Source: Desulforhabdus amnigena
Lineage (GTDB): Bacteria > Desulfobacterota > Syntrophobacteria > Syntrophobacterales > Syntrophobacteraceae
NCBI RefSeq assembly: GCF_027925305.1
Contig: NZ_BSDR01000001.1
Span: forward strand, 1,701,001-1,765,000
Direction: 5' to 3'
Length of the DNA stretch: 64,000 nt
The position numbers were made by a program, and so were the translations under genes. The notes beneath the pieces were generated by a model. It did not search any database and was not told where the DNA came from. It saw nothing but the letters and a program-made list of their open reading frames with translations. This document shows positions 1 through 64,000 of the stretch, piece by piece; the stretch's first letter is position 1; the number at the start of each line of letters is the position of its first letter.

Positions 1-1
1 G

Positions 2-1408
2 CGCCAAAGCAGTCGCCCTCCTTCCCTATTGCTCATGCCCTTAGCCTTCGGCTCATTGCTCGGCGGTACGATCACTTTGATCGGAACGCCACCAAACATC
101 ATCATTGCCGCATATCGAGCACAAACGGGAGCGCCCCCCTTCGGAATGTTCGAATTCTTCCCCGTGGGGATAGGGATCACTTTGGTTGGAGTGCTCTTTA
201 TCTCCCTGGTGGGCTGGCGACTCACGCCAAAGCGGGAAAAACAGGGAACACCGGAGGAACTTTTTCAAATCGGTGACTATATCAGCGAAGTCCGCGTTAC
301 CGAGCATTCGAAGGTCCTCGGTCAAACCCTCCATGATTTGCTTTCCCTGATGGAAAGTGAATCGGACGTAACCATTGTCGGACTTTTCCGCGGTAAACAG
401 CGGCACATGGCGCCTTCCATGTATGCAGTTCTTCAGGCGGGCGATATTCTTATGGTCGAAACCGATCCCGAAAGCCTGAAGGGCATGATTGACGCCGCAG
501 GTCTTGAACTGGCCGAAAGCGGCGACATTGGTAAGGGAGATCTCGGGGCCGACGATGTCAGCATCATTGAAGCCATCGTCGCCCCTGAATCCCTGCTCCT
601 TGGACGTACGGCAGCCAACCTCGATATGCGCGCACGTTATGGCGTGAATGTGCTCGCGGTGGCGCGTCAAGGGCAGCGGGTGCGGGAGCGGCTGAGCAAG
701 ATCCGTTTCAATATCGCGGATATCCTACTGCTGCAGGGCCGCACGGATTCGTTGCAGGCAGCCCTGTCTGCCTGGGGATGCCTGCCGCTTGCGGAGCGGG
801 GATTGCGCATCGGTAAACCACGAAAGGTTTTCCTGGCAGCCGCTATCTTTGTCGCGGCCCTGGCGTTGGTCGCGTTCAATTTGCTGCCTGCCCAGGTCGC
901 CCTGGTCGGAGCGGCGGTTGTCATGGTGCTCAGCGGACTTCTTACTCTCAAGGAAGCCTATAAGAGCATCGATTGGCCCATCATCGTGCTGCTGGCAGCC
1001 ATGATCCCCGTAGGGCAAGCGCTTGAAAGCACCGGCGGAGCCCAACTCATTGCCGATCAGTTGCTGCGGGTCGCTCGCTCTTCCTCTCCGGCGGAGACTC
1101 TTGCAATTCTCATGGTCGGAACGATGCTGCTCTCGAACGTGGTCAACAATGCCGCCGCCGCGATCTTGATGGCCCCCATCGCAATTGGTGTGGCGCACGG
1201 CATGGGCTCCTCCCCTGACCCACTCCTGATGGCGGTGGCAATCGGTTCTTCCTGCGCGTTCTTGACCCCGATCGGCCATCAATCGAACGCGCTGGTAATG
1301 GCTCCCGGCGGATACAGGTTCGGCGACTACTGGCGTTTGGGACTCCCTCTGTCCGTGCTGGTCGTAGGAGTGGCCGTCCCTCTGATCATGTGGTTCTGGC
1401 CCCTCTAA
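2..1408 (+). CDS. SLC13-type permease with two TrkA-C domains, 5' end outside window
   Basis: Inner-membrane permease of the divalent anion:sodium symporter / citrate transporter group; the substrate cannot be read from sequence. The reading frame is open to the left edge, so the true start lies upstream. The fragment has the signature GTPPNIII near its start. Two soluble TrkA-C (RCK_C) regulatory domains follow at roughly residues 80-155 and 175-245. The rest is a block of hydrophobic helices with a second half-site motif (SNVVNNAAAAILMAPIA) and GHQSNALVM. This arrangement of a membrane half, two TrkA-C domains and a second membrane half is typical of the family. It converges on the minus-strand methyltransferase with 44 bases between the stop codons. 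Confidence 0.85.
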   Translation, partial: RQSSRPPSLLLMPLAFGSLLGGTITLIGTPPNIIIAAYRAQTGAPPFGMFEFFPVGIGITLVGVLFISLVGWRLTPKREKQGTPEELFQIGDYISEVRVTEHSKVLGQTLHDLLSLMESESDVTIVGLFRGKQRHMAPSMYAVLQAGDILMVETDPESLKGMIDAAGLELAESGDIGKGDLGADDVSIIEAIVAPESLLLGRTAANLDMRARYGVNVLAVARQGQRVRERLSKIRFNIADILLLQGRTDSLQAALSAWGCLPLAERGLRIGKPRKVFLAAAIFVAALALVAFNLLPAQVALVGAAVVMVLSGLLTLKEAYKSIDWPIIVLLAAMIPVGQALESTGGAQLIADQLLRVARSSSPAETLAILMVGTMLLSNVVNNAAAAILMAPIAIGVAHGMGSSPDPLLMAVAIGSSCAFLTPIGHQSNALVMAPGGYRFGDYWRLGLPLSVLVVGVAVPLIMWFWPL

Positions 1409-1452
1409 TGCCTCCGGGCGGAAAATGTTCTCATCCTACTGGAACCTGCAGG

Positions 1453-2346
1453 TCAAAACATCCCGGATATGACCGCAGTCATCCAGTCTTCTATGGATGT
1501 CCGCCGTTCAACCCGGTGACCGGACGGAAGCATCGCCTCGAACTCCTTCCATTGGGCAGCCAGAAAACCGCTCATGATGACCCTTGGATACCTGCGCCAT
1601 TCCGATCCCCTCAGCACTTCGCGCAGGCAGGGCCATTCGATATTCATGAGAAGGAGGTCGGAAGGTTCCCGCAGCACTTCCAGTTCCCGTGCCACGAGCA
1701 GTTTCACTCTCTCTTCCACATGATTCGCACGGACGTTTTGCAGGGCAACAGCCACTGCGAGAGGGATGCAGTCCAGTCCCACAACACGGGTGGCTCCCAG
1801 CAGCGCACCGGCGATGGCAAGGATTCCCGTTCCCGTGCCAAGGTCCACAACCGTTTTCACCGGAACCGCCTTGAAAAGCTCAGCCATCGTCAAGAGACAA
1901 CCCCTGGTGGTGGGATGAAGGCCCGACCCAAATACCAGGCCGGGATTCATGCGGATGAGATAGCCCCCCTCGGGATGAATCGGTTCTTCTTCATCTTTTC
2001 CCGTATGAATGAGAAATGGTCCTACCCGCTGGTCAGAGAGTGACACATGCTGCCACTGCTCGTAATCCAGGCTGTAGGCCCCGTTCAGTATCCATCCGGA
2101 CTGGTCCTGAATCCAATGTTTCACTGCACTTTCCGATTCGCGATCAAAAAAGAGGTAGTAAAAAGGCGGTTCAGGCCAGAGCCCCAGAAATCCCGGCAAG
2201 GCGGGTTCCGTTCCAGGAGAACGAGGTCCCCGGCATTCATAGACAAATAGGTGTTGAGGGAGGTTGTTTGAATTTTCCATAGAGTATCCCGTAAGTACAG
2301 CGATTCCATCACTCGACATGATTCCAGCGGAGCTTTGCTTCTGCAT
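1453..2346 (-). CDS. prmA: PrmA-like ribosomal protein L11 methyltransferase
   Basis: Probable SAM-dependent protein methyltransferase of the PrmA family, which trimethylates ribosomal protein L11. Visible motifs are the PrmA-type GSGLHPTTR loop (about residue 141), the SAM-binding VVDLGTGTGILAIAGALLG (about 167) and LLMNIEWP, corresponding to the catalytic N-I/L segment. Length (297 aa) fits the family. The start is uncertain: the first ATG has no ribosome binding site, and an internal ATG at 2280 (MENSNNLPQ) is an alternative. The N-terminal third is only weakly PrmA-like, so the substrate could be a different protein. Confidence 0.75.
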   Translation of the reverse strand: MQKQSSAGIMSSDGIAVLTGYSMENSNNLPQHLFVYECRGPRSPGTEPALPGFLGLWPEPPFYYLFFDRESESAVKHWIQDQSGWILNGAYSLDYEQWQHVSLSDQRVGPFLIHTGKDEEEPIHPEGGYLIRMNPGLVFGSGLHPTTRGCLLTMAELFKAVPVKTVVDLGTGTGILAIAGALLGATRVVGLDCIPLAVAVALQNVRANHVEERVKLLVARELEVLREPSDLLLMNIEWPCLREVLRGSEWRRYPRVIMSGFLAAQWKEFEAMLPSGHRVERRTSIEDWMTAVISGMF

Positions 2347-2501
2347 ATAATTTTAAGATATTGTATGAATTTTATCTTCCGGACCCGGGCTTCCCAAGTA
2401 CACACGGGACCTTTGACTTTTTGATCCAGATGGTCCATTTTGTTGGCTGCAGAGAGAAGGACTCATGACATCCTCACACGGAATTCAGGGGAGAGAAAAA
2501 G

Positions 2502-3155
2502 ATGCAGATTATACAAACACCCGTCGGCAACATGGAAGTGTTTTGTTATCTGGTTTACGATGAGACAACCATGGAAGGCATCCTCATCGACCCTGCGGGA
2601 GATACAGACCGTTTGCTCAAGATTCTGCAGGAAAAGGGAGTGAAACTCAAGTACATCGTGAACACTCACGGACACGCCGACCACACCTGCGGCAATGACC
2701 GGTTGCGAGAGGCAACGGGCGCCAAGGTGGTCATGCATGCCCTGGACGACGTCTTTTTCCAGCGCCCGGAAAGTAAAGCCTTTACCAGGATGATGGGCTT
2801 TGAAAACTCTTCCCCTGCGGACATTCAGGTTCAGGACGGCGACGAACTTTCCTTCGGAAACCTCACCATGAGATTTCTTCACACTCCCGGCCATACTCCC
2901 GGAGCCTGCTGCATTCTCATCGACGGCAATCTCTTTACGGGCGATACTCTCTTTGTGGGTGCCGTGGGCCGGACCGACCTCCCTGGAGCATCCTTCGATG
3001 AGCTGCTCCGCTCCCTCGAAACCAAAATCATCACCCTGCCTCCCGAAACCATCGTATGGCCGGGCCACGACTACGGTGATCGCCCGCACTCTACCGTCGG
3101 CCATGAAATGAAAACCAACCCTTACATTACGGACTTCATAACGGAAAATGACTAG
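2502..3155 (+). CDS. MBL-fold hydrolase, glyoxalase II-like
   Basis: Cytoplasmic metallo-beta-lactamase-fold hydrolase. The metal-binding motif THGHADH lies at residues 55-61, followed by the later ligands in HTPGHTPG, FTGDTLFVG and GHDYG. At 217 aa it matches the short glyoxalase II-like group, which hydrolyses thioesters such as S-lactoylglutathione or related compounds; the real substrate is unknown. A GGGGAGAG ribosome binding site precedes the ATG. The stop codon overlaps the start of the downstream ogt gene by 8 bases, so the two are translationally coupled. Confidence 0.85.
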   Translation: MQIIQTPVGNMEVFCYLVYDETTMEGILIDPAGDTDRLLKILQEKGVKLKYIVNTHGHADHTCGNDRLREATGAKVVMHALDDVFFQRPESKAFTRMMGFENSSPADIQVQDGDELSFGNLTMRFLHTPGHTPGACCILIDGNLFTGDTLFVGAVGRTDLPGASFDELLRSLETKIITLPPETIVWPGHDYGDRPHSTVGHEMKTNPYITDFITEND

Positions 3156-3705
3156 CGGACAAAGGCTTTTTTCCACAATCACATTTTCGTCGCCTCTGGG
3201 CTGGATTCTCACGGCAGCCGGTCCCGAAGGCATCTGCCTCCTTCACTTCTGCGGCCCGGTCCAGCCATCGGAGTCTCAAGAGCAGGAAATCATGGGCAGA
3301 GAATACCCGGGATGTAAAATCAAACCGGACGCTCCGCCCCCTTTGCTCTCGGAAACAAAAAAAGCCGTCCTGGAGTATCTCACTCACGGCACTCCCCTTC
3401 CCCCTCTGCCTCTCGACGTGAGCAAAGGCACGCCCTTTCGCCGGAAAGTTTGGAAAGCCCTCTGCGATATCCCTCATGGGGAGACCCGCTCTTACCTGGA
3501 TATCTCCAAGGCCATCGGGCAACCTCGAGCCTCTCGCGCCGTGGGACAGGCTTGCGGCAGCAACCCCGTCGCCATCCTCATTCCCTGCCACCGCGTACTG
3601 GCCGTGGGGGGAAAACTTGGGGGATATACCGGGGGATTGGACATCAAGGAGGCATTATTGAAGTTGGAGCGGGGTGCCGGGTTGGGAAGATCGGGAAACA
3701 GGTGA
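3148..3705 (+). CDS. ogt: Methylated-DNA--protein-cysteine methyltransferase
   Basis: Suicide DNA-repair protein that moves the alkyl group from O6-alkylguanine to its own cysteine. The acceptor motif IPCHRVL places the active cysteine at residue 147, and the preceding helix-turn-helix RASRAVGQACGSNP is intact. The N-terminal domain is short and degenerate, as usual for single-domain Ogt/AGT proteins (185 aa). The gene overlaps the upstream MBL hydrolase (ATG inside its last codons), suggesting co-transcription. No Ada-type N-terminal zinc domain is present, so there is no adaptive-response activator function. Confidence 0.92.
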   Translation: MTSGQRLFSTITFSSPLGWILTAAGPEGICLLHFCGPVQPSESQEQEIMGREYPGCKIKPDAPPPLLSETKKAVLEYLTHGTPLPPLPLDVSKGTPFRRKVWKALCDIPHGETRSYLDISKAIGQPRASRAVGQACGSNPVAILIPCHRVLAVGGKLGGYTGGLDIKEALLKLERGAGLGRSGNR

Positions 3706-3797
3706 CCGGATCATTTGAGCACAGTTTTTTGATTTTCGCTGAATCTCTGTGGGTAATGCAAAATGGTCTGCAATATGGTCTGAAATAACGGAGGACA

Positions 3798-5156
3798 ATG
3801 TTGAAAGAAAAAAATCTGAAGCTGAAGGAGCAGATCACAGCGCCAACCGGAAAACTGGGGGTACTGATCCCCGGCATCGGTGGAGCCGTGAGCACAACAT
3901 TCATCGCTGGAGTCGAACTCGTACGCAAAGGGCTCGCTTCGCCCATCGGCTCCCTGACTCAACTGGGAACCATTCGGCTCGGGAAACGTTTTGAACGCAG
4001 ATCTCCCAGGATCAAGGATTTCGTTCCCTTGGCATCCCTCGACGATCTGGTTTTCGGGGGCTGGGACCTCTATGAGGCCAATGGTTACGAGGCCGCTATG
4101 TTCGCCCGCGTTCTCAAACGCGAACACATCGAACCGATCAAGGACTTCCTGCGCGGCATTACCCCCATGAAAGCCGTTTTCGACCGTCGTTTCGTTAAAA
4201 ATCTCGATGGAAAATACATCAAGGAGGAAAACAACCTCCGCGCCCAGGTGGAAGCTTTGAAGGAAGACATTCGTCGGTTCAAGGATCAAAACGGGTGCGA
4301 ACGCTGCATCATGATCTGGTGTGGAAGCACGGAAGTCTACCTTCAATGCGAAGAAATCCACCAATCCGTCGAGGCACTCCAGAAAGCCATCGATGCCAAC
4401 GATTCCCGGATTCCCCCCAGTATGCTCTATGCCGTCGCAGCCATGGAAAGCGGCATTCCCTTCATCAATGGCGCACCCAACCTCACGGTGGATGTTCCGG
4501 CCATGGTGGAAATGGCTTCACAAAACAATCTTCCCATCGCGGGCAAGGATTTCAAAACCGGCCAGACCCTCATGAAGACCATCCTGGCTCCCGGCCTCAA
4601 ATCCCGCATGCTGGGCCTCGAGGGGTGGTATTCCACCAACATTCTCGGCAACCGCGACGGACTGGTCCTGGACGACAAGGATTCCTTCAAGACCAAAGAG
4701 GAAAGCAAGCTTTCCGTCCTCGAATACATTTTGCAGCCCCAGCTCTATCCATCCCTCTACAAGAACTACTATCACAAGGTCACCATCAACTATTATCCGC
4801 CTCGCGGGGACAACAAGGAAGGTTGGGACTGCATCGACATCTTCGGATGGCTGGGGTACCCCATGCAGATCAAAGTCGACTTCCAGTGCCGTGACAGCAT
4901 CCTGGCCGCTCCGCTGGTCCTGGACCTGGTGCTCTTTATGGACCTGGCCCAGCGGGTGGGCTTGAGCGGCATTCAGGAATGGCTCTCTTTCTACTTCAAG
5001 AGCCCCATGCACAAAGAGAACCTCTATCCCGAGCACGATCTTTTCATTCAGAGCATGAAGCTCAAGAACACCTTGCGCTATCTCATGGGTGAAGACCAGA
5101 TCACCCACTTCGGGCTCGATTATTATATGAAAGACGACGAGAACGAGGAGAAATAG
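3798..5156 (+). CDS. Inositol-3-phosphate (myo-inositol-1-phosphate) synthase
   Basis: Converts glucose 6-phosphate to 1L-myo-inositol 1-phosphate with bound NAD+, the first step toward inositol lipids or inositol-based osmolytes. The N-terminal NAD-binding segment GVLIPGIGGAVSTT (about residues 16-29) and the family motif GGWDLYE (about 73-79) are visible, followed by the mid-region NGAPNLTVDVPAM and the C-terminal HFGLDYYMKDD. The 452 aa length is slightly longer than many bacterial homologues. The ATG is directly preceded by GGAGGACA. No other inositol gene is nearby, so the end product is not evident. Confidence 0.9.
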   Translation: MLKEKNLKLKEQITAPTGKLGVLIPGIGGAVSTTFIAGVELVRKGLASPIGSLTQLGTIRLGKRFERRSPRIKDFVPLASLDDLVFGGWDLYEANGYEAAMFARVLKREHIEPIKDFLRGITPMKAVFDRRFVKNLDGKYIKEENNLRAQVEALKEDIRRFKDQNGCERCIMIWCGSTEVYLQCEEIHQSVEALQKAIDANDSRIPPSMLYAVAAMESGIPFINGAPNLTVDVPAMVEMASQNNLPIAGKDFKTGQTLMKTILAPGLKSRMLGLEGWYSTNILGNRDGLVLDDKDSFKTKEESKLSVLEYILQPQLYPSLYKNYYHKVTINYYPPRGDNKEGWDCIDIFGWLGYPMQIKVDFQCRDSILAAPLVLDLVLFMDLAQRVGLSGIQEWLSFYFKSPMHKENLYPEHDLFIQSMKLKNTLRYLMGEDQITHFGLDYYMKDDENEEK

Positions 5157-5184
5157 GGGGATTTTCAGGCAGCCTCTAACTTTT

Positions 5185-5292
5185 TACATTGTCGGATTTC
5201 ATCTCAACCACGGAGACACGGAGGGCACGGAGATTTCATTTGAAGGTCTTTCTCCGTGCTCTCCGTGTCTCCGTGGTTAATGTGACACTGCC
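5185..5292. repeat. Family A palindromic repeat, copy 1
   Basis: About 108 bases built as a long imperfect palindrome. The arms contain CCACGGAGACACGGAG and its complement CTCCGTGTCTCCGTGG, with a short AT-rich centre. A second copy lies at 6878-6976. It sits between inositol synthase and a small His-rich protein, and could fold into a long hairpin in RNA or DNA. Confidence 0.85.
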
Positions 5293-5323
5293 GCGCTAAA
5301 AGACTCACTTTTTGAAAATACGG

Positions 5324-5611
5324 ATGACCCATATGACAGAACACAGTCACACGTTTGTGGAAAATTATGAAGGACTGGTGGCTTTCGGACTTTCGCGTGA
5401 AGTGGACGAAAAGTCACTCATGTACTACCTGCAAAAATTCTCCGACGATGATCTCCTCAAGGTCATAATGCCCCGGATGAGCGATGCAGAAATCGAACAT
5501 GTCTTCGTGATGATCAGCAACCTCATGAGAAAGCATCTGGACGACAATGAATATCACAAACTCTTCCTCAAGGAGGAGGGACATTCGCACCACCATTCTC
5601 ACGAAGAGTGA
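5324..5611 (+). CDS. Small His-rich hypothetical protein
   Basis: Not recognised as a named family. The 95-99 aa product is acidic and mostly helical by composition, with a histidine-rich tail (HSHHHSHEE) that could bind metal ions. The frame opens at TTG 5312; ATG 5324 and ATG 5333 are better starts, but none has a strong ribosome binding site. The beginning MTHMTE resembles the start of the second Hsp20 gene at 15.5 kb at both DNA and protein level. The last 13 bases overlap the end of convergent cobD. Confidence 0.6.
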   Translation: MTHMTEHSHTFVENYEGLVAFGLSREVDEKSLMYYLQKFSDDDLLKVIMPRMSDAEIEHVFVMISNLMRKHLDDNEYHKLFLKEEGHSHHHSHEE

Positions 5612-6690
5612 GACCGCACCCAATCCGTGATGCCGTCCAATACCCGTCGATTCTGCTCGGGCAGCCGGACGGCCAATCGAATGAAGTGTTCGTTCAGCCC
5701 TTCGAAGGAACTGCAGTCACGAATGAGAATTCCACGGGAATGGAGCAGCTCCTCCTGCAAAACAGCGGCTGGAGGAAGCTTCCTTCCCAGTTCCACAAGC
5801 AGATAATTGGCCCGTCCCGGGTAGACCTTCAAGCCATCCAGTTTTTCCAGCTGCCGCGCAAATTCCGTCCTTTCATGTTCCACCAGCTTCAGAGTCTCCC
5901 GCCGGTAGGCGTCCTGGCCGAGGCAGAAGGCACCGGCTATCTGAGCCAGCGTATTGACGGACCATGGGGGCAGGAAATGGCGCATGCGGGCCGCAATATC
6001 ATCGGAAGTCAGCAGGTATCCCAGACGCAACCCCGGAATGCCGTAGAACTTCGTCATGGATCGAATGAGGACCAGCTTGCATGATTCCGTGAGAGTCCGC
6101 TTCAGCGATTCCTCTTCACAAAAATCCACGAAGACTTCATCCACGATACAGACAATGCCGCCCGGCCGGCTTTTTTCGCGAATCCACTCCCGTACGGCCG
6201 GCGAGAGCAGTGTGCCTGAAGGGCTTCCCGGATGTGTGAAGAGGATGGCCTCGGGGGAAACCTTGTCGCACAGGGTATCCAGTTGTTCCACCGTGGGCTG
6301 GAAATGGGTATCGGGCACAGTCACCACCCGCTGCATTTCCACACCCTGCAGTTCAAACGCCTTGCGGTATTCCCCAAAGGTCGGGAGCACCACCCCGCCC
6401 TTTCGCATCTCCAGGGCCCTCGGCAGCCAGTAGATAAGCTCCGTTGAACCGTTACCGACGACAATCCGGTTTTCTGGAAGGCCATGAAAGCGCGACAGGG
6501 CTTCGATGAGGGAACGATTGGCGATGTCGGGATAGTGCTGCAGGCGGTGGAAGCAGGTGGTGAACTCTTCCATGAGACCGGGAGGCGGCCCAAGGGGATT
6601 GATGCTTGCGCTGTAGTCCAACAGGGAGTCGGGGGAGCACCCCAAACGCGCTGCGATTTCATAGACATTGCCGCCGTGAACAATAGCCAT
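5599..6690 (-). CDS. cobD: Threonine-phosphate decarboxylase CobD
   Basis: PLP-dependent enzyme that decarboxylates L-threonine O-3-phosphate to (R)-1-amino-2-propanol phosphate, the linker of the B12 nucleotide loop. It has the CobD N-terminus HGGNVYEIAARLG and DYSASINPLGPP, and the PLP-lysine segment RSMTKFYGIPGLRLGY. The fold is that of histidinol-phosphate aminotransferase, but the SASINPLG motif and the cobalamin neighbours favour CobD. The start at 6690 has AAGGAGAA upstream; the frame opens earlier at 6732 inside repeat-flanked DNA. It is separated from cbiB by 289 bases filled by two repeats. Confidence 0.9.
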   Translation of the reverse strand: MAIVHGGNVYEIAARLGCSPDSLLDYSASINPLGPPPGLMEEFTTCFHRLQHYPDIANRSLIEALSRFHGLPENRIVVGNGSTELIYWLPRALEMRKGGVVLPTFGEYRKAFELQGVEMQRVVTVPDTHFQPTVEQLDTLCDKVSPEAILFTHPGSPSGTLLSPAVREWIREKSRPGGIVCIVDEVFVDFCEEESLKRTLTESCKLVLIRSMTKFYGIPGLRLGYLLTSDDIAARMRHFLPPWSVNTLAQIAGAFCLGQDAYRRETLKLVEHERTEFARQLEKLDGLKVYPGRANYLLVELGRKLPPAAVLQEELLHSRGILIRDCSSFEGLNEHFIRLAVRLPEQNRRVLDGITDWVRSHSS

Positions 6691-6723
6691 GCGGAACTTC
6701 TCCTTCCCAATGAGGCTAGGGCG

Positions 6724-6866
6724 TGTACGCAAACTCGCCTTACTCCTATGATGACCGTCACCCCGGCGAAAGCCGGGGTCCAGAAAGCCTGATAGAATCT
6801 GGATTCCGGCTTTCGCCGGAATGACGTAACGCCTATCATTCCAAGGAGCTACTAAGTTTGCGTACA
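6724..6866. repeat. Family E MITE-like repeat, copy 1
   Basis: Bounded by a perfect 12-base inverted repeat (TGTACGCAAACT / AGTTTGCGTACA). The interior has GGCGAAAGCCGG and GGCTTTCGCCGG palindromes, the hallmark shared with copies at 28.7, 37.9 and 44.4 kb. It lies between cbiB and cobD inside the cobalamin operon. Confidence 0.8.
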
Positions 6867-6877
6867 GAGCTTAACTT

Positions 6878-6976
6878 GACATTGTCAGATTTCATTTGAA
6901 CCACGGAGACACGGAGATTTTATTTGAGAGTCTTTCTCTGCGCATTCCGTGTCTCTGTGGTTCATGTGACAATGTC
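6878..6976. repeat. Family A palindromic repeat, copy 2
   Basis: Bounded by GACATTGTC / GACAATGTC with inner arms CCACGGAGACACGGAG and CCGTGTCTCTGTGG. It begins three bases after the cbiB stop codon (reading the minus strand) and lies 11 bases from the family E element. Confidence 0.85.
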
Positions 6977-6979
6977 GCA

Positions 6980-7942
6980 CTAATAGAGAACGAACAGAGT
7001 GCGTATTCCAAGAGCCAGAAAAAACGCCAGTGCAGAGGTCAAGTACATGAGGCGGATCATGGCACGATAGGTATCGAGACTCAGGGTTTCACCAGCATCG
7101 CCCAGAGTGGGCTTTTCCACCGGCCGGCCGAAATAGATGTTGGTCCCTCCCAACTGGACATTGAGAGCTCCAGCCGCGGCTGCTTCAGGATAACCCGCGT
7201 TGGGGCTTTTCATCTTGCGGGCATCGCGGCGCATGACATTCCAGGCTTTACGCCAATCAAGCCTCATGATGGCGGAGGCTCCCACGAGAAGCAATCCGCT
7301 CAGGCGTGCAGGTATCCAGTTGAACAGGTCGTCCGCCCTGGCGGCAAACCAGCCGAAATACCGATAACGATCGTTCATATATCCCACCATGGAATCCATG
7401 GTGTTCATGGCTTTGTAGGCCATGGCCGCCACGGGTCCGCCCAATGAGAGATAGAAGAGGGGGGCAACGATTCCATCGCTGATGTTTTCGGAAACCGTTT
7501 CCACGAGGGCCCTCACGATGTCCTGTTCTTCGAGCTGTGAGGTATCCCGGCTCACGATCCAGGCCAGTTTTTCCCGGGCCTTGACGATATTTCCCTCGCC
7601 CAGGGCTTTGGCCACTTTGACCGATTCCTGGTGCAGGTTCCGTGTGGCCAGCGTCGTAAAAGCGAGCCAGATCAGAACCGCTGTTTCAAAAACGGGATGA
7701 ACATGCGAAGCAATCCCCAAAATAACAATGGTTCCGCTGATGACTCCCAAAACGACCGTCATCCAGAACACGGCACCCTGTAAACCCTTCAGTCCATGAG
7801 ATGCCTTTTCGTCGTAGAAAACACGTTCCACCGCGGTGATGAAACGCCCGATCCAGCGAATGGGATGAGGCCACCACCTGGGATCTCCTACGAGAAGATC
7901 CAGAATATAAGCCGCTGCAAAGTGCCAAGGAAGAAATACCAT
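6980..7942 (-). CDS. cbiB: Adenosylcobinamide-phosphate synthase CbiB
   Basis: Integral membrane protein that joins adenosylcobyric acid to aminopropanol phosphate, the product of CobD, to form adenosylcobinamide phosphate. The start MVFLPWHFAAAYILDLLVGD and the motif DPRWWPHPIRWIGR are characteristic, as is the later SDGIVAPLFY segment. Several hydrophobic helices are visible. The ATG at 7942 follows GGGAGAG and is preferred over the upstream GTG/ATG at 7972. It is the third cobalamin gene in the minus-strand operon, 103 bases after cobQ. Confidence 0.93.
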   Translation of the reverse strand: MVFLPWHFAAAYILDLLVGDPRWWPHPIRWIGRFITAVERVFYDEKASHGLKGLQGAVFWMTVVLGVISGTIVILGIASHVHPVFETAVLIWLAFTTLATRNLHQESVKVAKALGEGNIVKAREKLAWIVSRDTSQLEEQDIVRALVETVSENISDGIVAPLFYLSLGGPVAAMAYKAMNTMDSMVGYMNDRYRYFGWFAARADDLFNWIPARLSGLLLVGASAIMRLDWRKAWNVMRRDARKMKSPNAGYPEAAAAGALNVQLGGTNIYFGRPVEKPTLGDAGETLSLDTYRAMIRLMYLTSALAFFLALGIRTLFVLY

Positions 7943-8045
7943 GTTCTCTCCCTGTATTGAATATCCCGACAAAAAACCTGTGGAGAGGTAGCGGGAACAT
8001 GAAAAATGAGATCATCAGAAGGGGTTTTATTCGTCGTCAGCCCCC

Positions 8046-9593
8046 CTACTCCCTGATCCCGAGTTCGCGATAGATTCGATTTATGTCCGTGTATTTTCGA
8101 ACGTGCTCCGCAAGAAGGTCGTATTGAGTTTCTTTCCACCGCCTGTAGGAAAAATTGGCGGACACGGCCACAGTGGTCTTTCCGGAGCGGCGCCGCACTT
8201 CCTCGATGAATTTCCTTCGGAAGTCATCGTTATCGAAAATACCGTGAATGTAGGTACCCCACACTCTGCCGTCGGGTTGCGTCAAGCCGTCCAGGAAATC
8301 CGCCTCCCGGCCATCCCTGCGGGTGATATGGAAAAGAGGCTGGGCGGCTCCCCTGGAAACGCTCCTTCCCATGTGAATCTCGTAGCCGCTCAAGGGGCCC
8401 TGCGCAGATCCCATCCAGCAGTCGGTCGCTACGGGCAGGGCTTCGATCTGGGATGTGATTTTCTCGAGATACATTTCCGTTTCCATTTCCAGGAGTCCCA
8501 AGCCGGTCACCTCACGCAGACCGCTTTCCACACCGTGAGGGTCCTGCACGCAAAGCCCCATCATCTGGTAGCCGCCGCAGAGCCCCACTACGGTCCCGCC
8601 CCCCTTGTAAAAGGCCAGGATCGCATCGGAAAGACCGCTCTTTTTCAAGAAATCCAGGTCCTCGAGAGTATTCTTGCTTCCGGGAAGGATCACCGCATCG
8701 AAATGAAAAACCTCGGCGGGACGGTCAAAATAGATGAGGTCCACTCCCGCTTCCTGCTCAAAGCAGTCGAAATCCGTATAATTGGAAATAAAAGGCAGCC
8801 GTACCACACCGATGGCAAGACCGTTTTCAGAAACCTTTTTGACCGCCTGCTGCATGCGGCGCTGCAGGGCCACGCTGTCTTCCTCCTGAAGGGCGATATG
8901 GTTGAAATGGGGAATGACACCCAGAACAGGCCGCGAAGAACGGGATTCCAGGATCTCGATTCCACTGGTGAAGAGTTGCGGATCCCCCCTCAGCTTATTG
9001 ACCATGAACCCCATGATCCGCTCCTGCTCCCGAGGGGTCATGAGCATATAACTTCCCAGCAAAGCGGCGAAAATGCCTCCCCGGTCAATATCTCCCACAA
9101 GGATGCAGCGTGCGTCGGCCATTTCCGCCATGGAAAGATTCACCAGATCGTGCTCCTTGAGGTTCAGTTCGACGGCACTCCCCGCCCCTTCCAAAACGAT
9201 CACGTCATACTGGCTGGAGAGCCGCTCGAAACATTCCCGAACGATGGGAACAAGGTTCGTCTTGTATTCGTAGTAATCCCTTGCGGAAAGGTTTCCTATG
9301 GACTTTCCTTTCACGATCACCTGCGATCCCATTTGGGAAGTGGGTTTCAGGAGAACCGGGTTCATATCCACATGGGGCTCGATTCCGGCGGCTTCCGCCT
9401 GAACCACTTGAGCCCGCCCCATTTCGCCGCCTTCAGGGGTGATATAGGAATTGAGAGCCATGTTCTGGGCCTTGAAAGGGGCCACTCGAAAACCGTCCTG
9501 CTTCAGAATACGGCAAAAAGCGGCAGCAAGCACGCTCTTGCCCACGTCCGAACCCGTCCCCAAAAACATCAGGGATTTTGCCTTGTCAGTCAT
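8046..9593 (-). CDS. cobQ: Cobyric acid synthase CobQ/CbiP
   Basis: Glutamine- and ATP-dependent amidase that amidates four side chains (b, d, e, g) of adenosylcobyrinic acid a,c-diamide. The N-terminal P-loop-like GTGSDVGKSVLAAAF and the segment FKAQNMALNSYIT are diagnostic. The C-terminal class I glutaminase domain shows the nucleophile cysteine in GLCGGYQMMG and the histidine in YIHGIFDND. Length (515 aa) is normal. The start overlaps the end of cbiA by 8 bases. Confidence 0.95.
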   Translation of the reverse strand: MTDKAKSLMFLGTGSDVGKSVLAAAFCRILKQDGFRVAPFKAQNMALNSYITPEGGEMGRAQVVQAEAAGIEPHVDMNPVLLKPTSQMGSQVIVKGKSIGNLSARDYYEYKTNLVPIVRECFERLSSQYDVIVLEGAGSAVELNLKEHDLVNLSMAEMADARCILVGDIDRGGIFAALLGSYMLMTPREQERIMGFMVNKLRGDPQLFTSGIEILESRSSRPVLGVIPHFNHIALQEEDSVALQRRMQQAVKKVSENGLAIGVVRLPFISNYTDFDCFEQEAGVDLIYFDRPAEVFHFDAVILPGSKNTLEDLDFLKKSGLSDAILAFYKGGGTVVGLCGGYQMMGLCVQDPHGVESGLREVTGLGLLEMETEMYLEKITSQIEALPVATDCWMGSAQGPLSGYEIHMGRSVSRGAAQPLFHITRRDGREADFLDGLTQPDGRVWGTYIHGIFDNDDFRRKFIEEVRRRSGKTTVAVSANFSYRRWKETQYDLLAEHVRKYTDINRIYRELGIRE

Positions 9594-11013
9594 CAGTTTG
9601 AAACTCCCTGCAATATTTTACAAAGGCGGCAGGCGCCCCCGGTGCGCTTCCCCAGTGAAGATGAATGTAACTGGCCAGAATCGATCCGACCCGGTACCCT
9701 TCCTGCCGGACTTCTGCATACTTGCGGTGGTGCAGATCGTAGACCCGGTGAAGTTCCGCTGTCGATCCCACTCCGTCGTCCACGATCTCCGAATAATGGA
9801 ATTCGTGCCCCCTGAGAATCGATCCCGCTTCACCCAGCAGGCAGGATTCGCGCAGGACCACTTCGGTATACCCCAGGGCCTTCCTGCGGTTCAGCATTCG
9901 AGTCCCGAAAGGAAGAATGCCCGCCATGGGGTATTTATCCCCTTCAAGGGTTACAATGAAACGCCCCAAGACCATCAGGCCGCCGCATTCGGCGTAAATG
10001 GGCATCCCTTGTGCAGCCCGTTTTCGAACGGACTCGAGGAAGACCTTCTGGCCGGAGATGTTCTCGGCGAAAAGCTCCGGGTACCCGCCCCCCAGGTAAA
10101 GTCCCGAAGTCTCTTCCGGAAAAGTCTCGCCGGCCAGGGGCGAAAAAAAATGGAGTCCGGCACCTGCCCTTTCCAGTAACTCAAAATTGTCCGGGTAATA
10201 AAAACAAAAAGCCGCATCCCGGGCAACCGCAATGAGGGGGGAAGGGGAAACGATTCGAGAAGACTCCTTTTTCCATGGTGCATCCCCCCTTCCGCCCTGC
10301 CCCGGTGTCTGCTCATGAAAACATTCGGCACGTTCCAGCAAGAGATCCAGATCGACATAGCGTTCCACCAGGTCGATCAGTTTATCCTTGTGCTGCGGGT
10401 CAAGAGGAGACTCATCGGCCGTTACGAGCCCCAAATGCCGCTCGGGCATGCGGATGAACTCGTCGCGCGGAATTCCTCCAAGCACGGGAATTTCAGGCAG
10501 GTTGGCGCTCATGGCTTCCCTGAGATATTCCAGGTGCCCCGGTCCCCCAACCCGGTTGAAAATGACCCCCGCCAGTTGTAGATCCGGATCGAAACGGCTG
10601 AAGCCGTAGATGAGGGCGGCGGCGCTGCGCGCCATGCTCCGGGCATCTACCACCAGGACCACGGGAATCCCCAGCCATTTGGCCATCTCCGCCGTACTCC
10701 CCGATTCGGTTTTGCCGTCGTACCCGTCAAAGAGGCCCATCACACCCTCCACCACCCCAAGATCCGCGCGGGAGAGGCAATCGTGAAAGAGCGTGAGGTT
10801 GTAGTCACGGGTGAGCATCCAGCCGTCCAGATTTCGAGACTCCAAACCCGCCATTCGGGTGTGAAAACCTGGGTCTATAAAATCAGGTCCGACCTTGAAA
10901 GGCTGCACCTTCAGTCCGCGGGCCTTGTAGGCGGCAAGCAGCGCCAGCGTGAGCGTGGTCTTGCCGCACCCGCTCTGAGTTCCGGCCACGACAAAAGCAT
11001 GTTTACGACTCAT
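9586..11013 (-). CDS. cbiA: Cobyrinic acid a,c-diamide synthase CbiA/CobB
   Basis: Amidates the a and c carboxylates of cobyrinic acid (or the hydrogenobyrinic form) with glutamine and ATP. It shows GTQSGCGKTTLTLALL near the N-terminus, FKVGPDFIDPGFH, and the glutaminase cysteine in YAECGGLMVLGR. The surrounding genes include thiH and radical SAM functions typical of anaerobes, so the CbiA (cobalt-early) role is preferred; this is inference. The gene starts 15 bases after the helicase-nuclease stop and overlaps cobQ, giving one transcription unit. Confidence 0.94.
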   Translation of the reverse strand: MSRKHAFVVAGTQSGCGKTTLTLALLAAYKARGLKVQPFKVGPDFIDPGFHTRMAGLESRNLDGWMLTRDYNLTLFHDCLSRADLGVVEGVMGLFDGYDGKTESGSTAEMAKWLGIPVVLVVDARSMARSAAALIYGFSRFDPDLQLAGVIFNRVGGPGHLEYLREAMSANLPEIPVLGGIPRDEFIRMPERHLGLVTADESPLDPQHKDKLIDLVERYVDLDLLLERAECFHEQTPGQGGRGDAPWKKESSRIVSPSPLIAVARDAAFCFYYPDNFELLERAGAGLHFFSPLAGETFPEETSGLYLGGGYPELFAENISGQKVFLESVRKRAAQGMPIYAECGGLMVLGRFIVTLEGDKYPMAGILPFGTRMLNRRKALGYTEVVLRESCLLGEAGSILRGHEFHYSEIVDDGVGSTAELHRVYDLHHRKYAEVRQEGYRVGSILASYIHLHWGSAPGAPAAFVKYCREFQTDD

Positions 11014-11028
11014 CTCCGTTTTCCTTGT

Positions 11029-14000
11029 TCATTCAACAATCTCCCAGCGTTGCAGGGCGGTCCAGTAGATGGCGGCTCGAACGGCGTCCATTTTCAGTTG
11101 CCTGCATTTGGCCCACATTTCCCGGTAGGCCATGAGTTGGGAGCGATATTTTTCAAGCTCACCACGGCAGAAAGCATCGGGTGAAGCATCGGTCGAATGG
11201 GGCTTCGATGTCTTGAAGTCCACCAGCCACCAGATTCCCTCAATACAAGCCGCCAGGTCCACAACCCCGACATACAGTGTCCGTGACGTGTGCAGCCCCT
11301 CCAGGGCATATTCCACGCAGCGATCCTGTTCGGGAAGGTCATAAAACCTCCGGAGCCAGGGGTCGGCGAGGCATGCATGCACTTCGGCCAGAGCGGATTC
11401 CCCCATTTTGCAGGCATCCTCCCCGGCTATACCCTGCCGTTTCAAATAGCTGCAGACGCCTTCAGGAGGCGGCAGCCGCTTTTCCCTCCCGTAAACTTCC
11501 AGCAGACGATGCACCAGAATGCCCCGGATGCGGGGGGCGTCAACCGGTCCCGCTTCTTCCGTTCCGTCGATGGGAAATTCCGCAGGATCTTCACGCACGA
11601 AGGAAGAGGGATTCAAGATTTTAAAGAGCGGTTTTTCACGTTCAAAGGGGGCGGGATGGATCTCAACCGCAGGGCTGCCGTCAAAAGGGACGGCGGCAAG
11701 CGGTGGGATCTGCGGTTCCAGGACGATTTGAAATTTGCCTGCTTCACTCTCCCATCGCATCTCTTTACTGAAAGGCGTTTCCAGCGTGGGAGAGATCGCG
11801 GATTCGATGCCTGCCGGTTTTTTGGCGGAGGCCGGCGATTCCCCCGGCGGGAACTGTCCGTTCTTCACCTCGGGGAAGGAAAGCCATTCCCGCAGACCGT
11901 AATGCTCATTCAGCCAGTTCAAAGGCGTTTTGGAAGGAAAAACAACCTGTTCCCCGTCATTTTTGAAGGGGACGATACCACTCAGGAGCAGCCTGCTTCG
12001 AGCTCGAGTCAGCGCCACGTAGAAAAGCCGCTTGGACTCTCCCCAGCGCCTTCCCACATGGGTGTCGAGAAGCAACCGGTAGAGGAGATCCGGATCTGAC
12101 CGCCTCCGGTCGGGTCGCACCGCCAGAAGATGCCGGTCGCTGCGCCCCGGCACCCGTTCCAGAAGATAAGGCGGTTGATTGGTTCTCTCCCGGGCCACAG
12201 GATTCCAGTCCAGAAAAGGAAGATAGACCGTATCGAATTCCAGCCCTTTGGCTCGGTGCACGGTCATGACGGAGACGCGCGAGAGGGCCGTGTCGGGATC
12301 TACGGGTTCGTATGCATTTTCCAGGAGCTGTTCCGCCCGCATGAGGGTCTGCACCGGTTCATGCACTTCAGCCTCCCTCATGATTTCAAGGAACTGGCGG
12401 CAGGAAGCGATCCCGCGGCTGCCCCAACGCCGGGCGACATGTTTCACCCCCTCGAGTTCGATCCAGGCGGCTTCCAGTACATCCGCAAGAGGTTCATGCC
12501 CCAGGTGCTGCCTCGCGCCGCGAAGGTTTTCCCAGAAATCCGCCACACGCTGATCTTTTTGGGCAAAAACGCGGATTTTTTCCACCCATACTCCGGGTTC
12601 CTCACAAAAAATGGCGTAAATTTCACCATAATTCAGAGTCAACCAGGGGCTGTGCAGTTGGGACGCCCAGGCCAGATGGTCCTGCGGCAGGACGAGCGCC
12701 CGGCAGAGCTGCCAGAGGTACTGTACTTCCGGCCGTTCCATGAGCTTGAGGCCTTCCGCTACTTGAACGGCGACTCCCCCCTGCTGCAGAGCCTCCAGGT
12801 ATATGGGCAAATGGGTACGGGCGAAGAGCAGAATGCCCACCTGATGTTCAGGACCGGATTCCTCCAACTGCTGCCGAATGCGATGAGCCATCCATCCGGC
12901 CTCACGCTTACGGGCGGAAAGGCCTTCAGGCCACGCCGCAAACAAGGCCAGTTCCGGAGGAAAGGCGGGAAGCGCTGGACTTTGAAGGGGTGAACCCCCT
13001 GCTGTCGGTGCGCCGCACCGATCCTCTCCAGGATTTGCCCCTTTGCATCCTCTTTCTTCCTCAAGGGTTTTGGGGGAAGGCGCGGCTTCGGCAAATTCCA
13101 CCTCGTCCTTTTCCAGAAGGGGATCGGCCATGACCGTTCGACTGAAGAGGTCATTGCACCACTCGATGAGGTGGGAACGGGACCTGAAATTTGTGTGGAG
13201 CACGAGGGGAATCAGCGGCAGGGTCTGATAGGAATCCAGCGGAACGCCCTTTTTCGCCTCTTGAAAGAGCCGTACTTCCGCCTTGCGAAAACCGTAGATG
13301 GATTGCTTGGGGTCACCTACCACAAAGAGCGTTCTGCCGTCTCCCGGCGTCCATCCGGAACAGAGCCGCCGCAGGAGGTTCCACTGCTGATAGTTCGTAT
13401 CCTGGAACTCATCGATGAGCACGTGATGGATCTGCTGGTCCAACAAGAGCTGCAGGTCTGAAGGGGTGGTAGTGTCGAAGAGGCGGATGGCGGCCATTTC
13501 CAGGGCTGAAAAATCGAGCAGCCGCTGCCTGCGGCATCGCTCTTCGTAGGTTCCGATGAGCTCGTTCAGGATGAGAACGAGGTCCAGCAGGACATCCGTA
13601 TCGGGCGGCGCGGACTCGGGCAGAGGAAGCCCTCTGGCCTGATGGAGCCGTTCCGCTACGGCCTCGTTCATATCCTGGATATAACGGGCCCATTCCGTTT
13701 TGGCAAACCCCGTATAATAACCGGTAGCGGGTCCAAACTTTTTTCGCGGCTGCCCGTTTTTCGTGAGAAACCCTTCGGCCATACGTTGCCAGGATTGCAG
13801 CGATTCCCAGGACGCTCCGGGGACTTCGGCCGGAAACTCCGATCCCGCAACAGCCTTGTGCGCTGAGAGATCGTCCATGAAATGAAGCCACATACGAGCC
13901 AGATCGCAGCGTTCGAAGACGGACTTCAAGCCGGTGAGTTCAGATTCCACAAGTTCCCGAATGCCCTGGAGGACGTACTCATTCACCTCTTTCCGACCGA

Positions 14001-14670
14001 GTATATGAATGAGATCTCCGAGGGTCTCGCGCCGCTGCATGAGATCTTCCAGTTCCTGAACCAGCATGGGCCAGGAATTGTTGAGGTAGAGGAGCCGGTT
14101 TTCCACAGCAAGACGCGCAGGATCCTCTACGGGACGATTTAAAAGGTTCTGAAGGGTTTCGTCGATCACTTCCCGCAAGAAAAAGAGCTGATCCGGTTCC
14201 ACCAGAAGATCGGCCCCCGGAACCACGCCGGCTTCCAGGGGGGCCTGGCTCACCAGGGAATAGCAGAAGGAATGAAAGGTCTGGATGCGCAGGAGCTCCC
14301 CCCCCAGAAGAAGATCCTCGTAGCGTTTGTGCCGGGCAAGGGCCTTTGCCGCCATTTCCAGCAGTTCGGCATCCGGCTCGTTGGAAGCTGCATCGAGTTT
14401 CCCGGCGCGGCTCAGGTACCGCCCAACCCGTTCCCGCATTTCTCCCGCAGCCTTGTTGGTGAAGGTGAGGGCCAGAATGTGCTGAGGATGCTCCACAATT
14501 CCCAAAAGGCGCAGGAATCGCGCCGTGAGGAGAAATGTCTTCCCTGACCCCGCCGGCGCCTCGAGGTGAAAACTAGACGTTGGATCCAGGGCCCGGCGCC
14601 GCTGATCGGCATCCGCCAACAGAGGCTCACATGTCGTCGAAATATTTGAGGAACCCTTTTGTTTGCTCAT
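11029..14670 (-). CDS. AddA/RecB-like UvrD-family helicase with C-terminal nuclease domain
   Basis: Large DNA-processing enzyme for double-strand break repair. From N to C it shows Walker A EAPAGSGKT (about residue 38), motif Ia ALTFTNKAAGEM, Walker B LIDEFQDT (about 420), VVGDPKQSIYGFRKAEV, VMTVHRAKGLEFDTVYLP, LFYVALTRARSRL, and a RecB-type nuclease motif WWLVDFKTSKP about residue 1160. This is the AddA arrangement. No AddB partner is next to it. The start at 14670 (MSKQKG) follows an AAGG; an in-frame ATG at 14742 also follows a GCAGGA, so the start is not certain. Its end is 15 bases before cbiA, so it may be the first gene of the cobalamin operon. Confidence 0.88.
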   Translation of the reverse strand: MSKQKGSSNISTTCEPLLADADQRRRALDPTSSFHLEAPAGSGKTFLLTARFLRLLGIVEHPQHILALTFTNKAAGEMRERVGRYLSRAGKLDAASNEPDAELLEMAAKALARHKRYEDLLLGGELLRIQTFHSFCYSLVSQAPLEAGVVPGADLLVEPDQLFFLREVIDETLQNLLNRPVEDPARLAVENRLLYLNNSWPMLVQELEDLMQRRETLGDLIHILGRKEVNEYVLQGIRELVESELTGLKSVFERCDLARMWLHFMDDLSAHKAVAGSEFPAEVPGASWESLQSWQRMAEGFLTKNGQPRKKFGPATGYYTGFAKTEWARYIQDMNEAVAERLHQARGLPLPESAPPDTDVLLDLVLILNELIGTYEERCRRQRLLDFSALEMAAIRLFDTTTPSDLQLLLDQQIHHVLIDEFQDTNYQQWNLLRRLCSGWTPGDGRTLFVVGDPKQSIYGFRKAEVRLFQEAKKGVPLDSYQTLPLIPLVLHTNFRSRSHLIEWCNDLFSRTVMADPLLEKDEVEFAEAAPSPKTLEEERGCKGANPGEDRCGAPTAGGSPLQSPALPAFPPELALFAAWPEGLSARKREAGWMAHRIRQQLEESGPEHQVGILLFARTHLPIYLEALQQGGVAVQVAEGLKLMERPEVQYLWQLCRALVLPQDHLAWASQLHSPWLTLNYGEIYAIFCEEPGVWVEKIRVFAQKDQRVADFWENLRGARQHLGHEPLADVLEAAWIELEGVKHVARRWGSRGIASCRQFLEIMREAEVHEPVQTLMRAEQLLENAYEPVDPDTALSRVSVMTVHRAKGLEFDTVYLPFLDWNPVARERTNQPPYLLERVPGRSDRHLLAVRPDRRRSDPDLLYRLLLDTHVGRRWGESKRLFYVALTRARSRLLLSGIVPFKNDGEQVVFPSKTPLNWLNEHYGLREWLSFPEVKNGQFPPGESPASAKKPAGIESAISPTLETPFSKEMRWESEAGKFQIVLEPQIPPLAAVPFDGSPAVEIHPAPFEREKPLFKILNPSSFVREDPAEFPIDGTEEAGPVDAPRIRGILVHRLLEVYGREKRLPPPEGVCSYLKRQGIAGEDACKMGESALAEVHACLADPWLRRFYDLPEQDRCVEYALEGLHTSRTLYVGVVDLAACIEGIWWLVDFKTSKPHSTDASPDAFCRGELEKYRSQLMAYREMWAKCRQLKMDAVRAAIYWTALQRWEIVE

Positions 14671-14907
14671 AAAACCTTGTATCTCACAGAACTTCGCTGC
14701 ACTCCTTCGGCCGCCGTGAGGGCCAAGGAAGCATTCATTCATCCTGCGACATAGAATTGAGAATTATATGGCAAAAGTCCCATTGTAGAGTTAAAGGACA
14801 CCCTCAGTCGAAAAAAGCACCCGCTCATCTTTAGACGCCCCCCTTCCAAAAGTCAATCCACCAACAGGGCTACCGGGAAACAAGGCAGGCGAGCGGATGG
14901 ATTCGTC

Positions 14908-14936
14908 TTGACACTTGGAGGGGGTATGATTAATTT
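14908..14936 (+). promoter_or_regulatory. Candidate promoter for the hsp20 pair
   Basis: TTGACA, 17 bases, TAATTT, ending 59 bases before the first Hsp20 ATG. The preceding C gives CTTGACA, so a heat-shock sigma factor reading is also possible. No complete CIRCE repeat was seen. Confidence 0.4.
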
Positions 14937-14995
14937 GCACTCCATGATCTTTTTGAAATAATCCAGTTAAAACAATAAGAAAGGAGACATAACCC

Positions 14996-15454
14996 ATGGC
15001 AATCATTCGTTGGTCTGACTATCCTGAAGTTCCCAATCCCATGCGGGAAATAGAGCGCCTGCACAAGGAAATGAATCGATTGTTCTCGGATCTCGGATTG
15101 AGAAGCATGTCACCTTTTCAGGTCGGAGTCTATCCTGCAGTCAATGTGAGTGAAGACACTCAAAACATCTATGTACGCGCCGAACTGCCCGGCTTGAAGT
15201 CCGAAGACCTGGAAATTTCTGTGGAGGGAGACACTCTGACCCTTCGTGGCGAGAGAAAGCTCAAGGAAGCGGGCGAAGGAGTCAATTATCACCGCCGTGA
15301 ACGCGAGGCAGGGCGTTTTCGCCGCATTCTCACTCTGCCCACAAAGATCGATCCCAATGCTGTAGATGCCAGTCTGAAGGATGGTGTCCTCAAAATCGTT
15401 CTTCCCAAGGCACCCGAAGTACTTCCCAAGCAAATTCAGGTAAAAACCGACTGA
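14996..15454 (+). CDS. Small heat shock protein, Hsp20 family (first)
   Basis: ATP-independent holdase chaperone that forms oligomers and keeps unfolding proteins soluble. The alpha-crystallin domain spans about residues 45-150, with VYPAVNVSED, YVRAELPGLKSEDLEISV and the C-terminal strand DGVLKIVLPKA. An IQVK ending supplies a weak I-x-I/V tail. The start follows AGGAGACATAACCC. It is followed 78 bases later by a second, divergent Hsp20, and the pair probably forms a heat-inducible operon. Confidence 0.93.
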   Translation: MAIIRWSDYPEVPNPMREIERLHKEMNRLFSDLGLRSMSPFQVGVYPAVNVSEDTQNIYVRAELPGLKSEDLEISVEGDTLTLRGERKLKEAGEGVNYHRREREAGRFRRILTLPTKIDPNAVDASLKDGVLKIVLPKAPEVLPKQIQVKTD

Positions 15455-15532
15455 TCCATGTGACCCATTTCAGGCTCTATTCTGTTTTTCCAGTCGAATC
15501 CAAACGGCCGGAATAAGAGGAGGATGACCCAC

Positions 15533-15934
15533 ATGACGGAAAAAGATCTGCAAGCCCGTGAAAAAATGGAAGTGAAGGCTGCGGGTGAAAGCACCCGCGA
15601 TGTTCCCGTATATATTCCCGCAGTCGATATTTATGAATCTGCAGACGCACTGATTCTTGTGGCCGACATGCCCGGTGTGAAGCCGGAGAATGTCTCCATC
15701 GACATTCATGACAATCAGCTGATCCTTCGCGGGACGGTCTCACTGGAAGAGTCCGGCAAGGAGCGTATTTTGATTCAGGAATACGGAGTGGGGGATTATT
15801 CCAGGGAATTCAGTCTGGGGAGAACCATCGATCAGTCCAAGATTGAAGCAGGAATGAAAGATGGGGTTCTGACACTCACTCTGCCCAAGGCCGAAACCAT
15901 GAAGGCTCGCAAAATCACCATCAAGGAAGGCTGA
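15533..15934 (+). CDS. Small heat shock protein, Hsp20 family (second)
   Basis: Second alpha-crystallin chaperone. Core motifs are VYIPAVDIYESADALILVAD, MPGVKPENVSIDI and DGVLTLTLPKAE, with a terminal KITIK (I-x-I-like) tail. ATG 15533 has AGGAGG nine bases upstream, whereas ATG 15524 overlaps that site, so 15533 is preferred (133 aa). Having two different Hsp20 subunits suggests mixed oligomers; this is inferred from pairing only. Confidence 0.92.
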   Translation: MTEKDLQAREKMEVKAAGESTRDVPVYIPAVDIYESADALILVADMPGVKPENVSIDIHDNQLILRGTVSLEESGKERILIQEYGVGDYSREFSLGRTIDQSKIEAGMKDGVLTLTLPKAETMKARKITIKEG

Positions 15935-15961
15935 TCCCGATTTCATTCAGCCAACAGTCCC

Positions 15962-15993
15962 CTGCCGGTTGACTCAATGTATTCAACCGGCAG
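15962..15993. terminator. Hairpin between hsp20 and the convergent resolvase-like gene
   Basis: Perfect 11-base stem CTGCCGGTTGA / TCAACCGGCAG with a 10-base loop, 28 bases after the second hsp20 stop. There is no clear U-run, so termination is plausible but unproven. Confidence 0.5.
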
Positions 15994-16014
15994 ATCTTCC
16001 ATCCTTATCGAAGC

Positions 16015-16338
16015 TTATTCGGTTACGCTCAGCAGCTCAACCTGGCGTAATTGAAGTTCATAAAGCAGCCCATCGATTTCCTCTTTATTGGACCCCAGCC
16101 GGTCCACGCTGTAGACCACCAGTCGCTGGACGCGATCCCTTTCAATATCCTTCAGAAGCTGGCTGCGTTTTGTATAAACTTCAACATTCTCCTCTTTTTT
16201 TTCCCCTGTTTTCTGTTCCAGAAACCGCAAACACTCTTCCTTTTGCCTCTTGAGCGGAGCTTCATAGCTGCCCTGATCTTCAGGCTTCAATTCCTCATAA
16301 CGCACCATCAGGTAAATTGCCGTAATTTTATCTGCCAT
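16015..16338 (-). CDS. Short resolvase-like protein lacking the catalytic serine
   Basis: 107 aa product that matches only the N-terminal catalytic fold of serine recombinases. It aligns from the first strand (TAIYLMVRY) through QKEECLRFLE and RLVVYSVDRLGS to VELLSVTE. In active resolvases the first strand ends Y-A-R-V-S; here it reads Y-L-M-V-R, so the nucleophilic serine and its nearby arginine are replaced, although the later DRLG is kept. There is no DNA-binding domain. It is probably a non-catalytic relative or a decayed recombinase; its function is unknown. It converges on the Hsp20 pair. Confidence 0.6.
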   Translation of the reverse strand: MADKITAIYLMVRYEELKPEDQGSYEAPLKRQKEECLRFLEQKTGEKKEENVEVYTKRSQLLKDIERDRVQRLVVYSVDRLGSNKEEIDGLLYELQLRQVELLSVTE

Positions 16339-16784
16339 CCTACATGCACTCCCTATTCATTCCATTCCGTGATCTATTAAGATATTAATATCATTAATAT
16401 AAATTAAAAAGTTATCTTTTGGCGCCCATAAAAAATGCGGTGGCAGTATACTCAATATTTCTCTTGAAAACAACCGGATGCTTAGAGCCGCCGCAGTTTT
16501 CATTTTGAAAAACCTACCCCCCTGCCCCCTTGAGGGGGGGAACAGATTTTTTCATTCAACAGCATTGCCCCTGAGACCGGGAGGAGGGACGAGAATTATT
16601 TCCCATCGAACGGGAGCCGGAGGTTGATGGCAAATGGTTTATGGATTATCTATAGACCTGATTCAAATGACTGATGGATGAAGAAAGTCTGATGGCATAT
16701 CCTCCATCGCATTACATCGACATGAGACTTCATGGATAACGACAAACGGACATGACGATTTTTTGAACATATTCGGGGAAAGCC
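16339..16784. other. Noncoding stretch with AT-rich tract and C/G-run palindrome
   Basis: No convincing gene. An AT-rich segment with ATTAATAT-type repeats (about 16377-16408) could hold divergent promoter elements. A palindrome of CCCCCTTGAGGGGGG (about 16513-16530) resembles the cores of the dispersed repeats in this window but lacks their ends. Confidence 0.5.
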
Positions 16785-17969
16785 ATGGATTGTGGAAAAT
16801 ACGATGATCCAAAACAGATGAGTGATACATTCTGGTTCGAACAAGGACCCATTCGGCCTCCCAGTGAAGCGGGAAGCCTTCTGCTGCGTTTCACAAGAAA
16901 CTGCCCCTGGAACAAATGCACCTTTTGCCCCGTGTACAAAGGGCAGAAATTCAGCCGGAGATCCTTGGGAGAAATCCGGAGGGATATCGACACCGTTCAC
17001 AAGATTATCGAGAAACTCCATCTCATTTCTCATTCCATGGGGGAGGGAGGCCGGTTGACCCGCCCGGTCTTGAATGCGGTCCTCACCAGCAACCGCTACG
17101 GCAATATCTTCCGCCATGTGGCGGTATGGTATTTTTCCGGCAAAGGAACCGTTTTCATTCAGGATGCCAACAGTCTCATGCTGCCTTCAGAGGAACTGGT
17201 ACAGGCATTGGTTTACCTCAAGGCGCAGGTCCCCGGAGTCAGGCGCATCACTTCCTATGCCCGAAGCAGCACCATCGCACGAAAAAACCTGGATGAACTG
17301 CAGGAAATTCGCGAGGCGGGGTTGGACAGGATACATATCGGTCTGGAAAGCGGATCGGACCGGGTTCTCCAATTCGTCAAGAAGGGCACCACCGCAGCAC
17401 AACATATCGAAGCCGGGCGCAAGGTCATCCAGGCCGGCATGACGCTTTCCGAATACATCATGCCCGGGTTGGGCGGCCGGGAGCTCTCCAGGGATCACGC
17501 ACTGGAGACGGCAAGGGTTCTCAACGCCATCGATCCTCATTTTATTCGGTTAAGAAGTCTGCGGATCCCTCCCCGGACGCCCCTGTACCAGGACAAGGTT
17601 GCAGGTCGGTTCACCCCTCTCCCGGACGATGACACGGTCCGCGAGATCCGCCTCCTGATTGAATCGCTGGAGGGAATCCAGAGCAAACTCACATCGGATC
17701 ACATCATGAATTTATTGGGCGATGTGCAAGGCACCTTTCCCCAGGACAAAGGGAGCATGCTCTCGGTAATCGACCGCTACCTGGATCTGCCTTATGAAGA
17801 CAGACTGCTTTACCGCCTCGGCCGTCGGGGTGGAGCATTGCAATCCGTTGATGATTTGTGGGATCCATCCCTGCGAGCCCGCCTGGAAAAGGCGCGCCGC
17901 GATTTGGAAGCCGAATCCGGGGCGGATCTGGAACAGATCATCACGGAGCTGGGGGATCAATATATTTGA
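16785..17969 (+). CDS. Radical SAM protein, COG1032-like
   Basis: Predicted [4Fe-4S]/SAM enzyme of unknown substrate. The cluster motif is NCPWNKCTFCP (cysteines at about residues 40, 45 and 48), giving C-x4-C-x2-C. Downstream are the radical SAM barrel landmarks RITSYARSSTI, LDRIHIGLESGSDRVLQFVKKG and YIMPGLGGRELS. No N-terminal B12-binding domain is present (394 aa). The C-terminal third (about residues 290-394) is outside the catalytic core. It is transcribed alone and followed by a long hairpin and a repeat. Confidence 0.85.
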   Translation: MDCGKYDDPKQMSDTFWFEQGPIRPPSEAGSLLLRFTRNCPWNKCTFCPVYKGQKFSRRSLGEIRRDIDTVHKIIEKLHLISHSMGEGGRLTRPVLNAVLTSNRYGNIFRHVAVWYFSGKGTVFIQDANSLMLPSEELVQALVYLKAQVPGVRRITSYARSSTIARKNLDELQEIREAGLDRIHIGLESGSDRVLQFVKKGTTAAQHIEAGRKVIQAGMTLSEYIMPGLGGRELSRDHALETARVLNAIDPHFIRLRSLRIPPRTPLYQDKVAGRFTPLPDDDTVREIRLLIESLEGIQSKLTSDHIMNLLGDVQGTFPQDKGSMLSVIDRYLDLPYEDRLLYRLGRRGGALQSVDDLWDPSLRARLEKARRDLEAESGADLEQIITELGDQYI

Positions 17970-17993
17970 GTGTGAACTTCACAATTCAAGGAC

Positions 17994-18035
17994 CTTGTCC
18001 GTTCATGCTGCGACACCTCGGCATGAACGGACAAG
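17994..18035. terminator. Perfect 15-base inverted repeat after the radical SAM gene
   Basis: CTTGTCCGTTCATGC and its exact complement GCATGAACGGACAAG are separated by 12 bases, starting 24 bases after the stop codon. There is no U-tract. It may act as a 3' hairpin or a protein-binding palindrome. Confidence 0.45.
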
Positions 18036-18041
18036 CGATTC

Positions 18042-18155
18042 AGAACCTATCCGGAAACCACCTGTGGACTTTGCGACACCCCCCTTGGTCCCCCCTCGAG
18101 GGGGGAATTAAAGGGGGATGTCCGCTGCCGAGGTAGGTTTTTGGATAGGCTCTTA
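18042..18155. repeat. Family B MITE-like repeat, copy 1
   Basis: Ends read AGAACCTATCCGGAAACC and GGTTTTTGGATAGGCTCT, an imperfect terminal inverted repeat. The interior holds GTGGACTTTGCGACACC, a CCCCCCTCGAGGGGGG palindrome and CGCTGCCGAGG. The terminal TTA supplies the TAA stop codon of the minus-strand membrane protein. Confidence 0.88.
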
Positions 18156-19496
18156 GTGATGCTCATGAACGTAAAAGGGCCATTTGTGGAAGAACCACTC
18201 GTTCCAGAGAAGCGGAATGATCCACCAGAAGTTCCAGATGAGGGATTCGCCATGGAGCAGTCTTTCTGCAATACCGTGTTCCATGTGATGGTTTCCCAAG
18301 CCCCAATGGCCGAAGTTGATGTAATAAAAGAAATAATAGTTCAAAGCGCAAAGAACGAGAACACCAATTGTCCTGAACCAGAAGGCGCCCCAGGAATCGA
18401 TGTCCGACATGGGACACATGTCGTCAAAATAATGGTGCCAGATAAGGAACGGAATCAGGGTAAAGCCCGCAATTTCTGCGGCATGGTACCAGAGGAAACG
18501 GGTCATGTTGTCTTTTGCGTGTTCGATCACCTGCCCCATGTCGGCCGGCAGCCAGGCACCGGCAATTTTCACGCAGGTGAGGGCAATGAGATATCCCAGG
18601 GCCACGTTGAAGATAAAAGAGATGAGTCCTTTCCAGGGCTGGGGAAGTTTGATGAGGGACCAGGGCTTCATTCTCCAGACATTGGGGGTCATGAAAAGCA
18701 CGATGATCATCCATTCCCACCAACCGAAAACCCAATGGACGTGAGGAGTCCCATTAATGTCGCCCCACCAGGGGAAATTCAGGCCGATAGATGTTCCCAG
18801 GGTCTTTCCGAAAACCATACCCCAGAAGGGTACGATCAGCACCGTGTAGAAAAAGAGGGTCAGAGTGGAACACCATCCGATTTCAGCCAACCCCGCCTGA
18901 GGTTGGGGAAGATCGCTGGGACGAACAGGCCATTTGCCAAAAAGAATGGTCACGAAAGGATAGCTGAAAAAACCTATGAGTACGTAACAGACCACGGCGC
19001 TCTCGGCAAAGTGCTTCGCTTTCATGGCATCCAGGCCCATGGTCTTCATTTCCGGCAATATGGCCTGCCCTGCAGCGAGCGAATCCGCAATGGCTTTTTG
19101 AATGGCTTCGGGCGGGATGGGCAACAGCACTTTCCCCGCTTCGGCCAAGGCATTGAGATTGCTTTGGCTGAGGAAATTAAAACCCAAACCAAGCACACGG
19201 TAAAAGATGACATGAATCACGAACCAAACGACTATCAAATTGACAATGGTTTCAATAATTCCTCGAAGGGGCTGAGGTAAATTTTGAAACGGCCAGTCCC
19301 CCAGGAACATGTGCTGCCAGAGCCCCACAAGAATCATCATTGCCAGGTACATGACAAAGGGATAAGGAAATGAGCCCACAGGCCCACGCGGATCGCTAAA
19401 AAGAAACCAAGTAATCCAAGCAACTAGCGTAAATACTACCAGAGAAATGATCCCGGTCAGGGGTTGCCCCCATCGTGCTCGAAGTTCTCCCGCCAT
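18153..19496 (-). CDS. Multi-spanning membrane protein with repeated LPQP motifs
   Basis: Family not recognised. The 447 aa protein is strongly hydrophobic with about ten candidate membrane helices, and is rich in W, F and H. A motif L-P-Q-P-x-x-G recurs at about residues 73, 196 and 284, each followed by a membrane helix, and a related GQPLTG occurs at about residue 10. This suggests an internally duplicated transporter or channel. The C-terminus is histidine-rich (HHMEHG, YVHEHH). ATG 19496 follows AGAGGAGCAC. The stop codon is formed at the edge of a family B repeat. It is monocistronic and divergent from the mutase operon. Confidence 0.8.
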   Translation of the reverse strand: MAGELRARWGQPLTGIISLVVFTLVAWITWFLFSDPRGPVGSFPYPFVMYLAMMILVGLWQHMFLGDWPFQNLPQPLRGIIETIVNLIVVWFVIHVIFYRVLGLGFNFLSQSNLNALAEAGKVLLPIPPEAIQKAIADSLAAGQAILPEMKTMGLDAMKAKHFAESAVVCYVLIGFFSYPFVTILFGKWPVRPSDLPQPQAGLAEIGWCSTLTLFFYTVLIVPFWGMVFGKTLGTSIGLNFPWWGDINGTPHVHWVFGWWEWMIIVLFMTPNVWRMKPWSLIKLPQPWKGLISFIFNVALGYLIALTCVKIAGAWLPADMGQVIEHAKDNMTRFLWYHAAEIAGFTLIPFLIWHHYFDDMCPMSDIDSWGAFWFRTIGVLVLCALNYYFFYYINFGHWGLGNHHMEHGIAERLLHGESLIWNFWWIIPLLWNEWFFHKWPFYVHEHH

Positions 19497-20254
19497 AATG
19501 TGCTCCTCTGTTCGCAATTTCACCCATAAAGTTTACTCATTCCATCCGTTAGACTTCTCCGAATCAGGATCGCTTAAGGAATACCTACACCCCCCTTCTC
19601 CATTTATGTATTTTTTTTCCATATAAATATTGCTGAGAATGATTCAAAGGAAATGATGGAATGGAATCGGAATACCGCAGGAAGACGAATGGGGTGAGAG
19701 AACAGGAGAAAGCGCAATCCGTCAGCGAATCAGTATTTAGTTGCAAGGCGGTATAACCCAGACAACTTCCTAGTACCGCATGAGTCATGATTCGGTCAAG
19801 AAAAATTTGTTTGACAATATATAACTCTCTGATTTAAGTGTTAGCTGTGCTTAAAGAGAACCAGACTCTTTATCCCCGAGCCGGACTGGCAGGATCCTGC
19901 GGGGATAAGATACCCATCTTCCACATCCTGTGACTCCTGCCGTTGCCGTTCATTTTTTGCTCCGCAGAGATTCATCGTTTTGAAGTTGAGTTTCCAATGC
20001 ATTTCGGTCCGCATGACGGGGTGGTTTTCGTTTTCCAAATGCCGGTCTGATCAGGCAGAGAGGTATGGGCTCAGCCCTCCCTTGATCGCAAAACACTCCC
20101 GCCGTACCTCTGACAGCACAGGTTTGCTGTAAAGCAGACGCTTCCATCCCTTGAAAAGGACCGAAAAGGGCAAAGGACCACGCTGCGTTGCGTTACGTCT
20201 GCCGAAGATGATCGACGCACAGTTTTGGGTGAAAAGTTGAGGAGGTAACATACA
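19497..20254. other. Long leader between membrane protein and mutase operon
   Basis: 758 bases without a supported gene. It holds a weak promoter-like TTGACA at 19811. A paired TTATCCCC / GGGGATAA lies at 19870-19908, and a 7-base stem AGAGGTA / TACCTCT at 20059-20111 encloses a GGGCTCAGCCC mini-hairpin. No canonical cobalamin riboswitch box was found. The mutase ribosome binding site GAGGAGGTAA is at its end. Confidence 0.45.
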
Positions 20255-21952
20255 ATGGGAAAAATGATGTCGGAAGCTGACTTGGAACGCATGGAAAAAG
20301 AATACAAAGAATGGCAGGCCGAATACAACAAGGCACTGAAAAAAATGCCCGAACGCCTCGGGCGGTTCTCCACGGTCTCGGACCTCGAAATCAAGCCTCT
20401 TTATACGCCTCTGGATCTCAAGGACAAAGATTATTTTGAAGACATCGGCCTTCCCGGCATGTATCCTTACACGCGCGGGGTCCAGAGCACCATGTACCGG
20501 GCCCGCCTGTGGACCATGCGCATGTTTGCCGGACTCGGCACCGCTCAGGATACCAATCAGCGCTTTCACTATCTCATCGATCACGGGGAAACGGGGCTGA
20601 GCACGGCCTTCGACTTCCCTACCCTCATGGGCTACGACACGGATTCTCCCCTGGCTCGAGGCGAGTGCGGCAAATGCGGCGTCGCCATCGACACCATCGA
20701 GGATATGCAGAGGCTTTTCGCCAACATCAACCTGGAGGAGGTAACCACCTCCATGACCATCAATCCTCCGGCTTCCATCATCTGGGCAATGTATATCGCC
20801 AATGCCGAAAATGAAGGATTCGATCGCAAGAAACTCGGAGGAACCATCCAGAACGATTGCCTCAAGGAATTCATTGCACAGAAGACTCTCATGCTCCCCC
20901 CCGAACCAAGTCTGCGTCTAGTCACAGATACCGTCGAGTTTGGAACACGGGAAGTTCCCCGCTGGAACACCATCAGCATCAGCGGATATCATATTCGCGA
21001 GGCCGGTTCCACTGCGGTCCAGGAATTGGCTTTCACCATCTACGATGGAATCACCTATGTGGAAGAAGGTATAAAAAGAGGCCTCAATGTCGATGACTTC
21101 GCCGGAAGGCTTTCCTTCTTCTGGAATTCCCACATCGACTTTTTTGAGGAAATAGCCAAAATGCGGGCAGGCCGCCGCATGTGGGCCCGCATCATGAAAG
21201 ACCGGTTCCACGCAAAAAATCCCAGGTCCATGCTGATGCGTTTCCATACGCAGACGGCAGGGTGTTCGCTCACCGCCCAGGAACCCTACAACAACATCAT
21301 TCGCACCACGACAGAAGCTCTGGCCGGAATACTCGGCGGCACACAATCCCTGCATACCAATTCCCTGGATGAAGTCTACATGATTCCCAGTGAAGAAGCC
21401 GTCCTCATTGCCCTGCGAACCCAACAGATTCTGGCTGAAGAAGCGGGCGTCGCCAACGTCATCGATCCACTCGCCGGTTCCTACTTCGTAGAAGCTCTCA
21501 CGGACAAAATGGAAGAAGAGGCCAATGCCTATATCCGCAAATTGGATGAACTCGGAGGCATGGTCGCCGCCATCGAACGAGACTATCCGCAAATGGAAAT
21601 CTCCGATGCAGCTTACCACTTTCAGCAACAGATCGAACGGGGCGAGAAGGTGATTATCGGTGTCAATAAGTACCCATCCGACCGGCCCGAACTCGAATTC
21701 ATTCTCAAGATCGATGAATCCGTTGAAAGAGGGCAAATCGAGAGGACGCAGCAGTTCAAGGAAAAGCGGGACAAGGTCGGACTCCAGAAGGCCATGGACG
21801 AACTTCGCCGTCGCTGTGAAGGCCCTCCGTGCTGGGAGAACAATGTGATGCCCGCCTTGATCGACGCCGTACGGGCCGGAGCTACAGAGCAGGAGTGCTG
21901 CGATCTTTATCGCGAGGTTTTCGGCACCTACAGTGACCCGGGATCATTTTGA
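20255..21952 (+). CDS. AdoCbl-dependent acyl-CoA mutase large subunit, isobutyryl-CoA mutase type
   Basis: Catalytic TIM-barrel subunit (565 aa) of a B12-dependent acyl-CoA mutase; it lacks the B12-binding domain, which is encoded separately at 22145. Family landmarks are TMYRARLWTMR, GLSTAFDFPTLMGYD, GTIQNDCLKEF, SISGYHIREAG, QTAGCSLTAQEPYNN and GGTQSLHTNSLDE. The residue equivalent to substrate-contacting Tyr89 of methylmalonyl-CoA mutase is Phe91, and the equivalent of Arg207 is Gln209. That Phe/Gln pair marks isobutyryl-CoA mutases, so isobutyryl-/n-butyryl-CoA or another branched acyl-CoA is a likelier substrate than methylmalonyl-CoA. Automated annotation would probably say methylmalonyl-CoA mutase. 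The ATG follows GAGGAGGTAACATACA. Confidence 0.9.
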   Translation: MGKMMSEADLERMEKEYKEWQAEYNKALKKMPERLGRFSTVSDLEIKPLYTPLDLKDKDYFEDIGLPGMYPYTRGVQSTMYRARLWTMRMFAGLGTAQDTNQRFHYLIDHGETGLSTAFDFPTLMGYDTDSPLARGECGKCGVAIDTIEDMQRLFANINLEEVTTSMTINPPASIIWAMYIANAENEGFDRKKLGGTIQNDCLKEFIAQKTLMLPPEPSLRLVTDTVEFGTREVPRWNTISISGYHIREAGSTAVQELAFTIYDGITYVEEGIKRGLNVDDFAGRLSFFWNSHIDFFEEIAKMRAGRRMWARIMKDRFHAKNPRSMLMRFHTQTAGCSLTAQEPYNNIIRTTTEALAGILGGTQSLHTNSLDEVYMIPSEEAVLIALRTQQILAEEAGVANVIDPLAGSYFVEALTDKMEEEANAYIRKLDELGGMVAAIERDYPQMEISDAAYHFQQQIERGEKVIIGVNKYPSDRPELEFILKIDESVERGQIERTQQFKEKRDKVGLQKAMDELRRRCEGPPCWENNVMPALIDAVRAGATEQECCDLYREVFGTYSDPGSF

Positions 21953-22012
21953 CGGAAGACAGACCCTTTTGGGTTTTGACCTGTCAAACACTTCTATTCA
22001 TTTCAGACCATA

Positions 22013-22130
22013 TTAAGAGCCTATCCGAAAACCTACCTCGGCAGCGGACACCCCCCTTTAATTCCCCCCTCGAGGGGGGACCAAGGGGGGTGTCGCAAAG
22101 TCCACAGGTGGTTTCCAGATAAGGTTCTAA
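22013..22130. repeat. Family B MITE-like repeat, copy 2
   Basis: Runs from TTAAGAGCCTATCCGAAAACC to GGTTTCCAGATAAGGTTCTAA in the opposite orientation to copy 1. It sits between the two mutase subunit genes; the ribosome binding site of the B12 subunit (AAGGAGGAAC) begins at its right edge. Confidence 0.88.
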
Positions 22131-22144
22131 GGAGGAACATTTCC

Positions 22145-22564
22145 ATGAGCGGAGACAGGAAACTGCGTATATTGATCGCCAAGCCGGGACTTGACGGCCA
22201 TGACCGTGGAGCTCGTATCATAGCGAGGGCTTTTCGTGATGCAGGATTTGAAGTCGTGTACACGGGATGCCATCAGACCCCCGAACAGATTGTCCACACC
22301 GCCCTTCAGGAGGATGTGGACATCATAGGTCTCAGCATTCTATCCGGCGCCCATACTTATTCCTTTCCACGCGTTATGGAATTGCTCAAGGAAAACAATG
22401 CGGAAGACATCACGGTCATTGGGGGAGGAATTTTTCCCATTGAAGATATCCCGAAGTTGAAGGCTGTCGGCATAAAAGAAATTTTTGAACCCGGAGCGAG
22501 GCTGGAAGATATAACCAACTGGGTGAAGACCAACGTGCAGCCGCGCCAGGCATTGCAGGCGTAA
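22145..22564 (+). CDS. B12-binding small subunit of acyl-CoA mutase
   Basis: 139 aa Rossmann-like cobalamin-binding domain. It carries DGHDRG (D-x-H-x-x-G, the base-off histidine ligand, about residues 18-23), then LSILSGAHT and VIGGGIFP. The length matches the separate small subunit of isobutyryl-CoA mutase (IcmB-like) and clostridial-type split mutases. It pairs with the large subunit at 20255; a family B repeat separates the two genes. ATG 22145 follows AAGGAGGAAC. Confidence 0.92.
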
Positions 22565-22697
22565 TGTAAACGAGCACTGGTCTCCTGTCTGTTTAAACAC
22601 CATGGTGGGCAAGGCTCCGCTTTTGCCCGCCATGCATAAAAAGTTTCCCTGCCGTTCTGAACTTCAGCTCAAATGTCAGGAAAAGAAGGCACAATCC

Positions 22698-23654
22698 ATG
22701 AGTATTATTGAACAAATTATAGCCGGAGACGTCCGGGCAACAGCGCGTCTGCTTCGGGATATCGATGATCAGGCGTCGTCGGCACGCTCGATTCTCAAGG
22801 ACCTTTACCCTCACACGGGAAAGGCATACATCATCGGTCTTACCGGTTCTCCGGGTGTCGGAAAAAGCACCCTCGTGGACCAGCTCGCCATGCGTTTCAG
22901 GAAGGAAAACCTCACTGTCGGCATACTCGCTGTCGATCCCACCAGCCCCTTCACCGGAGGAGCGATACTCGGGGATCGCATCCGTATGCAACGACATTTC
23001 CTGGATCCCGGCGTCTTCATCCGCAGCCTGGCAACTCGCGGACACTTCGGAGGTCTCACCCGGTCCACCAACGATATGATCAATGTGCTCGACGCCATGG
23101 GAAAGGACATCATTCTCGTGGAAACCGTCGGCGTAGGCCAGGACGAGGTGGAGATCGCCAACAGCGCCCATACCACGATTCTCGTGACGATCCCCGGCAT
23201 GGGAGATGAGGTACAGGCGATAAAAGCGGGCATCATGGAAATCGGAAGTATTTTCGTGGTAAACAAGGCAGACCGGGAGGGATCCCGCAAGACAATACGA
23301 GAACTACGCAATATCATTGAACTCGGCCTGCGCCGTAAAGAAGATTCCGGATGGGAACCTCTGATTGTGGAAACGGAAGCGGTCAAGGGGCGCGGTATAG
23401 AGGAACTGTATCAAGCCATTGAAAAGCACCGGGAATATCTCCTCGCAAACGACAAAGGCCAGTTGGACATTGTTCTCCAAAAACGGGCGCGGAACCAGCT
23501 CATAGAAATCCTGCGCGATGAAGCTCTCAAGGTAATCCTGCAGCGTATCGAATCTCGAGGTGTGTCACTGGAAAGCCTGGTCCAAAAAGTGAAAGACAAA
23601 GAAGCCGACCCCTATTCCCTTGTACATGAGGTGCTTCAAGAAGAACTCAAGTAG
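22698..23654 (+). CDS. meaB: Mutase-associated GTPase MeaB/ArgK
   Basis: G-protein chaperone that gates AdoCbl loading and protects the mutase from inactivation. It has the P-loop GLTGSPGVGKSTL, the segment LAVDPTSPFTGGAILGDRIRM, VETVGVGQDEVE and the guanine-specificity motif VVNKAD. The start is placed at ATG 22698 (MSIIEQ), preceded by GAAGG; an earlier in-frame ATG at 22602 would add 32 atypical residues. It lies downstream of the B12-binding subunit in the same operon, which supports assignment to this mutase. Confidence 0.93.
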   Translation: MSIIEQIIAGDVRATARLLRDIDDQASSARSILKDLYPHTGKAYIIGLTGSPGVGKSTLVDQLAMRFRKENLTVGILAVDPTSPFTGGAILGDRIRMQRHFLDPGVFIRSLATRGHFGGLTRSTNDMINVLDAMGKDIILVETVGVGQDEVEIANSAHTTILVTIPGMGDEVQAIKAGIMEIGSIFVVNKADREGSRKTIRELRNIIELGLRRKEDSGWEPLIVETEAVKGRGIEELYQAIEKHREYLLANDKGQLDIVLQKRARNQLIEILRDEALKVILQRIESRGVSLESLVQKVKDKEADPYSLVHEVLQEELK

Positions 23655-23668
23655 GCATGTGCTTCGCT

Positions 23669-23732
23669 GCTGATGGCTCATGGCTGATGGCTGATGGCTC
23701 ATGGTTCATGGCTCATGGCTGATGGCTGATGG
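23669..23732. repeat. Family G degenerate heptamer repeat, copy 1
   Basis: About nine tandem units close to ATGGCTC / ATGGCTG, directly after meaB. A related array occurs at 50380-50452. Confidence 0.75.
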
Positions 23733-23750
23733 TTTATTGAATGATTTCCC

Positions 23751-24761
23751 CTACTTCTTGGCAAGAAGACACTCATATGCATCGGTCATCCTGACGAAGG
23801 TTTCATGATCTCCTCCTTTGTCAGGATGAGCTTTTTTGGCGCATTGACGGTAAAGCTGAATCAACTCCTTCCGGGTCATGCTCTTGAATGTTTCAACGGA
23901 TATTCCGAATACCTTGCAGGCTTCCACCGTAGGAATAGACCTGGTCACCTTGTTCCGATGATGGAATTCCCTTCTTCGAAAGAATTCCTTGATGTAGTTG
24001 TCCAGTGAACCGCCGGAAAATTCATGATCGAAATACATGACGGCGTAGCGCACCAGAAAGGGATGCAGGGAACCGTCTTCCGGAACGTCCATTCCTTTGA
24101 AAAAGCGGTGGTCTGCATTCAACCGGCAGAGTTCCTCAAGGAAATACGAATCCACCCTTTCCGGGTCGAGTCCGATGGGATGATTCCTGAGAAGATGCGC
24201 AGGAAAATACGACTGAAGATGCAGTGCGGTGTAAATGTAAAGGCGCACCTCGTGAGGACGCAGCATTTTTTCCATTTCCTCGATCGTGTGCTCGATTTCG
24301 TCCCTGCTCTTTTCCAGCAGGATGTTTAGGAACTTCCATGGCCTTCCCTCGAGGTCCCCAATATCCACGCGACCTACCCTCAAAAAGTGCATCCTGCGCC
24401 TGTCAAATGAATGCAGGTCTTGTTGATGTGCGTATAGTTCGTCGTTGGAAAAGGATTTCCAGGGACTATGAATGCTTCGATGGTTGCTGAATTTTTCCAG
24501 GATCTGCCGGACGTAGGGATCAAGGAATGGGAAAAAGGCCTTTTCAAGGTCTTCGGATGTGTAATCTACCCCTTTTTCCTGGAGAGTCTCCTCGATCTCT
24601 GGTTTGAAATAAAAACCACACCCCCCGGGATACTCGATATATTCGGCAGGATCTTTTCCCAAATCCATTAAATCGCGAAACTTCCAACATTCATTGTCTC
24701 TATAAGTTTCACGCAATATATAACGGTACCCGCTTCCTTCACGCACGAGTCTTAAATACAA
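23751..24761 (-). CDS. Protein with C-terminal J domain
   Basis: The last 60 residues form a J domain: helices around CKVFGISVETFKSMTRKEL and the invariant HPD in KKAHPDKGGDHETF, followed by YECLLAKK. J domains recruit and stimulate DnaK. The first 270 residues are charged and helical and match nothing I recognise; no zinc fingers or G/F region are present, so it is not a general DnaJ. The start is placed at TTG 24761, which has AGGAGG six bases upstream; an earlier TTG at 24785 falls within the edge of a repeat. It is a candidate client-specific co-chaperone. Confidence 0.72.
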   Translation of the reverse strand: MYLRLVREGSGYRYILRETYRDNECWKFRDLMDLGKDPAEYIEYPGGCGFYFKPEIEETLQEKGVDYTSEDLEKAFFPFLDPYVRQILEKFSNHRSIHSPWKSFSNDELYAHQQDLHSFDRRRMHFLRVGRVDIGDLEGRPWKFLNILLEKSRDEIEHTIEEMEKMLRPHEVRLYIYTALHLQSYFPAHLLRNHPIGLDPERVDSYFLEELCRLNADHRFFKGMDVPEDGSLHPFLVRYAVMYFDHEFSGGSLDNYIKEFFRRREFHHRNKVTRSIPTVEACKVFGISVETFKSMTRKELIQLYRQCAKKAHPDKGGDHETFVRMTDAYECLLAKK

Positions 24762-24780
24762 GACAACCCTCCTCTTGTTC

Positions 24781-24908
24781 AGCAATTCTCATTTTGGATG
24801 TCTCTCATGATATTGGCATTTCCAACATCCCCCTTGATCCCCCTTCAAAGGGGGACTTTATCCAAAAAATTCCCCCCTCGAGGGGGGCAGGGGGGTGTAG
24901 GTTTTTCT
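24781..24908. repeat. Family D repeat, copy 1
   Basis: Starts AGCAATTCTCATTTTGG, then TCTCATGATATTGGCATTTCC and a CCCCCCTCGAGGGGGG palindrome. Its right end lacks the matching inverted end seen in the copy at 45.95 kb. Copies also lie at 37.7 and 45.95 kb. Confidence 0.75.
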
Positions 24909-25231
24909 ATCGATTCTTCAACCCTCTATAAAAAATAACATATGCTTTTTTGAAAACCAATTCCTCACGACCACCTTACTGGATGGCCGACGGTTGAATC
25001 GAGGGAAAGTGAGAGCAATGTTTCTGTGTGAAAAAAAGAATTGAGTGTGGCCTTTTTGGAACGATGCAGGAGGGTGCGTTCAAACCGATCGGTAGCGCCG
25101 CCTTCCACGGCGGCGTTTTTGAGTCAAGAAACTTCCGATCAGGTGCGGGGTGGTAATTAAAGCCTATGAGAGGCTGTCTGAAAATTCCTCTGCTTGGGAG
25201 CCGAACCTGCTTCGATTCCCCCCTTGAGGGG

Positions 25232-26652
25232 ATTGGCGTCAGGTTAAGAATGTTTTCCTTCCATTCTGAAGACTTACATTTAAATGTGTCCATCAGTTAA
25301 ATGAGGTCTTCAGAAGGAGGAAAAACAAATGAAGGACAGCCAATTGATTCCTGTTGAAAACATGGACATTAAACTCGATGACGCAACTCTTTTGCTCAAA
25401 GCCAAAGAAACTGGCTTCATGAAGCGCATCAGAAAGTTTAATCCATTCGATTTCATAAAGGCTCTCTGCCTTATGACTCTCTACAGCACAGTCAGTCTTG
25501 AAGTATTTGCCACAATTCTGGGGTTTGTTGCAGGCTCTTGCATCTCAAAGCAATCCCTCTGGGAGAGGATAACCCCCAAATGTGTTGCTTTTGTGCGCTC
25601 AGTGCTCATGTCACTCATGTTTAGAGCATCCAGCCTGGAACCTCTCACAGCCAAAGGGGCATTCAGTCGTTTCAAGAGGGTTCTCCTCCAGGACAGCACT
25701 ACCATTAACCTGCCCGAGAGTCTGGTTCGTTTCTTCCCCGGCTCAGGTAATCAGACGGGAAAGGTGCAAGCAATCATGAAAATTCAAGTCATCCATGATT
25801 TGCTCTCGCAGACTTGCCTTCATTTTGGGTTAAGTGGTTTTAGAAGAAACGATCAGAAAGCCTCTGCCGATATTCTTAACTTTGCCAGGCCAGGGGATCT
25901 TGTCATCCGAGATCTTGGCTATTTCGTTCTCAACATATTTAGATTATTTACCCGTCAAGGAATCTACTTCCTTACTCCCTATCAGCATAATGTTAATTAT
26001 TATACAGAAGATGGAGAAAGACTCGATCTCCTTAAACTTCTCAAAAAACATCCTATTGTGGATACCATGATTGTAGCAGGAGCTACGGAGAGACTGCCGG
26101 TTAGACTCGTAGCCTCCCCTGTGCCTGCAAACATTGCCCAGATAAGGCGAAGAAAGCTCCTCAAGAAGGACAGAAGGTCCAATCCTACGAAAGAGCAACT
26201 CGAACTCCTTGGATGGGATATATTCCTCAGCAATGTTGGGGAGGATATCTGGGATAGCCTGACTGCATGCAGAATCTATGGCATCCGTTGGAGAATAGAG
26301 ATTCTCTTTAAAGCATGGAAGAGTCACTTCCACCTCAACTCTTTGCCCCAGAAGGGGAGCAAGAGCTATATCGAGCTTCTTGTCTACTCAAGGCTTGTCT
26401 TCATCACTCTCTTTCAGTCTTTCTTTGCAGAATTCAGCGCATATGCTTATGCCACTGAGGGCAAACATCTCAGTCTTTTGAAATTTGCTCAGTTTATCCA
26501 AGAACATATCTGGGCTCTTATCCTTTTATTCCACTCATCTCAGATGCCAAATCTTTTCCTTGAACAGCTACTCAGGCATTGTGCCTATGAATCACGTCAT
26601 GAAAGGAAAAACTACCATGAAAAACTCTCTAATTTCTTAACCTGACGCCAAT
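25232..26652 (+). mobile_element. IS4-family insertion sequence, 1421 bp, apparently intact
   Basis: Perfect 19-base terminal inverted repeats (ATTGGCGTCAGGTTAAGAA and complement). Both sides are flanked by CCCCTTGAGGGG (25220-25231 and 26653-26664), consistent with a target duplication of up to 12 bases. A single transposase gene fills the element. Confidence 0.92.
25329..26645 (+). CDS. IS4-family transposase
   Basis: DDE transposase of 438 aa. The acidic residues are placed in VLLQDSTTINLPE and LVIRDLGYF, and the IS4 signature Y-x2-R-x3-E-x6-K is complete in YGIRWRIEILFKAWK. The ATG follows GAAGGAGGAAAAACAA. The stop codon lies inside the right inverted repeat. There is no frameshift, so the element could still be active. 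Confidence 0.93.
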   Translation: MKDSQLIPVENMDIKLDDATLLLKAKETGFMKRIRKFNPFDFIKALCLMTLYSTVSLEVFATILGFVAGSCISKQSLWERITPKCVAFVRSVLMSLMFRASSLEPLTAKGAFSRFKRVLLQDSTTINLPESLVRFFPGSGNQTGKVQAIMKIQVIHDLLSQTCLHFGLSGFRRNDQKASADILNFARPGDLVIRDLGYFVLNIFRLFTRQGIYFLTPYQHNVNYYTEDGERLDLLKLLKKHPIVDTMIVAGATERLPVRLVASPVPANIAQIRRRKLLKKDRRSNPTKEQLELLGWDIFLSNVGEDIWDSLTACRIYGIRWRIEILFKAWKSHFHLNSLPQKGSKSYIELLVYSRLVFITLFQSFFAEFSAYAYATEGKHLSLLKFAQFIQEHIWALILLFHSSQMPNLFLEQLLRHCAYESRHERKNYHEKLSNFLT

Positions 26653-26753
26653 CCCCTTGAGGGGGGCCAAGGGGGGTGTTTTTCTGGTTCGCGAAATCTT
26701 GACACCCCCCTACCCCCCCCTCAAGGGGGAATTTTCAGACATCCTCTAAGACA

Positions 26754-26789
26754 AAAAAGCCCGGACAGCTTCGCTGCCCGGGCTAAAAA
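26754..26789 (-). terminator. Rho-independent terminator of the porin gene
   Basis: On the minus strand a stem AGCCCGG / CCGGGCT (plus an inner CAGC/GCTG) is followed by a run of six T. It lies 25 bases after the porin stop codon. Confidence 0.85.
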
Positions 26790-26813
26790 CTCAGCATCTA
26801 ATCAAAGGTTCGA

Positions 26814-28199
26814 TTAGAAATTCCATTGCAGGCGTGCACCGACTTCGTAAACGTCGTCTTTGCTTGCTGCTGCAGTATAACCATCTTCGGTAATCAGGTA
26901 GGCGCCGACCAGATCCAGAGTCAGACCATCAACGATACCCTGGGTCAGGTACATATCGAATTCATGCCCGATCGTATCGTCATAGAGCTCACGGCCTCCT
27001 CTGGTGTAGCCGGAAACGACATCTTCAGCGGTCCCGAAGTACCAGTAAGAAGCGGACAGCTTGGTCTTCTCGAGAGCCTGCCATGCAGCGCCAATGGTGG
27101 CGGTCCAGAGGTTGGACGGCGTGCCGTAACCAGCCCACTGATTGTCGATGTTGCCAAATTCATCGGTGTGACCAACGGAGAATCTATCGAAGATACCGCC
27201 ACCGATGATTTCAGAGAAGTACTTGCTGGTTGACAGAGGATAGGTGAAGAAATCGATGTCGCTGCTGTCGTCCGTAGGATCCTGACCGCTGGTGTAGAAA
27301 CCGCCGACGTTGACAGTCCAGGGACCGCAGAAGAAGCTGGCGCCACCGTCGATCATCCAGCCGGTATAGTCGACGGAATCATCGTTGATCAGATCAACGG
27401 AACCCAGGTTCTTCACGAAGCTCACATAAGCGCTCATCCAATCCATCTTGTAGGCAACGTTGACGCCAAGGTCAAAAAGGCCATTGGAATCGATGAAGGG
27501 ATCGGGGAGAAGATCATTGGAAAAGTAGTTAACGGGAGTGGCCAAAGTGCCAAGGTCCGCACTGACGGCGGTGTTATGGCCATACTGATAAAAGCCGACC
27601 AATGAACCGCTCAGAACACCGGGGCCAACCTGTGCACCGGCATAATCCAAGCTCAGGTATACCGAGTCGATGTTCTCGTTTTCGGAGGTAACATCATTAT
27701 TTTGAGCTGCGATGTAGCCCAGAGAAACCATGAGGGGATCGAAGTTTGCCTTGAGAACCGCTGCGGAAAAATCGTCATCGACGATCCAGGAGTTCAGAAG
27801 GGCAATGCCCTGGATACCTACCAACGCCTTAACGGGAGTGGTGGGGATTCCAAACTCGACGTATGCATTCTTGGTTTCAACATTGACAGCGTCCGCACCT
27901 ACTCCACCGCCGGTACCCGGTCCGATCCTGCTCGTATCTTGACCCCAGGTGGAGTCACCAATTTCAAACTTGGTGACCACGCGCAGATTTTCGCTGGCAA
28001 CAAAGTAGAAATACATTCTCAAGCGCTGATCGATGAAGTTCTTGTTATCAGCGGCATCATCGGTTCCATCGAAATTGTCCTGGGAGATCCAACGGGTGCG
28101 GTACTGCCCGCCGTATTTGAACTCCACAGCAGCGAAAGCCGGAATTGCGATGGTCAGAGCCACCAGCAATGCAACGAGCATCATTAGATGTTTTTTCAT
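26814..28199 (-). CDS. Outer-membrane beta-barrel porin-like protein
   Basis: 461 aa exported protein. The N-terminus MKKHLMMLVALLVALTIAIP plus AFA is a classical signal peptide. The mature part has alternating hydrophobic/polar strands rich in Y, W, G and D, and it ends in an aromatic barrel signature (EVGARLQWNF), as expected for insertion by the BAM machinery. It resembles the general porins of deltaproteobacteria; specificity cannot be read. GAGGAGG precedes the ATG, with a candidate promoter further upstream and a strong terminator downstream, so it is a well-expressed single-gene unit. Confidence 0.85.
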   Translation of the reverse strand: MKKHLMMLVALLVALTIAIPAFAAVEFKYGGQYRTRWISQDNFDGTDDAADNKNFIDQRLRMYFYFVASENLRVVTKFEIGDSTWGQDTSRIGPGTGGGVGADAVNVETKNAYVEFGIPTTPVKALVGIQGIALLNSWIVDDDFSAAVLKANFDPLMVSLGYIAAQNNDVTSENENIDSVYLSLDYAGAQVGPGVLSGSLVGFYQYGHNTAVSADLGTLATPVNYFSNDLLPDPFIDSNGLFDLGVNVAYKMDWMSAYVSFVKNLGSVDLINDDSVDYTGWMIDGGASFFCGPWTVNVGGFYTSGQDPTDDSSDIDFFTYPLSTSKYFSEIIGGGIFDRFSVGHTDEFGNIDNQWAGYGTPSNLWTATIGAAWQALEKTKLSASYWYFGTAEDVVSGYTRGGRELYDDTIGHEFDMYLTQGIVDGLTLDLVGAYLITEDGYTAAASKDDVYEVGARLQWNF

Positions 28200-28363
28200 C
28201 TCATTTCCTCCTCAAAAAGCTGAAATTATCTCTTCGCTCTTTCCCAACTACTTGTAATTGGTTCTAATTGCCAAACGCGAGACCTGCTATCCTGCCCTCC
28301 TTTCTTTGATCTTGTCTAAAGACATACAAAGTTTACAACTCGCCCCTTTACTATTTTCATCAC

Positions 28364-28393
28364 CATGTACAGCAAAAACAAACGGGATGTCAA
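28364..28393 (-). promoter_or_regulatory. Candidate porin promoter
   Basis: On the minus strand TTGACA, 18 bases, TACATG, about 165 bases before the porin start. The -10 match is only moderate. Confidence 0.35.
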
Positions 28394-28645
28394 GATAAAA
28401 GAAAGGAATATTTTTGACTTCTTTTTCCATAAAGCTCATGCTTTTTAGCACTTGAAAATTCTTAGAAAAGAACACTTCTACCCTCGTTCAAGAGTCCTTG
28501 CTCAGTTTGAACCATATTCGCACAGCCGGATTCCATTTTCCTCCTCCCCGCAGTTCCCATTTTTGCCATTCCAAAAGGCTGTTGAATTTAGTATGCTCCC
28601 TGAGTTCAACGGTTGGAAAATCCATGGTTTGGATTTTTGCAACCT

Positions 28646-28720
28646 TAGGATGCTGTCTGAAAATTCCCCCCTCAAGGGGGGTGTCGCAAAGTCCACAGGT
28701 GGTTTCTGGATAGGTTCTAA
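28646..28720. repeat. Chimeric repeat: left end of family C, right end of family B
   Basis: Begins with the family C end GGATGCTGTCTGAAAATTCC, passes through a CCCCCTCAAGGGGGG core and finishes with the family B end, including GTCGCAAAGTCCACAGGTGG and GGATAGGTTCTAA. Confidence 0.75.
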
Positions 28721-28723
28721 GTA

Positions 28724-28878
28724 AGTGATCGGGGTTAACTAACATTCTTGGTAGCTACTGATCACATCATTCCGGCATGCTTTCAGCCGGAATCCAGCCA
28801 CATGGCAAATTCTCTGGATACCGGCTTTCGCCGGTATGACGGTGTAAGAATGTTAGAAAAGTTTTGTTCAGGTAGCCG
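28724..28878. repeat. Family E MITE-like repeat, copy 2
   Basis: Contains ATTCCGGCATGCTTTCAGCCGGAAT and GGATACCGGCTTTCGCCGG, with diverged ends related to those at 37.9 and 44.4 kb. It lies just upstream of the beta-propeller gene. The rest of 28200-28935 shows no gene. Confidence 0.78.
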
Positions 28879-28935
28879 GTATTTCGCTCAACATGATTAA
28901 AAAGCTAAAAGTTAAAAGTTAAAGGAGATGTATTG

Positions 28936-30675
28936 ATGTTGCATAGGAAATTTTTCTGCAAATGGATAATCTTGGCTCTATTGCTGTCAGGCGCATCCGG
29001 TGCGGGTGCTGCCGAGGATTCGCAATCCCCGGTCAAGGTGGCTATTTTGCCTTTCAGTATGCACGCCCCCAGTGACCTGGCTTACCTCCAGGATGGCATC
29101 CGGGACATGTTGGCCTCACGACTTGCCTGGCAGGGAAAAGTCCAGGTTGTGGACCGCGCAGCCACAACCCAGGCGCTTCACGGTTCCAAGGCAGACCTCT
29201 CACTGGGTGAAGCTGTAAAAATCGGCAGCAGTTTGAAAGCGGACTACGTCCTTTTCGGCAGTATCACCGCTGTGGGCCAATCGGTCAGCATAGACGCAAA
29301 AATGGCGCCCGTTTCCGGCACAGGCGAACCATTGCCTCTCTACGCGCAGACAAGAACCCTTGACGATGTCGTTCCCCAGATCAACCAGTTTGCCCAACAG
29401 ATCAACCAGAAGGTCTTCTCGAGAACGACGGAATCCCCCCAGGCTTCCGAGGCTGATACGGAGGAATCCATGGCCAATCGGAACCCGGAACTCTTAGTGC
29501 CAGGAACCATGCAAAGCGGTGACAAGATTTCCTATTTGAACCCGAATTTTATCGAGGTTACCCCTGAAAGTTCCCTCCGGCAATCCGGCATCTGGAGGAG
29601 CCAGACCTTTAAAGGTGGCATAGTAGGCATGGATATCGGGGATCTTGATGGCGATGGGGTAGTCGAAGTCGTTACCGTCACGGCCAATGAGCTTACCGTC
29701 TACCGCAGGCAGGCACAGGGCATGAAGACCATCGCCAGGTTCAACGGAGATAATGTGGACCGGTTCCTGTGGGTTTCCCTGGTGGACACCGACCGTGATG
29801 GAAAAGACGAAATCTATGTCACCAACCTCAGGAAATTCATCAAGACCCGTCCCGGCGGATCCGAAAATATCTATGGGGCCGATTCCAAAGAAGAACTCGC
29901 TTCCTTCGGATTCACTTTTATCGATGGAAAGTTACAACCCTCCTTCAAGAATGCTCCCTATTTTCTGAATGGTGTGGAACTGCCCAAGCGCGGCAAGGTA
30001 TTGCTGGGCCAGGCAAAGGGAAGTGTCACCGAGGGTCCTTTCAGGGGTGATATCTATGAAATGCAGATGAGAGCCGGTGATCTGGCGGCCCTGGTTCCTG
30101 CCAATCTTCCAAGCCGCTGCAACGTATTCAATTTTGCGCGTGCAGATATCAATGGTGACCATTCTGATGAAACCATTCTGATCGACAGTTCCAACGAAAT
30201 GCTCATTCTCAATTCCTCGGGAGATCAGATCTGGAAGGGAGACCGGCTCTTTGGCGCAACCACCAACTACTTTGAAGCAAAAGTGGAAGACCGCCGTTAC
30301 AATTCCGTCGATGTGTATGCCATCCCTTCACCTATCCTGATTACCGATCTCAACAAAGACGGCATTCCGGAAATCGTCGTGAACCGGAGTCGGGACATAC
30401 TTGCCAAATTTCTTCCCAATTCCATGAAGTACTTCGATAAAAGCGAGATCGTTTCTTTGTCGTGGGACCAATTGGGATTGGTGGAAAACTGGAAAACAAG
30501 GGATATCAGCGGAATGGTGACCGCCATCAGAATAGCGGACATGAATCATGACGGAAACACCGAACTTGTCGGCAGCCTGGTTCTGGCCAAAGACTTCCTG
30601 AAATTATGGGAATCCAAGAGTACTTTGTTCAGCTACGACCTGAACGTCTCACCGCAAAATCCCGCCAAGCAGTAG
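28936..30675 (+). CDS. Secreted FG-GAP/VCBS beta-propeller protein with TolB-like N-terminal domain
   Basis: 579 aa. A signal peptide covers about residues 1-25 (hydrophobic WIILALLLSG, then GAGA-A). Residues about 30-150 form a TolB/FlgO-like domain (VAILPFSMHAP, LASRLAWQGKVQVVDRAATT, ADYVLFGSIT) of the sort seen in envelope proteins. The rest carries five calcium-loop FG-GAP repeats (DIGDLDGDGVVEVV, DTDRDGKDEIYV, RADINGDHSDETIL, ITDLNKDGIPEIV, IADMNHDGNTELV), which suggest a seven-bladed propeller. ATG 28936 follows AAAGGAG. It is probably periplasmic; its role is unknown. Confidence 0.78.
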   Translation: MLHRKFFCKWIILALLLSGASGAGAAEDSQSPVKVAILPFSMHAPSDLAYLQDGIRDMLASRLAWQGKVQVVDRAATTQALHGSKADLSLGEAVKIGSSLKADYVLFGSITAVGQSVSIDAKMAPVSGTGEPLPLYAQTRTLDDVVPQINQFAQQINQKVFSRTTESPQASEADTEESMANRNPELLVPGTMQSGDKISYLNPNFIEVTPESSLRQSGIWRSQTFKGGIVGMDIGDLDGDGVVEVVTVTANELTVYRRQAQGMKTIARFNGDNVDRFLWVSLVDTDRDGKDEIYVTNLRKFIKTRPGGSENIYGADSKEELASFGFTFIDGKLQPSFKNAPYFLNGVELPKRGKVLLGQAKGSVTEGPFRGDIYEMQMRAGDLAALVPANLPSRCNVFNFARADINGDHSDETILIDSSNEMLILNSSGDQIWKGDRLFGATTNYFEAKVEDRRYNSVDVYAIPSPILITDLNKDGIPEIVVNRSRDILAKFLPNSMKYFDKSEIVSLSWDQLGLVENWKTRDISGMVTAIRIADMNHDGNTELVGSLVLAKDFLKLWESKSTLFSYDLNVSPQNPAKQ

Positions 30676-30681
30676 CATCCT

Positions 30682-30812
30682 CCCCCCATGGGGGGATTGG
30701 CGTCAGGTTATGCATAAAATTGCTCAATTGAAAGTCAAATTCCCCCCCTCGAGGGGGGGGAATCGAAGCAAGTTCGGTTTCCAAACAGAGGAGTTTTAAA
30801 CAGCCCTCTAGA
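30682..30812. repeat. Degenerate family C repeat carrying a solo IS4 end
   Basis: ATTGGCGTCAGGTTA at 30696-30710 equals the first 15 bases of the IS4-type element at 25232, with no transposase attached, and is preceded by a CCCCCCATGGGGGG palindrome. The remainder (to 30812) is a family C half in reverse orientation. The last bases form the TAG stop of the next minus-strand gene. Confidence 0.7.
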
Positions 30813-31218
30813 GTTCGTAATCTCCATCTATATCCATAATATACTCGCGTTCCTTCTCTCCCTGCTTCACGGTGAAGGTGCCGCTTCCCGTAATGGTGGC
30901 CAACTTGCCCATTCCTTTATAGATCTTCCAGGTTCCCGTAGTGAGCTTGGTCGTCCCGTCCCGATGCCCTTCAAAAGAACTGCAAATGGCCCCCTCACGG
31001 AAGTTCGTGATAGTATAGCCGCTCACCTTTCCGGTGCCGCGGATGCGGTCATGGAAAGTCACACTGCGCCGCGAAACAAATTCACCTGCCACCCCCACTT
31101 GATATTCGATGGGTTCCCCCTCCGTCTCTACCAGCATCATCGCATGATCAAACACATCATGCACATAGAGCATTTCCCTGCGGGTAGCCATCAAACGATA
31201 CATTGCTTTCCGCTTCAT
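30808..31218 (-). CDS. Hypothetical protein, probably a small beta-barrel
   Basis: 136 aa, not recognised with certainty. The second half alternates short strands rich in G, T and S (GKVSGYTITNF, TTKLTTGTWKIYKG, ATITGSGTFTV) and ends in an acidic IDGDYEL. This resembles eight-stranded lipocalin/allene-oxide-cyclase-like barrels such as the DUF3224 type; that is a pattern impression, not a match. There is no signal peptide. AAGGAGGAG stands before the ATG. Its stop codon lies at the edge of a repeat. Confidence 0.65.
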   Translation of the reverse strand: MKRKAMYRLMATRREMLYVHDVFDHAMMLVETEGEPIEYQVGVAGEFVSRRSVTFHDRIRGTGKVSGYTITNFREGAICSSFEGHRDGTTKLTTGTWKIYKGMGKLATITGSGTFTVKQGEKEREYIMDIDGDYEL

Positions 31219-31407
31219 ACCTTCTCCTCCTTTTTTAAGGACAAATGTGGATGCGGTTCACCAATCGAACGATGTTCACATGCTTGAAGCAGGCAGACTA
31301 AATGTGTGTATCATATAATCTTATGAGCGGAAATGCCAGAAAATCATCGAGTGGAAAATGATTTGCCTCATTCGATATCGCCATGGAAGATTGTTCCACC
31401 TTCGTTC

Positions 31408-31436
31408 TTGACACTGATCTTTTGTTTGGTTAACCT
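31408..31436 (+). promoter_or_regulatory. Promoter of the bioYMN operon
   Basis: TTGACA, 17 bases, TAACCT, 85 bases before bioY. The -10 hexamer overlaps the BirA-like operator. Confidence 0.6.
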
Positions 31437-31459
31437 CCAGAAATCCATAAGGTTAACAG
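31427..31459 (+). promoter_or_regulatory. BirA-type biotin operator
   Basis: Half-sites TGGTTAACC and GGTTAACAG are separated by 15 bases. They match the known bacterial BirA box layout TTGTTAACC-N15-GGTTAACAA at 8 of 9 bases each. The position over the -10 region fits biotin-dependent repression of bioYMN. Confidence 0.7.
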
Positions 31460-31520
31460 TTGTAGTGGAATCGACATAGGACGTTGGAAAAACTCCCATT
31501 CAAACGTGAAGGACCTGTTT

Positions 31521-32069
31521 ATGCCTGTAAAACAATTACAATGGATCGTCTACGCTTCACTTCTTGCAGCTCTGACCGCCGTCGGGGCCTACATTCCCAT
31601 TCCCATCGGTCCCGTTCCCATCGTTCTTCAAAACCTTTTTGTTCTGCTGGCAGGCCTTCTTCTGGGAGGCCGGTGGGGATTTACGAGCATCGGGATCTAT
31701 CTTCTGGTGGGAGCCGTCGGTATGCCGGTTTTTACAGGAGGGAAAGGGGGAGTCGCCCATTTTATCGGTCCAACGGGCGGCTATCTCATCGGTTTTGCCC
31801 TCTGCGCCTTTGTCACGGGCTGGATTTCAGAAAAGGCATCCGGCCGGACCTCTTATGACATTCTGGCTGTCATCGCAGGTTCTCTTCTGGTCTATGTCTG
31901 TGGAGTCCCCTGGCTCAAAGCCGTAACCGACATGAGCTGGAACAAGGCGGTGGTTGCAGGGATGCTCCCCTTTCTCATGGGAGACGCCCTCAAAGCCGCT
32001 CTGGCCGTTATTCTGGCTCGCGCCATTCGTCCCGTGCTCCATCGCCAACTGGAAGCCGTTTCCGCATGA
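31521..32069 (+). CDS. bioY: Biotin ECF transporter substrate-binding component BioY
   Basis: Membrane S component that captures biotin. It has the BioY pattern: GAYIPIPIGPVPIVLQNLFVLLAG, then LLVGAVGMPVFTGGKGG and FIGPTGGYLIGF, with six hydrophobic segments in 182 aa. ATG 31521 follows GAAGGA; the GTG at 31506 has no ribosome binding site. Its stop overlaps the bioM start (ATGA). With bioM and bioN it forms a dedicated biotin ECF transporter, and the upstream operator implies control by BirA. Confidence 0.95.
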   Translation: MPVKQLQWIVYASLLAALTAVGAYIPIPIGPVPIVLQNLFVLLAGLLLGGRWGFTSIGIYLLVGAVGMPVFTGGKGGVAHFIGPTGGYLIGFALCAFVTGWISEKASGRTSYDILAVIAGSLLVYVCGVPWLKAVTDMSWNKAVVAGMLPFLMGDALKAALAVILARAIRPVLHRQLEAVSA

Positions 32070-32812
32070 TCCGCATTCAAGACCTGCAATACCGTTACCC
32101 CGACGGAACAGCCGCCCTGAAGGGAATCAGTCTCTCCATTCCCGACGGCGAATTTTTGCTCATCTGCGGCCCCAACGGCAGCGGCAAGACGACTCTCATC
32201 CGTCATTTGAACGGTCTCCTCAAGCCCTTCTCGGGAAGCGTTGACGTGGACGGATTCCATGTCGCACAATCCCCCAAAGAGGTCATCAAGCGGGTGGGAA
32301 TGGTTTTTCAGGATGCGGACAGCCAGATAGTGGGTGAAACAGTCAAGGAAGATGTGGCATTCGGTCCTGAAAACCTGGGGCTCTCTCCAGCGGAGGTGAA
32401 CCAGCGCGTAGCCGCAGCCCTTGAAATGGTTGGACTGGAGCACGTTGCCGAAAAGCCTTGCCATCTTCTTTCAGGAGGCGAAAAAAGGCGTGTGGCCATC
32501 GCGGGAGTCCTGGCCATGCAGCCGCACATCCTCGTTTTTGACGAACCCTTTGCCAACCTGGACTACAGCGGCACCCGGCAGGTGTTACAACAAATCGTAC
32601 AACTTCACAAGGAAGGGCATACCATCGTTATGACCACTCATGACGTGGAAAAAGTCATCGCCCATGTGGATCGCATAGCCATCGTCTATAAAGGGGAATT
32701 GAAAGCCCTCGGCCCCCCAGATGACATCATTCCACAACTCAGCGCCTATAAGGTGCGTCCCCCCTGTTTCAGCCTGCTGGGAAAGCGAGCGGTTTCTTGG
32801 CTGGCCGATTAG
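32066..32812 (+). CDS. bioM: Biotin ECF transporter ATPase BioM
   Basis: ABC-type ATPase of the ECF module, 248 aa. It has Walker A GPNGSGKTTL, the Q-loop segment VGMVFQDADSQ, signature LSGGEKRRVAIAG, Walker B ILVFDEPFANLD and the switch histidine in VMTTHDVE. It overlaps bioY by 4 bases and bioN by 16. Energises biotin uptake. Confidence 0.93.
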   Translation: MIRIQDLQYRYPDGTAALKGISLSIPDGEFLLICGPNGSGKTTLIRHLNGLLKPFSGSVDVDGFHVAQSPKEVIKRVGMVFQDADSQIVGETVKEDVAFGPENLGLSPAEVNQRVAAALEMVGLEHVAEKPCHLLSGGEKRRVAIAGVLAMQPHILVFDEPFANLDYSGTRQVLQQIVQLHKEGHTIVMTTHDVEKVIAHVDRIAIVYKGELKALGPPDDIIPQLSAYKVRPPCFSLLGKRAVSWLAD

Positions 32813-33591
32813 CATTCCATTATTTTCCCGGCCGGTCTCTCCTGCACCGTTGGGATGCCCGGTGCAAATTCCTGGGCCTTCTGGTCCTGACCATCGGATT
32901 CCTTCATATGGGAACCCTGGCGCTGACCCTCTTTTCCGCGCTCTTTGCAGTTGCTTTGACGATCGGCGGGCTCCCCTGGCGCGCCCTTCTGAAGGAGCTC
33001 ACAGGCTGGCTTTTTTTCCTGGGAATCATTTTCCTCCTGCAGGCTTTTTTCTATCCAGGAAGCGAACCTCCACTCTTTTCCTGGCTACCCCTGAGCAGCA
33101 AGGGATTGCACCTGGCCGTGCTCACCTGCTGGAGGCTGCTTCTCATTCTCTGCTATGCAACGGTCTTCACCTTCGTCACCCGGCCCAAAGACCTCCAGGA
33201 TGCCATCGTCTGGTTCCTGAACCCTTTTCCCTTTGTGCCGGCTAGGCGCATCGCATTCATGATGACTCTCACCTTGCGCTTTCTGCCCCTCATACTGGAC
33301 CAGGCAGAAGAGGTCGGCATGGCGGGCAGATCACGACTTTCCAATCAGAGGAAAAATCCCATCCTTCGCGCCAAGTATTTTGTCCTGCCTCTTTTTCGCC
33401 GTTCCCTCATCCGCGCCGATGAACTGGCCCTGGCCCTGGCTGCTCGAGGGTACAGGGAAGATCTTCCCGTCCACCTGCCCGGGATCCCCAAGGGGCATCT
33501 GATGGCCCTGTTCCTGCTGCTTCTCGGAGTCCTGCTCTGCTCACAGGGAATTGCCGAACATGTTATGAAAATGGTGAAGACCCTGATCTAA
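32797..33591 (+). CDS. bioN: Biotin ECF transporter transmembrane component BioN
   Basis: EcfT-type coupling protein, 264 aa, with membrane helices and the cytoplasmic coupling motif ALAARGYRE (the A-R-G signature) about residue 215. The start codon is TTG 32797, the only reasonable one because no ATG occurs before residue 35; it overlaps bioM. It transmits ATPase movements to BioY. Confidence 0.9.
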   Translation: MAGRLAFHYFPGRSLLHRWDARCKFLGLLVLTIGFLHMGTLALTLFSALFAVALTIGGLPWRALLKELTGWLFFLGIIFLLQAFFYPGSEPPLFSWLPLSSKGLHLAVLTCWRLLLILCYATVFTFVTRPKDLQDAIVWFLNPFPFVPARRIAFMMTLTLRFLPLILDQAEEVGMAGRSRLSNQRKNPILRAKYFVLPLFRRSLIRADELALALAARGYREDLPVHLPGIPKGHLMALFLLLLGVLLCSQGIAEHVMKMVKTLI

Positions 33592-33658
33592 GCCCCTATC
33601 CAGCCCCCCTACTCCGATCTTCTTCTCAAAAGGGCAAGGGAGGTTTTGAAATATGCTC

Positions 33659-34309
33659 TCAGCAATAACTCCGAATCTTTTCTCTCAGGGATTTCACGGT
33701 AGCCGCAATGTCATCCGCCAACGTGATTTCAGTAACCATCGCTATGCGGCGAGCCCCCTTTTGAAGCACCTGTTCCATATTGGAAGCCTTGATCCCCCCC
33801 ATGACGGTGAAGGGAACCTCCACTTTCGAGCTGATTTCGGCAATGGCATCCGGCCCCAGGAAATAATCGACCCCTTCCTTGGTTTTCGTCGGGAAGACAG
33901 GGCCGATGTTGATATAGTCCGCCCCCTCCCGTTCAGCCCGTTGCGCCTCCTGAACGGAATGAGTCGATGCGCCGATAATGAGTTCGGGAGCAATTTTTCT
34001 CGCTGCAGGCAGCGGCAGATCGTCCTGCCCCAGGTGGACCCCGTCCGCATCCACCGCCAGGGCAATATCCACATGGTTGTTGATAATGAGCAGAAGACCG
34101 GCTTCCAGCGTCATTTCCCGAAACTTGACAGCCAGTTGATAGAGGTCGCGGGCCGAATATTCCTTTTCTCTCAACTGGATGATTCGAGCCCCCCCAGCAA
34201 TCACGCCTTCCAGCACCGCAATATTCGACCTGCCTGCCGACAGTCGTTCACAGGTTACGGGATAAACGTCCACCTGCTCAAACATGGCCTTTCTTTCTTT
34301 TAGATTCAC
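33659..34309 (-). CDS. thiE: Thiamine-phosphate synthase ThiE
   Basis: Condenses HMP pyrophosphate with the thiazole phosphate to give thiamine phosphate. TIM-barrel landmarks are ARIIQLREKEYSARDL, LIINNHVDIALAVDADGVHLGQDDLP, NIGPVFPTKTKEG and VMGGIKASN. The start GTG 34309 directly abuts the thiS stop (TGAGTG) and is preceded by the purine-rich GGTGGGAGGGGG; an ATG at 34285 is an alternative. It is the last gene of the TPP-riboswitch operon. The HMP kinase (ThiD) partner is not in the window. Confidence 0.93.
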   Translation of the reverse strand: MNLKERKAMFEQVDVYPVTCERLSAGRSNIAVLEGVIAGGARIIQLREKEYSARDLYQLAVKFREMTLEAGLLLIINNHVDIALAVDADGVHLGQDDLPLPAARKIAPELIIGASTHSVQEAQRAEREGADYINIGPVFPTKTKEGVDYFLGPDAIAEISSKVEVPFTVMGGIKASNMEQVLQKGARRIAMVTEITLADDIAATVKSLREKIRSYC

Positions 34310-34510
34310 TCAGCCCCCTCCCACCATTCTGATCACTTCAATGGAGTCTCCTTCTCCGACGATTTCTTTATCAAAGTCATCCCGGGCCACGATGTTGAGG
34401 TTCCTTTCCACAGCAACCGCACGAGGATTGACCCCCAGTTCGCACAGCAGTTCAGCGACAGTCATCGGTCCCGGATAGTTTTTCTTTTCTCCGTTCACAG
34501 AGATTTCCAT
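34310..34510 (-). CDS. thiS: Thiamine sulfur carrier ThiS
   Basis: Ubiquitin-fold sulfur carrier, 66 aa. It starts MEISVNGEKK and ends RMVGGG; the terminal Gly-Gly is adenylated by ThiF and thiocarboxylated before sulfur transfer to ThiG. ATG 34510 gives the standard length. A GTG four codons upstream has a better-spaced GGGAG and could be used instead. Confidence 0.9.
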   Translation of the reverse strand: MEISVNGEKKNYPGPMTVAELLCELGVNPRAVAVERNLNIVARDDFDKEIVGEGDSIEVIRMVGGG

Positions 34511-34570
34511 CGTATGGATCACTTCTCCCTTCTCTTTGTGTTTTCTCAGGACCTGTTTGGATATTTTCAT

Positions 34571-34687
34571 AAGAACCTGTTCGAAAACCTTCTATGGACT
34601 TCGAAACACCCCCTTAGTCCCCCCCTCGAGGGGGGAAATGGAAAGAAGGTGTCCACTGCCGAGGAAGGTTTATCGGACAGGTTTTAA
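34571..34687. repeat. Family B MITE-like repeat, copy 3
   Basis: Ends AAGAACCTGTTCGAAAACC and GGTTTATCGGACAGGTTTTAA around a CCCCCCTCGAGGGGGG palindrome. It lies between thiH and thiS, inside the thiamine operon, and begins just upstream of thiS. Confidence 0.85.
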
Positions 34688-34711
34688 GCCATGAAATTCA
34701 GCCGCCTTTTT

Positions 34712-35827
34712 TCAAGACGACAGAAAAGCCGCATCCCAGTCTTTCCAGACGGGATCATAGCCCTTCTGCCGAATGACCTCGACCACTACCTCGGGCGGGC
34801 GCTCATCTGAGATTTTGAATTGCGCTTCCGCCTGCTCCGCACGTGTATATCCACCCGGTTCCGTGCGCGAACCGGCACTCATGCTCGTAACTCCCAGCGG
34901 AATCAGATTGTCTCTGAAAAATGCCGTTTCCCGGGTGGAGAGAACCAGGCCGGCATCGGGCAGGAAGAGGCGCAGGACGGTGAGCATTTGCACCATTTCC
35001 AGATCGGAAACGGGATAGGAGGGTTCAAAGGCGCCGGCGGCCGGCCGAAGACGCGGAAAGGAGATGCTGACGTGTGATTTCCAGAATCGACGTAGGAGAT
35101 ACCGTCCATGCAGGGCCAGGAAAAAAGTCTCCGTGCGCCAGTCGGTCAATCCAAGAAGGGCGCCCAACCCGATACGCCGAAAACCAGCCTCGCCTCCCCG
35201 GTCCGGAGTCTCCAGGCGCCACCTGTAATTGCTCTTCTTCCCGGAGGGATGAAATGTGCCGTAGAGCTTCTCATTGTAGGTCTCCTGAAAAACAACCAGG
35301 CCGTCCACTCCACTTTCGATGAGGGCCTGGTAGTCCTCCGTGGGCATGGGATATATTTCGATGGAAATAGATGGGAACAAAGGCCTCAGCCGCTGCACCA
35401 GCTGAGAGAAATACTCGGTGGGTACGATCTGAGGCGCTTCCCCGGAGACGAGAAGAATATTGCGAAATCCCAGATCACGGATCACTCTGGCTTCCTCTAC
35501 CGCCTCATCCACCGTGAGAGCCAGGCGCTCAATGGAATTTCCGGCATTGAACCCACAGTAAACGCAGCGATTGGTGCAGAAGTTGGACACATACAAAGGA
35601 GCGAAAAGGTGGATCACCTTTCCGAACCTCTGTTCCGTCAGGCGGTGAGACCGCTGAGCGATCTCTTCCAGAAAGGACTCCGCAGCAGGGGAAAGCAGGT
35701 GGATCAGATCTTCAAGCCCCAGAGTCCGGGCCGCAAGGGACCTTTCCACATCTTCCCGGGTGCTGTTCTGAATCGATTTTTGAATGGTATCCCACTCATA
35801 CTCTTTTATTTCATCATAAAAGCTCAT
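34712..35827 (-). CDS. thiH: 2-iminoacetate synthase ThiH
   Basis: Radical SAM tyrosine lyase that makes dehydroglycine for the thiazole ring under anaerobic conditions. The cluster motif is NFCTNRCVYCGF (C-x3-C-x2-C), followed by the ThiH-type LVSGEAPQIVP, VVFQETYNEKLYGTFHPSG and ISFPRLRPA. The 371 aa length is typical. It starts 7 bases after thiG. The presence of ThiH rather than glycine oxidase ThiO is consistent with an anaerobe. Confidence 0.95.
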   Translation of the reverse strand: MSFYDEIKEYEWDTIQKSIQNSTREDVERSLAARTLGLEDLIHLLSPAAESFLEEIAQRSHRLTEQRFGKVIHLFAPLYVSNFCTNRCVYCGFNAGNSIERLALTVDEAVEEARVIRDLGFRNILLVSGEAPQIVPTEYFSQLVQRLRPLFPSISIEIYPMPTEDYQALIESGVDGLVVFQETYNEKLYGTFHPSGKKSNYRWRLETPDRGGEAGFRRIGLGALLGLTDWRTETFFLALHGRYLLRRFWKSHVSISFPRLRPAAGAFEPSYPVSDLEMVQMLTVLRLFLPDAGLVLSTRETAFFRDNLIPLGVTSMSAGSRTEPGGYTRAEQAEAQFKISDERPPEVVVEVIRQKGYDPVWKDWDAAFLSS

Positions 35828-35834
35828 GGCCGTT

Positions 35835-36608
35835 TCACCTCAAGAAACCCGTCAATGGACTGGAGGCCTCGGCCTTCCTGCCGGATCGTCCCAAACCTGC
35901 AAGGTAGGCTTCACGCCCCGCCTCGACTCCCTTTTTGAAAGCGCGCGCCATGCTTTCCGGATCCCTCGCCACAGCTATAGCCGTATTGACGAGCACGGCA
36001 TCCGCCCCCATTTCCATGGCTTCCGCCACGTGAGATGGGGCTCCGAGACCGGCATCCACCACAACAGGAACCGTTGCCTTTTCTATAATGATCTCAATGG
36101 AATCCCTCGTTCTGATCCCTCGGTTGGAACCGATGGGGGAACCAAGAGGCATGATGGTGGCCGTCCCGACCTCTTCCAGCCGTTTGGCAAGTATTGGATC
36201 GGCATTGATGTAGGGAAGAACGACGAAACCTTCCTTCACCAGGATTTCTGCAGCCTTGAGGGTTTCCACCGGGTCAGGAAGCAGATAATGGGGATCGGGG
36301 GTTACCTCCAGTTTGATCCAGGGGTCACATCCCGCCGCCCGCGCAAGTCGCGCCAACCTCACGGCCTCGTCGGCATCCCTGGCCCCTGAGGTGTTGGGAA
36401 GGAGAAGGAAACGGCTGGAATCGATGGCGCTCAAAATATTGTCCTGCGGATTGTCCAGTTCCACCCGCCTCAAGGCAACCGTCACCACTTCGGCACCCGA
36501 AGCGTCTATTGCTTTTTTCATGACCTCGGGCGAGGAAAACTTCCCTGTTCCCATCAAAAGTCGTGAGCCGAAGGTTCGGCCCGCGATGGTCAAAGGTTTA
36601 TCCATCAT
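35835..36608 (-). CDS. thiG: Thiazole synthase ThiG
   Basis: Builds the thiazole phosphate from DXP, ThiS thiocarboxylate and dehydroglycine. It shows [12 protein letters not shown], the Schiff-base lysine segment [31 protein letters not shown] and [20 protein letters not shown]. The start is at ATG 36608 (a second ATG follows immediately), preceded by AAAGGTGG. It overlaps the end of thiF by 11 bases. Confidence 0.95.
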
Positions 36609-37410
36609 TTTTACCACCTTTCTGAGTTGAATTACGCATCTGATGTTCCATTTCACATACCCGGCACCGTTTATCCCCGGGAAGTTTCACTTCTCTAAAA
36701 ACCATGGAAAACGCATCCCAGGTGAGCATCCTGCCCACCAGGAGACGGCCGCGCCCCAAAAGGTATTTGATGGCTTCCGTCGCCTGGATCGTACCCAGCA
36801 CACCTGGAAGGCTCCCCAATACTCCGGCCTCATGAGCTGCCTTGACGGCGTCAGGCGGTGGAACGTCTTCAAAAACACATCGAAAACAGGGACCGCCGCC
36901 GGGAACGATGGTCATGGTCTGTCCGTACGTCTCCAGAATTCCAGCATGGGAAAATGCTTTCCCTTGATTCACACAGGCATCGTTGATGAGAAACTTGGAT
37001 TCGAAGTTGTCTGTAGCTTCAATGACAAAGTCGTAGGGGGCAATGATTGTGTCGATGTTCGCCTCGGAAATGCAAAAGGGGTAGAGTTCGATGCGCAGGT
37101 CATCTCGCAGGCGGCTGAGAGTCTCCAGGGCCGACAGGGTTTTTTCCTTCCCCAGATCTGCGTGCCCGTGCAGGATCTGCCTCTGGAGGTTCGACCGCTC
37201 CACCCGGTCGCCATCCACAATTCCAATCTCGCCCACACCGCATGCTGCAAGATAAAAGAGGGCAGGACTTCCCAGCCCCCCTGCCCCGATGACCAGCACC
37301 CGGCTCTGGAGGAGCTTGAGCTGCCCGGCTTCTCCAATCTCTTTCAGGAGGATATTTCGCCGGTACATCTCCCTTTGAGACTCACTCAATCCATTCTTTG
37401 CTTTCGACAT
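36598..37410 (-). CDS. thiF: Sulfur-carrier adenylyltransferase ThiF
   Basis: E1-like enzyme that adenylates the ThiS C-terminus. It has the nucleotide-binding [18 protein letters not shown], the [13 protein letters not shown] motif, and two zinc-binding CxxC pairs (CFRC and CRVC). The start at ATG 37410 lies directly after the U-tract of the leader terminator, and no separate ribosome binding site is visible, so a slightly different start is possible. First gene of the thiF-G-H-S-E operon. Confidence 0.9.
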
Positions 37411-37445
37411 AAAAAAAGACCGTTTCCCCATACGGGAAACGGTCC
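37411..37445 (-). terminator. Intrinsic terminator of the TPP riboswitch
   Basis: On the minus strand GACCGTTTCCC pairs with GGGAAACGGTC-type sequence across a short GTAT loop, then seven T directly before the thiF ATG. This is the expression platform of the upstream riboswitch. Confidence 0.85.
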
Positions 37446-37484
37446 AAAAAAGTGAGCTCAGAATAACTTCCTTACCCACAACCA

Positions 37485-37556
<72 letters not shown>

Positions 37557-37763
37557 CGGCTGCTTAAATTGTCTTTATAAAAGACTCATCGAAGAAGATG
37601 AAACCAAAGCCTCAGTTCATTTCCTCTTCGAATCTCTCTTGAGATTAAAATTACTATGCCACATGACAGAGGGATTTTCAACCCGCTTTTCCAAAGGAAT
37701 AGCAATTCTCGTTTTGGATGCATCTATGATATCGGCATTTCCGACATCCCCCTCAAGGGGGGC

Positions 37764-38031
37764 AATGTTGTTGACTTAATGTACCCCGGTGAAAACCTGA
37801 GTCCATAAGGTATTGATTTTCCTGAATTCATGCTTTCGCCGGAATGACGATCGGAGCTTAAGTACCTGATCAGAAGTTATTTGACATTTTTGGTGGTTAT
37901 ATTACGTCATTCCGGCATGCTTTTAGCCGGAATCCAGCCACACGGCACATTTTCTGGATACCGGCTTTCGCCGGTATGACGATGTAAAAATGTTAAGAAA
38001 TTTTTGTCCAGGTATTTAAGTCAACAACATT
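37764..38031. mobile_element. 268-bp nested MITE-like element
   Basis: Perfect 16-base terminal inverted repeats (AATGTTGTTGACTTAA and complement) and no coding capacity. It is inserted in the C/G core of a family D repeat and itself contains a family E repeat. Confidence 0.75.
37861..38016. repeat. Family E MITE-like repeat, copy 3
   Basis: Left end AGTACCTGATCAGAAGTTATT, right end AAATTTTTGTCCAGGTA, with GTCATTCCGGCATGC and GGATACCGGCTTTCGCCGG inside. It is the innermost layer of a three-level nest. Confidence 0.78.
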
Positions 38032-38118
38032 ATTGTCGAGGGGGGGGCAGGGGGGTGTTACAGATTTTTCAAAATGCGAATTCCATCAAAAGGGAAGCCT
38101 CCCGCCCCATTTCATGAG

Positions 38119-39486
38119 CTATCCCTCCGGCTTGGGTGCAAGCTGTTCAAGATCCTTTTCCAACGTGGATATTTTGGGAGACTTCATTTTCACCGCTTCA
38201 AGGGTCCCATCCCTCTCAACCCAAACCAGTACGGAATCGGCATGCTCCTTTTCGATCTTCTGCCAGCTCAAAGTGACCCTTTTTGTATCCTTGTCCCATA
38301 AGGAAACCTTTCCATAGGTTTTTTCAGGCAGGGGGGGGACGGGCTCGACCTTTTCCAGGTACTCATCATCGGCCAACTCCCACAGGATGCCCTGAACGCG
38401 CCACGGCTCCTTGAGCGTCTTCAGACGGTTGTCACCTTCCTTGAAAGCCCATTTGTCCTTCTCCTCAGAAACCACATCCCCCCGGACTTCCCCAAGTTGC
38501 CATTGAAGGCGGGTGACTTCGTCCCTTCGGAACCCCAGAAGCGAACGGTCTTCCAATGCATGAAGATCCCTGGGAAGCTCTTCGAGAATCGAAGATGGAG
38601 CCTCCACGACGCCGGCGAGCTGAGAACTCACTGCAGCCACGAATTCCTTATTCTTTTCCAAGACATCACTCAGGAGCAACTCCACCGGTTTATCTTCCTT
38701 CAATTGCAGGTCGACCTTCACCCTTGGGGGCTCCAGACCGTGGCTCTCCAAACGAGTGCGCTCATTTTCCAGAAAATCCTCAGCCCGCAGCCAACTGATC
38801 TGGTCCAGCATGTTCTGAACCTTGCCCGGCTTGATCCTGAGATCCTTCCGATCCGGATCGGTCCAACTCCTCCCGTCCGACTCCCGCTCCACATAGATGG
38901 AATTCCCATCGTTCCATGTCACCCGAACCTTCAGCACATCCTCCGGCTTGAAAGCAAACAGGTTCTTTTTCCTGAGATCATTGGCGCTTTTGTTCAGTTC
39001 CCCTCCGTTTTGCTCGCTCACGAGGAACAGATCCGGCTGTCCATCGACCCTGGCATAATAGCCGTCCTGGGAAGGATTCTTATCTCCAAGCCATATCTCC
39101 GACCAATGCTCCCCGGTTTTAAAACGTACCTTGAGAAAAGGTTCCTCCAGGCCATAGGGCTTCAGGTCTTCGGGCTTCTCCGCGACCTTCCTTTCCCTTT
39201 CGAGGCCGGCGATGGTTTCCAGGAGGCTTTCCACAGCCAGACCATCCACATCCGTCTGGACAGGCTCCAGGATCTTCCATTGCCCTTCTTTGGTCAATTT
39301 GACACTGGGACGGCCTTTGGCGTCGATCTCCAGGGAATGAACATCAGCCGGCTGAATATGGAAAATTTTCCTGGCTTCTTTCTCCCCGGCCTCCTTTTCT
39401 TTCTTCTTGACGACTTCAAAATAATAGAAATAGCCGCCCACCAACAATAAAACGACAAGATAGATGATTGATTTACGCCATCTCAT
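38119..39486 (-). CDS. DUF4340-domain protein of an ABC-exporter operon
   Basis: 455 aa, with one N-terminal membrane helix (IIYLVVLLLVGGYFYYF) and a long periplasm-facing region of repeated DUF4340-like units: segments of the kind DVHSLEIDAKGRPSVKLTKEG...W.I..P recur through the protein. DUF4340 proteins commonly accompany Gld-type ABC transporters, but their biochemical role is not established. ATG 39486 overlaps the GldG-like stop codon (ATGA), showing translational coupling. Last gene of the operon. Confidence 0.8.
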   Translation of the reverse strand: MRWRKSIIYLVVLLLVGGYFYYFEVVKKKEKEAGEKEARKIFHIQPADVHSLEIDAKGRPSVKLTKEGQWKILEPVQTDVDGLAVESLLETIAGLERERKVAEKPEDLKPYGLEEPFLKVRFKTGEHWSEIWLGDKNPSQDGYYARVDGQPDLFLVSEQNGGELNKSANDLRKKNLFAFKPEDVLKVRVTWNDGNSIYVERESDGRSWTDPDRKDLRIKPGKVQNMLDQISWLRAEDFLENERTRLESHGLEPPRVKVDLQLKEDKPVELLLSDVLEKNKEFVAAVSSQLAGVVEAPSSILEELPRDLHALEDRSLLGFRRDEVTRLQWQLGEVRGDVVSEEKDKWAFKEGDNRLKTLKEPWRVQGILWELADDEYLEKVEPVPPLPEKTYGKVSLWDKDTKRVTLSWQKIEKEHADSVLVWVERDGTLEAVKMKSPKISTLEKDLEQLAPKPEG

Positions 39487-40928
39487 CGCTGCGACCTCCG
39501 AACACGGTAAACGACCAGGCCGGACAGGATGACAATCAACGGAACAACCACAAGGACCATCCATACCAGCAGATAGAATTGATTCTGCGTCAGCAGGAGA
39601 GGACGCCCCTGGCTTTCCTTGCGCTCGATTGTGATGAGGTTTTCATCTCCGGCCAGAAAATTGACCATATTCAAGAAAAGATCCGCATTGCCTGAAAGCC
39701 CGAAATAAGAGTTGGCCACAAAATCCGAATCGCCGCTTACGAGCAGATAACCCTTTGCAGCTCCCTTGCCTGTATCATCATTCTTCTTTTCTTCCCGGTC
39801 CCCAGCCGAAGATCCCCCGGCCCCCTCCGCATTGAATTCCCGAGGATCAATTTCAGCCGCCACCGCCAGGGGCACCGGTCCGGACAGATCTTCCTTCTCA
39901 TCAAATCCGACCTTGTGCTGCTCCTCGAGAAGCTTCAGGTTTGTTTCCGCCCAGGCATCCTGCGATGTTGACGCCAGAGCCTCTACCTCGACCCCCTTGG
40001 GAAGCGGGTTCATGATCCTCACCGAACGGGCCTCTGGATAAAAGGTGGCGATATTGAAATTCTGCGTGATTTTGTGGTGACCATACTTGGCAGCCAGCGG
40101 CATGAGGTAGTTGCCGCCGAAGATCCCCACCGATTCATCGACGATGATATCGTCTTTCAGCTCGATTCCGTGAGCTTTGAGAAAGTCCCTCAGCCCCCCG
40201 TCCCGGTATGGATCCAGGAGCACGAAAACCTTTCCCCCCTCGTTCAAGTATGTGTTGAGACGCTTCACTTCTTCCGGGAAAACAGGTTTTTCCGGTCCCC
40301 CGATAATGACCATGGCTGCGTCCCGGGGGACTTCATTCTTTTGCATGAGATTCAGATCGGCCACCACATAATTGTCTTTTTCAAGAGCAGACCGGGCATG
40401 GGCATAGCCGTTCTTGTCTTCCAACTGCGAAGAATGTTCCCCATGGCCTGTGAGGAAGTAAATCTTTTTCTGCTCTTTCGTGGTCAGCTTGAGGAAAGCA
40501 TTGGTCAGGTTCTCTTCGTCGATGTTCTGGATGGATTGTTTTTTCCCGTACCCTTCCAGCACCAGTGTTCCGTAATTGCGAATTTCATAACGCCGGGCTA
40601 CATCCGGCTGCCGGTCCGGGTCGATGAACTCATAGCTGATTTTTTTATTGAAGTACCGGTAGGTCTCCAGAAGCTCTCTGGCCTGCATTTCCTGAGGCGA
40701 TGATGTTGGGAAAAACGCCTTGATTTCAACTGGTTGATCCAGAGTTTTCAGGATGTTTCGTGTTTGTTCCGCCAAGGTGTATCGCCCCGATTCCGTAAGA
40801 TCCACGCGCCATGGATGCTCTTCCGCAATGAGTGCAATAAAAACCAGAATCCCCAAAAAGAAGAGTGTCGAAACCACCGAATTGGAACCATAGCTCCAGA
40901 TTCGGTTTCGTTTTTTCTTATCCGGCAT
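39483..40928 (-). CDS. GldG-like auxiliary protein of ABC transporter
   Basis: 481 aa membrane-anchored protein. It has an N-terminal helix (STLFFLGILVFIALIAEE), then the family segments WRVDLTESGRYTLAEQT, YEFIDPDRQPDVARRYEI and YFLTGHGEHS, and a C-terminal helix (YLLVWMVLVVVPLIVILSGL) before VYRVRRSQR. This is the GldG / ABC_transp_aux arrangement. It acts with the permease and ATPase upstream; substrate unknown. The 134-base gap upstream has no gene. Confidence 0.83.
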   Translation of the reverse strand: MPDKKKRNRIWSYGSNSVVSTLFFLGILVFIALIAEEHPWRVDLTESGRYTLAEQTRNILKTLDQPVEIKAFFPTSSPQEMQARELLETYRYFNKKISYEFIDPDRQPDVARRYEIRNYGTLVLEGYGKKQSIQNIDEENLTNAFLKLTTKEQKKIYFLTGHGEHSSQLEDKNGYAHARSALEKDNYVVADLNLMQKNEVPRDAAMVIIGGPEKPVFPEEVKRLNTYLNEGGKVFVLLDPYRDGGLRDFLKAHGIELKDDIIVDESVGIFGGNYLMPLAAKYGHHKITQNFNIATFYPEARSVRIMNPLPKGVEVEALASTSQDAWAETNLKLLEEQHKVGFDEKEDLSGPVPLAVAAEIDPREFNAEGAGGSSAGDREEKKNDDTGKGAAKGYLLVSGDSDFVANSYFGLSGNADLFLNMVNFLAGDENLITIERKESQGRPLLLTQNQFYLLVWMVLVVVPLIVILSGLVVYRVRRSQR

Positions 40929-41062
40929 GATTCATTTCACCTCTCTATTCAAAAAGGGTTGAGTTTTGCGGGACTCGGCCGCCTCCTGGGGGGCCGGAAT
41001 TCGAGGACCACTCCCTTTCAAGGCTCCCCGCTGTGTCTCCTGCACTCAAGCCCCTGTTTTCT

Positions 41063-41833
41063 TTACCCTCTCCAGCGATAGGATTCCATCTGCCTCAAGG
41101 TGAGGAATAGAAAAAACAGCACAAAAAGCAGGTAATAGAGGAAGTCCCGCGAATCCAATACGCCTTTGGTGAAGCTGTCGAAATGATTGGTTACGGACAG
41201 GTATTCGATGATTACGGCCATCGATGGATTGACAAGAGACTTGATCCAACCGATCACCCAGAACATGAGCAGAGCACCGAAGGAAAGAACGGCGGCAATG
41301 ATCTGATTTTGAGTGAGGGAGGAAGTGAAGGTCCCCAAGGCGAGAAAAGCGCCTCCCAAGAGGAATATGCCGATATAACAGCTAAATACAGCTTTCCAGT
41401 TGGGATTGGAGATATAGCCGAGCAGCATTATTCCGGGGAGTGTTCCCGCCAGAATGGCGACAAAGGCGGTCGTCACCGCTGCAAATTTCGCCAGAACTGT
41501 GGAGCCGTCGGTAACGGGGTAGGTGAAGAGGAGTTCGAGTGTCCCCGTTTTGCGCTCTTCTGCGTAAAGGCGCATGGTCAAAAGAGGTGAAATCAGGAGC
41601 AGCACGACACTCACGTTGAGGAAAAAGGGACGCAGGACCATCTCCGCCAGATTGAGCTGGCTTGCCATCATGGGATTCTGACTCGCCTGAAAACTGAGCA
41701 AGTTGAAGTAGGCGACATTGCTATAAAAAAAATATCCGCTGATGAGCAGGAACGTGAATGCCACGACATAAAAAATGGGAGATGCAAAGAGACTGTAGAG
41801 TTCCTTGCGATAAACAGACACGAAACCTTTCAT
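41063..41833 (-). CDS. ABC-2 type permease, GldF-like
   Basis: 256 aa membrane permease with about six helices, starting VYRKELYSLFASPIFYVVAF and containing MRLYAEERKTGTLELLFTYPV, the usual ABC-2/GldF cytoplasmic motif. It overlaps the ATPase stop by 4 bases (ATGA). It forms the channel of the exporter with the ATPase at 41830. Confidence 0.88.
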   Translation of the reverse strand: MKGFVSVYRKELYSLFASPIFYVVAFTFLLISGYFFYSNVAYFNLLSFQASQNPMMASQLNLAEMVLRPFFLNVSVVLLLISPLLTMRLYAEERKTGTLELLFTYPVTDGSTVLAKFAAVTTAFVAILAGTLPGIMLLGYISNPNWKAVFSCYIGIFLLGGAFLALGTFTSSLTQNQIIAAVLSFGALLMFWVIGWIKSLVNPSMAVIIEYLSVTNHFDSFTKGVLDSRDFLYYLLFVLFFLFLTLRQMESYRWRG

Positions 41834-42780
41834 GATTGCATTTCCTCCCGTGACGACTCTTCAGTCACTAATTGCATGAAAATATCTTCCAGACTGAGAT
41901 CGACCATCTTGAGCTCCAGCAGATCGGCCCCCTGGTCCACCACAACGCGGGCTATTTCGGGCCGTAAATCTCTGGCGCGGTCCGTTTCCACCACAAGGCG
42001 TCCGCCGTTTACGCTGTCTCGGCTCACCTTCTGCACACCTTCCAGCGCTTCCAAAGAAGCGATGACCCCCGAGGGTTCTCCTTTTATCTCTAAAGAGACA
42101 TGGGAAGACTTCTGAAGTTGACTGGTGAGAGCGGCGGGACTGTCGGTCGCCACGATCTGTCCTTTATTGATGATCAACACCCGCTGACAGATCTGCGCCA
42201 CTTCAGGAAGGATGTGGCTGCTCAATAAAATGGTGTGCTCTTCCCGCAATTCACGGATAAGGCGCCGGATTTCTATGATCTGAGTCGGATCGAGGCCGAT
42301 ACTCGGTTCATCCAGAATCAAGACCGATGGATTGTTCAGGAGGGCTTGCGCCAATCCCACCCTCTGTTTGTAGCCTTTGGACAAATGGCCGATGATCCGG
42401 TGGGCCACCTTTTCCAGACCGCAGATGCCGATCACCCTCCGAATTTCACTTTCCATCCTCTTCGCTTCGACCCCTTTTGCTCCGGCCGCAAACCTGAGAA
42501 ACCGCCTCACGGACAGATCCAGGTAAAGAGGTACATTTTCCGGAAGATACCCAACCTTTCTTCGCACCTCCAGAGACTGCTCCAGGCAGTCCAGACCGTC
42601 TATACGTGCCACACCCGCCGTAGGCGGCATAAAACAGGTCAGAATACGAATCGTCGTGGATTTACCCGCTCCATTGGGCCCGAGAAAGCCGACCACTTCA
42701 CCCTGTTTGACCTGAAAGCTCACATCACGTATGGCCGGCAGAGAACCATAGAACTTGCTCAGTCCTTCCGCTTCAATCAT
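41830..42780 (-). CDS. ABC transporter ATPase, GldA-like
   Basis: ATPase of an ABC-2 exporter, about 316 aa. Walker A is GFLGPNGAGKSTT, signature LSKGYKQRVGLAQALL, Walker B SVLILDEPSIGLD, switch HILPEV. A C-terminal extension of about 80 residues follows the core. ATG 42780 (MIEAEG) is preceded by AAGGATGGG; ATG 42789 is an alternative. First gene of the four-gene exporter operon. In Bacteroidetes the homologous Gld system serves gliding, but outside that phylum the cargo is unknown. Confidence 0.9.
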   Translation of the reverse strand: MIEAEGLSKFYGSLPAIRDVSFQVKQGEVVGFLGPNGAGKSTTIRILTCFMPPTAGVARIDGLDCLEQSLEVRRKVGYLPENVPLYLDLSVRRFLRFAAGAKGVEAKRMESEIRRVIGICGLEKVAHRIIGHLSKGYKQRVGLAQALLNNPSVLILDEPSIGLDPTQIIEIRRLIRELREEHTILLSSHILPEVAQICQRVLIINKGQIVATDSPAALTSQLQKSSHVSLEIKGEPSGVIASLEALEGVQKVSRDSVNGGRLVVETDRARDLRPEIARVVVDQGADLLELKMVDLSLEDIFMQLVTEESSREEMQS

Positions 42781-42842
42781 ACTTCCCATCCTTGAATTTA
42801 TTTTCTGTTGGATTTGCTACAGATGTATTTCTTTGAGGTTTA

Positions 42843-43064
42843 TCAAGAGGTATAAAGAGTCACCTGCCGGTTCTCGCGAACCGTTTTGGTGCCCAATGAA
42901 GTCGCGCACCGCCTACAGAGATATTCATGCAGTTCTCCATCGGGCAGAACCAGTAGAAGACGACTCCTTACAGGCATAGCTCTCTTGCAGTGAGGGCAGT
43001 AAAGTTCCGAAGCCTTGAAATCCCCATACTGCCCGGAAGCCACTGTTCGCAACAATTCACTCAC
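42843..43064 (-). CDS. Small zinc-ribbon protein
   Basis: 73 aa with two cysteine pairs, CPHCK and CRRC, spaced like a zinc ribbon, and a C-terminal strand-rich tail. The start codon is GTG 43064. It follows dnaJ by 27 bases and precedes the ABC operon by 62 bases, so it could belong to either. Function unknown. Confidence 0.65.
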   Translation of the reverse strand: MSELLRTVASGQYGDFKASELYCPHCKRAMPVRSRLLLVLPDGELHEYLCRRCATSLGTKTVRENRQVTLYTS

Positions 43065-43091
43065 CCCCTGTCGTTCTCATCTCAAATGATT

Positions 43092-44279
<1,188 letters not shown>

Positions 44280-44430
44280 TCAGCATCTATAAAATGATAA
44301 AAACAGAAAGCATCCGGCAGGCCACTCATAAACATGCACCAGAGCATTGTCAAGCCTGGAGGGATGATCGCGAGCCTATGGTTCTTCTAACCCTTTTGAC
44401 TTTCCAGCAAACCCTGCGGCCTTTTACCAA

Positions 44431-44586
44431 GTATCTGGACAGAAATTCATCAATACTTTCAAACCGTCATAGCGGCGAAAGCCGGTATGCGGAGAATGTA
44501 CCGTGTGGTTGGATTCCGGCTAAAAGCTTGCCGGAACGACGTAACCTTCAACTACCAGGAATGTTGAATAATTTCTGGCCAGGTAC
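44431..44586. repeat. Family E MITE-like repeat, copy 4
   Basis: Ends GTATCTGGACAGAAATTC and ATAATTTCTGGCCAGGTAC with GGCGAAAGCCGG inside; reverse orientation to copies 2 and 3. It fills most of the 403-base gap between dnaJ and the next minus-strand gene; no gene is seen there. Confidence 0.78.
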
Positions 44587-44655
44587 TCAGAATCTCATCA
44601 ACCATCAAGATGAAGGCCCATCCACTATTCCCACCCCCCTTGAGGTGGCAGGATT

Positions 44656-45012
44656 CTATTTTTCCGGTGCATCCCTGGAATCTGCACGGAGAGCAGCCTG
44701 AGCCGCAAAAGTAAACTTCCCGGCCTTTTCCGCCTGCCGCGCCAGATACATCCAATCATCCGAAGTGCCTTCAAAATTCAAAATACGGCTGAGCCGGTTG
44801 AAAAGGAAAAAATCCCCTTCCTCTTTTGCATTTTCCAAGAGCCGGTTGAGAGCATCGGTTGCCTTGGCCTTTTCATAAAAATCCACCGCATCGCTCAGCA
44901 ACCCGGCTTCCTCATACCGTTTCCCCCAAAACAACAAATTTTCAACAGAAACAGCATTCTGGTTTAAAAGATCCCTTTTCTCCAGACAGCCTAAAATATC
45001 CCTCTCAGCCAT
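44656..45012 (-). CDS. Hypothetical helical-repeat protein
   Basis: 118 aa, not recognised. It is almost entirely helical, with TPR-like segments (FWGKRYEEAGLLSDAVDFYEKA and WMYLARQAEKAGKFTFAAQAAL by pattern), suggesting a small protein-interaction module. No signal peptide. It starts 55 bases after rpoZ on the same strand and is probably co-transcribed with it. Confidence 0.65.
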   Translation of the reverse strand: MAERDILGCLEKRDLLNQNAVSVENLLFWGKRYEEAGLLSDAVDFYEKAKATDALNRLLENAKEEGDFFLFNRLSRILNFEGTSDDWMYLARQAEKAGKFTFAAQAALRADSRDAPEK

Positions 45013-45067
45013 TAAATCCGTCCCAACCTTTTATCAATTTTTCTGCCGGCTCAACACAAAGCAGCTC

Positions 45068-45433
45068 TCAATCTTCACTCTGTTCTGTTTCATCGAGATC
45101 TTCAAAATCCGCAGAATCATCGTATTCCAAAGAAGCACCCAACTCCGCCTGCGCGTCCATGATCTCCTTCACTTCCGTGCGGGTCACTTCCTCTTTCTCC
45201 GCTGCAAGCGCCTCGGGAAGCGGCTTCACTTCTTCAAACTGGCGAATGTTTTCCACTGTTACTTTTCCCGCAGCAATCTCGCGCAAAGCCACTACTACTT
45301 CCTTATTCTTTGGAGCCTTCACCAGAGGAGCATTTCCGCTTCGCAACTGCAAAACTCTTCGCACCGCCAGATGCACCAAATGAAAGCGGCTTTCAACATT
45401 TTTCAAACAATCTTCAACAGTCACTCGGGCCAT
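45068..45433 (-). CDS. rpoZ: RNA polymerase omega subunit
   Basis: Assembly/stability subunit of RNA polymerase. The N-terminal [20 protein letters not shown] and [11 protein letters not shown] segments are diagnostic. At 121 aa it is longer than the usual 70-90 because of an acidic C-terminal tail ([17 protein letters not shown]). GAGGAGGAGCC stands before the ATG. The usual partner genes (gmk, spoT) are not adjacent. Confidence 0.92.
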
Positions 45434-45608
45434 TCCGGCTCCTCCTCTATCGAATGAAACCTTCCATCAATCCTTCACATTCACAAAATAAGCCCTGGCA
45501 AAGAGATGTGCACCCCCCTCGACAAGGCATTTCAAAAGCAATCCCCGATAGGATCATTTTTTTGCAGTGTTTGACCGGCAAACACCCTTCGGATATGCTC
45601 ACAACGGT

Positions 45609-45741
45609 TTATATGAAAAAAGGCTCATAGCTCATGGCTCATGATCACATCGCTTTCCAAGAGCGTTTCCCGCTTTCCATATTGGCTTGCATCTCTTTGC
45701 CTTTTTCATTTTTCGTTGTGACCGTTCCGGTCATGGGAGTT
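45609..45741. repeat. Family F dispersed repeat, copy 1
   Basis: About 130 bases with GCTCATAGCTCATGGCTCATG followed by GCTTTCCAAGAGCGTTTCCC and TTTTTCGTTGTGACCGTTCC. Near-identical to 51888-52027 and partly to 55987-56091. The rest of 45434-46109 has no supported gene. Confidence 0.82.
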
Positions 45742-45952
45742 AATTGCACTTTTGCAGGCACGGTGTGGACGCTGCTCCTGCATGACGATCAAAATCTTAT
45801 CCGTGCAGAATATCCATCGCAAAAAAACAGATGGGAAATCCCATCTGCTTCAATTCAAACAAGGTCGCCGTTATGGCTCCCGGCTTCGAGAATCGGACTG
45901 GGTTTTATAAACCATCTTCACATACAATGGCAATGGCAAATTGAAAATCTGA

Positions 45953-46094
45953 CCAATTATCATTTTGGATGGCTCTCATGATATCGGCATTTCCGACATC
46001 CCCCTATCTAATTCAAAGGAGGATTTTATCTTAAAAATTTCCCCCTCGAGAGGGGGACAGGGAGGTGTAGGTTTTTCAAAATGAGAATTGCTGG
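45953..46094. repeat. Family D repeat, copy 3
   Basis: The most complete copy: left end CCAATTATCATTTTGG pairs with right end CAAAATGAGAATTGCTGG. Interior TCTCATGATATCGGCATTTCC and a CCCCCTCGAGAGGGGG palindrome. It ends 15 bases before the adenosyltransferase stop codon. Confidence 0.78.
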
Positions 46095-46109
46095 AAGGCC
46101 TTAGACTTC

Positions 46110-46628
46110 CTAACCTTTTTGTTCAGCATACCGCGCCAGAGTGAAAAGAAAATCCGCCAGGCGGTTCAAGTAGGCATGGACTTCAGGACTGTCCAGCAAT
46201 CCAGCCTCCCTCATTTCCACCGCGCGGCGTTCCGACCGCCGAACAATGGTTCGCGCCAGGTCCAGTGCAGCACTCGCTGCGTTGGTTCCAGGAAAAATAA
46301 ACTTGCGTGGCAACGGGACTTCTTCCTGCAGTTTCTGAATCCAATCCTCCAATCTTTGAGTGGCTTCCGTCCCGATGTTGTAATCGTTTTTCATCGCGTC
46401 ATCACAGGAAAGTTGTGCTCCCAGGAGCAGCAGGTCTTGCTGAACGGCAAGAATCATGGACTGGATGGTTTCATTCTTCGTGAAGACCTTGGCCAGCCCC
46501 AGGGCGGAACTGGCTTCATCCAGAGTCCCGTAGGTTTCAGGGCGCAAGCTCGCTTTCGATACCCTCACACCCGTGAGCAGACTCGTTTCCCCCTCATCTC
46601 CCCTTTTAGAAAAAGTGAAAATACCCAA
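46110..46628 (-). CDS. pduO: Cob(I)alamin adenosyltransferase, PduO type
   Basis: Transfers the adenosyl group of ATP to cob(I)alamin to give AdoCbl, the mutase cofactor. It has the PduO start FSKRGDEGETSLLTG, the GTLDEASSALGLAK motif and the ATP-contacting RRSERRAVEM, with the C-terminal LNRLADFLFTLARY. The start codon appears to be TTG 46628 with GGGAG eight bases upstream. It is not linked to the cobalamin operon at 6-11 kb; family B and D repeats flank it. Confidence 0.93.
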   Translation of the reverse strand: MGIFTFSKRGDEGETSLLTGVRVSKASLRPETYGTLDEASSALGLAKVFTKNETIQSMILAVQQDLLLLGAQLSCDDAMKNDYNIGTEATQRLEDWIQKLQEEVPLPRKFIFPGTNAASAALDLARTIVRRSERRAVEMREAGLLDSPEVHAYLNRLADFLFTLARYAEQKG

Positions 46629-46745
46629 GTTCTCGCTCCCTTCTCTTCTTGAATTTCGCCATCATTGACATTCATTTCCAAGGTTATTCAGAAACCATCC
46701 AGGAAATGAAAGGAACTCAGATGATAAAGCTGCTGCCGATCCAAC

Positions 46746-46858
46746 TAAGAGCCTATCCAAAAACCTACCTCGGCAGCGGTCCCCCTTGGTCCCCCCTCGA
46801 GGGGGGAATTGAAGGGGGGTGTCGCAAAGTCCACAGGGGGGTTCCGGATAGGTTCTTA
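46746..46858. repeat. Family B MITE-like repeat, copy 4
   Basis: Runs from TAAGAGCCTATCCAAAAACC to GGTTCCGGATAGGTTCTTA. Its right-hand TTA is the junction with the IS630-type element. Confidence 0.86.
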
Positions 46859-48116
46859 GTACTCCAGCGCGATAATTACGCAACCAGATTTGTTCAACCC
46901 TAAGAGGCTCCAGGCATGTTAAAATTAAATAAGAAGGCAACAAACAGGAGAGGAGTACAACCATGCCTGGACCTCAACACAAATACTGCATCTACATTCC
47001 TCCAGAGAAACGGAAAGTATTGAAACATCTGAGAGTGAGCTACACAAAACCCTATGCGGAGGTTGTAAGGGCTCGTATCCTCCTCCTATCGCATGAGCAC
47101 CCGGAATGGAGCATCCGGCAGATCGCTGATGAAGTCGGATGCAGGCCATCCACCGTTAAGAAGTTCCGCAACAGATGGGTCAATGAAGGTAGCCTCAAAA
47201 ACCACCCCCGACCCGGAGCCCCAAGAAAGCATCCTTCTGCCGTGAGGGCTCAGATCACCTTGTTGGCCTGTTCGAAACCGTGTGATCATGGCAAGCCATG
47301 GCAACGCTGGTCTGGAGAGAAGCTTTGTCAAGTCGCCAAAGAAAAAGGAATCGTCAGCCACATTGCCCCGAGCACTATTCGTCTTTGGCTGAAACAGGAC
47401 AAGATCAAACCCTGGCAATATCATCTATGGCAAAAATCTCCTGATCCAAAATTCGTTGAGAAAGCGTCTCCAGTCCTGGATCTCTATGAGAACGCTCCCC
47501 AGTTGTTCCAGCAGGGTGAAGCTTCCGTTTGTATCGATGAGAAGACCTCCATTCAAGCAAGAAGACCTCTTCACGAGACCAAACCCGCCATAGCCGAACA
47601 CCCCGTTCACGTGGCATCCCGATACAAACGGATGGGAGCATTACAGCTGTTTTGTGCTCTTATCGTCGCCAATGGAATCACCTTCGCCCGTACCTTCGCT
47701 CGCAAGCGCTTCGCGGAGTTCAAAACCTTTCTTCTGAGTTTCTTTTCTTCAGCCATTGTCAAGGGATTCAAGGTTATTGATCTCATTCTGGACAATGGCT
47801 CTACGCATGCACCCAAACAACTGGGCAAATGGATTGCTTCTCTCAACCTTTCTTTTAATGTTCGTATCTACTGGCTTCCCACATATGCCAGTTGGCTCGA
47901 TCAGGTTGAGATCATCTTCAGTAAGGTTACAAGGGATGTACTCACTCCCAACGACTTCAACGACAAAAAGGAGCTTTCACAAATGCTTATGGGTTACTTT
48001 GATGAGCTCAACAGACATCCAAAACCCATAAAGTGGACCTATACGAAAACAAAGCTCGTGGCCAAGTTCGCTCCAAAATCCGTGCAAATGGCCGCGTAAT
48101 TAGCGCGTTGGGGTAC
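46859..48116 (+). mobile_element. IS630-family insertion sequence, 1258 bp, apparently intact
   Basis: Inverted ends of 23 bases (46859-46881 and 48094-48116; 20 of 23 match), beginning GTACTCCAGC on the left and GTACCCCAAC on the right complement. TTA flanks both sides, consistent with the TA duplication of IS630/Tc1 elements. Confidence 0.88.
46963..48099 (+). CDS. IS630-family transposase
   Basis: 378 aa transposase. A helix-turn-helix (SIRQIADEVGCRPSTVKKF) is followed by a basic linker. The DDE core has CIDEKTSIQAR, LILDNGSTHAPK and WLDQVEIIFSK (the final E), the standard IS630 pattern. The frame is uninterrupted and the inverted ends are present, so it may be active. ATG 46963 lies in CCATGCCTGG. 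Confidence 0.92.
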   Translation: MPGPQHKYCIYIPPEKRKVLKHLRVSYTKPYAEVVRARILLLSHEHPEWSIRQIADEVGCRPSTVKKFRNRWVNEGSLKNHPRPGAPRKHPSAVRAQITLLACSKPCDHGKPWQRWSGEKLCQVAKEKGIVSHIAPSTIRLWLKQDKIKPWQYHLWQKSPDPKFVEKASPVLDLYENAPQLFQQGEASVCIDEKTSIQARRPLHETKPAIAEHPVHVASRYKRMGALQLFCALIVANGITFARTFARKRFAEFKTFLLSFFSSAIVKGFKVIDLILDNGSTHAPKQLGKWIASLNLSFNVRIYWLPTYASWLDQVEIIFSKVTRDVLTPNDFNDKKELSQMLMGYFDELNRHPKPIKWTYTKTKLVAKFAPKSVQMAA

Positions 48117-48413
48117 TTAGTGCGTGAAACCTTCCTGGGAAAAATCCGACCAATCATCCCCATGGGAGATGCGAATCTCTTCAAGGAGTCGATTGGTCGC
48201 CTCTTCGATCCTGTCGATGTCCCTTTCGTCCACCGACTCATCCGTCATGTCCCGAATGGATTCCTTAAGCGTCTTGAATTGTTCAACAATCTCCCGCTTG
48301 ATCTTCCCATCCCCCAGGCGTTCATTCAAATCCAAAATCGTATTGACGCAACTCTCCACGCGCAATCGCAAATGCCTGGGTTTCCTTTTTTGTCGAGAGA
48401 GGCCAAGGACCAT
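48117..48413 (-). CDS. Hypothetical helical protein ending at the IS630 junction
   Basis: 98 aa, unrecognised; charged and helical with an acidic C-terminal half, basic at the start (SRQKRKPRHLRLR). Its TAA stop is formed by the TTA at the IS630/family B boundary. Before the IS630 insertion the same TTA would have come from the repeat, so the insertion did not change the protein. It follows the zinc-ribbon/receiver gene by 23 bases and is probably co-transcribed with it. Confidence 0.55.
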   Translation of the reverse strand: MVLGLSRQKRKPRHLRLRVESCVNTILDLNERLGDGKIKREIVEQFKTLKESIRDMTDESVDERDIDRIEEATNRLLEEIRISHGDDWSDFSQEGFTH

Positions 48414-48436
48414 ACCGAAATATTTCCTTAACAGGG

Positions 48437-49102
48437 TCAGCCCCTTTTGTAGAGTTCTTCCTTATAGATTCGATACAGGGCAAAATGCTCTTTCAAAGAG
48501 CGGTTCAGAATGATTCCCGCCTTTTCGAGTTCTCTTGGGTTCAGGATCATATCCACACCCATGCCGAAGGCCGCCAGTTGATCCAAAGTCGGGTGGTTCT
48601 CACTGAGGAGACACACAAAGAGTTGTCTTCGCATGTCCATGGGCAAAAGTTGGAGATGCCCGAGCACGAGATTATGGTCGGGTGTCCCTCCATCAAAGCT
48701 TTCATCGAGCAGAATCAAGGTATAGGAATTATGATGGATCTTACTGACGGCAGAAGCGACGTTCGAACCGCGAAATACACGGAAATCCATTTCTTGCAGG
48801 ATGCCCTCCAGCTTTTCAAGCCTGGAAGGCTCAGAAACGCAGAGAAGACAAGTATTCACCCCTTCTTCCGCCATATCGAGGTGGAGGACACTGTCCGAAC
48901 CAGCCTCCGGATTCACATTTCCTTGCCTGGAAGGGGGGTCGGCTTTTCCACAGGATTCCCCATCGGTCTGAGTTACGCCCTTTTCTTTGATTTCAATGGG
49001 AGTTTTGCACCTGGGACACAAAACCCTCAGCATCTTCCCCTCTGGGATTTTTTCATCGGGCAACGAAAACCCTGCCTGGCATCCTGGGCATTGAAACCTC
49101 AC
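48437..49102 (-). CDS. Zinc-ribbon protein with degenerate receiver domain
   Basis: 221 aa. The N-terminal MJ0042-type zinc ribbon has CPGCQ and CPRCK pairs in residues 1-40. A linker leads to a response-regulator-like fold (about residues 83-205). In it the phospho-acceptor strand reads YTLILLDESF and a serine follows in CLLSEN, but the conserved lysine is replaced (ILNPRE in place of a T-K-P motif) and the acidic pair is reduced to SEPS. It is therefore probably not a normal phosphorylation switch. Function unknown. Confidence 0.7.
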   Translation of the reverse strand: MRFQCPGCQAGFSLPDEKIPEGKMLRVLCPRCKTPIEIKEKGVTQTDGESCGKADPPSRQGNVNPEAGSDSVLHLDMAEEGVNTCLLCVSEPSRLEKLEGILQEMDFRVFRGSNVASAVSKIHHNSYTLILLDESFDGGTPDHNLVLGHLQLLPMDMRRQLFVCLLSENHPTLDQLAAFGMGVDMILNPRELEKAGIILNRSLKEHFALYRIYKEELYKRG

Positions 49103-49393
49103 TTTTCACCTCGCTCCACCCAAACAGGTCCAAAAAGCAAAATCTTCATCTTTTTACAATACAGGCTATAAATGCCTTTTGACAATTCAAAATTTAGAAC
49201 CTTTCCCCTCTTCGGTCATTTTGCCTTGTATGTTTAAAGAAATCCTCCTAGATTCATGAAAACTTCAAACTCGGGCGGAAAGAGAGGAAAGAGTCGTTAC
49301 ATGCCGTTGGTCCCTTTTTTGTCTTCCCGCCCATTTCTGAGGTATCAAAAGAGGCAAGGACTTTCCCAATTGAAATGAGGAGGTGTTGCAAAA

Positions 49394-50374
49394 ATGGAAA
49401 AGGTTCGTTTCGGACAAACCGATCTTGAGGTTTCCATTGTTGTTTTGGGTACTTGGGTTACAGGGGGGTGGTTATGGGGAGGGGCTGATGATAAGGAATC
49501 CATCAAAACCATCCATCGAGCTCTGGAGCTGGGGTTCAACTTTATCGATACGGCGCCGGTCTACGGCTTTGGGAAATCCGAAAAAGTCATCGGACAGGCA
49601 TTGAAGGAATGGGGAAACCGCGGTGACATCGTGATCGCCACCAAATGCGGGTTGGAATGGGATGAGAAAGAAAATGTTCGAAGGAATTCCAGCCCTCAGA
49701 GGATTCAATATGAAGTCGACCAGAGCCTCAAACGGCTGGGAGTGGACTGCATCGACCTTTATCAGGTCCACTGGCCTGACACTCAAACCCCTTTCGAAGC
49801 AACGATGCAGGCACTGCAAAAGCTTCAGGAATCAGGCAAGATCCGCTACATCGGCCTCAGCAACTTCAGCAAAGAACAGATATCGGCCTGCCTGCAGGCG
49901 GGACCGGTGCACAGCCTGCAACCCCCCTACAATATTTTCGAACGTGAGGCGGAAAAGGAGCTTCTTCCTTTCTGTATGGAAAACGGCATCGCCACACTGG
50001 GCTATGGGGGATTGTGCCGCGGGTTGCTCACAGGCAAATTCACGGGTGACGAACAATTCGCCAAGGGGGACCTGCGCCGTTTCGATCCCAAATTCAAGCC
50101 TGACCGTTTCAAGCAATATCTGAAGGCCGTCGATGCGTTAAAGAAACTCGCCGCCAAATATGACAAAACGGTGGCCCAGTTCGCCTTACGGTGGGCCATT
50201 CAACAGCCGGGGCTCACGACGGTCATAGCCGGTGCAAGAACTCCCCGGCAGGTGGAAGACAACGCAGGGGTCTCAGACTGGAGGATCACCGAGGAAGATA
50301 TCCGCAAGGTCGATGAAATTTTGGAGAAACATATCAAAACGCCCGTGGGTCCTCAATTCATGGCACCGCGCTGA
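49394..50374 (+). CDS. Aldo/keto reductase
   Basis: NAD(P)H-dependent oxidoreductase with an (alpha/beta)8 barrel, 326 aa. The catalytic tetrad is visible: Asp and Tyr in FIDTAPVYGFG, Lys in VIATKCG, His in YQVHWPD. The C-terminal cofactor motif is TVIAGARTPRQVEDN. It resembles the YghZ/PdxI-like general reductase group; its substrate cannot be told. AGGAGGTG precedes the ATG. Single gene, convergent with an rRNA methyltransferase. Confidence 0.9.
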   Translation: MEKVRFGQTDLEVSIVVLGTWVTGGWLWGGADDKESIKTIHRALELGFNFIDTAPVYGFGKSEKVIGQALKEWGNRGDIVIATKCGLEWDEKENVRRNSSPQRIQYEVDQSLKRLGVDCIDLYQVHWPDTQTPFEATMQALQKLQESGKIRYIGLSNFSKEQISACLQAGPVHSLQPPYNIFEREAEKELLPFCMENGIATLGYGGLCRGLLTGKFTGDEQFAKGDLRRFDPKFKPDRFKQYLKAVDALKKLAAKYDKTVAQFALRWAIQQPGLTTVIAGARTPRQVEDNAGVSDWRITEEDIRKVDEILEKHIKTPVGPQFMAPR

Positions 50375-50379
50375 ATGGA

Positions 50380-50452
50380 TGGTTCGTGGCTCATAGCTGA
50401 TAGCTCATAGCTGATAGCTCATAGCTCATAGCTCATAGCTCATAGCTGATGG
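50380..50452. repeat. Family G degenerate heptamer repeat, copy 2
   Basis: About ten tandem units of TCATAGC / TGATAGC start six bases after the aldo/keto reductase stop. Confidence 0.78.
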
Positions 50453-50492
50453 TAAATGGGGGATGGGACGTCTTTTGCCGGCGCTTTGAGGG

Positions 50493-50510
50493 AAGGCCCT
50501 TTCGGGCCTT
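50493..50510. terminator. Short hairpin between convergent genes
   Basis: AAGGCCC, TTTC loop, GGGCCTT. There is no U-run; at most a weak bidirectional terminator. Confidence 0.35.
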
Positions 50511-50558
50511 CGGACCAGGGGTGCGATTCCCCCTCGCCATCCTTCGGCCGCATCACTT

Positions 50559-51803
50559 TCATAAGCGGGTCATGCCCACCATGACGGAAAGGCCTCCGTG
50601 CTTGATCGTCCAAAATCGCATGGAGGGCAGTCCCATGATCACTGCAAGGGAACGGTCGGGAACCAGTATCGCTACGTGCCACCCGGCAAAAGCACGGCGC
50701 AAGTGGATGGCGAGAGGGGCATAGAGTTCCTTGCCCCCCCCTTCCAACCGCAACCCATAGGGGGGGTTGAGGAGCAGCAAGCCCGGCTTCAGCCCGAGAT
50801 CGCGGGGGTGGAATTGAAAAAAATCCTCGTTTATCCATCGAATGTCCTCTCCCACCCCGGCTTCGAAAGCATTTTCCCGAGAAACCGCAATGGCCTCACA
50901 GTCATGATCTATCCCCACGATGGGAACGGGGGAATGGGGAAGAGCGTTTTCCCTCGCCTTACGGCAAAGGTAACCCCAGGTCTTTTCCTGAAATGCCGGC
51001 CATTTTTCAAAGAGAAACGGCCGTGACAACCCTGGAGGCAGATGTCTTCCCATCAGAGCAGCTTCGATGGCGAAGGTCCCGGATCCGCACATTCCGTCCA
51101 CCAACGGCGAATCCCCACGCCACCCCGAACGCATGATAATGCCCGCCGCAAGGGTCTCACGGAGAGGAGCTCCCATATGCCGCCTGCGATAGCCTCTCTG
51201 ATGCAGATGGGCCCCCGTCGTATCGAGACTGATTCGACATTGATTCTTTTTCAGGTGGATGAGCATTCTCTGTTTAAGGGGCTCGAGAGATGCGGGTTCG
51301 GCGGTGGAATCTTGATCGGATTTCCATCGGCCCGGCGGCTCCATCTTTTGCAACATGAACCGCTTCCGCACAGCTGCCACTACAGTATCGGCCACCACCC
51401 CTTCATGTTCAATGCGTGAATGCTCCACAAAAGCCTCAACATGAAGGGGAAGAGTCCTATTCAGCCACAACTCCCAGGGTACGCCGCAAACCTTATGAAA
51501 CAACTCTTCCGCGGCGCCCGCACGAAACGCAGGAAGACGACAAAGAATGCGACTGGCCGTCCTTAGCCATAAGTTGCTGAGATAACAAGCACTGAGATCC
51601 CCTGAAAACTCTACGCCGGCTTCCGTTATTGCCAGGTCAGGCATTCCCAGGGCTGAGAGCTCCCCCTTGCACAGAAGAGAAAGTTCCGGGGGAGTCACCG
51701 CCGCGAACCGATGCACCGGGACCTGGACGTAGCGCTTCACATGACGTAGGTAGGCCTTGCTTTCCTCAAGTTCCTTTTCAATTTTACCCGATTTACCCGA
51801 CAC
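50559..51803 (-). CDS. RlmL/Trm14-like SAM-dependent rRNA methyltransferase
   Basis: 414 aa. The N-terminal THUMP-like RNA-binding region (about residues 30-160) is followed by the UPF0020 catalytic domain. Motifs are LDTTGAHLHQRGYRR, the SAM-binding VDGMCGSGTFAIEAALMG and the catalytic LLLNPPYGLRLE (N-P-P-Y, typical of base N-methylation). It most resembles the m2G methyltransferases acting on 23S rRNA; the exact nucleotide is not inferable. The start is GTG 51803 with AAGGAAAA upstream. Confidence 0.85.
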   Translation of the reverse strand: MSGKSGKIEKELEESKAYLRHVKRYVQVPVHRFAAVTPPELSLLCKGELSALGMPDLAITEAGVEFSGDLSACYLSNLWLRTASRILCRLPAFRAGAAEELFHKVCGVPWELWLNRTLPLHVEAFVEHSRIEHEGVVADTVVAAVRKRFMLQKMEPPGRWKSDQDSTAEPASLEPLKQRMLIHLKKNQCRISLDTTGAHLHQRGYRRRHMGAPLRETLAAGIIMRSGWRGDSPLVDGMCGSGTFAIEAALMGRHLPPGLSRPFLFEKWPAFQEKTWGYLCRKARENALPHSPVPIVGIDHDCEAIAVSRENAFEAGVGEDIRWINEDFFQFHPRDLGLKPGLLLLNPPYGLRLEGGGKELYAPLAIHLRRAFAGWHVAILVPDRSLAVIMGLPSMRFWTIKHGGLSVMVGMTRL

Positions 51804-51887
51804 GCACTTTTCCTTTCTTCAAATTCCTTTTGTCTTATCGAATGGGAAAAAATATATTTATACCCGCAGTGATTGATCATTTCACTT

Positions 51888-52027
51888 TTATATGAAAAAG
51901 GCTCATGGTTCATAGCTCATGGCTCATGATAACATCGCTTTTCAAGAGCGTTTCCCGCTTTCCATATTGGCTTGCATCTCTTTGCCTTTTTCATTTTTCG
52001 TTGTGACCGTTCCGGTCATGGGAGTTG
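51888..52027. repeat. Family F dispersed repeat, copy 2
   Basis: Nearly identical to 45609-45741 over about 130 bases. Located upstream of the deacetylase gene in a 425-base gap with no supported gene. Confidence 0.82.
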
Positions 52028-52228
52028 ATTCGAAAGGCCATTCTATTCACTTCGCCCGTCATTTTCCATCGACTCACTTGACGAAAATGGAGCCTTCTTA
52101 TAATCTTTATATTCTCGAGATTTTCGATGGTTCTTTTTCTTGTCTTCTTGTCGTTTTCATACAGGGTCGAAAGTGAATCCCTCCTGATGAATGGATCTGG
52201 ATAGTCAAAATCCAAGGAGCGCCATATT

Positions 52229-53083
52229 TTGAACACTGGTCCAAGCAAGAAATCAAACGGCCTTGGTTTGCCCGAAAATTACCGTCCCCGCCATTTTGCC
52301 GCCCTTTGGCAGGACCCTCCCCATGGTTGGCGAGATCATCTGGCTGCAGCCATCCAAGAGGGGGGCGGGAATCAAATGCCCAAGATATTTTTCCGGGCTG
52401 ATGACATCGGCGCAGGAGGCCAGCCATTCGAAGTCTTGTGTCGTTTGTTCCGCCGCTATGAAGTCCCTCTGGCTATGGCGGTCGTTCCAGCCTGGATCAG
52501 CAGTATCCGCAAAAAACAGCTTTTCGATGCGGCCCCTCTGGATGAGCCGCTCTGGGGTTGGCACCAACACGGCTGGCGCCATGTCAATTGGGAGCGTTCG
52601 GGAAAGAATTCCGAATTTGGCGAACAACGCCCCTTCGAAAAACAAATGCGCGACATTTCGCAGGGGTGTCGGAAAATGCAGGAGATCTTCGGAGACCGAC
52701 TGGCCGAAGTTTTCACTCCACCATGGAACAGGCTTTCCAATGCAACCATCAAAATTCTTCATGAATTGAATTTCAAAGCGGTTTCCATGACCGGCCCCTT
52801 TCCAAGAGGATACAAGAATACGGAAGGCCTGAAGAATCTGAGGATTCAGCTCGACCTCCATACAAGAAAGGCTAAAGACGGTATCTCTGATTTCAAAACG
52901 CTGTTGGAAGAAATCACCGTCCTTTTGGGAAAACGGGAGCGGATCGGGATCATGATTCACCACCAACGTATGACTTCTTTTGCTTTTGAATTCTTGGAGG
53001 AGCTGCTCCATCTATTGAAGAATCATAGCAAAGCACATTTTCTGGATTTCAAGGAGCTGGCAGCAAATCCGAATGAAGAATAG
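52229..53083 (+). CDS. Polysaccharide deacetylase-like protein
   Basis: 284 aa NodB-fold protein. The metal-site aspartates are in FFRADDIG (about residue 54) and the histidine pair in WGWHQHGWRHVNW; TPPWNRLSN supplies the characteristic R/P strand, and IMIHHQRM the late histidine. There is no signal peptide, so it acts in the cytoplasm, as do some de-N-acetylases of nucleotide- or lipid-linked sugars. The start is TTG 52229 after AAGGAGC. The last 11 bases overlap the radical SAM gene, so the two are coupled. Confidence 0.82.
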   Translation: MNTGPSKKSNGLGLPENYRPRHFAALWQDPPHGWRDHLAAAIQEGGGNQMPKIFFRADDIGAGGQPFEVLCRLFRRYEVPLAMAVVPAWISSIRKKQLFDAAPLDEPLWGWHQHGWRHVNWERSGKNSEFGEQRPFEKQMRDISQGCRKMQEIFGDRLAEVFTPPWNRLSNATIKILHELNFKAVSMTGPFPRGYKNTEGLKNLRIQLDLHTRKAKDGISDFKTLLEEITVLLGKRERIGIMIHHQRMTSFAFEFLEELLHLLKNHSKAHFLDFKELAANPNEE

Positions 53084-54353
53084 GCCATTGTTACTCTATG
53101 CGGATGAGGCGGGAAATATTCTCGATTGCCCCCATCTGGAAATGGTGGGGGCAAGCGCAGACCTCTGGCGGCGTCTGCAACCCGGCGACTGGATTCCACT
53201 CCCTCTCGGCAGCGAACTTTTTCTTCTTCCAGCCCGTCTTCCCGTGGGTTTCAACCCCGAGACAAAACGGTTTGAAATCCTGTCCCACGACCCCGTCAAC
53301 CCTTCCCAAAAGGTGCAGGCCGTAGCCGCTTTCATGGCTCCCGCCCACACCCAGACTTATTCAGCTGCCTACAAAACCCTGCCGGGAGCCCCCTTGCTTC
53401 CCCTTTTTGCCTACACGGCCGTGGGTTGGCTGAACGGGCGATTCGTAGCGACCGGAATTCGGGTGGACCCGGACCCCCGCCAGGATCTGCGCAATTTCAA
53501 TCCCAAAACCATCGAACGCAATGCGCGCCGCCGAATGAACCGGGAAAAACGCAACCGTCTCATTCAGCACTTGGGGAAATGCGCTATAACGTACGGCTGC
53601 CCCGCGGCGCGAAATCTTTTTATGGACCGCTGGGAGGCTCCCCTCCCCACTTCACCCGTCTGCAACGCCAGGTGCCTCGGGTGTATCAGCTTTCAGGAAC
53701 GGGAAGATCTCTGCGCCAACCAGGACCGCATCACCTTTGTGCCGACTCCCGATGAAATCTGCGGTGTCGCCGTTCCGCATTTGAAAGATGCCCCCAGGGC
53801 CGTCGTGAGCTTCGGGCAGGGGTGTGAGGGAGAACCGCTGCTCCAGGCCGAAACCCTCGCCCAGGCTGTCCGCATGATGCGCCAGGAAACTCCTCGAGGC
53901 ACGATCAATCTCAATACCAACGGAAGTCTCCCTCAACGTGTCGAAAAACTATGCGAAGCCGGCCTGGACAGCATCCGCGTGAGCATGAACAGCTCTCAAC
54001 CCCAATACTACCAGGCCTATTTCAACCCCCGGGGCTACACCTTCGAGGACATCAAGCAGTCCCTGAAAACGGTTAAGGATTATGGACGCTTTGCGTCCAT
54101 CAACTATTTCGTTCTCCCGGGGTTTACGGACAGCCGGCCCGAATTCGATTCCCTGTGCCGCTTCATCGAAGAAACCCGCCTGGATCTCATACAGATGCGC
54201 AATCTCAATATAGACCCGGAATGGTACCTGCGACACCTGAAGATCCCCCGGGACGAGGAACCTTTGGGCATTCGTCCACTGATGAAGAGGTTGAAAGATC
54301 GCTTCCCGGAGCTGCGCCTGGGATACTTCAACCCCTGCCTGAACGAAACATAG
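53073..54353 (+). CDS. Radical SAM protein with long N-terminal extension
   Basis: 426 aa. The first ~195 residues are a non-catalytic region (WIPLPLGSELFLLPARLPVG, then RNARRRMNREKRNRL). The cluster motif VCNARCLGC (C-x3-C-x2-C) starts about residue 197, followed by VVSFGQGCEGEPLL, INLNTNGSLP and DSIRVSMNSSQPQYY of the radical SAM barrel. No C-terminal extra cluster of the SPASM type is obvious. It overlaps the deacetylase and precedes a membrane protein. Substrate unknown; a peptide or envelope modification is possible. Confidence 0.82.
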   Translation: MKNRPLLLYADEAGNILDCPHLEMVGASADLWRRLQPGDWIPLPLGSELFLLPARLPVGFNPETKRFEILSHDPVNPSQKVQAVAAFMAPAHTQTYSAAYKTLPGAPLLPLFAYTAVGWLNGRFVATGIRVDPDPRQDLRNFNPKTIERNARRRMNREKRNRLIQHLGKCAITYGCPAARNLFMDRWEAPLPTSPVCNARCLGCISFQEREDLCANQDRITFVPTPDEICGVAVPHLKDAPRAVVSFGQGCEGEPLLQAETLAQAVRMMRQETPRGTINLNTNGSLPQRVEKLCEAGLDSIRVSMNSSQPQYYQAYFNPRGYTFEDIKQSLKTVKDYGRFASINYFVLPGFTDSRPEFDSLCRFIEETRLDLIQMRNLNIDPEWYLRHLKIPRDEEPLGIRPLMKRLKDRFPELRLGYFNPCLNET

Positions 54354-54405
54354 AGATCAATCCCTCTTCGCCGCTTGCGAAGGAGCGAGGAAAGGAAAAC
54401 GACAT

Positions 54406-54831
54406 TTGGTCAAGTCAGCTTTCTGGAAAAAATGCAAACCAACCGTTTCCCGTCACTGGCTTTTGCTCACCGCCGGCCTCTTCTGGTCGGCAGTCGGAAT
54501 GGTTCTTTGCATCATGGCCTGCTACTGGCTGGCACATCTTGAATGGCCCCTGAATGGAATCGGTGTGCTTCTCGGTTTCGGGGGCGGTATCGCCGTTTAC
54601 CGTTTCGGGTTCAGCCGCATTGCAAAGAAAAACATCGCCCGCATCTTGAAAAAATCCGAAAATGTCTGTTTTTTCGCCTTTCAGGCATGGAAAAGCTATC
54701 TCTTGGTCATCATAATGATGTCTTTCGGCTACACTCTGCGCCATTTGCACACGCCACGCATCTTTCTCGCCGTGATCTATGCAGCCGTCGGAACGGGACT
54801 TGCCTTGAGCAGTTCTCTTTACTACAAGTAG
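54406..54831 (+). CDS. Small four-helix membrane protein
   Basis: 141 aa, unrecognised. Four hydrophobic segments can be seen (WLLLTAGLFWSAVGMVLCIM, GIGVLLGFGGGIAVYRFGF, YLLVIIMMSFGY, IFLAVIYAAVGTGLALSSS) with basic cytoplasmic loops. The start appears to be TTG 54406, with AAAGGAAAA upstream. It lies 52 bases after the radical SAM gene and is likely in the same operon. Confidence 0.7.
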   Translation: MVKSAFWKKCKPTVSRHWLLLTAGLFWSAVGMVLCIMACYWLAHLEWPLNGIGVLLGFGGGIAVYRFGFSRIAKKNIARILKKSENVCFFAFQAWKSYLLVIIMMSFGYTLRHLHTPRIFLAVIYAAVGTGLALSSSLYYK

Positions 54832-54881
54832 GGGGATTTTCCCCTTTTCCACCGGTGAGAAACCGCAGCAATCCATGCCCC

Positions 54882-55979
54882 TCAGTCGTTGAATGCGGTG
54901 AAGCTCTCCACTGTGGCGGCATCGAGGCTCTCAGCAAGCTGCAGGACCAGTTCGAGGGCGCTCAAATAGTCTTCCATGTGAATGACCGCGTTATGAGTGT
55001 GAATGTAGCGGGCCGGCACTCCCAGAACAATCGTCGGAACCCCGGTCCCGTTGAGATGAATGACGCGGGCATCGGTGCCGCCGCTCTTGCGCACTGCCAA
55101 TTGATAGCGCACCTTGTTGGTTTCCGCAACCTGGACGGCAAATTGCACAAACCGGCGGTTCATGATGGCAGAGGGATCCATGATCCGGATCTGCACCCCT
55201 TTTCCCAGCTGGCCCTGTCGCTCTTCATCGGAAAACCCCGGCAAATCATCGGCTGGAGTTCCTTCCAGCACAATGGCTGCATCGGGATTCACTCCAAAGG
55301 CGGCTGTCCGGGCTCCCCGCACCCCCACCTCTTCCTGCACCGTACCGACCGCCAGTATGGTGTTGGGGTGAGCGATTTTTTTGAGCATTTGCATGGCCTG
55401 GATGGTGAGCGCCATCCCCGCACGGTTGTCGAAGGCCTTGCACAAAAGAAAATCCGGATTGTGCATGGGAGTGAAAGGGCTTTCCGGGACGACGACATCC
55501 CCGGGAGAAATGCCGAAGCGATCACGAACGTCTTCGGCATTCAATGCTCCCACATCCACAAACATGTCATCCAGCTTCATCACTTTCTCGCGTTCGGCTT
55601 CGCTCAGAAAATGAGGAGGTTTGGCCCCCACGACTCCGAGCACTTCTCTCCCTTCCTGAGTCAAAATACGCACACGCTGAGCCAGAAGCGTATGAGTCCA
55701 CCACCCTCCCAGGGGAACCATCTTGATCATTCCAGCCTTGGTGATGCTCTGAACCGCAAAGCCGACTTCATCCATGTGCGCCGTCAGCATGATGCGGGGA
55801 TTTACCTTGAGACCCTCCTTTTCCTGGATGATATTGCCGGACTTATCCGTCCGTACCGATCCATCCAGTTCCTGGCGGAAAATGCGGCGCACTGCATTCT
55901 CACAGCCGGGAGCGCCGTGAGCCTCACCCAGTTTCTTCAAAAGCTGCAGAGCCGTTGCCTTTCTTTTTTGAACTTCCAT
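54882..55979 (-). CDS. M42-family metallopeptidase (FrvX/glutamyl-aminopeptidase-like)
   Basis: Cytoplasmic dodecameric-type aminopeptidase, 365 aa. All di-metal motifs are present: LTAHMDEVGF, KAFDNRAGMAL, VQEEVGVRGA (catalytic E-E), PDAAIVLEGTPADD and the terminal histidine in HNAVIHMEDY. It degrades short peptides; older annotation called these endoglucanases. AGGAGGA precedes the ATG. It converges on the membrane-protein gene. Confidence 0.92.
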   Translation of the reverse strand: MEVQKRKATALQLLKKLGEAHGAPGCENAVRRIFRQELDGSVRTDKSGNIIQEKEGLKVNPRIMLTAHMDEVGFAVQSITKAGMIKMVPLGGWWTHTLLAQRVRILTQEGREVLGVVGAKPPHFLSEAEREKVMKLDDMFVDVGALNAEDVRDRFGISPGDVVVPESPFTPMHNPDFLLCKAFDNRAGMALTIQAMQMLKKIAHPNTILAVGTVQEEVGVRGARTAAFGVNPDAAIVLEGTPADDLPGFSDEERQGQLGKGVQIRIMDPSAIMNRRFVQFAVQVAETNKVRYQLAVRKSGGTDARVIHLNGTGVPTIVLGVPARYIHTHNAVIHMEDYLSALELVLQLAESLDAATVESFTAFND

Positions 55980-55986
55980 TCCTCCT

Positions 55987-56091
55987 CCTTTATGAAAAAA
56001 GGCTCATGGTTTGTAGCTCATCGCTCGTGATCACATTGCTTTTCAAGAGCGTTTCCCGCTTTCCCTATTGATTTGTATCTCTTTGCCTTAG
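55987..56091. repeat. Family F dispersed repeat, copy 3 (partial)
   Basis: Shares GAAAAAAGGCTCATGG and TCAAGAGCGTTTCCCGCTTTCC with the other copies, then diverges after CTTTGCCTT. It starts directly upstream of the peptidase gene. Confidence 0.75.
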
Positions 56092-56593
56092 GGAGTGAGT
56101 CGCTCTTGAAATCCTCATTTAATTCCTTCATATTTTCTTCACAATCAAATGTTAATGTGTTTTAATTCAATCAGATTAAGGTCCCAAGAACCTCCATCAC
56201 ATTGAATTGTGCCGGCGTCATATCAAGCCTCCCTTTGGAGGGATAAACTCAAATCCAAAAGGCTCGTCATATTTTTCCCGCTTTTCCAGGCGGGTGAATC
56301 GAGGCAAGCGCCATGAATGCAAGGATCCTTTTGGTCGATGACCACAAAATGCTGCGAAACCTTTTGCGAGTCATACTGGAAGACTGTTCCGGTATATGCG
56401 TCGTCGGTGAAGCGGAAAATGGCCAGGAGGCATTGGAGCTGGCCATGCACCATAAACCGGATGTCGTGCTCATGGACATCAGCATGCCACAGATGGACGG
56501 CATCACTGCAACCCGTAAAATGATCACGGAAAACCCCGGAATCAAGGTGATTGCATTCTCCATACATTCCGGAAGCGAATATGTGAAAAGGAT

Positions 56594-58291
56594 CAGCAGT
56601 GAAGATCCAGTAGATCTAACCACAGCTCAAAAGTGCTCCCATGGCGTTCAATGCAGTTGATCCCAGGTTGAAGATACAGCTATCCCATGTGCACTCATTC
56701 TGGTGCTGTTTATAAAGATTTATAGATGTATGGGGGATCAGAGCCTGGAACATGGACATCCTTCAGGAAGTGTCAAATCGTATTTGGAATGGCTGTGCCC
56801 GGACTCTATCGAGGAAGTCCCGAGCGAGCCTGAGGTTGCGCCAAGCTTCGAGAAGTCTGAACGCGATGTTTTTGGCCGATCCCACTCCCGTGGGGAAAGC
56901 TCTCCGAAAGAGACTGCCTCTTTGGATGAGCTGAAAAAGAGTGCAGGCGATCTGCAAGAGAAGGTAGAAGATCTTGCAGGCGACATCATTGTTGCTGTAA
57001 ACATGTTCCAGTTCAAATCCCCCGTTTTTTTGGACATTGAAGCCCTCGTTTTCAATGATCCATCTGCTCCTTCCTCCATCGTTGGCTATTTCGATGGCGC
57101 TTGCCTGACTGATTTTGAAATTGGTAACCCACTGGAATCGAGTGGTCCTGATCTGCCCTGTCTTATCCGGTTTGGTCTCAAGGCACCGGAGAACGCAAAG
57201 GGAGTGCTCTCTGTTTTCAGTATCGATATAGGGAATATTGTTTACCCACCGGTATTGCTGGTGAATTCTGGCTTCTTTGCCTGTCCGGTACTCGAGGTGA
57301 CACTCAGGATGGAATCTCTGGAGGGCCTCGAACTGTTGCTCAACGGAGGGGAGGTTATCCTTGTGAACGATCAAGAACTTCCAGCCGTATCGGTTGCACA
57401 GGTCAAAGGTGGGGCCGCCGGCAAAGAGGCTATCGAGGCTGATGCACAGGGGAAGCCGGGGGAATCTTTCTTTGAGCCTTTGTGCAAGCCGGTAGAAAGC
57501 CTTGAGCTCACAGTCCTGTTTGCCGGGATTCTCCCCGGGGTTCTCGATGAATTCCGTCATAAGGGAGAAGGCGAATCCGTTTGGGGTCACGAGCTTTGCC
57601 TCGAGCACCTCGTGGTAGTAGATCGTCTTGGTTCCGTGAGTCCGGGTGAGACAGTACGGGCAATGTCTCTTGTCGAAGGAAATGGTCCCCGTCCCATCGA
57701 CAGCCACAACATAGTAGATGCCCCGAAGTCTCCAGCGAGAGAGCACCTTCTTTCTGATGAGGGTTTCGGCCATCCCGGTAACGGCCTCTTGAGCCTCTTG
57801 CGGAGAGAGCCTGAGGTAGAGATCATTAAGGGTATCACCATGGGGAAAGGAGTCGACACCGAAAAGGATCTCGAACTTTTCCCTGGAGGGCTCATTCTTT
57901 CGGAGTTGGTATGTGACCTGTCTTCTGGCTCCGAGTCTCAGCAAGAACATGAGAACTCCTGCAAAGCAAAGAGATGCAAGAGGGTAGTTGATCTTCCTCT
58001 GGTCTCTCGGATCGGATGCGCCTCCAAAAATCTTCTGGAAACCACCGAAGAAATGCTCCACCGTCTTGATGAGAATTCCGATCAGAGCTTCCTGCTCCTG
58101 CTCAGCGCTGTCCGTGGTAGGATTCATGGTTCGGAAATCAAAAATGAGATTGTTTTTCAATGCGGCCTCCTTCACCCAACGGGAACTCCAGTTGAGCGTG
58201 AAGAAATTATTTTCTCTCTTGAGAGGAAGCCCTCTCGTTTTTTGATTTTATCCCGATTTACTGTGCGAAGAAAAATCAATCGTTATTGCTG
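56594..58291 (-). mobile_element. DDE-type insertion sequence, 1698 bp, inside the receiver gene
   Basis: Ends begin CAGCAGTGAAGAT (left) and CAGCAATAACGAT (right complement), 10 of 13 matching. Flanking GAAAAGGAT (56585-56593 and 58292-58300) is a 9-base target duplication. One transposase gene on the minus strand. Confidence 0.88.
56763..58160 (-). CDS. IS4-superfamily DDE transposase
   Basis: About 465 aa. Candidate catalytic residues are Asp in YYVVAVDGTGTIS, Asp in LPLCISLDSLFAGGP and Glu in SRWIIENEGFNVQK, where the W-x-I-E-N pattern is typical of IS4/IS1634-like transposases. The start is placed at TTG 58160, which has AAGGAGG five bases upstream; the frame opens at GTG 58175. The exact IS subfamily was not assigned. 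The frame is intact. Confidence 0.85.
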   Translation of the reverse strand: MKNNLIFDFRTMNPTTDSAEQEQEALIGILIKTVEHFFGGFQKIFGGASDPRDQRKINYPLASLCFAGVLMFLLRLGARRQVTYQLRKNEPSREKFEILFGVDSFPHGDTLNDLYLRLSPQEAQEAVTGMAETLIRKKVLSRWRLRGIYYVVAVDGTGTISFDKRHCPYCLTRTHGTKTIYYHEVLEAKLVTPNGFAFSLMTEFIENPGENPGKQDCELKAFYRLAQRLKERFPRLPLCISLDSLFAGGPTFDLCNRYGWKFLIVHKDNLPSVEQQFEALQRFHPECHLEYRTGKEARIHQQYRWVNNIPYIDTENREHSLCVLRCLETKPDKTGQIRTTRFQWVTNFKISQASAIEIANDGGRSRWIIENEGFNVQKNGGFELEHVYSNNDVACKIFYLLLQIACTLFQLIQRGSLFRRAFPTGVGSAKNIAFRLLEAWRNLRLARDFLDRVRAQPFQIRFDTS

Positions 58292-58523
58292 GAAAAGGAT
58301 GCTGGAAGCGGGTGGGGTCGGATATGTTCTCAAGGATTCTTCATTTGAAGAAATAATCACCGCTATCCATACTGTGATGTCGAACAACACCTATTTGAGT
58401 CCAGGGATCGATTTTACAGCCGGTCCATTGCAGAAAAACGAGTGAGACCACCGGTTGAATCCGACGGTAACGAAGATCGTTGCATGCCGACTCCGATGAA
58501 AAGCGGGTTTCAAGGAAAAGCGG

Positions 58524-59354
58524 CTACTTTTCGAACCAGGCCACTTCCAACGGATTTCGCTCTGGAAGGCGGTAATAGACGTGCCTGGGATAGCCCACCA
58601 TGAGTATCCCTTTGACCTGTTTGTCTTCGGGAATCTTCAGGAACGCGATCAGTGGCTCGTATTCTTTGGCCGCAGCCTGCGCAAAGCCGGCCCAACATGT
58701 TCCCAAATGGAGAGTGGTGGCGTAGAGTTCCAGGTATTCCAACGCAAGATACGTCGTGGCCTGTGCTGCGGCCCCCAACTCTTTGGCGCCCATGGCGACA
58801 ATGATTTGCGGAGCATCTCTCAGAATTTTGTCTTCCCCCTTGTCGAAGGCCTTTATGAGTCCGGGCATTCCGAGCCGGCTCGCCTCCCGGGGATCGGCTT
58901 CGACCCTCTTTCGCATCCAGTCCACCACCAGTTCGCTGATATGGTGGATATTTTCCTTCCCTTCCACTACCAGGTACGAAATCCCCTGGGAGTTGTGCCC
59001 GGAAGGCGTATACCTGGCTACCTCGAGCAACCGGAGCATCGTTTCGCGAGATACGGGTTCTTCTTTGTAACAACGCACGGAGCGGCGCGAGCGGAGAAAA
59101 GTGAAAGCCGTTTCGGAGTCTAAAACGGGGTATTTGTGAATGGGGACCTGCTCCGCAAGAGGAGTTCTCACATTGTCGAGGGCCCCGTGAGGACAGACCG
59201 CCACGCAATGGCCGCATGCAATGCAAAACCGCCCCATCATGGGACGGACCTTCGGACCCTCCTTTGCATCCAGCATCAGAATATTGAGCGGACAGACCTC
59301 GACGCAAAAACCATCCCTTTCACACTTTTCCATATCCACGCGAATCAAACCCAT
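58524..59354 (-). CDS. Nitroreductase fused to an N-terminal 2[4Fe-4S] ferredoxin domain
   Basis: 276 aa. Residues about 1-60 carry two cluster motifs (CERDGFCVEVCP and CIACGHCVAVCP), and residues about 80-276 are a nitroreductase-fold FMN domain with FLRSRRSVRCYKEEPVS, ARYTPSGHNSQ and a C-terminal VGYPRHVYYRLPER. This fusion is common in anaerobes, where ferredoxin electrons can reach the flavin. The natural acceptor is unknown. Single gene between two IS elements. Confidence 0.9.
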   Translation of the reverse strand: MGLIRVDMEKCERDGFCVEVCPLNILMLDAKEGPKVRPMMGRFCIACGHCVAVCPHGALDNVRTPLAEQVPIHKYPVLDSETAFTFLRSRRSVRCYKEEPVSRETMLRLLEVARYTPSGHNSQGISYLVVEGKENIHHISELVVDWMRKRVEADPREASRLGMPGLIKAFDKGEDKILRDAPQIIVAMGAKELGAAAQATTYLALEYLELYATTLHLGTCWAGFAQAAAKEYEPLIAFLKIPEDKQVKGILMVGYPRHVYYRLPERNPLEVAWFEK

Positions 59355-59490
59355 AACGTTGTCAGTCCTTTCTTATTCTTTGATCTTCAAATTCCTCGGC
59401 CCTGAACATTCTTCTCCATTTTAGGGAATATCGGTCTTTTTGTCAGATTTTTTATCCTGGCAAGAAGATCGAGAACTGCCCACTCACTAA

Positions 59491-60975
59491 TACTACAACC
59501 GCCATATGATTAGAATGAGCATACCTTCAATGTGCACCCCAAGAATCGAGAACGATAGTGACTTTGTCGGGCCTGAAGCCTTCTTTTTCGTCTCCAGCGG
59601 GACCAGGCCAACCGAAATTCAGGAGAGTGTACTGGCAAGGGCAGAACGATTTCAAGCAGTCGCCTCACCTCTGGAACTGTCAGCTCGGCCAGCTCTGCGT
59701 CTTTTTTTCCCCTCCTCCGAAGCCCGGATCGAGCTCAGCCAGGTATGGGCCATCATAGAGAGGGTAATGTGACGATGCCAGCTGTGCCAGTACCTGACTT
59801 CATAGTGATCAAGCCCGGCTTCTCCTTTGCCTTCCTCAAAGCATTGCTCAATGGTGTAGCGGGTCGATGCCACCTGGGCAAGACGAGTGAGAGGAACATT
59901 CTCGGGAGCAAAGCAAAGGTAGTAGGCCATTTCTTCGGGTTTGGCTACAGATCGTCTGGCCAGAAGCCAGACCTCAGGTCCGGGGAGCTTGCCACGGCTC
60001 TCGATCACACGAACCCTTGCCCAGTCATAAGTTCTCGGTCCCTTTTCTCCTTTTGCCACACTGAACCGCTTCCAGACATCAGGAGACCATCCCATCACCA
60101 CCTCAGCCACCGTCCCGGCATGCGGAGCATCCTTGGCCAACCGTACCCTTGTGGGTGGCCTGCCCATCCCTTTGCGCAAGGGCTGTTGGAGCAACGGTCG
60201 CCTGGTCCAAACGGGGGTATTGCAAGAGACTGCCAAGACATACCAGTGTCCACTCTCCTGGATAGCTGCTCGAAGTTTCGGAGAATCCCCGTAGATCTCA
60301 TCTCCTGTGACCCAGCGTATCGGGACACCCATTTTCCAGGCATGATCGAGCATCGAGAAGGCCTGTTCGGGCTTGGTCTCAAACACCACCTCATCAGGAA
60401 CCTTCGCCCCCTTGCGTCTTACCATGTCATTGGCCCAGTCCTCGGGAAGAAAGAGTCTTCTGTCCAGGAACACATGTCCTTTGGCCGAGGAATAGGTGAG
60501 GAAGGTTCCCACCTGAGAGTTTTCCACCTTCCCGGCCGTACCCGTGTATTGTCTTTTCACCCCGACAGACTTATCACCTTTTTTGATAAAACCCGTCTCA
60601 TCTACGACTCCAATTCCTTCCGGGTCTGCAAAATTCTCGATCACGAACTGCTCCAAAATATCCCGTGCCTCATCCGCATCCCAGTTCACTCGGTAAAGCA
60701 GCCTTTCCATCTTATCCGGTCTCTTATCTCCTATGGCCTCAGCCATCTGCCAGCCGTTCTTGCGCTCAACGGGTGCAAGCAAGGAGTGAAGGTATTTTGC
60801 CGACTGTTCCCGAGATTGCGCCCGGGGGAATAGATGAGAAAAACGAGCATGAAAGGACCGAAAAGAATCTTCCCAATAATCCAACTCTTTCAACGTCATG
60901 ACCGTTACCTCCGAAGGTTTCTCTACCTTATAATATATCCGGAAGTGCGGCATTTTACATATGGCGGTTGTAGTA
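59491..60975 (-). mobile_element. IS701-family insertion sequence, 1485 bp, apparently intact
   Basis: Perfect 18-base inverted ends (TACTACAACCGCCATATG and complement) flanked by CTAA on both sides (59487-59490 and 60976-60979), fitting the YTAR-type 4-base duplication of IS701 elements. Confidence 0.92.
59652..60899 (-). CDS. IS701-family transposase
   Basis: 415 aa transposase. ATG 60899 (MTLKELDYW) has GGAGGT eight bases upstream; the open frame continues 77 codons further but that part crosses the IS end. DDE residues are in GVVDETGFIKKG, WVTGDEIYGDS and YTIEQCFEEGKGEAGLDHYE. The early segment FPRAQSREQSAKYL and LLAPVERKNGWQMAE is typical of IS701. Confidence 0.93.
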   Translation of the reverse strand: MTLKELDYWEDSFRSFHARFSHLFPRAQSREQSAKYLHSLLAPVERKNGWQMAEAIGDKRPDKMERLLYRVNWDADEARDILEQFVIENFADPEGIGVVDETGFIKKGDKSVGVKRQYTGTAGKVENSQVGTFLTYSSAKGHVFLDRRLFLPEDWANDMVRRKGAKVPDEVVFETKPEQAFSMLDHAWKMGVPIRWVTGDEIYGDSPKLRAAIQESGHWYVLAVSCNTPVWTRRPLLQQPLRKGMGRPPTRVRLAKDAPHAGTVAEVVMGWSPDVWKRFSVAKGEKGPRTYDWARVRVIESRGKLPGPEVWLLARRSVAKPEEMAYYLCFAPENVPLTRLAQVASTRYTIEQCFEEGKGEAGLDHYEVRYWHSWHRHITLSMMAHTWLSSIRASEEGKKRRRAGRADSSRGEATA

Positions 60976-61082
60976 CTAATCAAGGGAGGAATTTGTCTCA
61001 AGGGGAATGGCAGTGAGACATTGGTTATGTATAAGAGATACCCTCCGGCATCGGCGGGATGCGTGTGAAACGGTTGGTCCGA

Positions 61083-61115
61083 ATAAAAAACAGGGTGACC
61101 GGGGGCGGTCACCCT
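61083..61115 (-). terminator. Rho-independent terminator
   Basis: On the minus strand AGGGTGACCG, a CCCC loop, CGGTCACCCT, then GTTTTTTATTC. It lies 11 bases after the small-protein stop codon. Confidence 0.9.
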
Positions 61116-61126
61116 GCTGTCTAAGA

Positions 61127-61303
61127 TCACCCTCCGGCGAAGGGCTGTGGGCTTTTTGCGTCATCAATGCAATTTTTTAACTCTTCTTTATCCACTTTCG
61201 ATGGATCCTTCAGCGCATCAAGTGGGCACACAAATTCGTTGCCGGCTTTGTCCTTCACCCAAACAAACTGTGTTCTCCCTTTGGGGGAATATGCCTCTGC
61301 CAT
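61127..61303 (-). CDS. Small hypothetical protein (58 aa)
   Basis: Unrecognised. It starts MAEAYSPKGRTQFVWVKDK and contains two cysteines (EFVCPLDAL, KNCIDDAK). ATG 61303 has AAAGGAGGG upstream, and a strong terminator follows the stop, so it is very likely a real single-gene unit. Confidence 0.7.
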   Translation of the reverse strand: MAEAYSPKGRTQFVWVKDKAGNEFVCPLDALKDPSKVDKEELKNCIDDAKSPQPFAGG

Positions 61304-61556
61304 GTTTCCCTCCTTTGACCCATGAATAAGGTCCAATACTCTATGAATCACTCTTAATTTTTTGACAACCTCACGAAACCATTTATTTAGTTACATGGAC
61401 AATTTAATAAGAATCGAGTTTTCATGAATCAAGAGGCTCTATAAAAAAAATTGCAAGCCACCTTAATGACAGGGAAAAATTGTCGGATCGAGCGGCAGTT
61501 CGTTCGAGATGTCCGTCTCCCGGAAACACCTCCAGAGAAAAACAACGGAAGCGCGG

Positions 61557-62168
61557 TTACTTTGCCAGCTTGGAGGCGATCTCCGCCACATGCCGTCCCT
61601 GATACCTTGCGGCAGCGAGTTCATTTTCGCTCGGCGTGCGTTCTCCCCGAGCTCCGGCAATGGTGGAAGCGCCGTAGGGAGAACCTCCCGTGATTTCGTC
61701 CATGCGCATCTGACCTTCAAAGGCATAGGGCAGACCAACAATGACCATTCCGTGATGGAGCAGGGTGATATGAAAACTGAGAATCGTGGATTCCTGGCCG
61801 CCGTGTTGCGTATTGGAACTCACAAAAACGCTTCCCACTTTGCCCACAAGAGAGCCCTTTACCCAGAGCTGCCCCGTGGAATCGAGGAACTGTCGCATTT
61901 GCCCGCACATGTTCCCGAATCGCGTCGGAGTTCCAAAAATGACGGCATCCGCTTCAACAAGATCCTCCACGGTGCAGACGGGAACATGAGCCATGGCTTT
62001 TTGACTCTCCTTCGCACCCATTTTTTCAATCACTTCTTCAGGCAGGGTCTCGGGAACTCTGCACACCTTGACCCCTGCGCCTTCCACCTGGCCTGCCCCT
62101 TCTGCAACAGCCCCGGCCATACGATGTATGTGACCGTACATGGAATAGTAAGCCACTAAAATTTTCAT
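61557..62168 (-). CDS. wrbA: NAD(P)H:quinone oxidoreductase, WrbA-like flavoprotein
   Basis: 203 aa flavodoxin-fold protein. It has the FMN phosphate loop [44 protein letters not shown] and the C-terminal [12 protein letters not shown] of WrbA. Two-electron quinone reduction protects against redox stress. ATG 62168 follows GGAAAGGA; the open frame extends further upstream only because it reads through repeats. Confidence 0.93.
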
Positions 62169-62243
62169 AGCAGAATCCTTTCCAGAATCTTGAGAAATCC
62201 AATACCATAAACGCCACCCCCGAAGATCCGCTCCTGGAACTGG

Positions 62244-62350
62244 TAAGTGTCTATCCGAAAACCTATCCTCGACAGCGGACACTCCCCCTCGAAGGGGGAA
62301 TGACGAAGGGGGGCTCCAAGGTCCATAGGAGGCTTCCGGATAGGCTCTAA
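62244..62350. repeat. Family B MITE-like repeat, copy 5
   Basis: TAAGTGTCTATCCGAAAACC to GGATAGGCTCTAA, 76 bases upstream of wrbA and directly joined to a family C repeat. Confidence 0.83.
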
Positions 62351-62480
62351 GAAATTCCTCTGCTTGGGAGCCGAACCTGCTTCGATTCCCCCTTGAAGGG
62401 GGGCCAAGGGGGGTGTTTTTCTGGTTCGCAAAATCTTGACACCCCCTTCCCCCCTCAAGGGGGGAATTTTCAGACAGCCG
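62351..62480. repeat. Family C repeat, uninterrupted copy
   Basis: GAAATTCCTCTGCTTGGGAG... CTGGTTCGCAAAATCTTGAC ...GGAATTTTCAGACAGCC. It shows the pre-insertion form of the repeat disrupted by the IS4-type element at 25232, though its left terminus is cut at the junction with family B. Confidence 0.8.
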
Positions 62481-62767
62481 CCTGTAAATAATTCTGACAA
62501 TCTTCGGAGCCAAATGAACCGGAAGGCTGTCTTGCGCCAAAGACGGCTTTGAGACGGCGTTTGTAGCATCAGGATTGTCGTAGTGACCCGCACTACCCTT
62601 CCCATCCCAAGAGTCAAATCAGGAAAATGCAGCTTGCCTCCTGCCATGAAAGATAAAAGCGATCTTCCGGACTGTGAATCCCTGGCGACCAAGAGCCTGT
62701 AAAAAAACTATACTCCGCGCGGATGAGATCCCGACTTCTTGATGACCTTGTAGGAACGGCCGCGTAC

Positions 62768-62881
62768 TTAGGGCTTATCCGAAAACATTCCTCGGCAGCG
62801 GACACCCCCCTTAGTCCCCCCTCGAGGGGGGACTAAGGGGGGTGTCGCAAAGTCCACAGGGGGTTTTCGGATAGGTTCTTA
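62768..62881. repeat. Family B MITE-like repeat, copy 6
   Basis: TTAGGGCTTATCCGAAAAC to GGATAGGTTCTTA around CCCCCCTCGAGGGGGG. It lies 67 bases downstream of the response-regulator stop codon. Between it and the family C repeat, 62481-62767 shows no supported gene. Confidence 0.85.
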
Positions 62882-62948
62882 CAGTTTTCGGTATCAAGAT
62901 TGATGCCTTACTTCTCGCGCATCGACAGTTTCTGCCAATGACTGCCCT

Positions 62949-63314
62949 TTACCCTTTGAGCAAACGCCCGATACTGGCTTTGAGATCCTTCATTTTGACA
63001 GGCTTCGGGAAAAAATCGTCAACCTTGCCTCTCATGGCCTCTAACGCTGAATCCATGTTTGCAAAGGCCGTAATCATGATGACCTTTGTATCCGGAGATT
63101 CCCCCTTGACCGTCCGCAGGACTTCCATGCCGTCTTTGCCCTTCATCTTGAGATCGGTAATCACAATGTCGAATTTCTCCTCTTTCAGTCGAGCCAGAGC
63201 AGGTGTTGCACTGACGAAGGCCTCCACCCGATATCCGTCTTGTTCCAAAACCGCCTTGACCATCTTGCCCACAATATTTTCGTCATCGATGACCATGATT
63301 CTATGGTTGCTCAT
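62949..63314 (-). CDS. Single-domain response regulator
   Basis: 121 aa receiver without an output domain. It has the acidic pair in IMVIDDEN, the phospho-acceptor Asp in IVITDLKMKGKDG, Thr/Ser in VIMITAF and Lys in FFPKPVKMKDL. AAAGGAAGC precedes the ATG. It overlaps the end of the histidine kinase gene by 14 bases, making a cognate pair likely. It probably acts by protein contact or in a phosphorelay. Confidence 0.93.
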   Translation of the reverse strand: MSNHRIMVIDDENIVGKMVKAVLEQDGYRVEAFVSATPALARLKEEKFDIVITDLKMKGKDGMEVLRTVKGESPDTKVIMITAFANMDSALEAMRGKVDDFFPKPVKMKDLKASIGRLLKG

Positions 63315-63999
63315 CTTTGCTTCCTTTCATATCGTTATGTGCAGGTAGTTGAATGGTGAAACATGTCCCCTTTCCCAGTTCACTGCTGACCATCAAATTG
63401 CCGCCATGATTCTTAATGATCCCGTAGCTCACAAAAAGCCCGAGCCCCGTCCCGTCGGCTCCCTTGGTCGTAAAGAAGGGATCGAAAACATAGGGGAGGA
63501 GTTCCGAGGAAATGCCTTTTCCTCTATCCCTGACTTCAATTTCAACAGAACCTCTATCGTTCGACAGGGAAGAAGTAATGGTGACCGTATCCCTCGGCGA
63601 TCCGGCCTGAATAGCGTTTGTGATCAGGTTGATGAGAACCTCGAGAATCTGGTGTTCATCGATCATCACTGGCGGCAACCCATCCTGCAACAGTGGTTGT
63701 ACTTCGATGTTACACACGCAGATCATGTTATGAACGAGCTTGAGACTCTTCTTGATCGTATCGTTAATCCCAACCGCCTTGAGATGCAATTCCTTCGGTT
63801 TTGCAAAGTCCAGGAGGTTTTTGACTATTTCTTTAATTCTCTCCGTCTCTTCCTCCACCTTGTTCATAAAATCAATGCGATCTTCCCTGCTTAGGTTATC
63901 ATAGAGTTCCACGTAAGCCTGAGCGAGCATGGAGATGTTATTGAGCGGGTTACCCAGTTCATGGGCGACGCCCGCTGTCAGAATGCCGATGGAGGCAAG
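63301..63999 (-). CDS. Sensor histidine kinase, C-terminal part (continues past right edge)
   Basis: The visible 232 codons hold the dimerisation/phosphorylation helix with the phospho-acceptor His in AHELGNPLNNI (63961-63963). The ATPase domain follows: N box EVLINLITNAIQAG, G1 VRDRGKGIS, F box FDPFFTTKG, G2 GTGLGLFVSYGI. The input domain lies outside the window, so the signal is unknown. HELGNP is typical of NtrB/ZraS-like kinases. It overlaps the single-domain regulator. Confidence 0.93.
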   Translation of the reverse strand, partial: LASIGILTAGVAHELGNPLNNISMLAQAYVELYDNLSREDRIDFMNKVEEETERIKEIVKNLLDFAKPKELHLKAVGINDTIKKSLKLVHNMICVCNIEVQPLLQDGLPPVMIDEHQILEVLINLITNAIQAGSPRDTVTITSSLSNDRGSVEIEVRDRGKGISSELLPYVFDPFFTTKGADGTGLGLFVSYGIIKNHGGNLMVSSELGKGTCFTIQLPAHNDMKGSKDEQP

Positions 64000-64000
64000 C

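Follow-up and report, generated by a model that had tools for sequence, protein, structure and literature searches.

It is established for the radical SAM superfamily that a [4Fe–4S] cluster held by a cysteine triad of the CX3CX2C type cleaves S-adenosylmethionine (SAM) to the 5′-deoxyadenosyl radical. In MoaA the second cluster is located at the C-terminus, and the SPASM/twitch radical SAM enzymes are defined by a cysteine-rich C-terminal extension. In CE4 enzymes, an Asp-Asp pair, an HxxxH motif and a late histidine serve as metal-binding and catalytic residues. Passages of the review by Mulliez et al. 2017 (PMC5352715) describe second clusters with an open site in radical SAM enzymes, and report for LipA a CX4CX5C motif together with a C-terminal serine ligand. 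The window analysed here, a stretch of 64,000 nucleotides from Desulforhabdus amnigena (host genome of one contig, 4.54 Mb), encodes a deacetylase-like protein and a radical SAM enzyme side by side. The reading that we regard as reasonably probable is an operon found across the order, in which two enzymes most likely perform separate jobs and are followed by the gene of an unrelated membrane protein.

Three open reading frames (ORFs) on the plus strand were confirmed in the sequence as the initial annotation had described them. A deacetylase-like protein of 284 aa (52229–53083) is followed by a radical SAM enzyme of 426 aa (53073–54353), the two ORFs sharing 11 bases (53073–53083), and after a gap of 52 bases by a small four-helix membrane protein of 141 aa (54406–54831). 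The first ORF starts with TTG and is preceded by AGGAG at 52215–52219; the second and third start with ATG and TTG, respectively. Hydrophobic segments were defined as 19-residue stretches with a Kyte–Doolittle mean of at least 1.2. By this measure the deacetylase-like protein has none (maximum 0.92), in line with the cytoplasmic location and missing signal peptide noted initially. The radical SAM protein has none either (maximum 1.17), and the third protein has four such segments and no significant match in Pfam.

Gene order was compared across the 40 nearest genomes, of which 39 carry the radical SAM gene and 32 the deacetylase gene. Where both are present, the two genes adjoin on a single contig in 30 of 32 genomes, all 30 belonging to the window's order. 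In the two exceptions, the deacetylase gene abuts a radical SAM gene fragment at a contig edge (G002) or the genes are found on different contigs (G038). The longest ORFs overlap in 26 of the 30 listed locus pairs, some genomes being listed twice. The membrane protein gene is present in 18 of the 40 genomes and lies beside the radical SAM gene in three (G000, G001 and G011), with one gene in between in G005; in the other 14 it resides on another contig or far off on the same one (G006, G023), the distance being about 2 Mb in the complete genome G006. These adjacency counts include draft genomes, in which linkage over contig ends is invisible. Moreover, the membrane protein was found in none of the 13 genomes sampled from two sister families (G024–G036), all of which keep the pair.

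Because the membrane protein gene adjoins the pair in only three of 18 genomes, the three-gene unit is not upheld, and a single pathway formed by the trio is rejected. The initial annotation had proposed one coupled cluster, to be given up if the genes proved unlinked in relatives. The coupling stands for the deacetylase and radical SAM genes, within one order, but not for the membrane protein gene, which lies apart from the pair in most genomes that carry it. Thus, the pair is a real unit of gene order and the trio is not; the membrane protein gene is judged to be an unrelated passing neighbour outside the unit. That the pair is kept adjacent through three families suggests some advantage of togetherness. 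The radical SAM gene was also found where the deacetylase gene was not, namely in G039 and in six members of a single genus (G007, G017, G018, G020, G022 and G023). At loci L054 and L056, the divergent methyltransferase gene, in other cases found beside the deacetylase gene, is immediately followed by the radical SAM gene.

The name “deacetylase-like” was chosen because the window protein scores below the Pfam gathering cut-offs, with 24.3 bits for DUF2334 (E = 2.7e-5, cut-off 26) and 19.1 bits for Polysacc_deac_1 (E = 0.0014, cut-off 23.1). Its relative at L134 lies above both (29.0 and 30.4 bits). All members of the CE4 residue set, that is Asp-Asp, HxxxH and the late histidine, are present in the window protein as D58, D59, H114, H118 and H245, along with an FTPPWNR motif. 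In an alignment of 24 sequences (17 linked and seven unlinked), D59, H114, H118 and H245 occur throughout and D58 in 23. The sole deviation is an Asn in place of D58 in L018, which represents genome G014 and stems from a GT28-less background; judging by this substitution, it looks as if the deacetylase decays after loss of GT28 (see below).

The distribution of the deacetylase follows that of a GT28 glycosyltransferase. In a phylum sample of 197 genomes, searched at E ≤ 1e-15 for the deacetylase and at E ≤ 1e-50 with a GT28 query from L134, the deacetylase was found in 13 genomes and GT28 in 14, including all 13 with the deacetylase (p = 2e-19, not corrected for relatedness). Among the 40 relatives, 25 of 25 GT28 genomes have the deacetylase, none of the eight deacetylase-less genomes has GT28, and seven of the 15 GT28-less relatives retain the deacetylase. 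Eight deacetylase loci outside the order (L132–L139) were inspected, six of them from the 197-genome sample and two, L138 and L139, picked as radical SAM carriers. GT28 adjoins the deacetylase in seven and is one ORF off in L139. GT4 genes are nearby in all eight loci. A histidine-phosphatase-like gene accompanies them in the seven loci other than L133, and an ABC ATPase with permease in the six other than L133 and L137. The L137 deacetylase is missing from the ORF list and was located by tblastn. In these lineages the radical SAM gene is found elsewhere, on another contig than the deacetylase in G038, G062, G072, G115 and G130 and about 0.3 Mb away in G176. Within the window's order, L175 and L174 show GT28 followed by the permease, with the deacetylase absent between them. 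The window's own genome encodes GT28 at 1276901–1278022, beside a nif cluster (NifB named by family search, the other nif genes by reading of their sequences), as well as another GT28-like gene, accompanied by two GT4 genes, near 1543359–1546884.

Since the deacetylase tracks GT28, it is probably an enzyme of a glycan pathway whose gene has moved beside the radical SAM gene, and it is assigned to the glycosyltransferase pathway with fair confidence. A sugar-linked substrate is likely; the cytoplasmic, metal-dependent enzyme would most likely act on a sugar from the GT28/GT4 set encoded elsewhere in the genome. The plain reading of the gene order is that the deacetylase gene quit the GT28 cluster in the ancestor of the window's order, where it would have settled in front of the radical SAM gene. 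The initial proposal of a sugar- or lipid-linked intermediate modified jointly thus finds support in its sugar part, but not in the shared pathway, given that 84 of the 97 radical SAM carriers in the phylum sample have no deacetylase and 83 no GT28. It should be noted that the radical SAM gene was found in every one of the 14 genomes with GT28 and of the 13 with the deacetylase, as compared to 97 of 197 overall, with p = 3e-5 for GT28 and radical SAM counted by genome, 2e-4 by genus and about 0.004 as eight lineages. This co-occurrence may stem from shared ancestry or lifestyle; it also leaves room for a functional link, for instance one in which the radical SAM enzyme assists the GT28 pathway.

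The radical SAM assignment is based on the CX3CX2C motif, the Pfam barrel family Radical_SAM (PF04055, residues 192–355, 1.8e-17, 64.4 bits versus a cut-off of 29.5) and structural matches of the barrel. Radical_SAM was matched by all 48 sequences of an alignment that comprises the window protein and 47 of the best 80 loci, and no other family by more than two. From these 80, the remainder were not selected, L065, L084 and L096 being left out for a matched range beyond the stop, and L097 as well. Two of the 48 match the NifB model at E ≤ 0.001 (best E = 2.4e-5). For the window protein, every NCBIfam score falls well short of the model's cut-off. The best is MoaA, with 42.1 of 284.05 bits for TIGR02666 and 31 of 231 bits for NF001199, and scores of 19.7 versus 343.65 bits for NifB (TIGR01290) and 20.2 of 317.95 bits for TYW1 (TIGR03972) likewise place the protein outside these families. 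The best PDB sequence match, 6y1x, is NifB. The enzyme is ruled out as a NifB substitute, as the window genome encodes its own NifB in a separate gene (398 bits, cut-off 344).

When bacterial and archaeal genome contigs were scanned with a pattern, at least 585 stretches were confirmed to encode relatives. Loci L111, L114 and L119 are named Chitinophaga records. Among the best 80 are records with the labels Deltaproteobacteria or Desulfo-, Bacteroidota (Chitinophaga, Flavobacteriales), KSB1, Calditrichaeota, Spirochaetales and Nitrospirae, many of them metagenome bins that are possibly mis-binned; the best-matching named records bear the labels Desulfobacteraceae, Deltaproteobacteria, Desulfacinum, Desulfarculales and Syntrophobacteraceae. 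At a threshold of E ≤ 1e-60, the gene was found in 97 of 197 genomes sampled from its own phylum, in 7 of 148 from the phylum of L111 (Chitinophaga), in 17 of 59 from that of L103 (labelled KSB1) and in 5 of 61 from that of L076 (labelled Nitrospirae), in each case as one copy per genome. The identity between proteins of different phyla is about 50%. A search of plasmids gave no match at 1e-10, and the 50 viral matches listed mostly carry radical SAM or Fe–S oxidoreductase names, the top rows showing 14–18% identity. No paper on this family was recognised in searches of the open-access literature; the gene is not the subject of the passages seen of PMC5764234 and PMC3543383, nor of PMC10102598, whose main text returned zero matches to a term search. 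In the family libraries searched, the radical SAM enzyme is an unnamed, widely conserved family.

The AlphaFold2 model of the radical SAM protein is confident (pLDDT 94, pTM 0.92); in it, an all-beta domain extends to about residue 130 and is followed by helices (144–183) and then by the barrel. Four NifB rows are the best structural matches of the barrel (Z 15.6–16.6), topped by 6y1x with Z 16.6, an rmsd of 3.8 and 21% identity over 215 aligned residues (model residues 132–418). BlsE and LIAS (Z 14.8 each), PFL-AE, RlmN (Z 14.5) and others follow within Z 12.8–14.8 among the 50 rows listed. These matches reflect general radical SAM similarity and name no function. As the barrel filled the searches with the whole model, the N-terminal domain was folded alone (residues 1–141, 53073–53495; pLDDT 94.5, pTM 0.88). 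The initial annotation had singled out the N-terminal region as unrecognised and asked for a prediction of its structure; indeed, the first 190 residues or so match no Pfam family, and the confidently predicted domain has no fold match in the PDB. Foldseek gave no match at E ≤ 0.001 (best E = 0.81), and VIA-align none at Z ≥ 2 among 978 chains. According to a note on the latter tool, models without a clear match typically reach Z 7–8 against a larger chain set; here only Foldseek-ranked chains were scored, so that the lack of a match does not prove the fold to be new. Searching 118 genomes with a profile built on the domain gave 51 matches, never more than one per genome, and each of the 51 lies at the start of a radical SAM gene of the same family; no free-standing copy was thus seen in these 118 genomes.

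Six cysteines, and no others, are kept in 75 of 75 sequences, a count that took in 27 of the 32 loci L140–L171 (L147, L161, L165, L166 and L170 were left out). C197, C201 and C204 (53661–53684) form the CX3CX2C motif of the SAM-binding [4Fe–4S] cluster, C170 and C176 (53580–53600) are spaced CX5C, and C251 (53823–53825) lies within SFGQGCEGEPLL, which we take to be the GGEP-like SAM-binding motif. The invariance of C170, C176 and C251 beside the CX3CX2C triad suggests a second Fe–S cluster, for which these three residues are the probable ligands, although C251 might have a catalytic role rather than bind a cluster. Our best guess, drawn from the cysteine pattern and from the parts of PMC5352715 cited above, is that the open-site logic of such second clusters may apply to the window enzyme as well. 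As none of the cysteines beyond C251 is invariant in the 75 sequences, the family is distinct from the SPASM/twitch enzymes.

The 209 neighbours at 112 radical SAM loci group by lineage. In 28 loci the gene is preceded by a family of about 141 aa, of which the one member scanned has no Pfam match, and in 11 it is followed by a family of FUR type, with PF01475 in the one member scanned; both occur at Desulfobulbaceae-type loci. A membrane protein is the neighbour in Chitinophagaceae, and a superoxide dismutase or FAD oxidoreductase lies downstream in the window's family and order; many other neighbours occur just once. Inspection of the 112 loci by eye revealed no family whose recurrence across orders is strong enough to be called, in tables that are incomplete because antisense ORFs were often picked in G+C-rich loci. 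A role as RiPP maturase was set aside informally, with neither a constant partner nor invariant C-terminal cysteines recognised; ORFs under 70–90 aa were not listed, and a short precursor could escape this check. Sequence and copy number are kept and neighbours are not, and a gene with this profile usually has a target that is general to the cell. We infer that the substrate is most likely universal because the gene is single-copy, strongly conserved and without a constant partner.

In the preferred reading, the cluster at C197/C201/C204 would generate the 5′-deoxyadenosyl radical from SAM, and the N-terminal beta domain, seen here only on this enzyme, most likely recognises the substrate. The latter would be a molecule common to every carrier, most likely an RNA, protein or cofactor. 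We tentatively extend this to a family of two-cluster enzymes, present in about half of the genomes sampled from its phylum and patchily in at least three others, which might recognise such a universal molecule through the PDB-unmatched beta domain and install a modification so far undescribed.

Possible, if unlikely, is a more specific role in tRNA or rRNA modification, as known for MiaB, TYW1 and RlmN, with the beta domain binding RNA. A single-copy gene without a partner would fit, and so would several neighbours: a divergent RlmL-like methyltransferase gene in the window (50559–51803), QueC, QueF-like ORFs at L052 and L016, a convergent Dus-like ORF (cluster c25, L143) that is two genes off in L150, and PrmA-like ORFs at L140 and L142, the names QueF, Dus and PrmA being a reading of the sequences rather than the result of a family search. 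However, translation genes are common anyway and several of these neighbours are not co-directional; they are best taken as a lead. RlmN does appear among the structural matches (Z 14.5), but through the general barrel, for which other families score alike, and neither Foldseek nor VIA-align revealed an RNA-binding domain in the beta domain.

Rather unlikely, in our view, is a role in maturing a metal or sulfur cofactor, as NifB, MoaA and LipA do. NifB provides the highest structural Z (16.6, followed by BlsE and LIAS at 14.8 each) and the best PDB sequence match (6y1x), and MoaA the best NCBIfam match (42 bits). Yet the NCBIfam scores are far below the cut-offs (42 versus 284 for MoaA and 20 versus 344 for NifB), NifB is already encoded by another gene of the genome (398 bits, cut-off 344), and the carriers span from sulfate reducers to Chitinophaga. 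Quite improbable is a reduced form of the initial suggestion, namely that the deacetylase and the radical SAM enzyme act in sequence upon one shared glycan or glycolipid intermediate at the inner membrane. This agrees with the adjoining pair in 30 of 32 genomes, with the overlapping ORFs in 26 of 30 listed pairs and with the radical SAM gene in 14 of 14 GT28 genomes, but is at odds with 83 radical SAM genomes without GT28 and 84 without the deacetylase among the 197, with six genomes of one genus that have neither, and with the location of the radical SAM gene away from the deacetylase and GT28 outside the order.

Conserved in single copy through several phyla and nameless in the libraries searched, the radical SAM family is a good target for further work, as the modifications made by enzymes of such type are difficult to foresee. 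The beta domain is a ready target for structural biology because its model is confident yet unmatched. The deacetylase illustrates that gene adjacency alone can mislead, with an order-wide operon joining genes that elsewhere are distributed as if they belonged to different systems.

Compared to described systems, the window enzyme shares the radical SAM barrel with NifB, its highest structural match, but the similarity starts at model residue 132 and does not cover the beta domain. LipA/LIAS matches over 253 residues (Z 14.8, model residues 84–426), and the two pre-barrel cysteines of the window enzyme may likewise hold a second cluster. Unlike the CX4CX5C arrangement of LipA, the only invariant cysteines before the barrel are C170 and C176, and this CX5C pair is complemented by a cysteine in the SAM-binding motif. 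MoaA is the best NCBIfam match over the barrel (residues 196–373) and follows a similar 3+3 cysteine logic, whereas the window family has no invariant cysteines beyond C251. Finally, the deacetylase-like protein resembles CE4/DUF2334 deacetylases in its family's conserved DD, HxxxH, FxPPWxR and late His, but differs from these in lacking a signal peptide or hydrophobic segment and in belonging to a family that sits with, or tracks, a set of glycosyltransferases.

Beyond the window's own gene order, the neighbours of the radical SAM gene vary between loci. In two of them (L052 and L016) the gene is followed by QueC and a QueF-like ORF, both queuosine precursor genes. The Desulfobulbaceae-type loci carry a family of ~141-aa proteins upstream of it (L059:7558-7983 and 27 further loci), with 14–42 bases separating this gene from the radical SAM match in 10 of the 12 loci listed. 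Pfam returned no match for the single member of this family that was scanned.

Within the window, two DDE transposase genes, one of the DDE_3/HTH_32 type (46963-48099) and one of the DDE_5 type (59652-61130), flank the region on both sides and lie at most ~14 kb apart. Moreover, judged from the ORF reading, the frame of a receiver-type response regulator (56313-58445) starts at 56313 and is broken by a transposase-like ORF on the opposite strand (56763-58175), with its remainder apparently lying near 58300-58445; Pfam gave no match for the transposase-like ORF at 1e-5.

Two deacetylase copies elsewhere may be damaged. The copy at L018 in genome G014, which has no GT28 gene, carries N in place of D58, the first Asp of the DD motif, and R in place of H244, possibly reflecting decay. 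The copy in genome G032 (G032:C9:218996-219787) contains one in-frame stop codon, attributable either to a pseudogene or to a sequencing error.

In the window's own genome, the GT28 gene directly adjoins a nif cluster that contains a true NifB (398 bits), the two together lying at G000:C1:1267097-1278022 (locus L172). At the eight deacetylase loci outside the window's order (L132-L139, e.g. L134:2294-13896), a recurring set comprises two GT4 glycosyltransferases, a histidine-phosphatase-like protein, GT28, the deacetylase, a permease, a LolD/MacB-like ATPase and a ~1600-aa protein, albeit with some members missing from some loci. The end of the ~1600-aa protein weakly resembles FtsX/MacB permeases. 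The set looks like a system for glycan or glycolipid synthesis and export.
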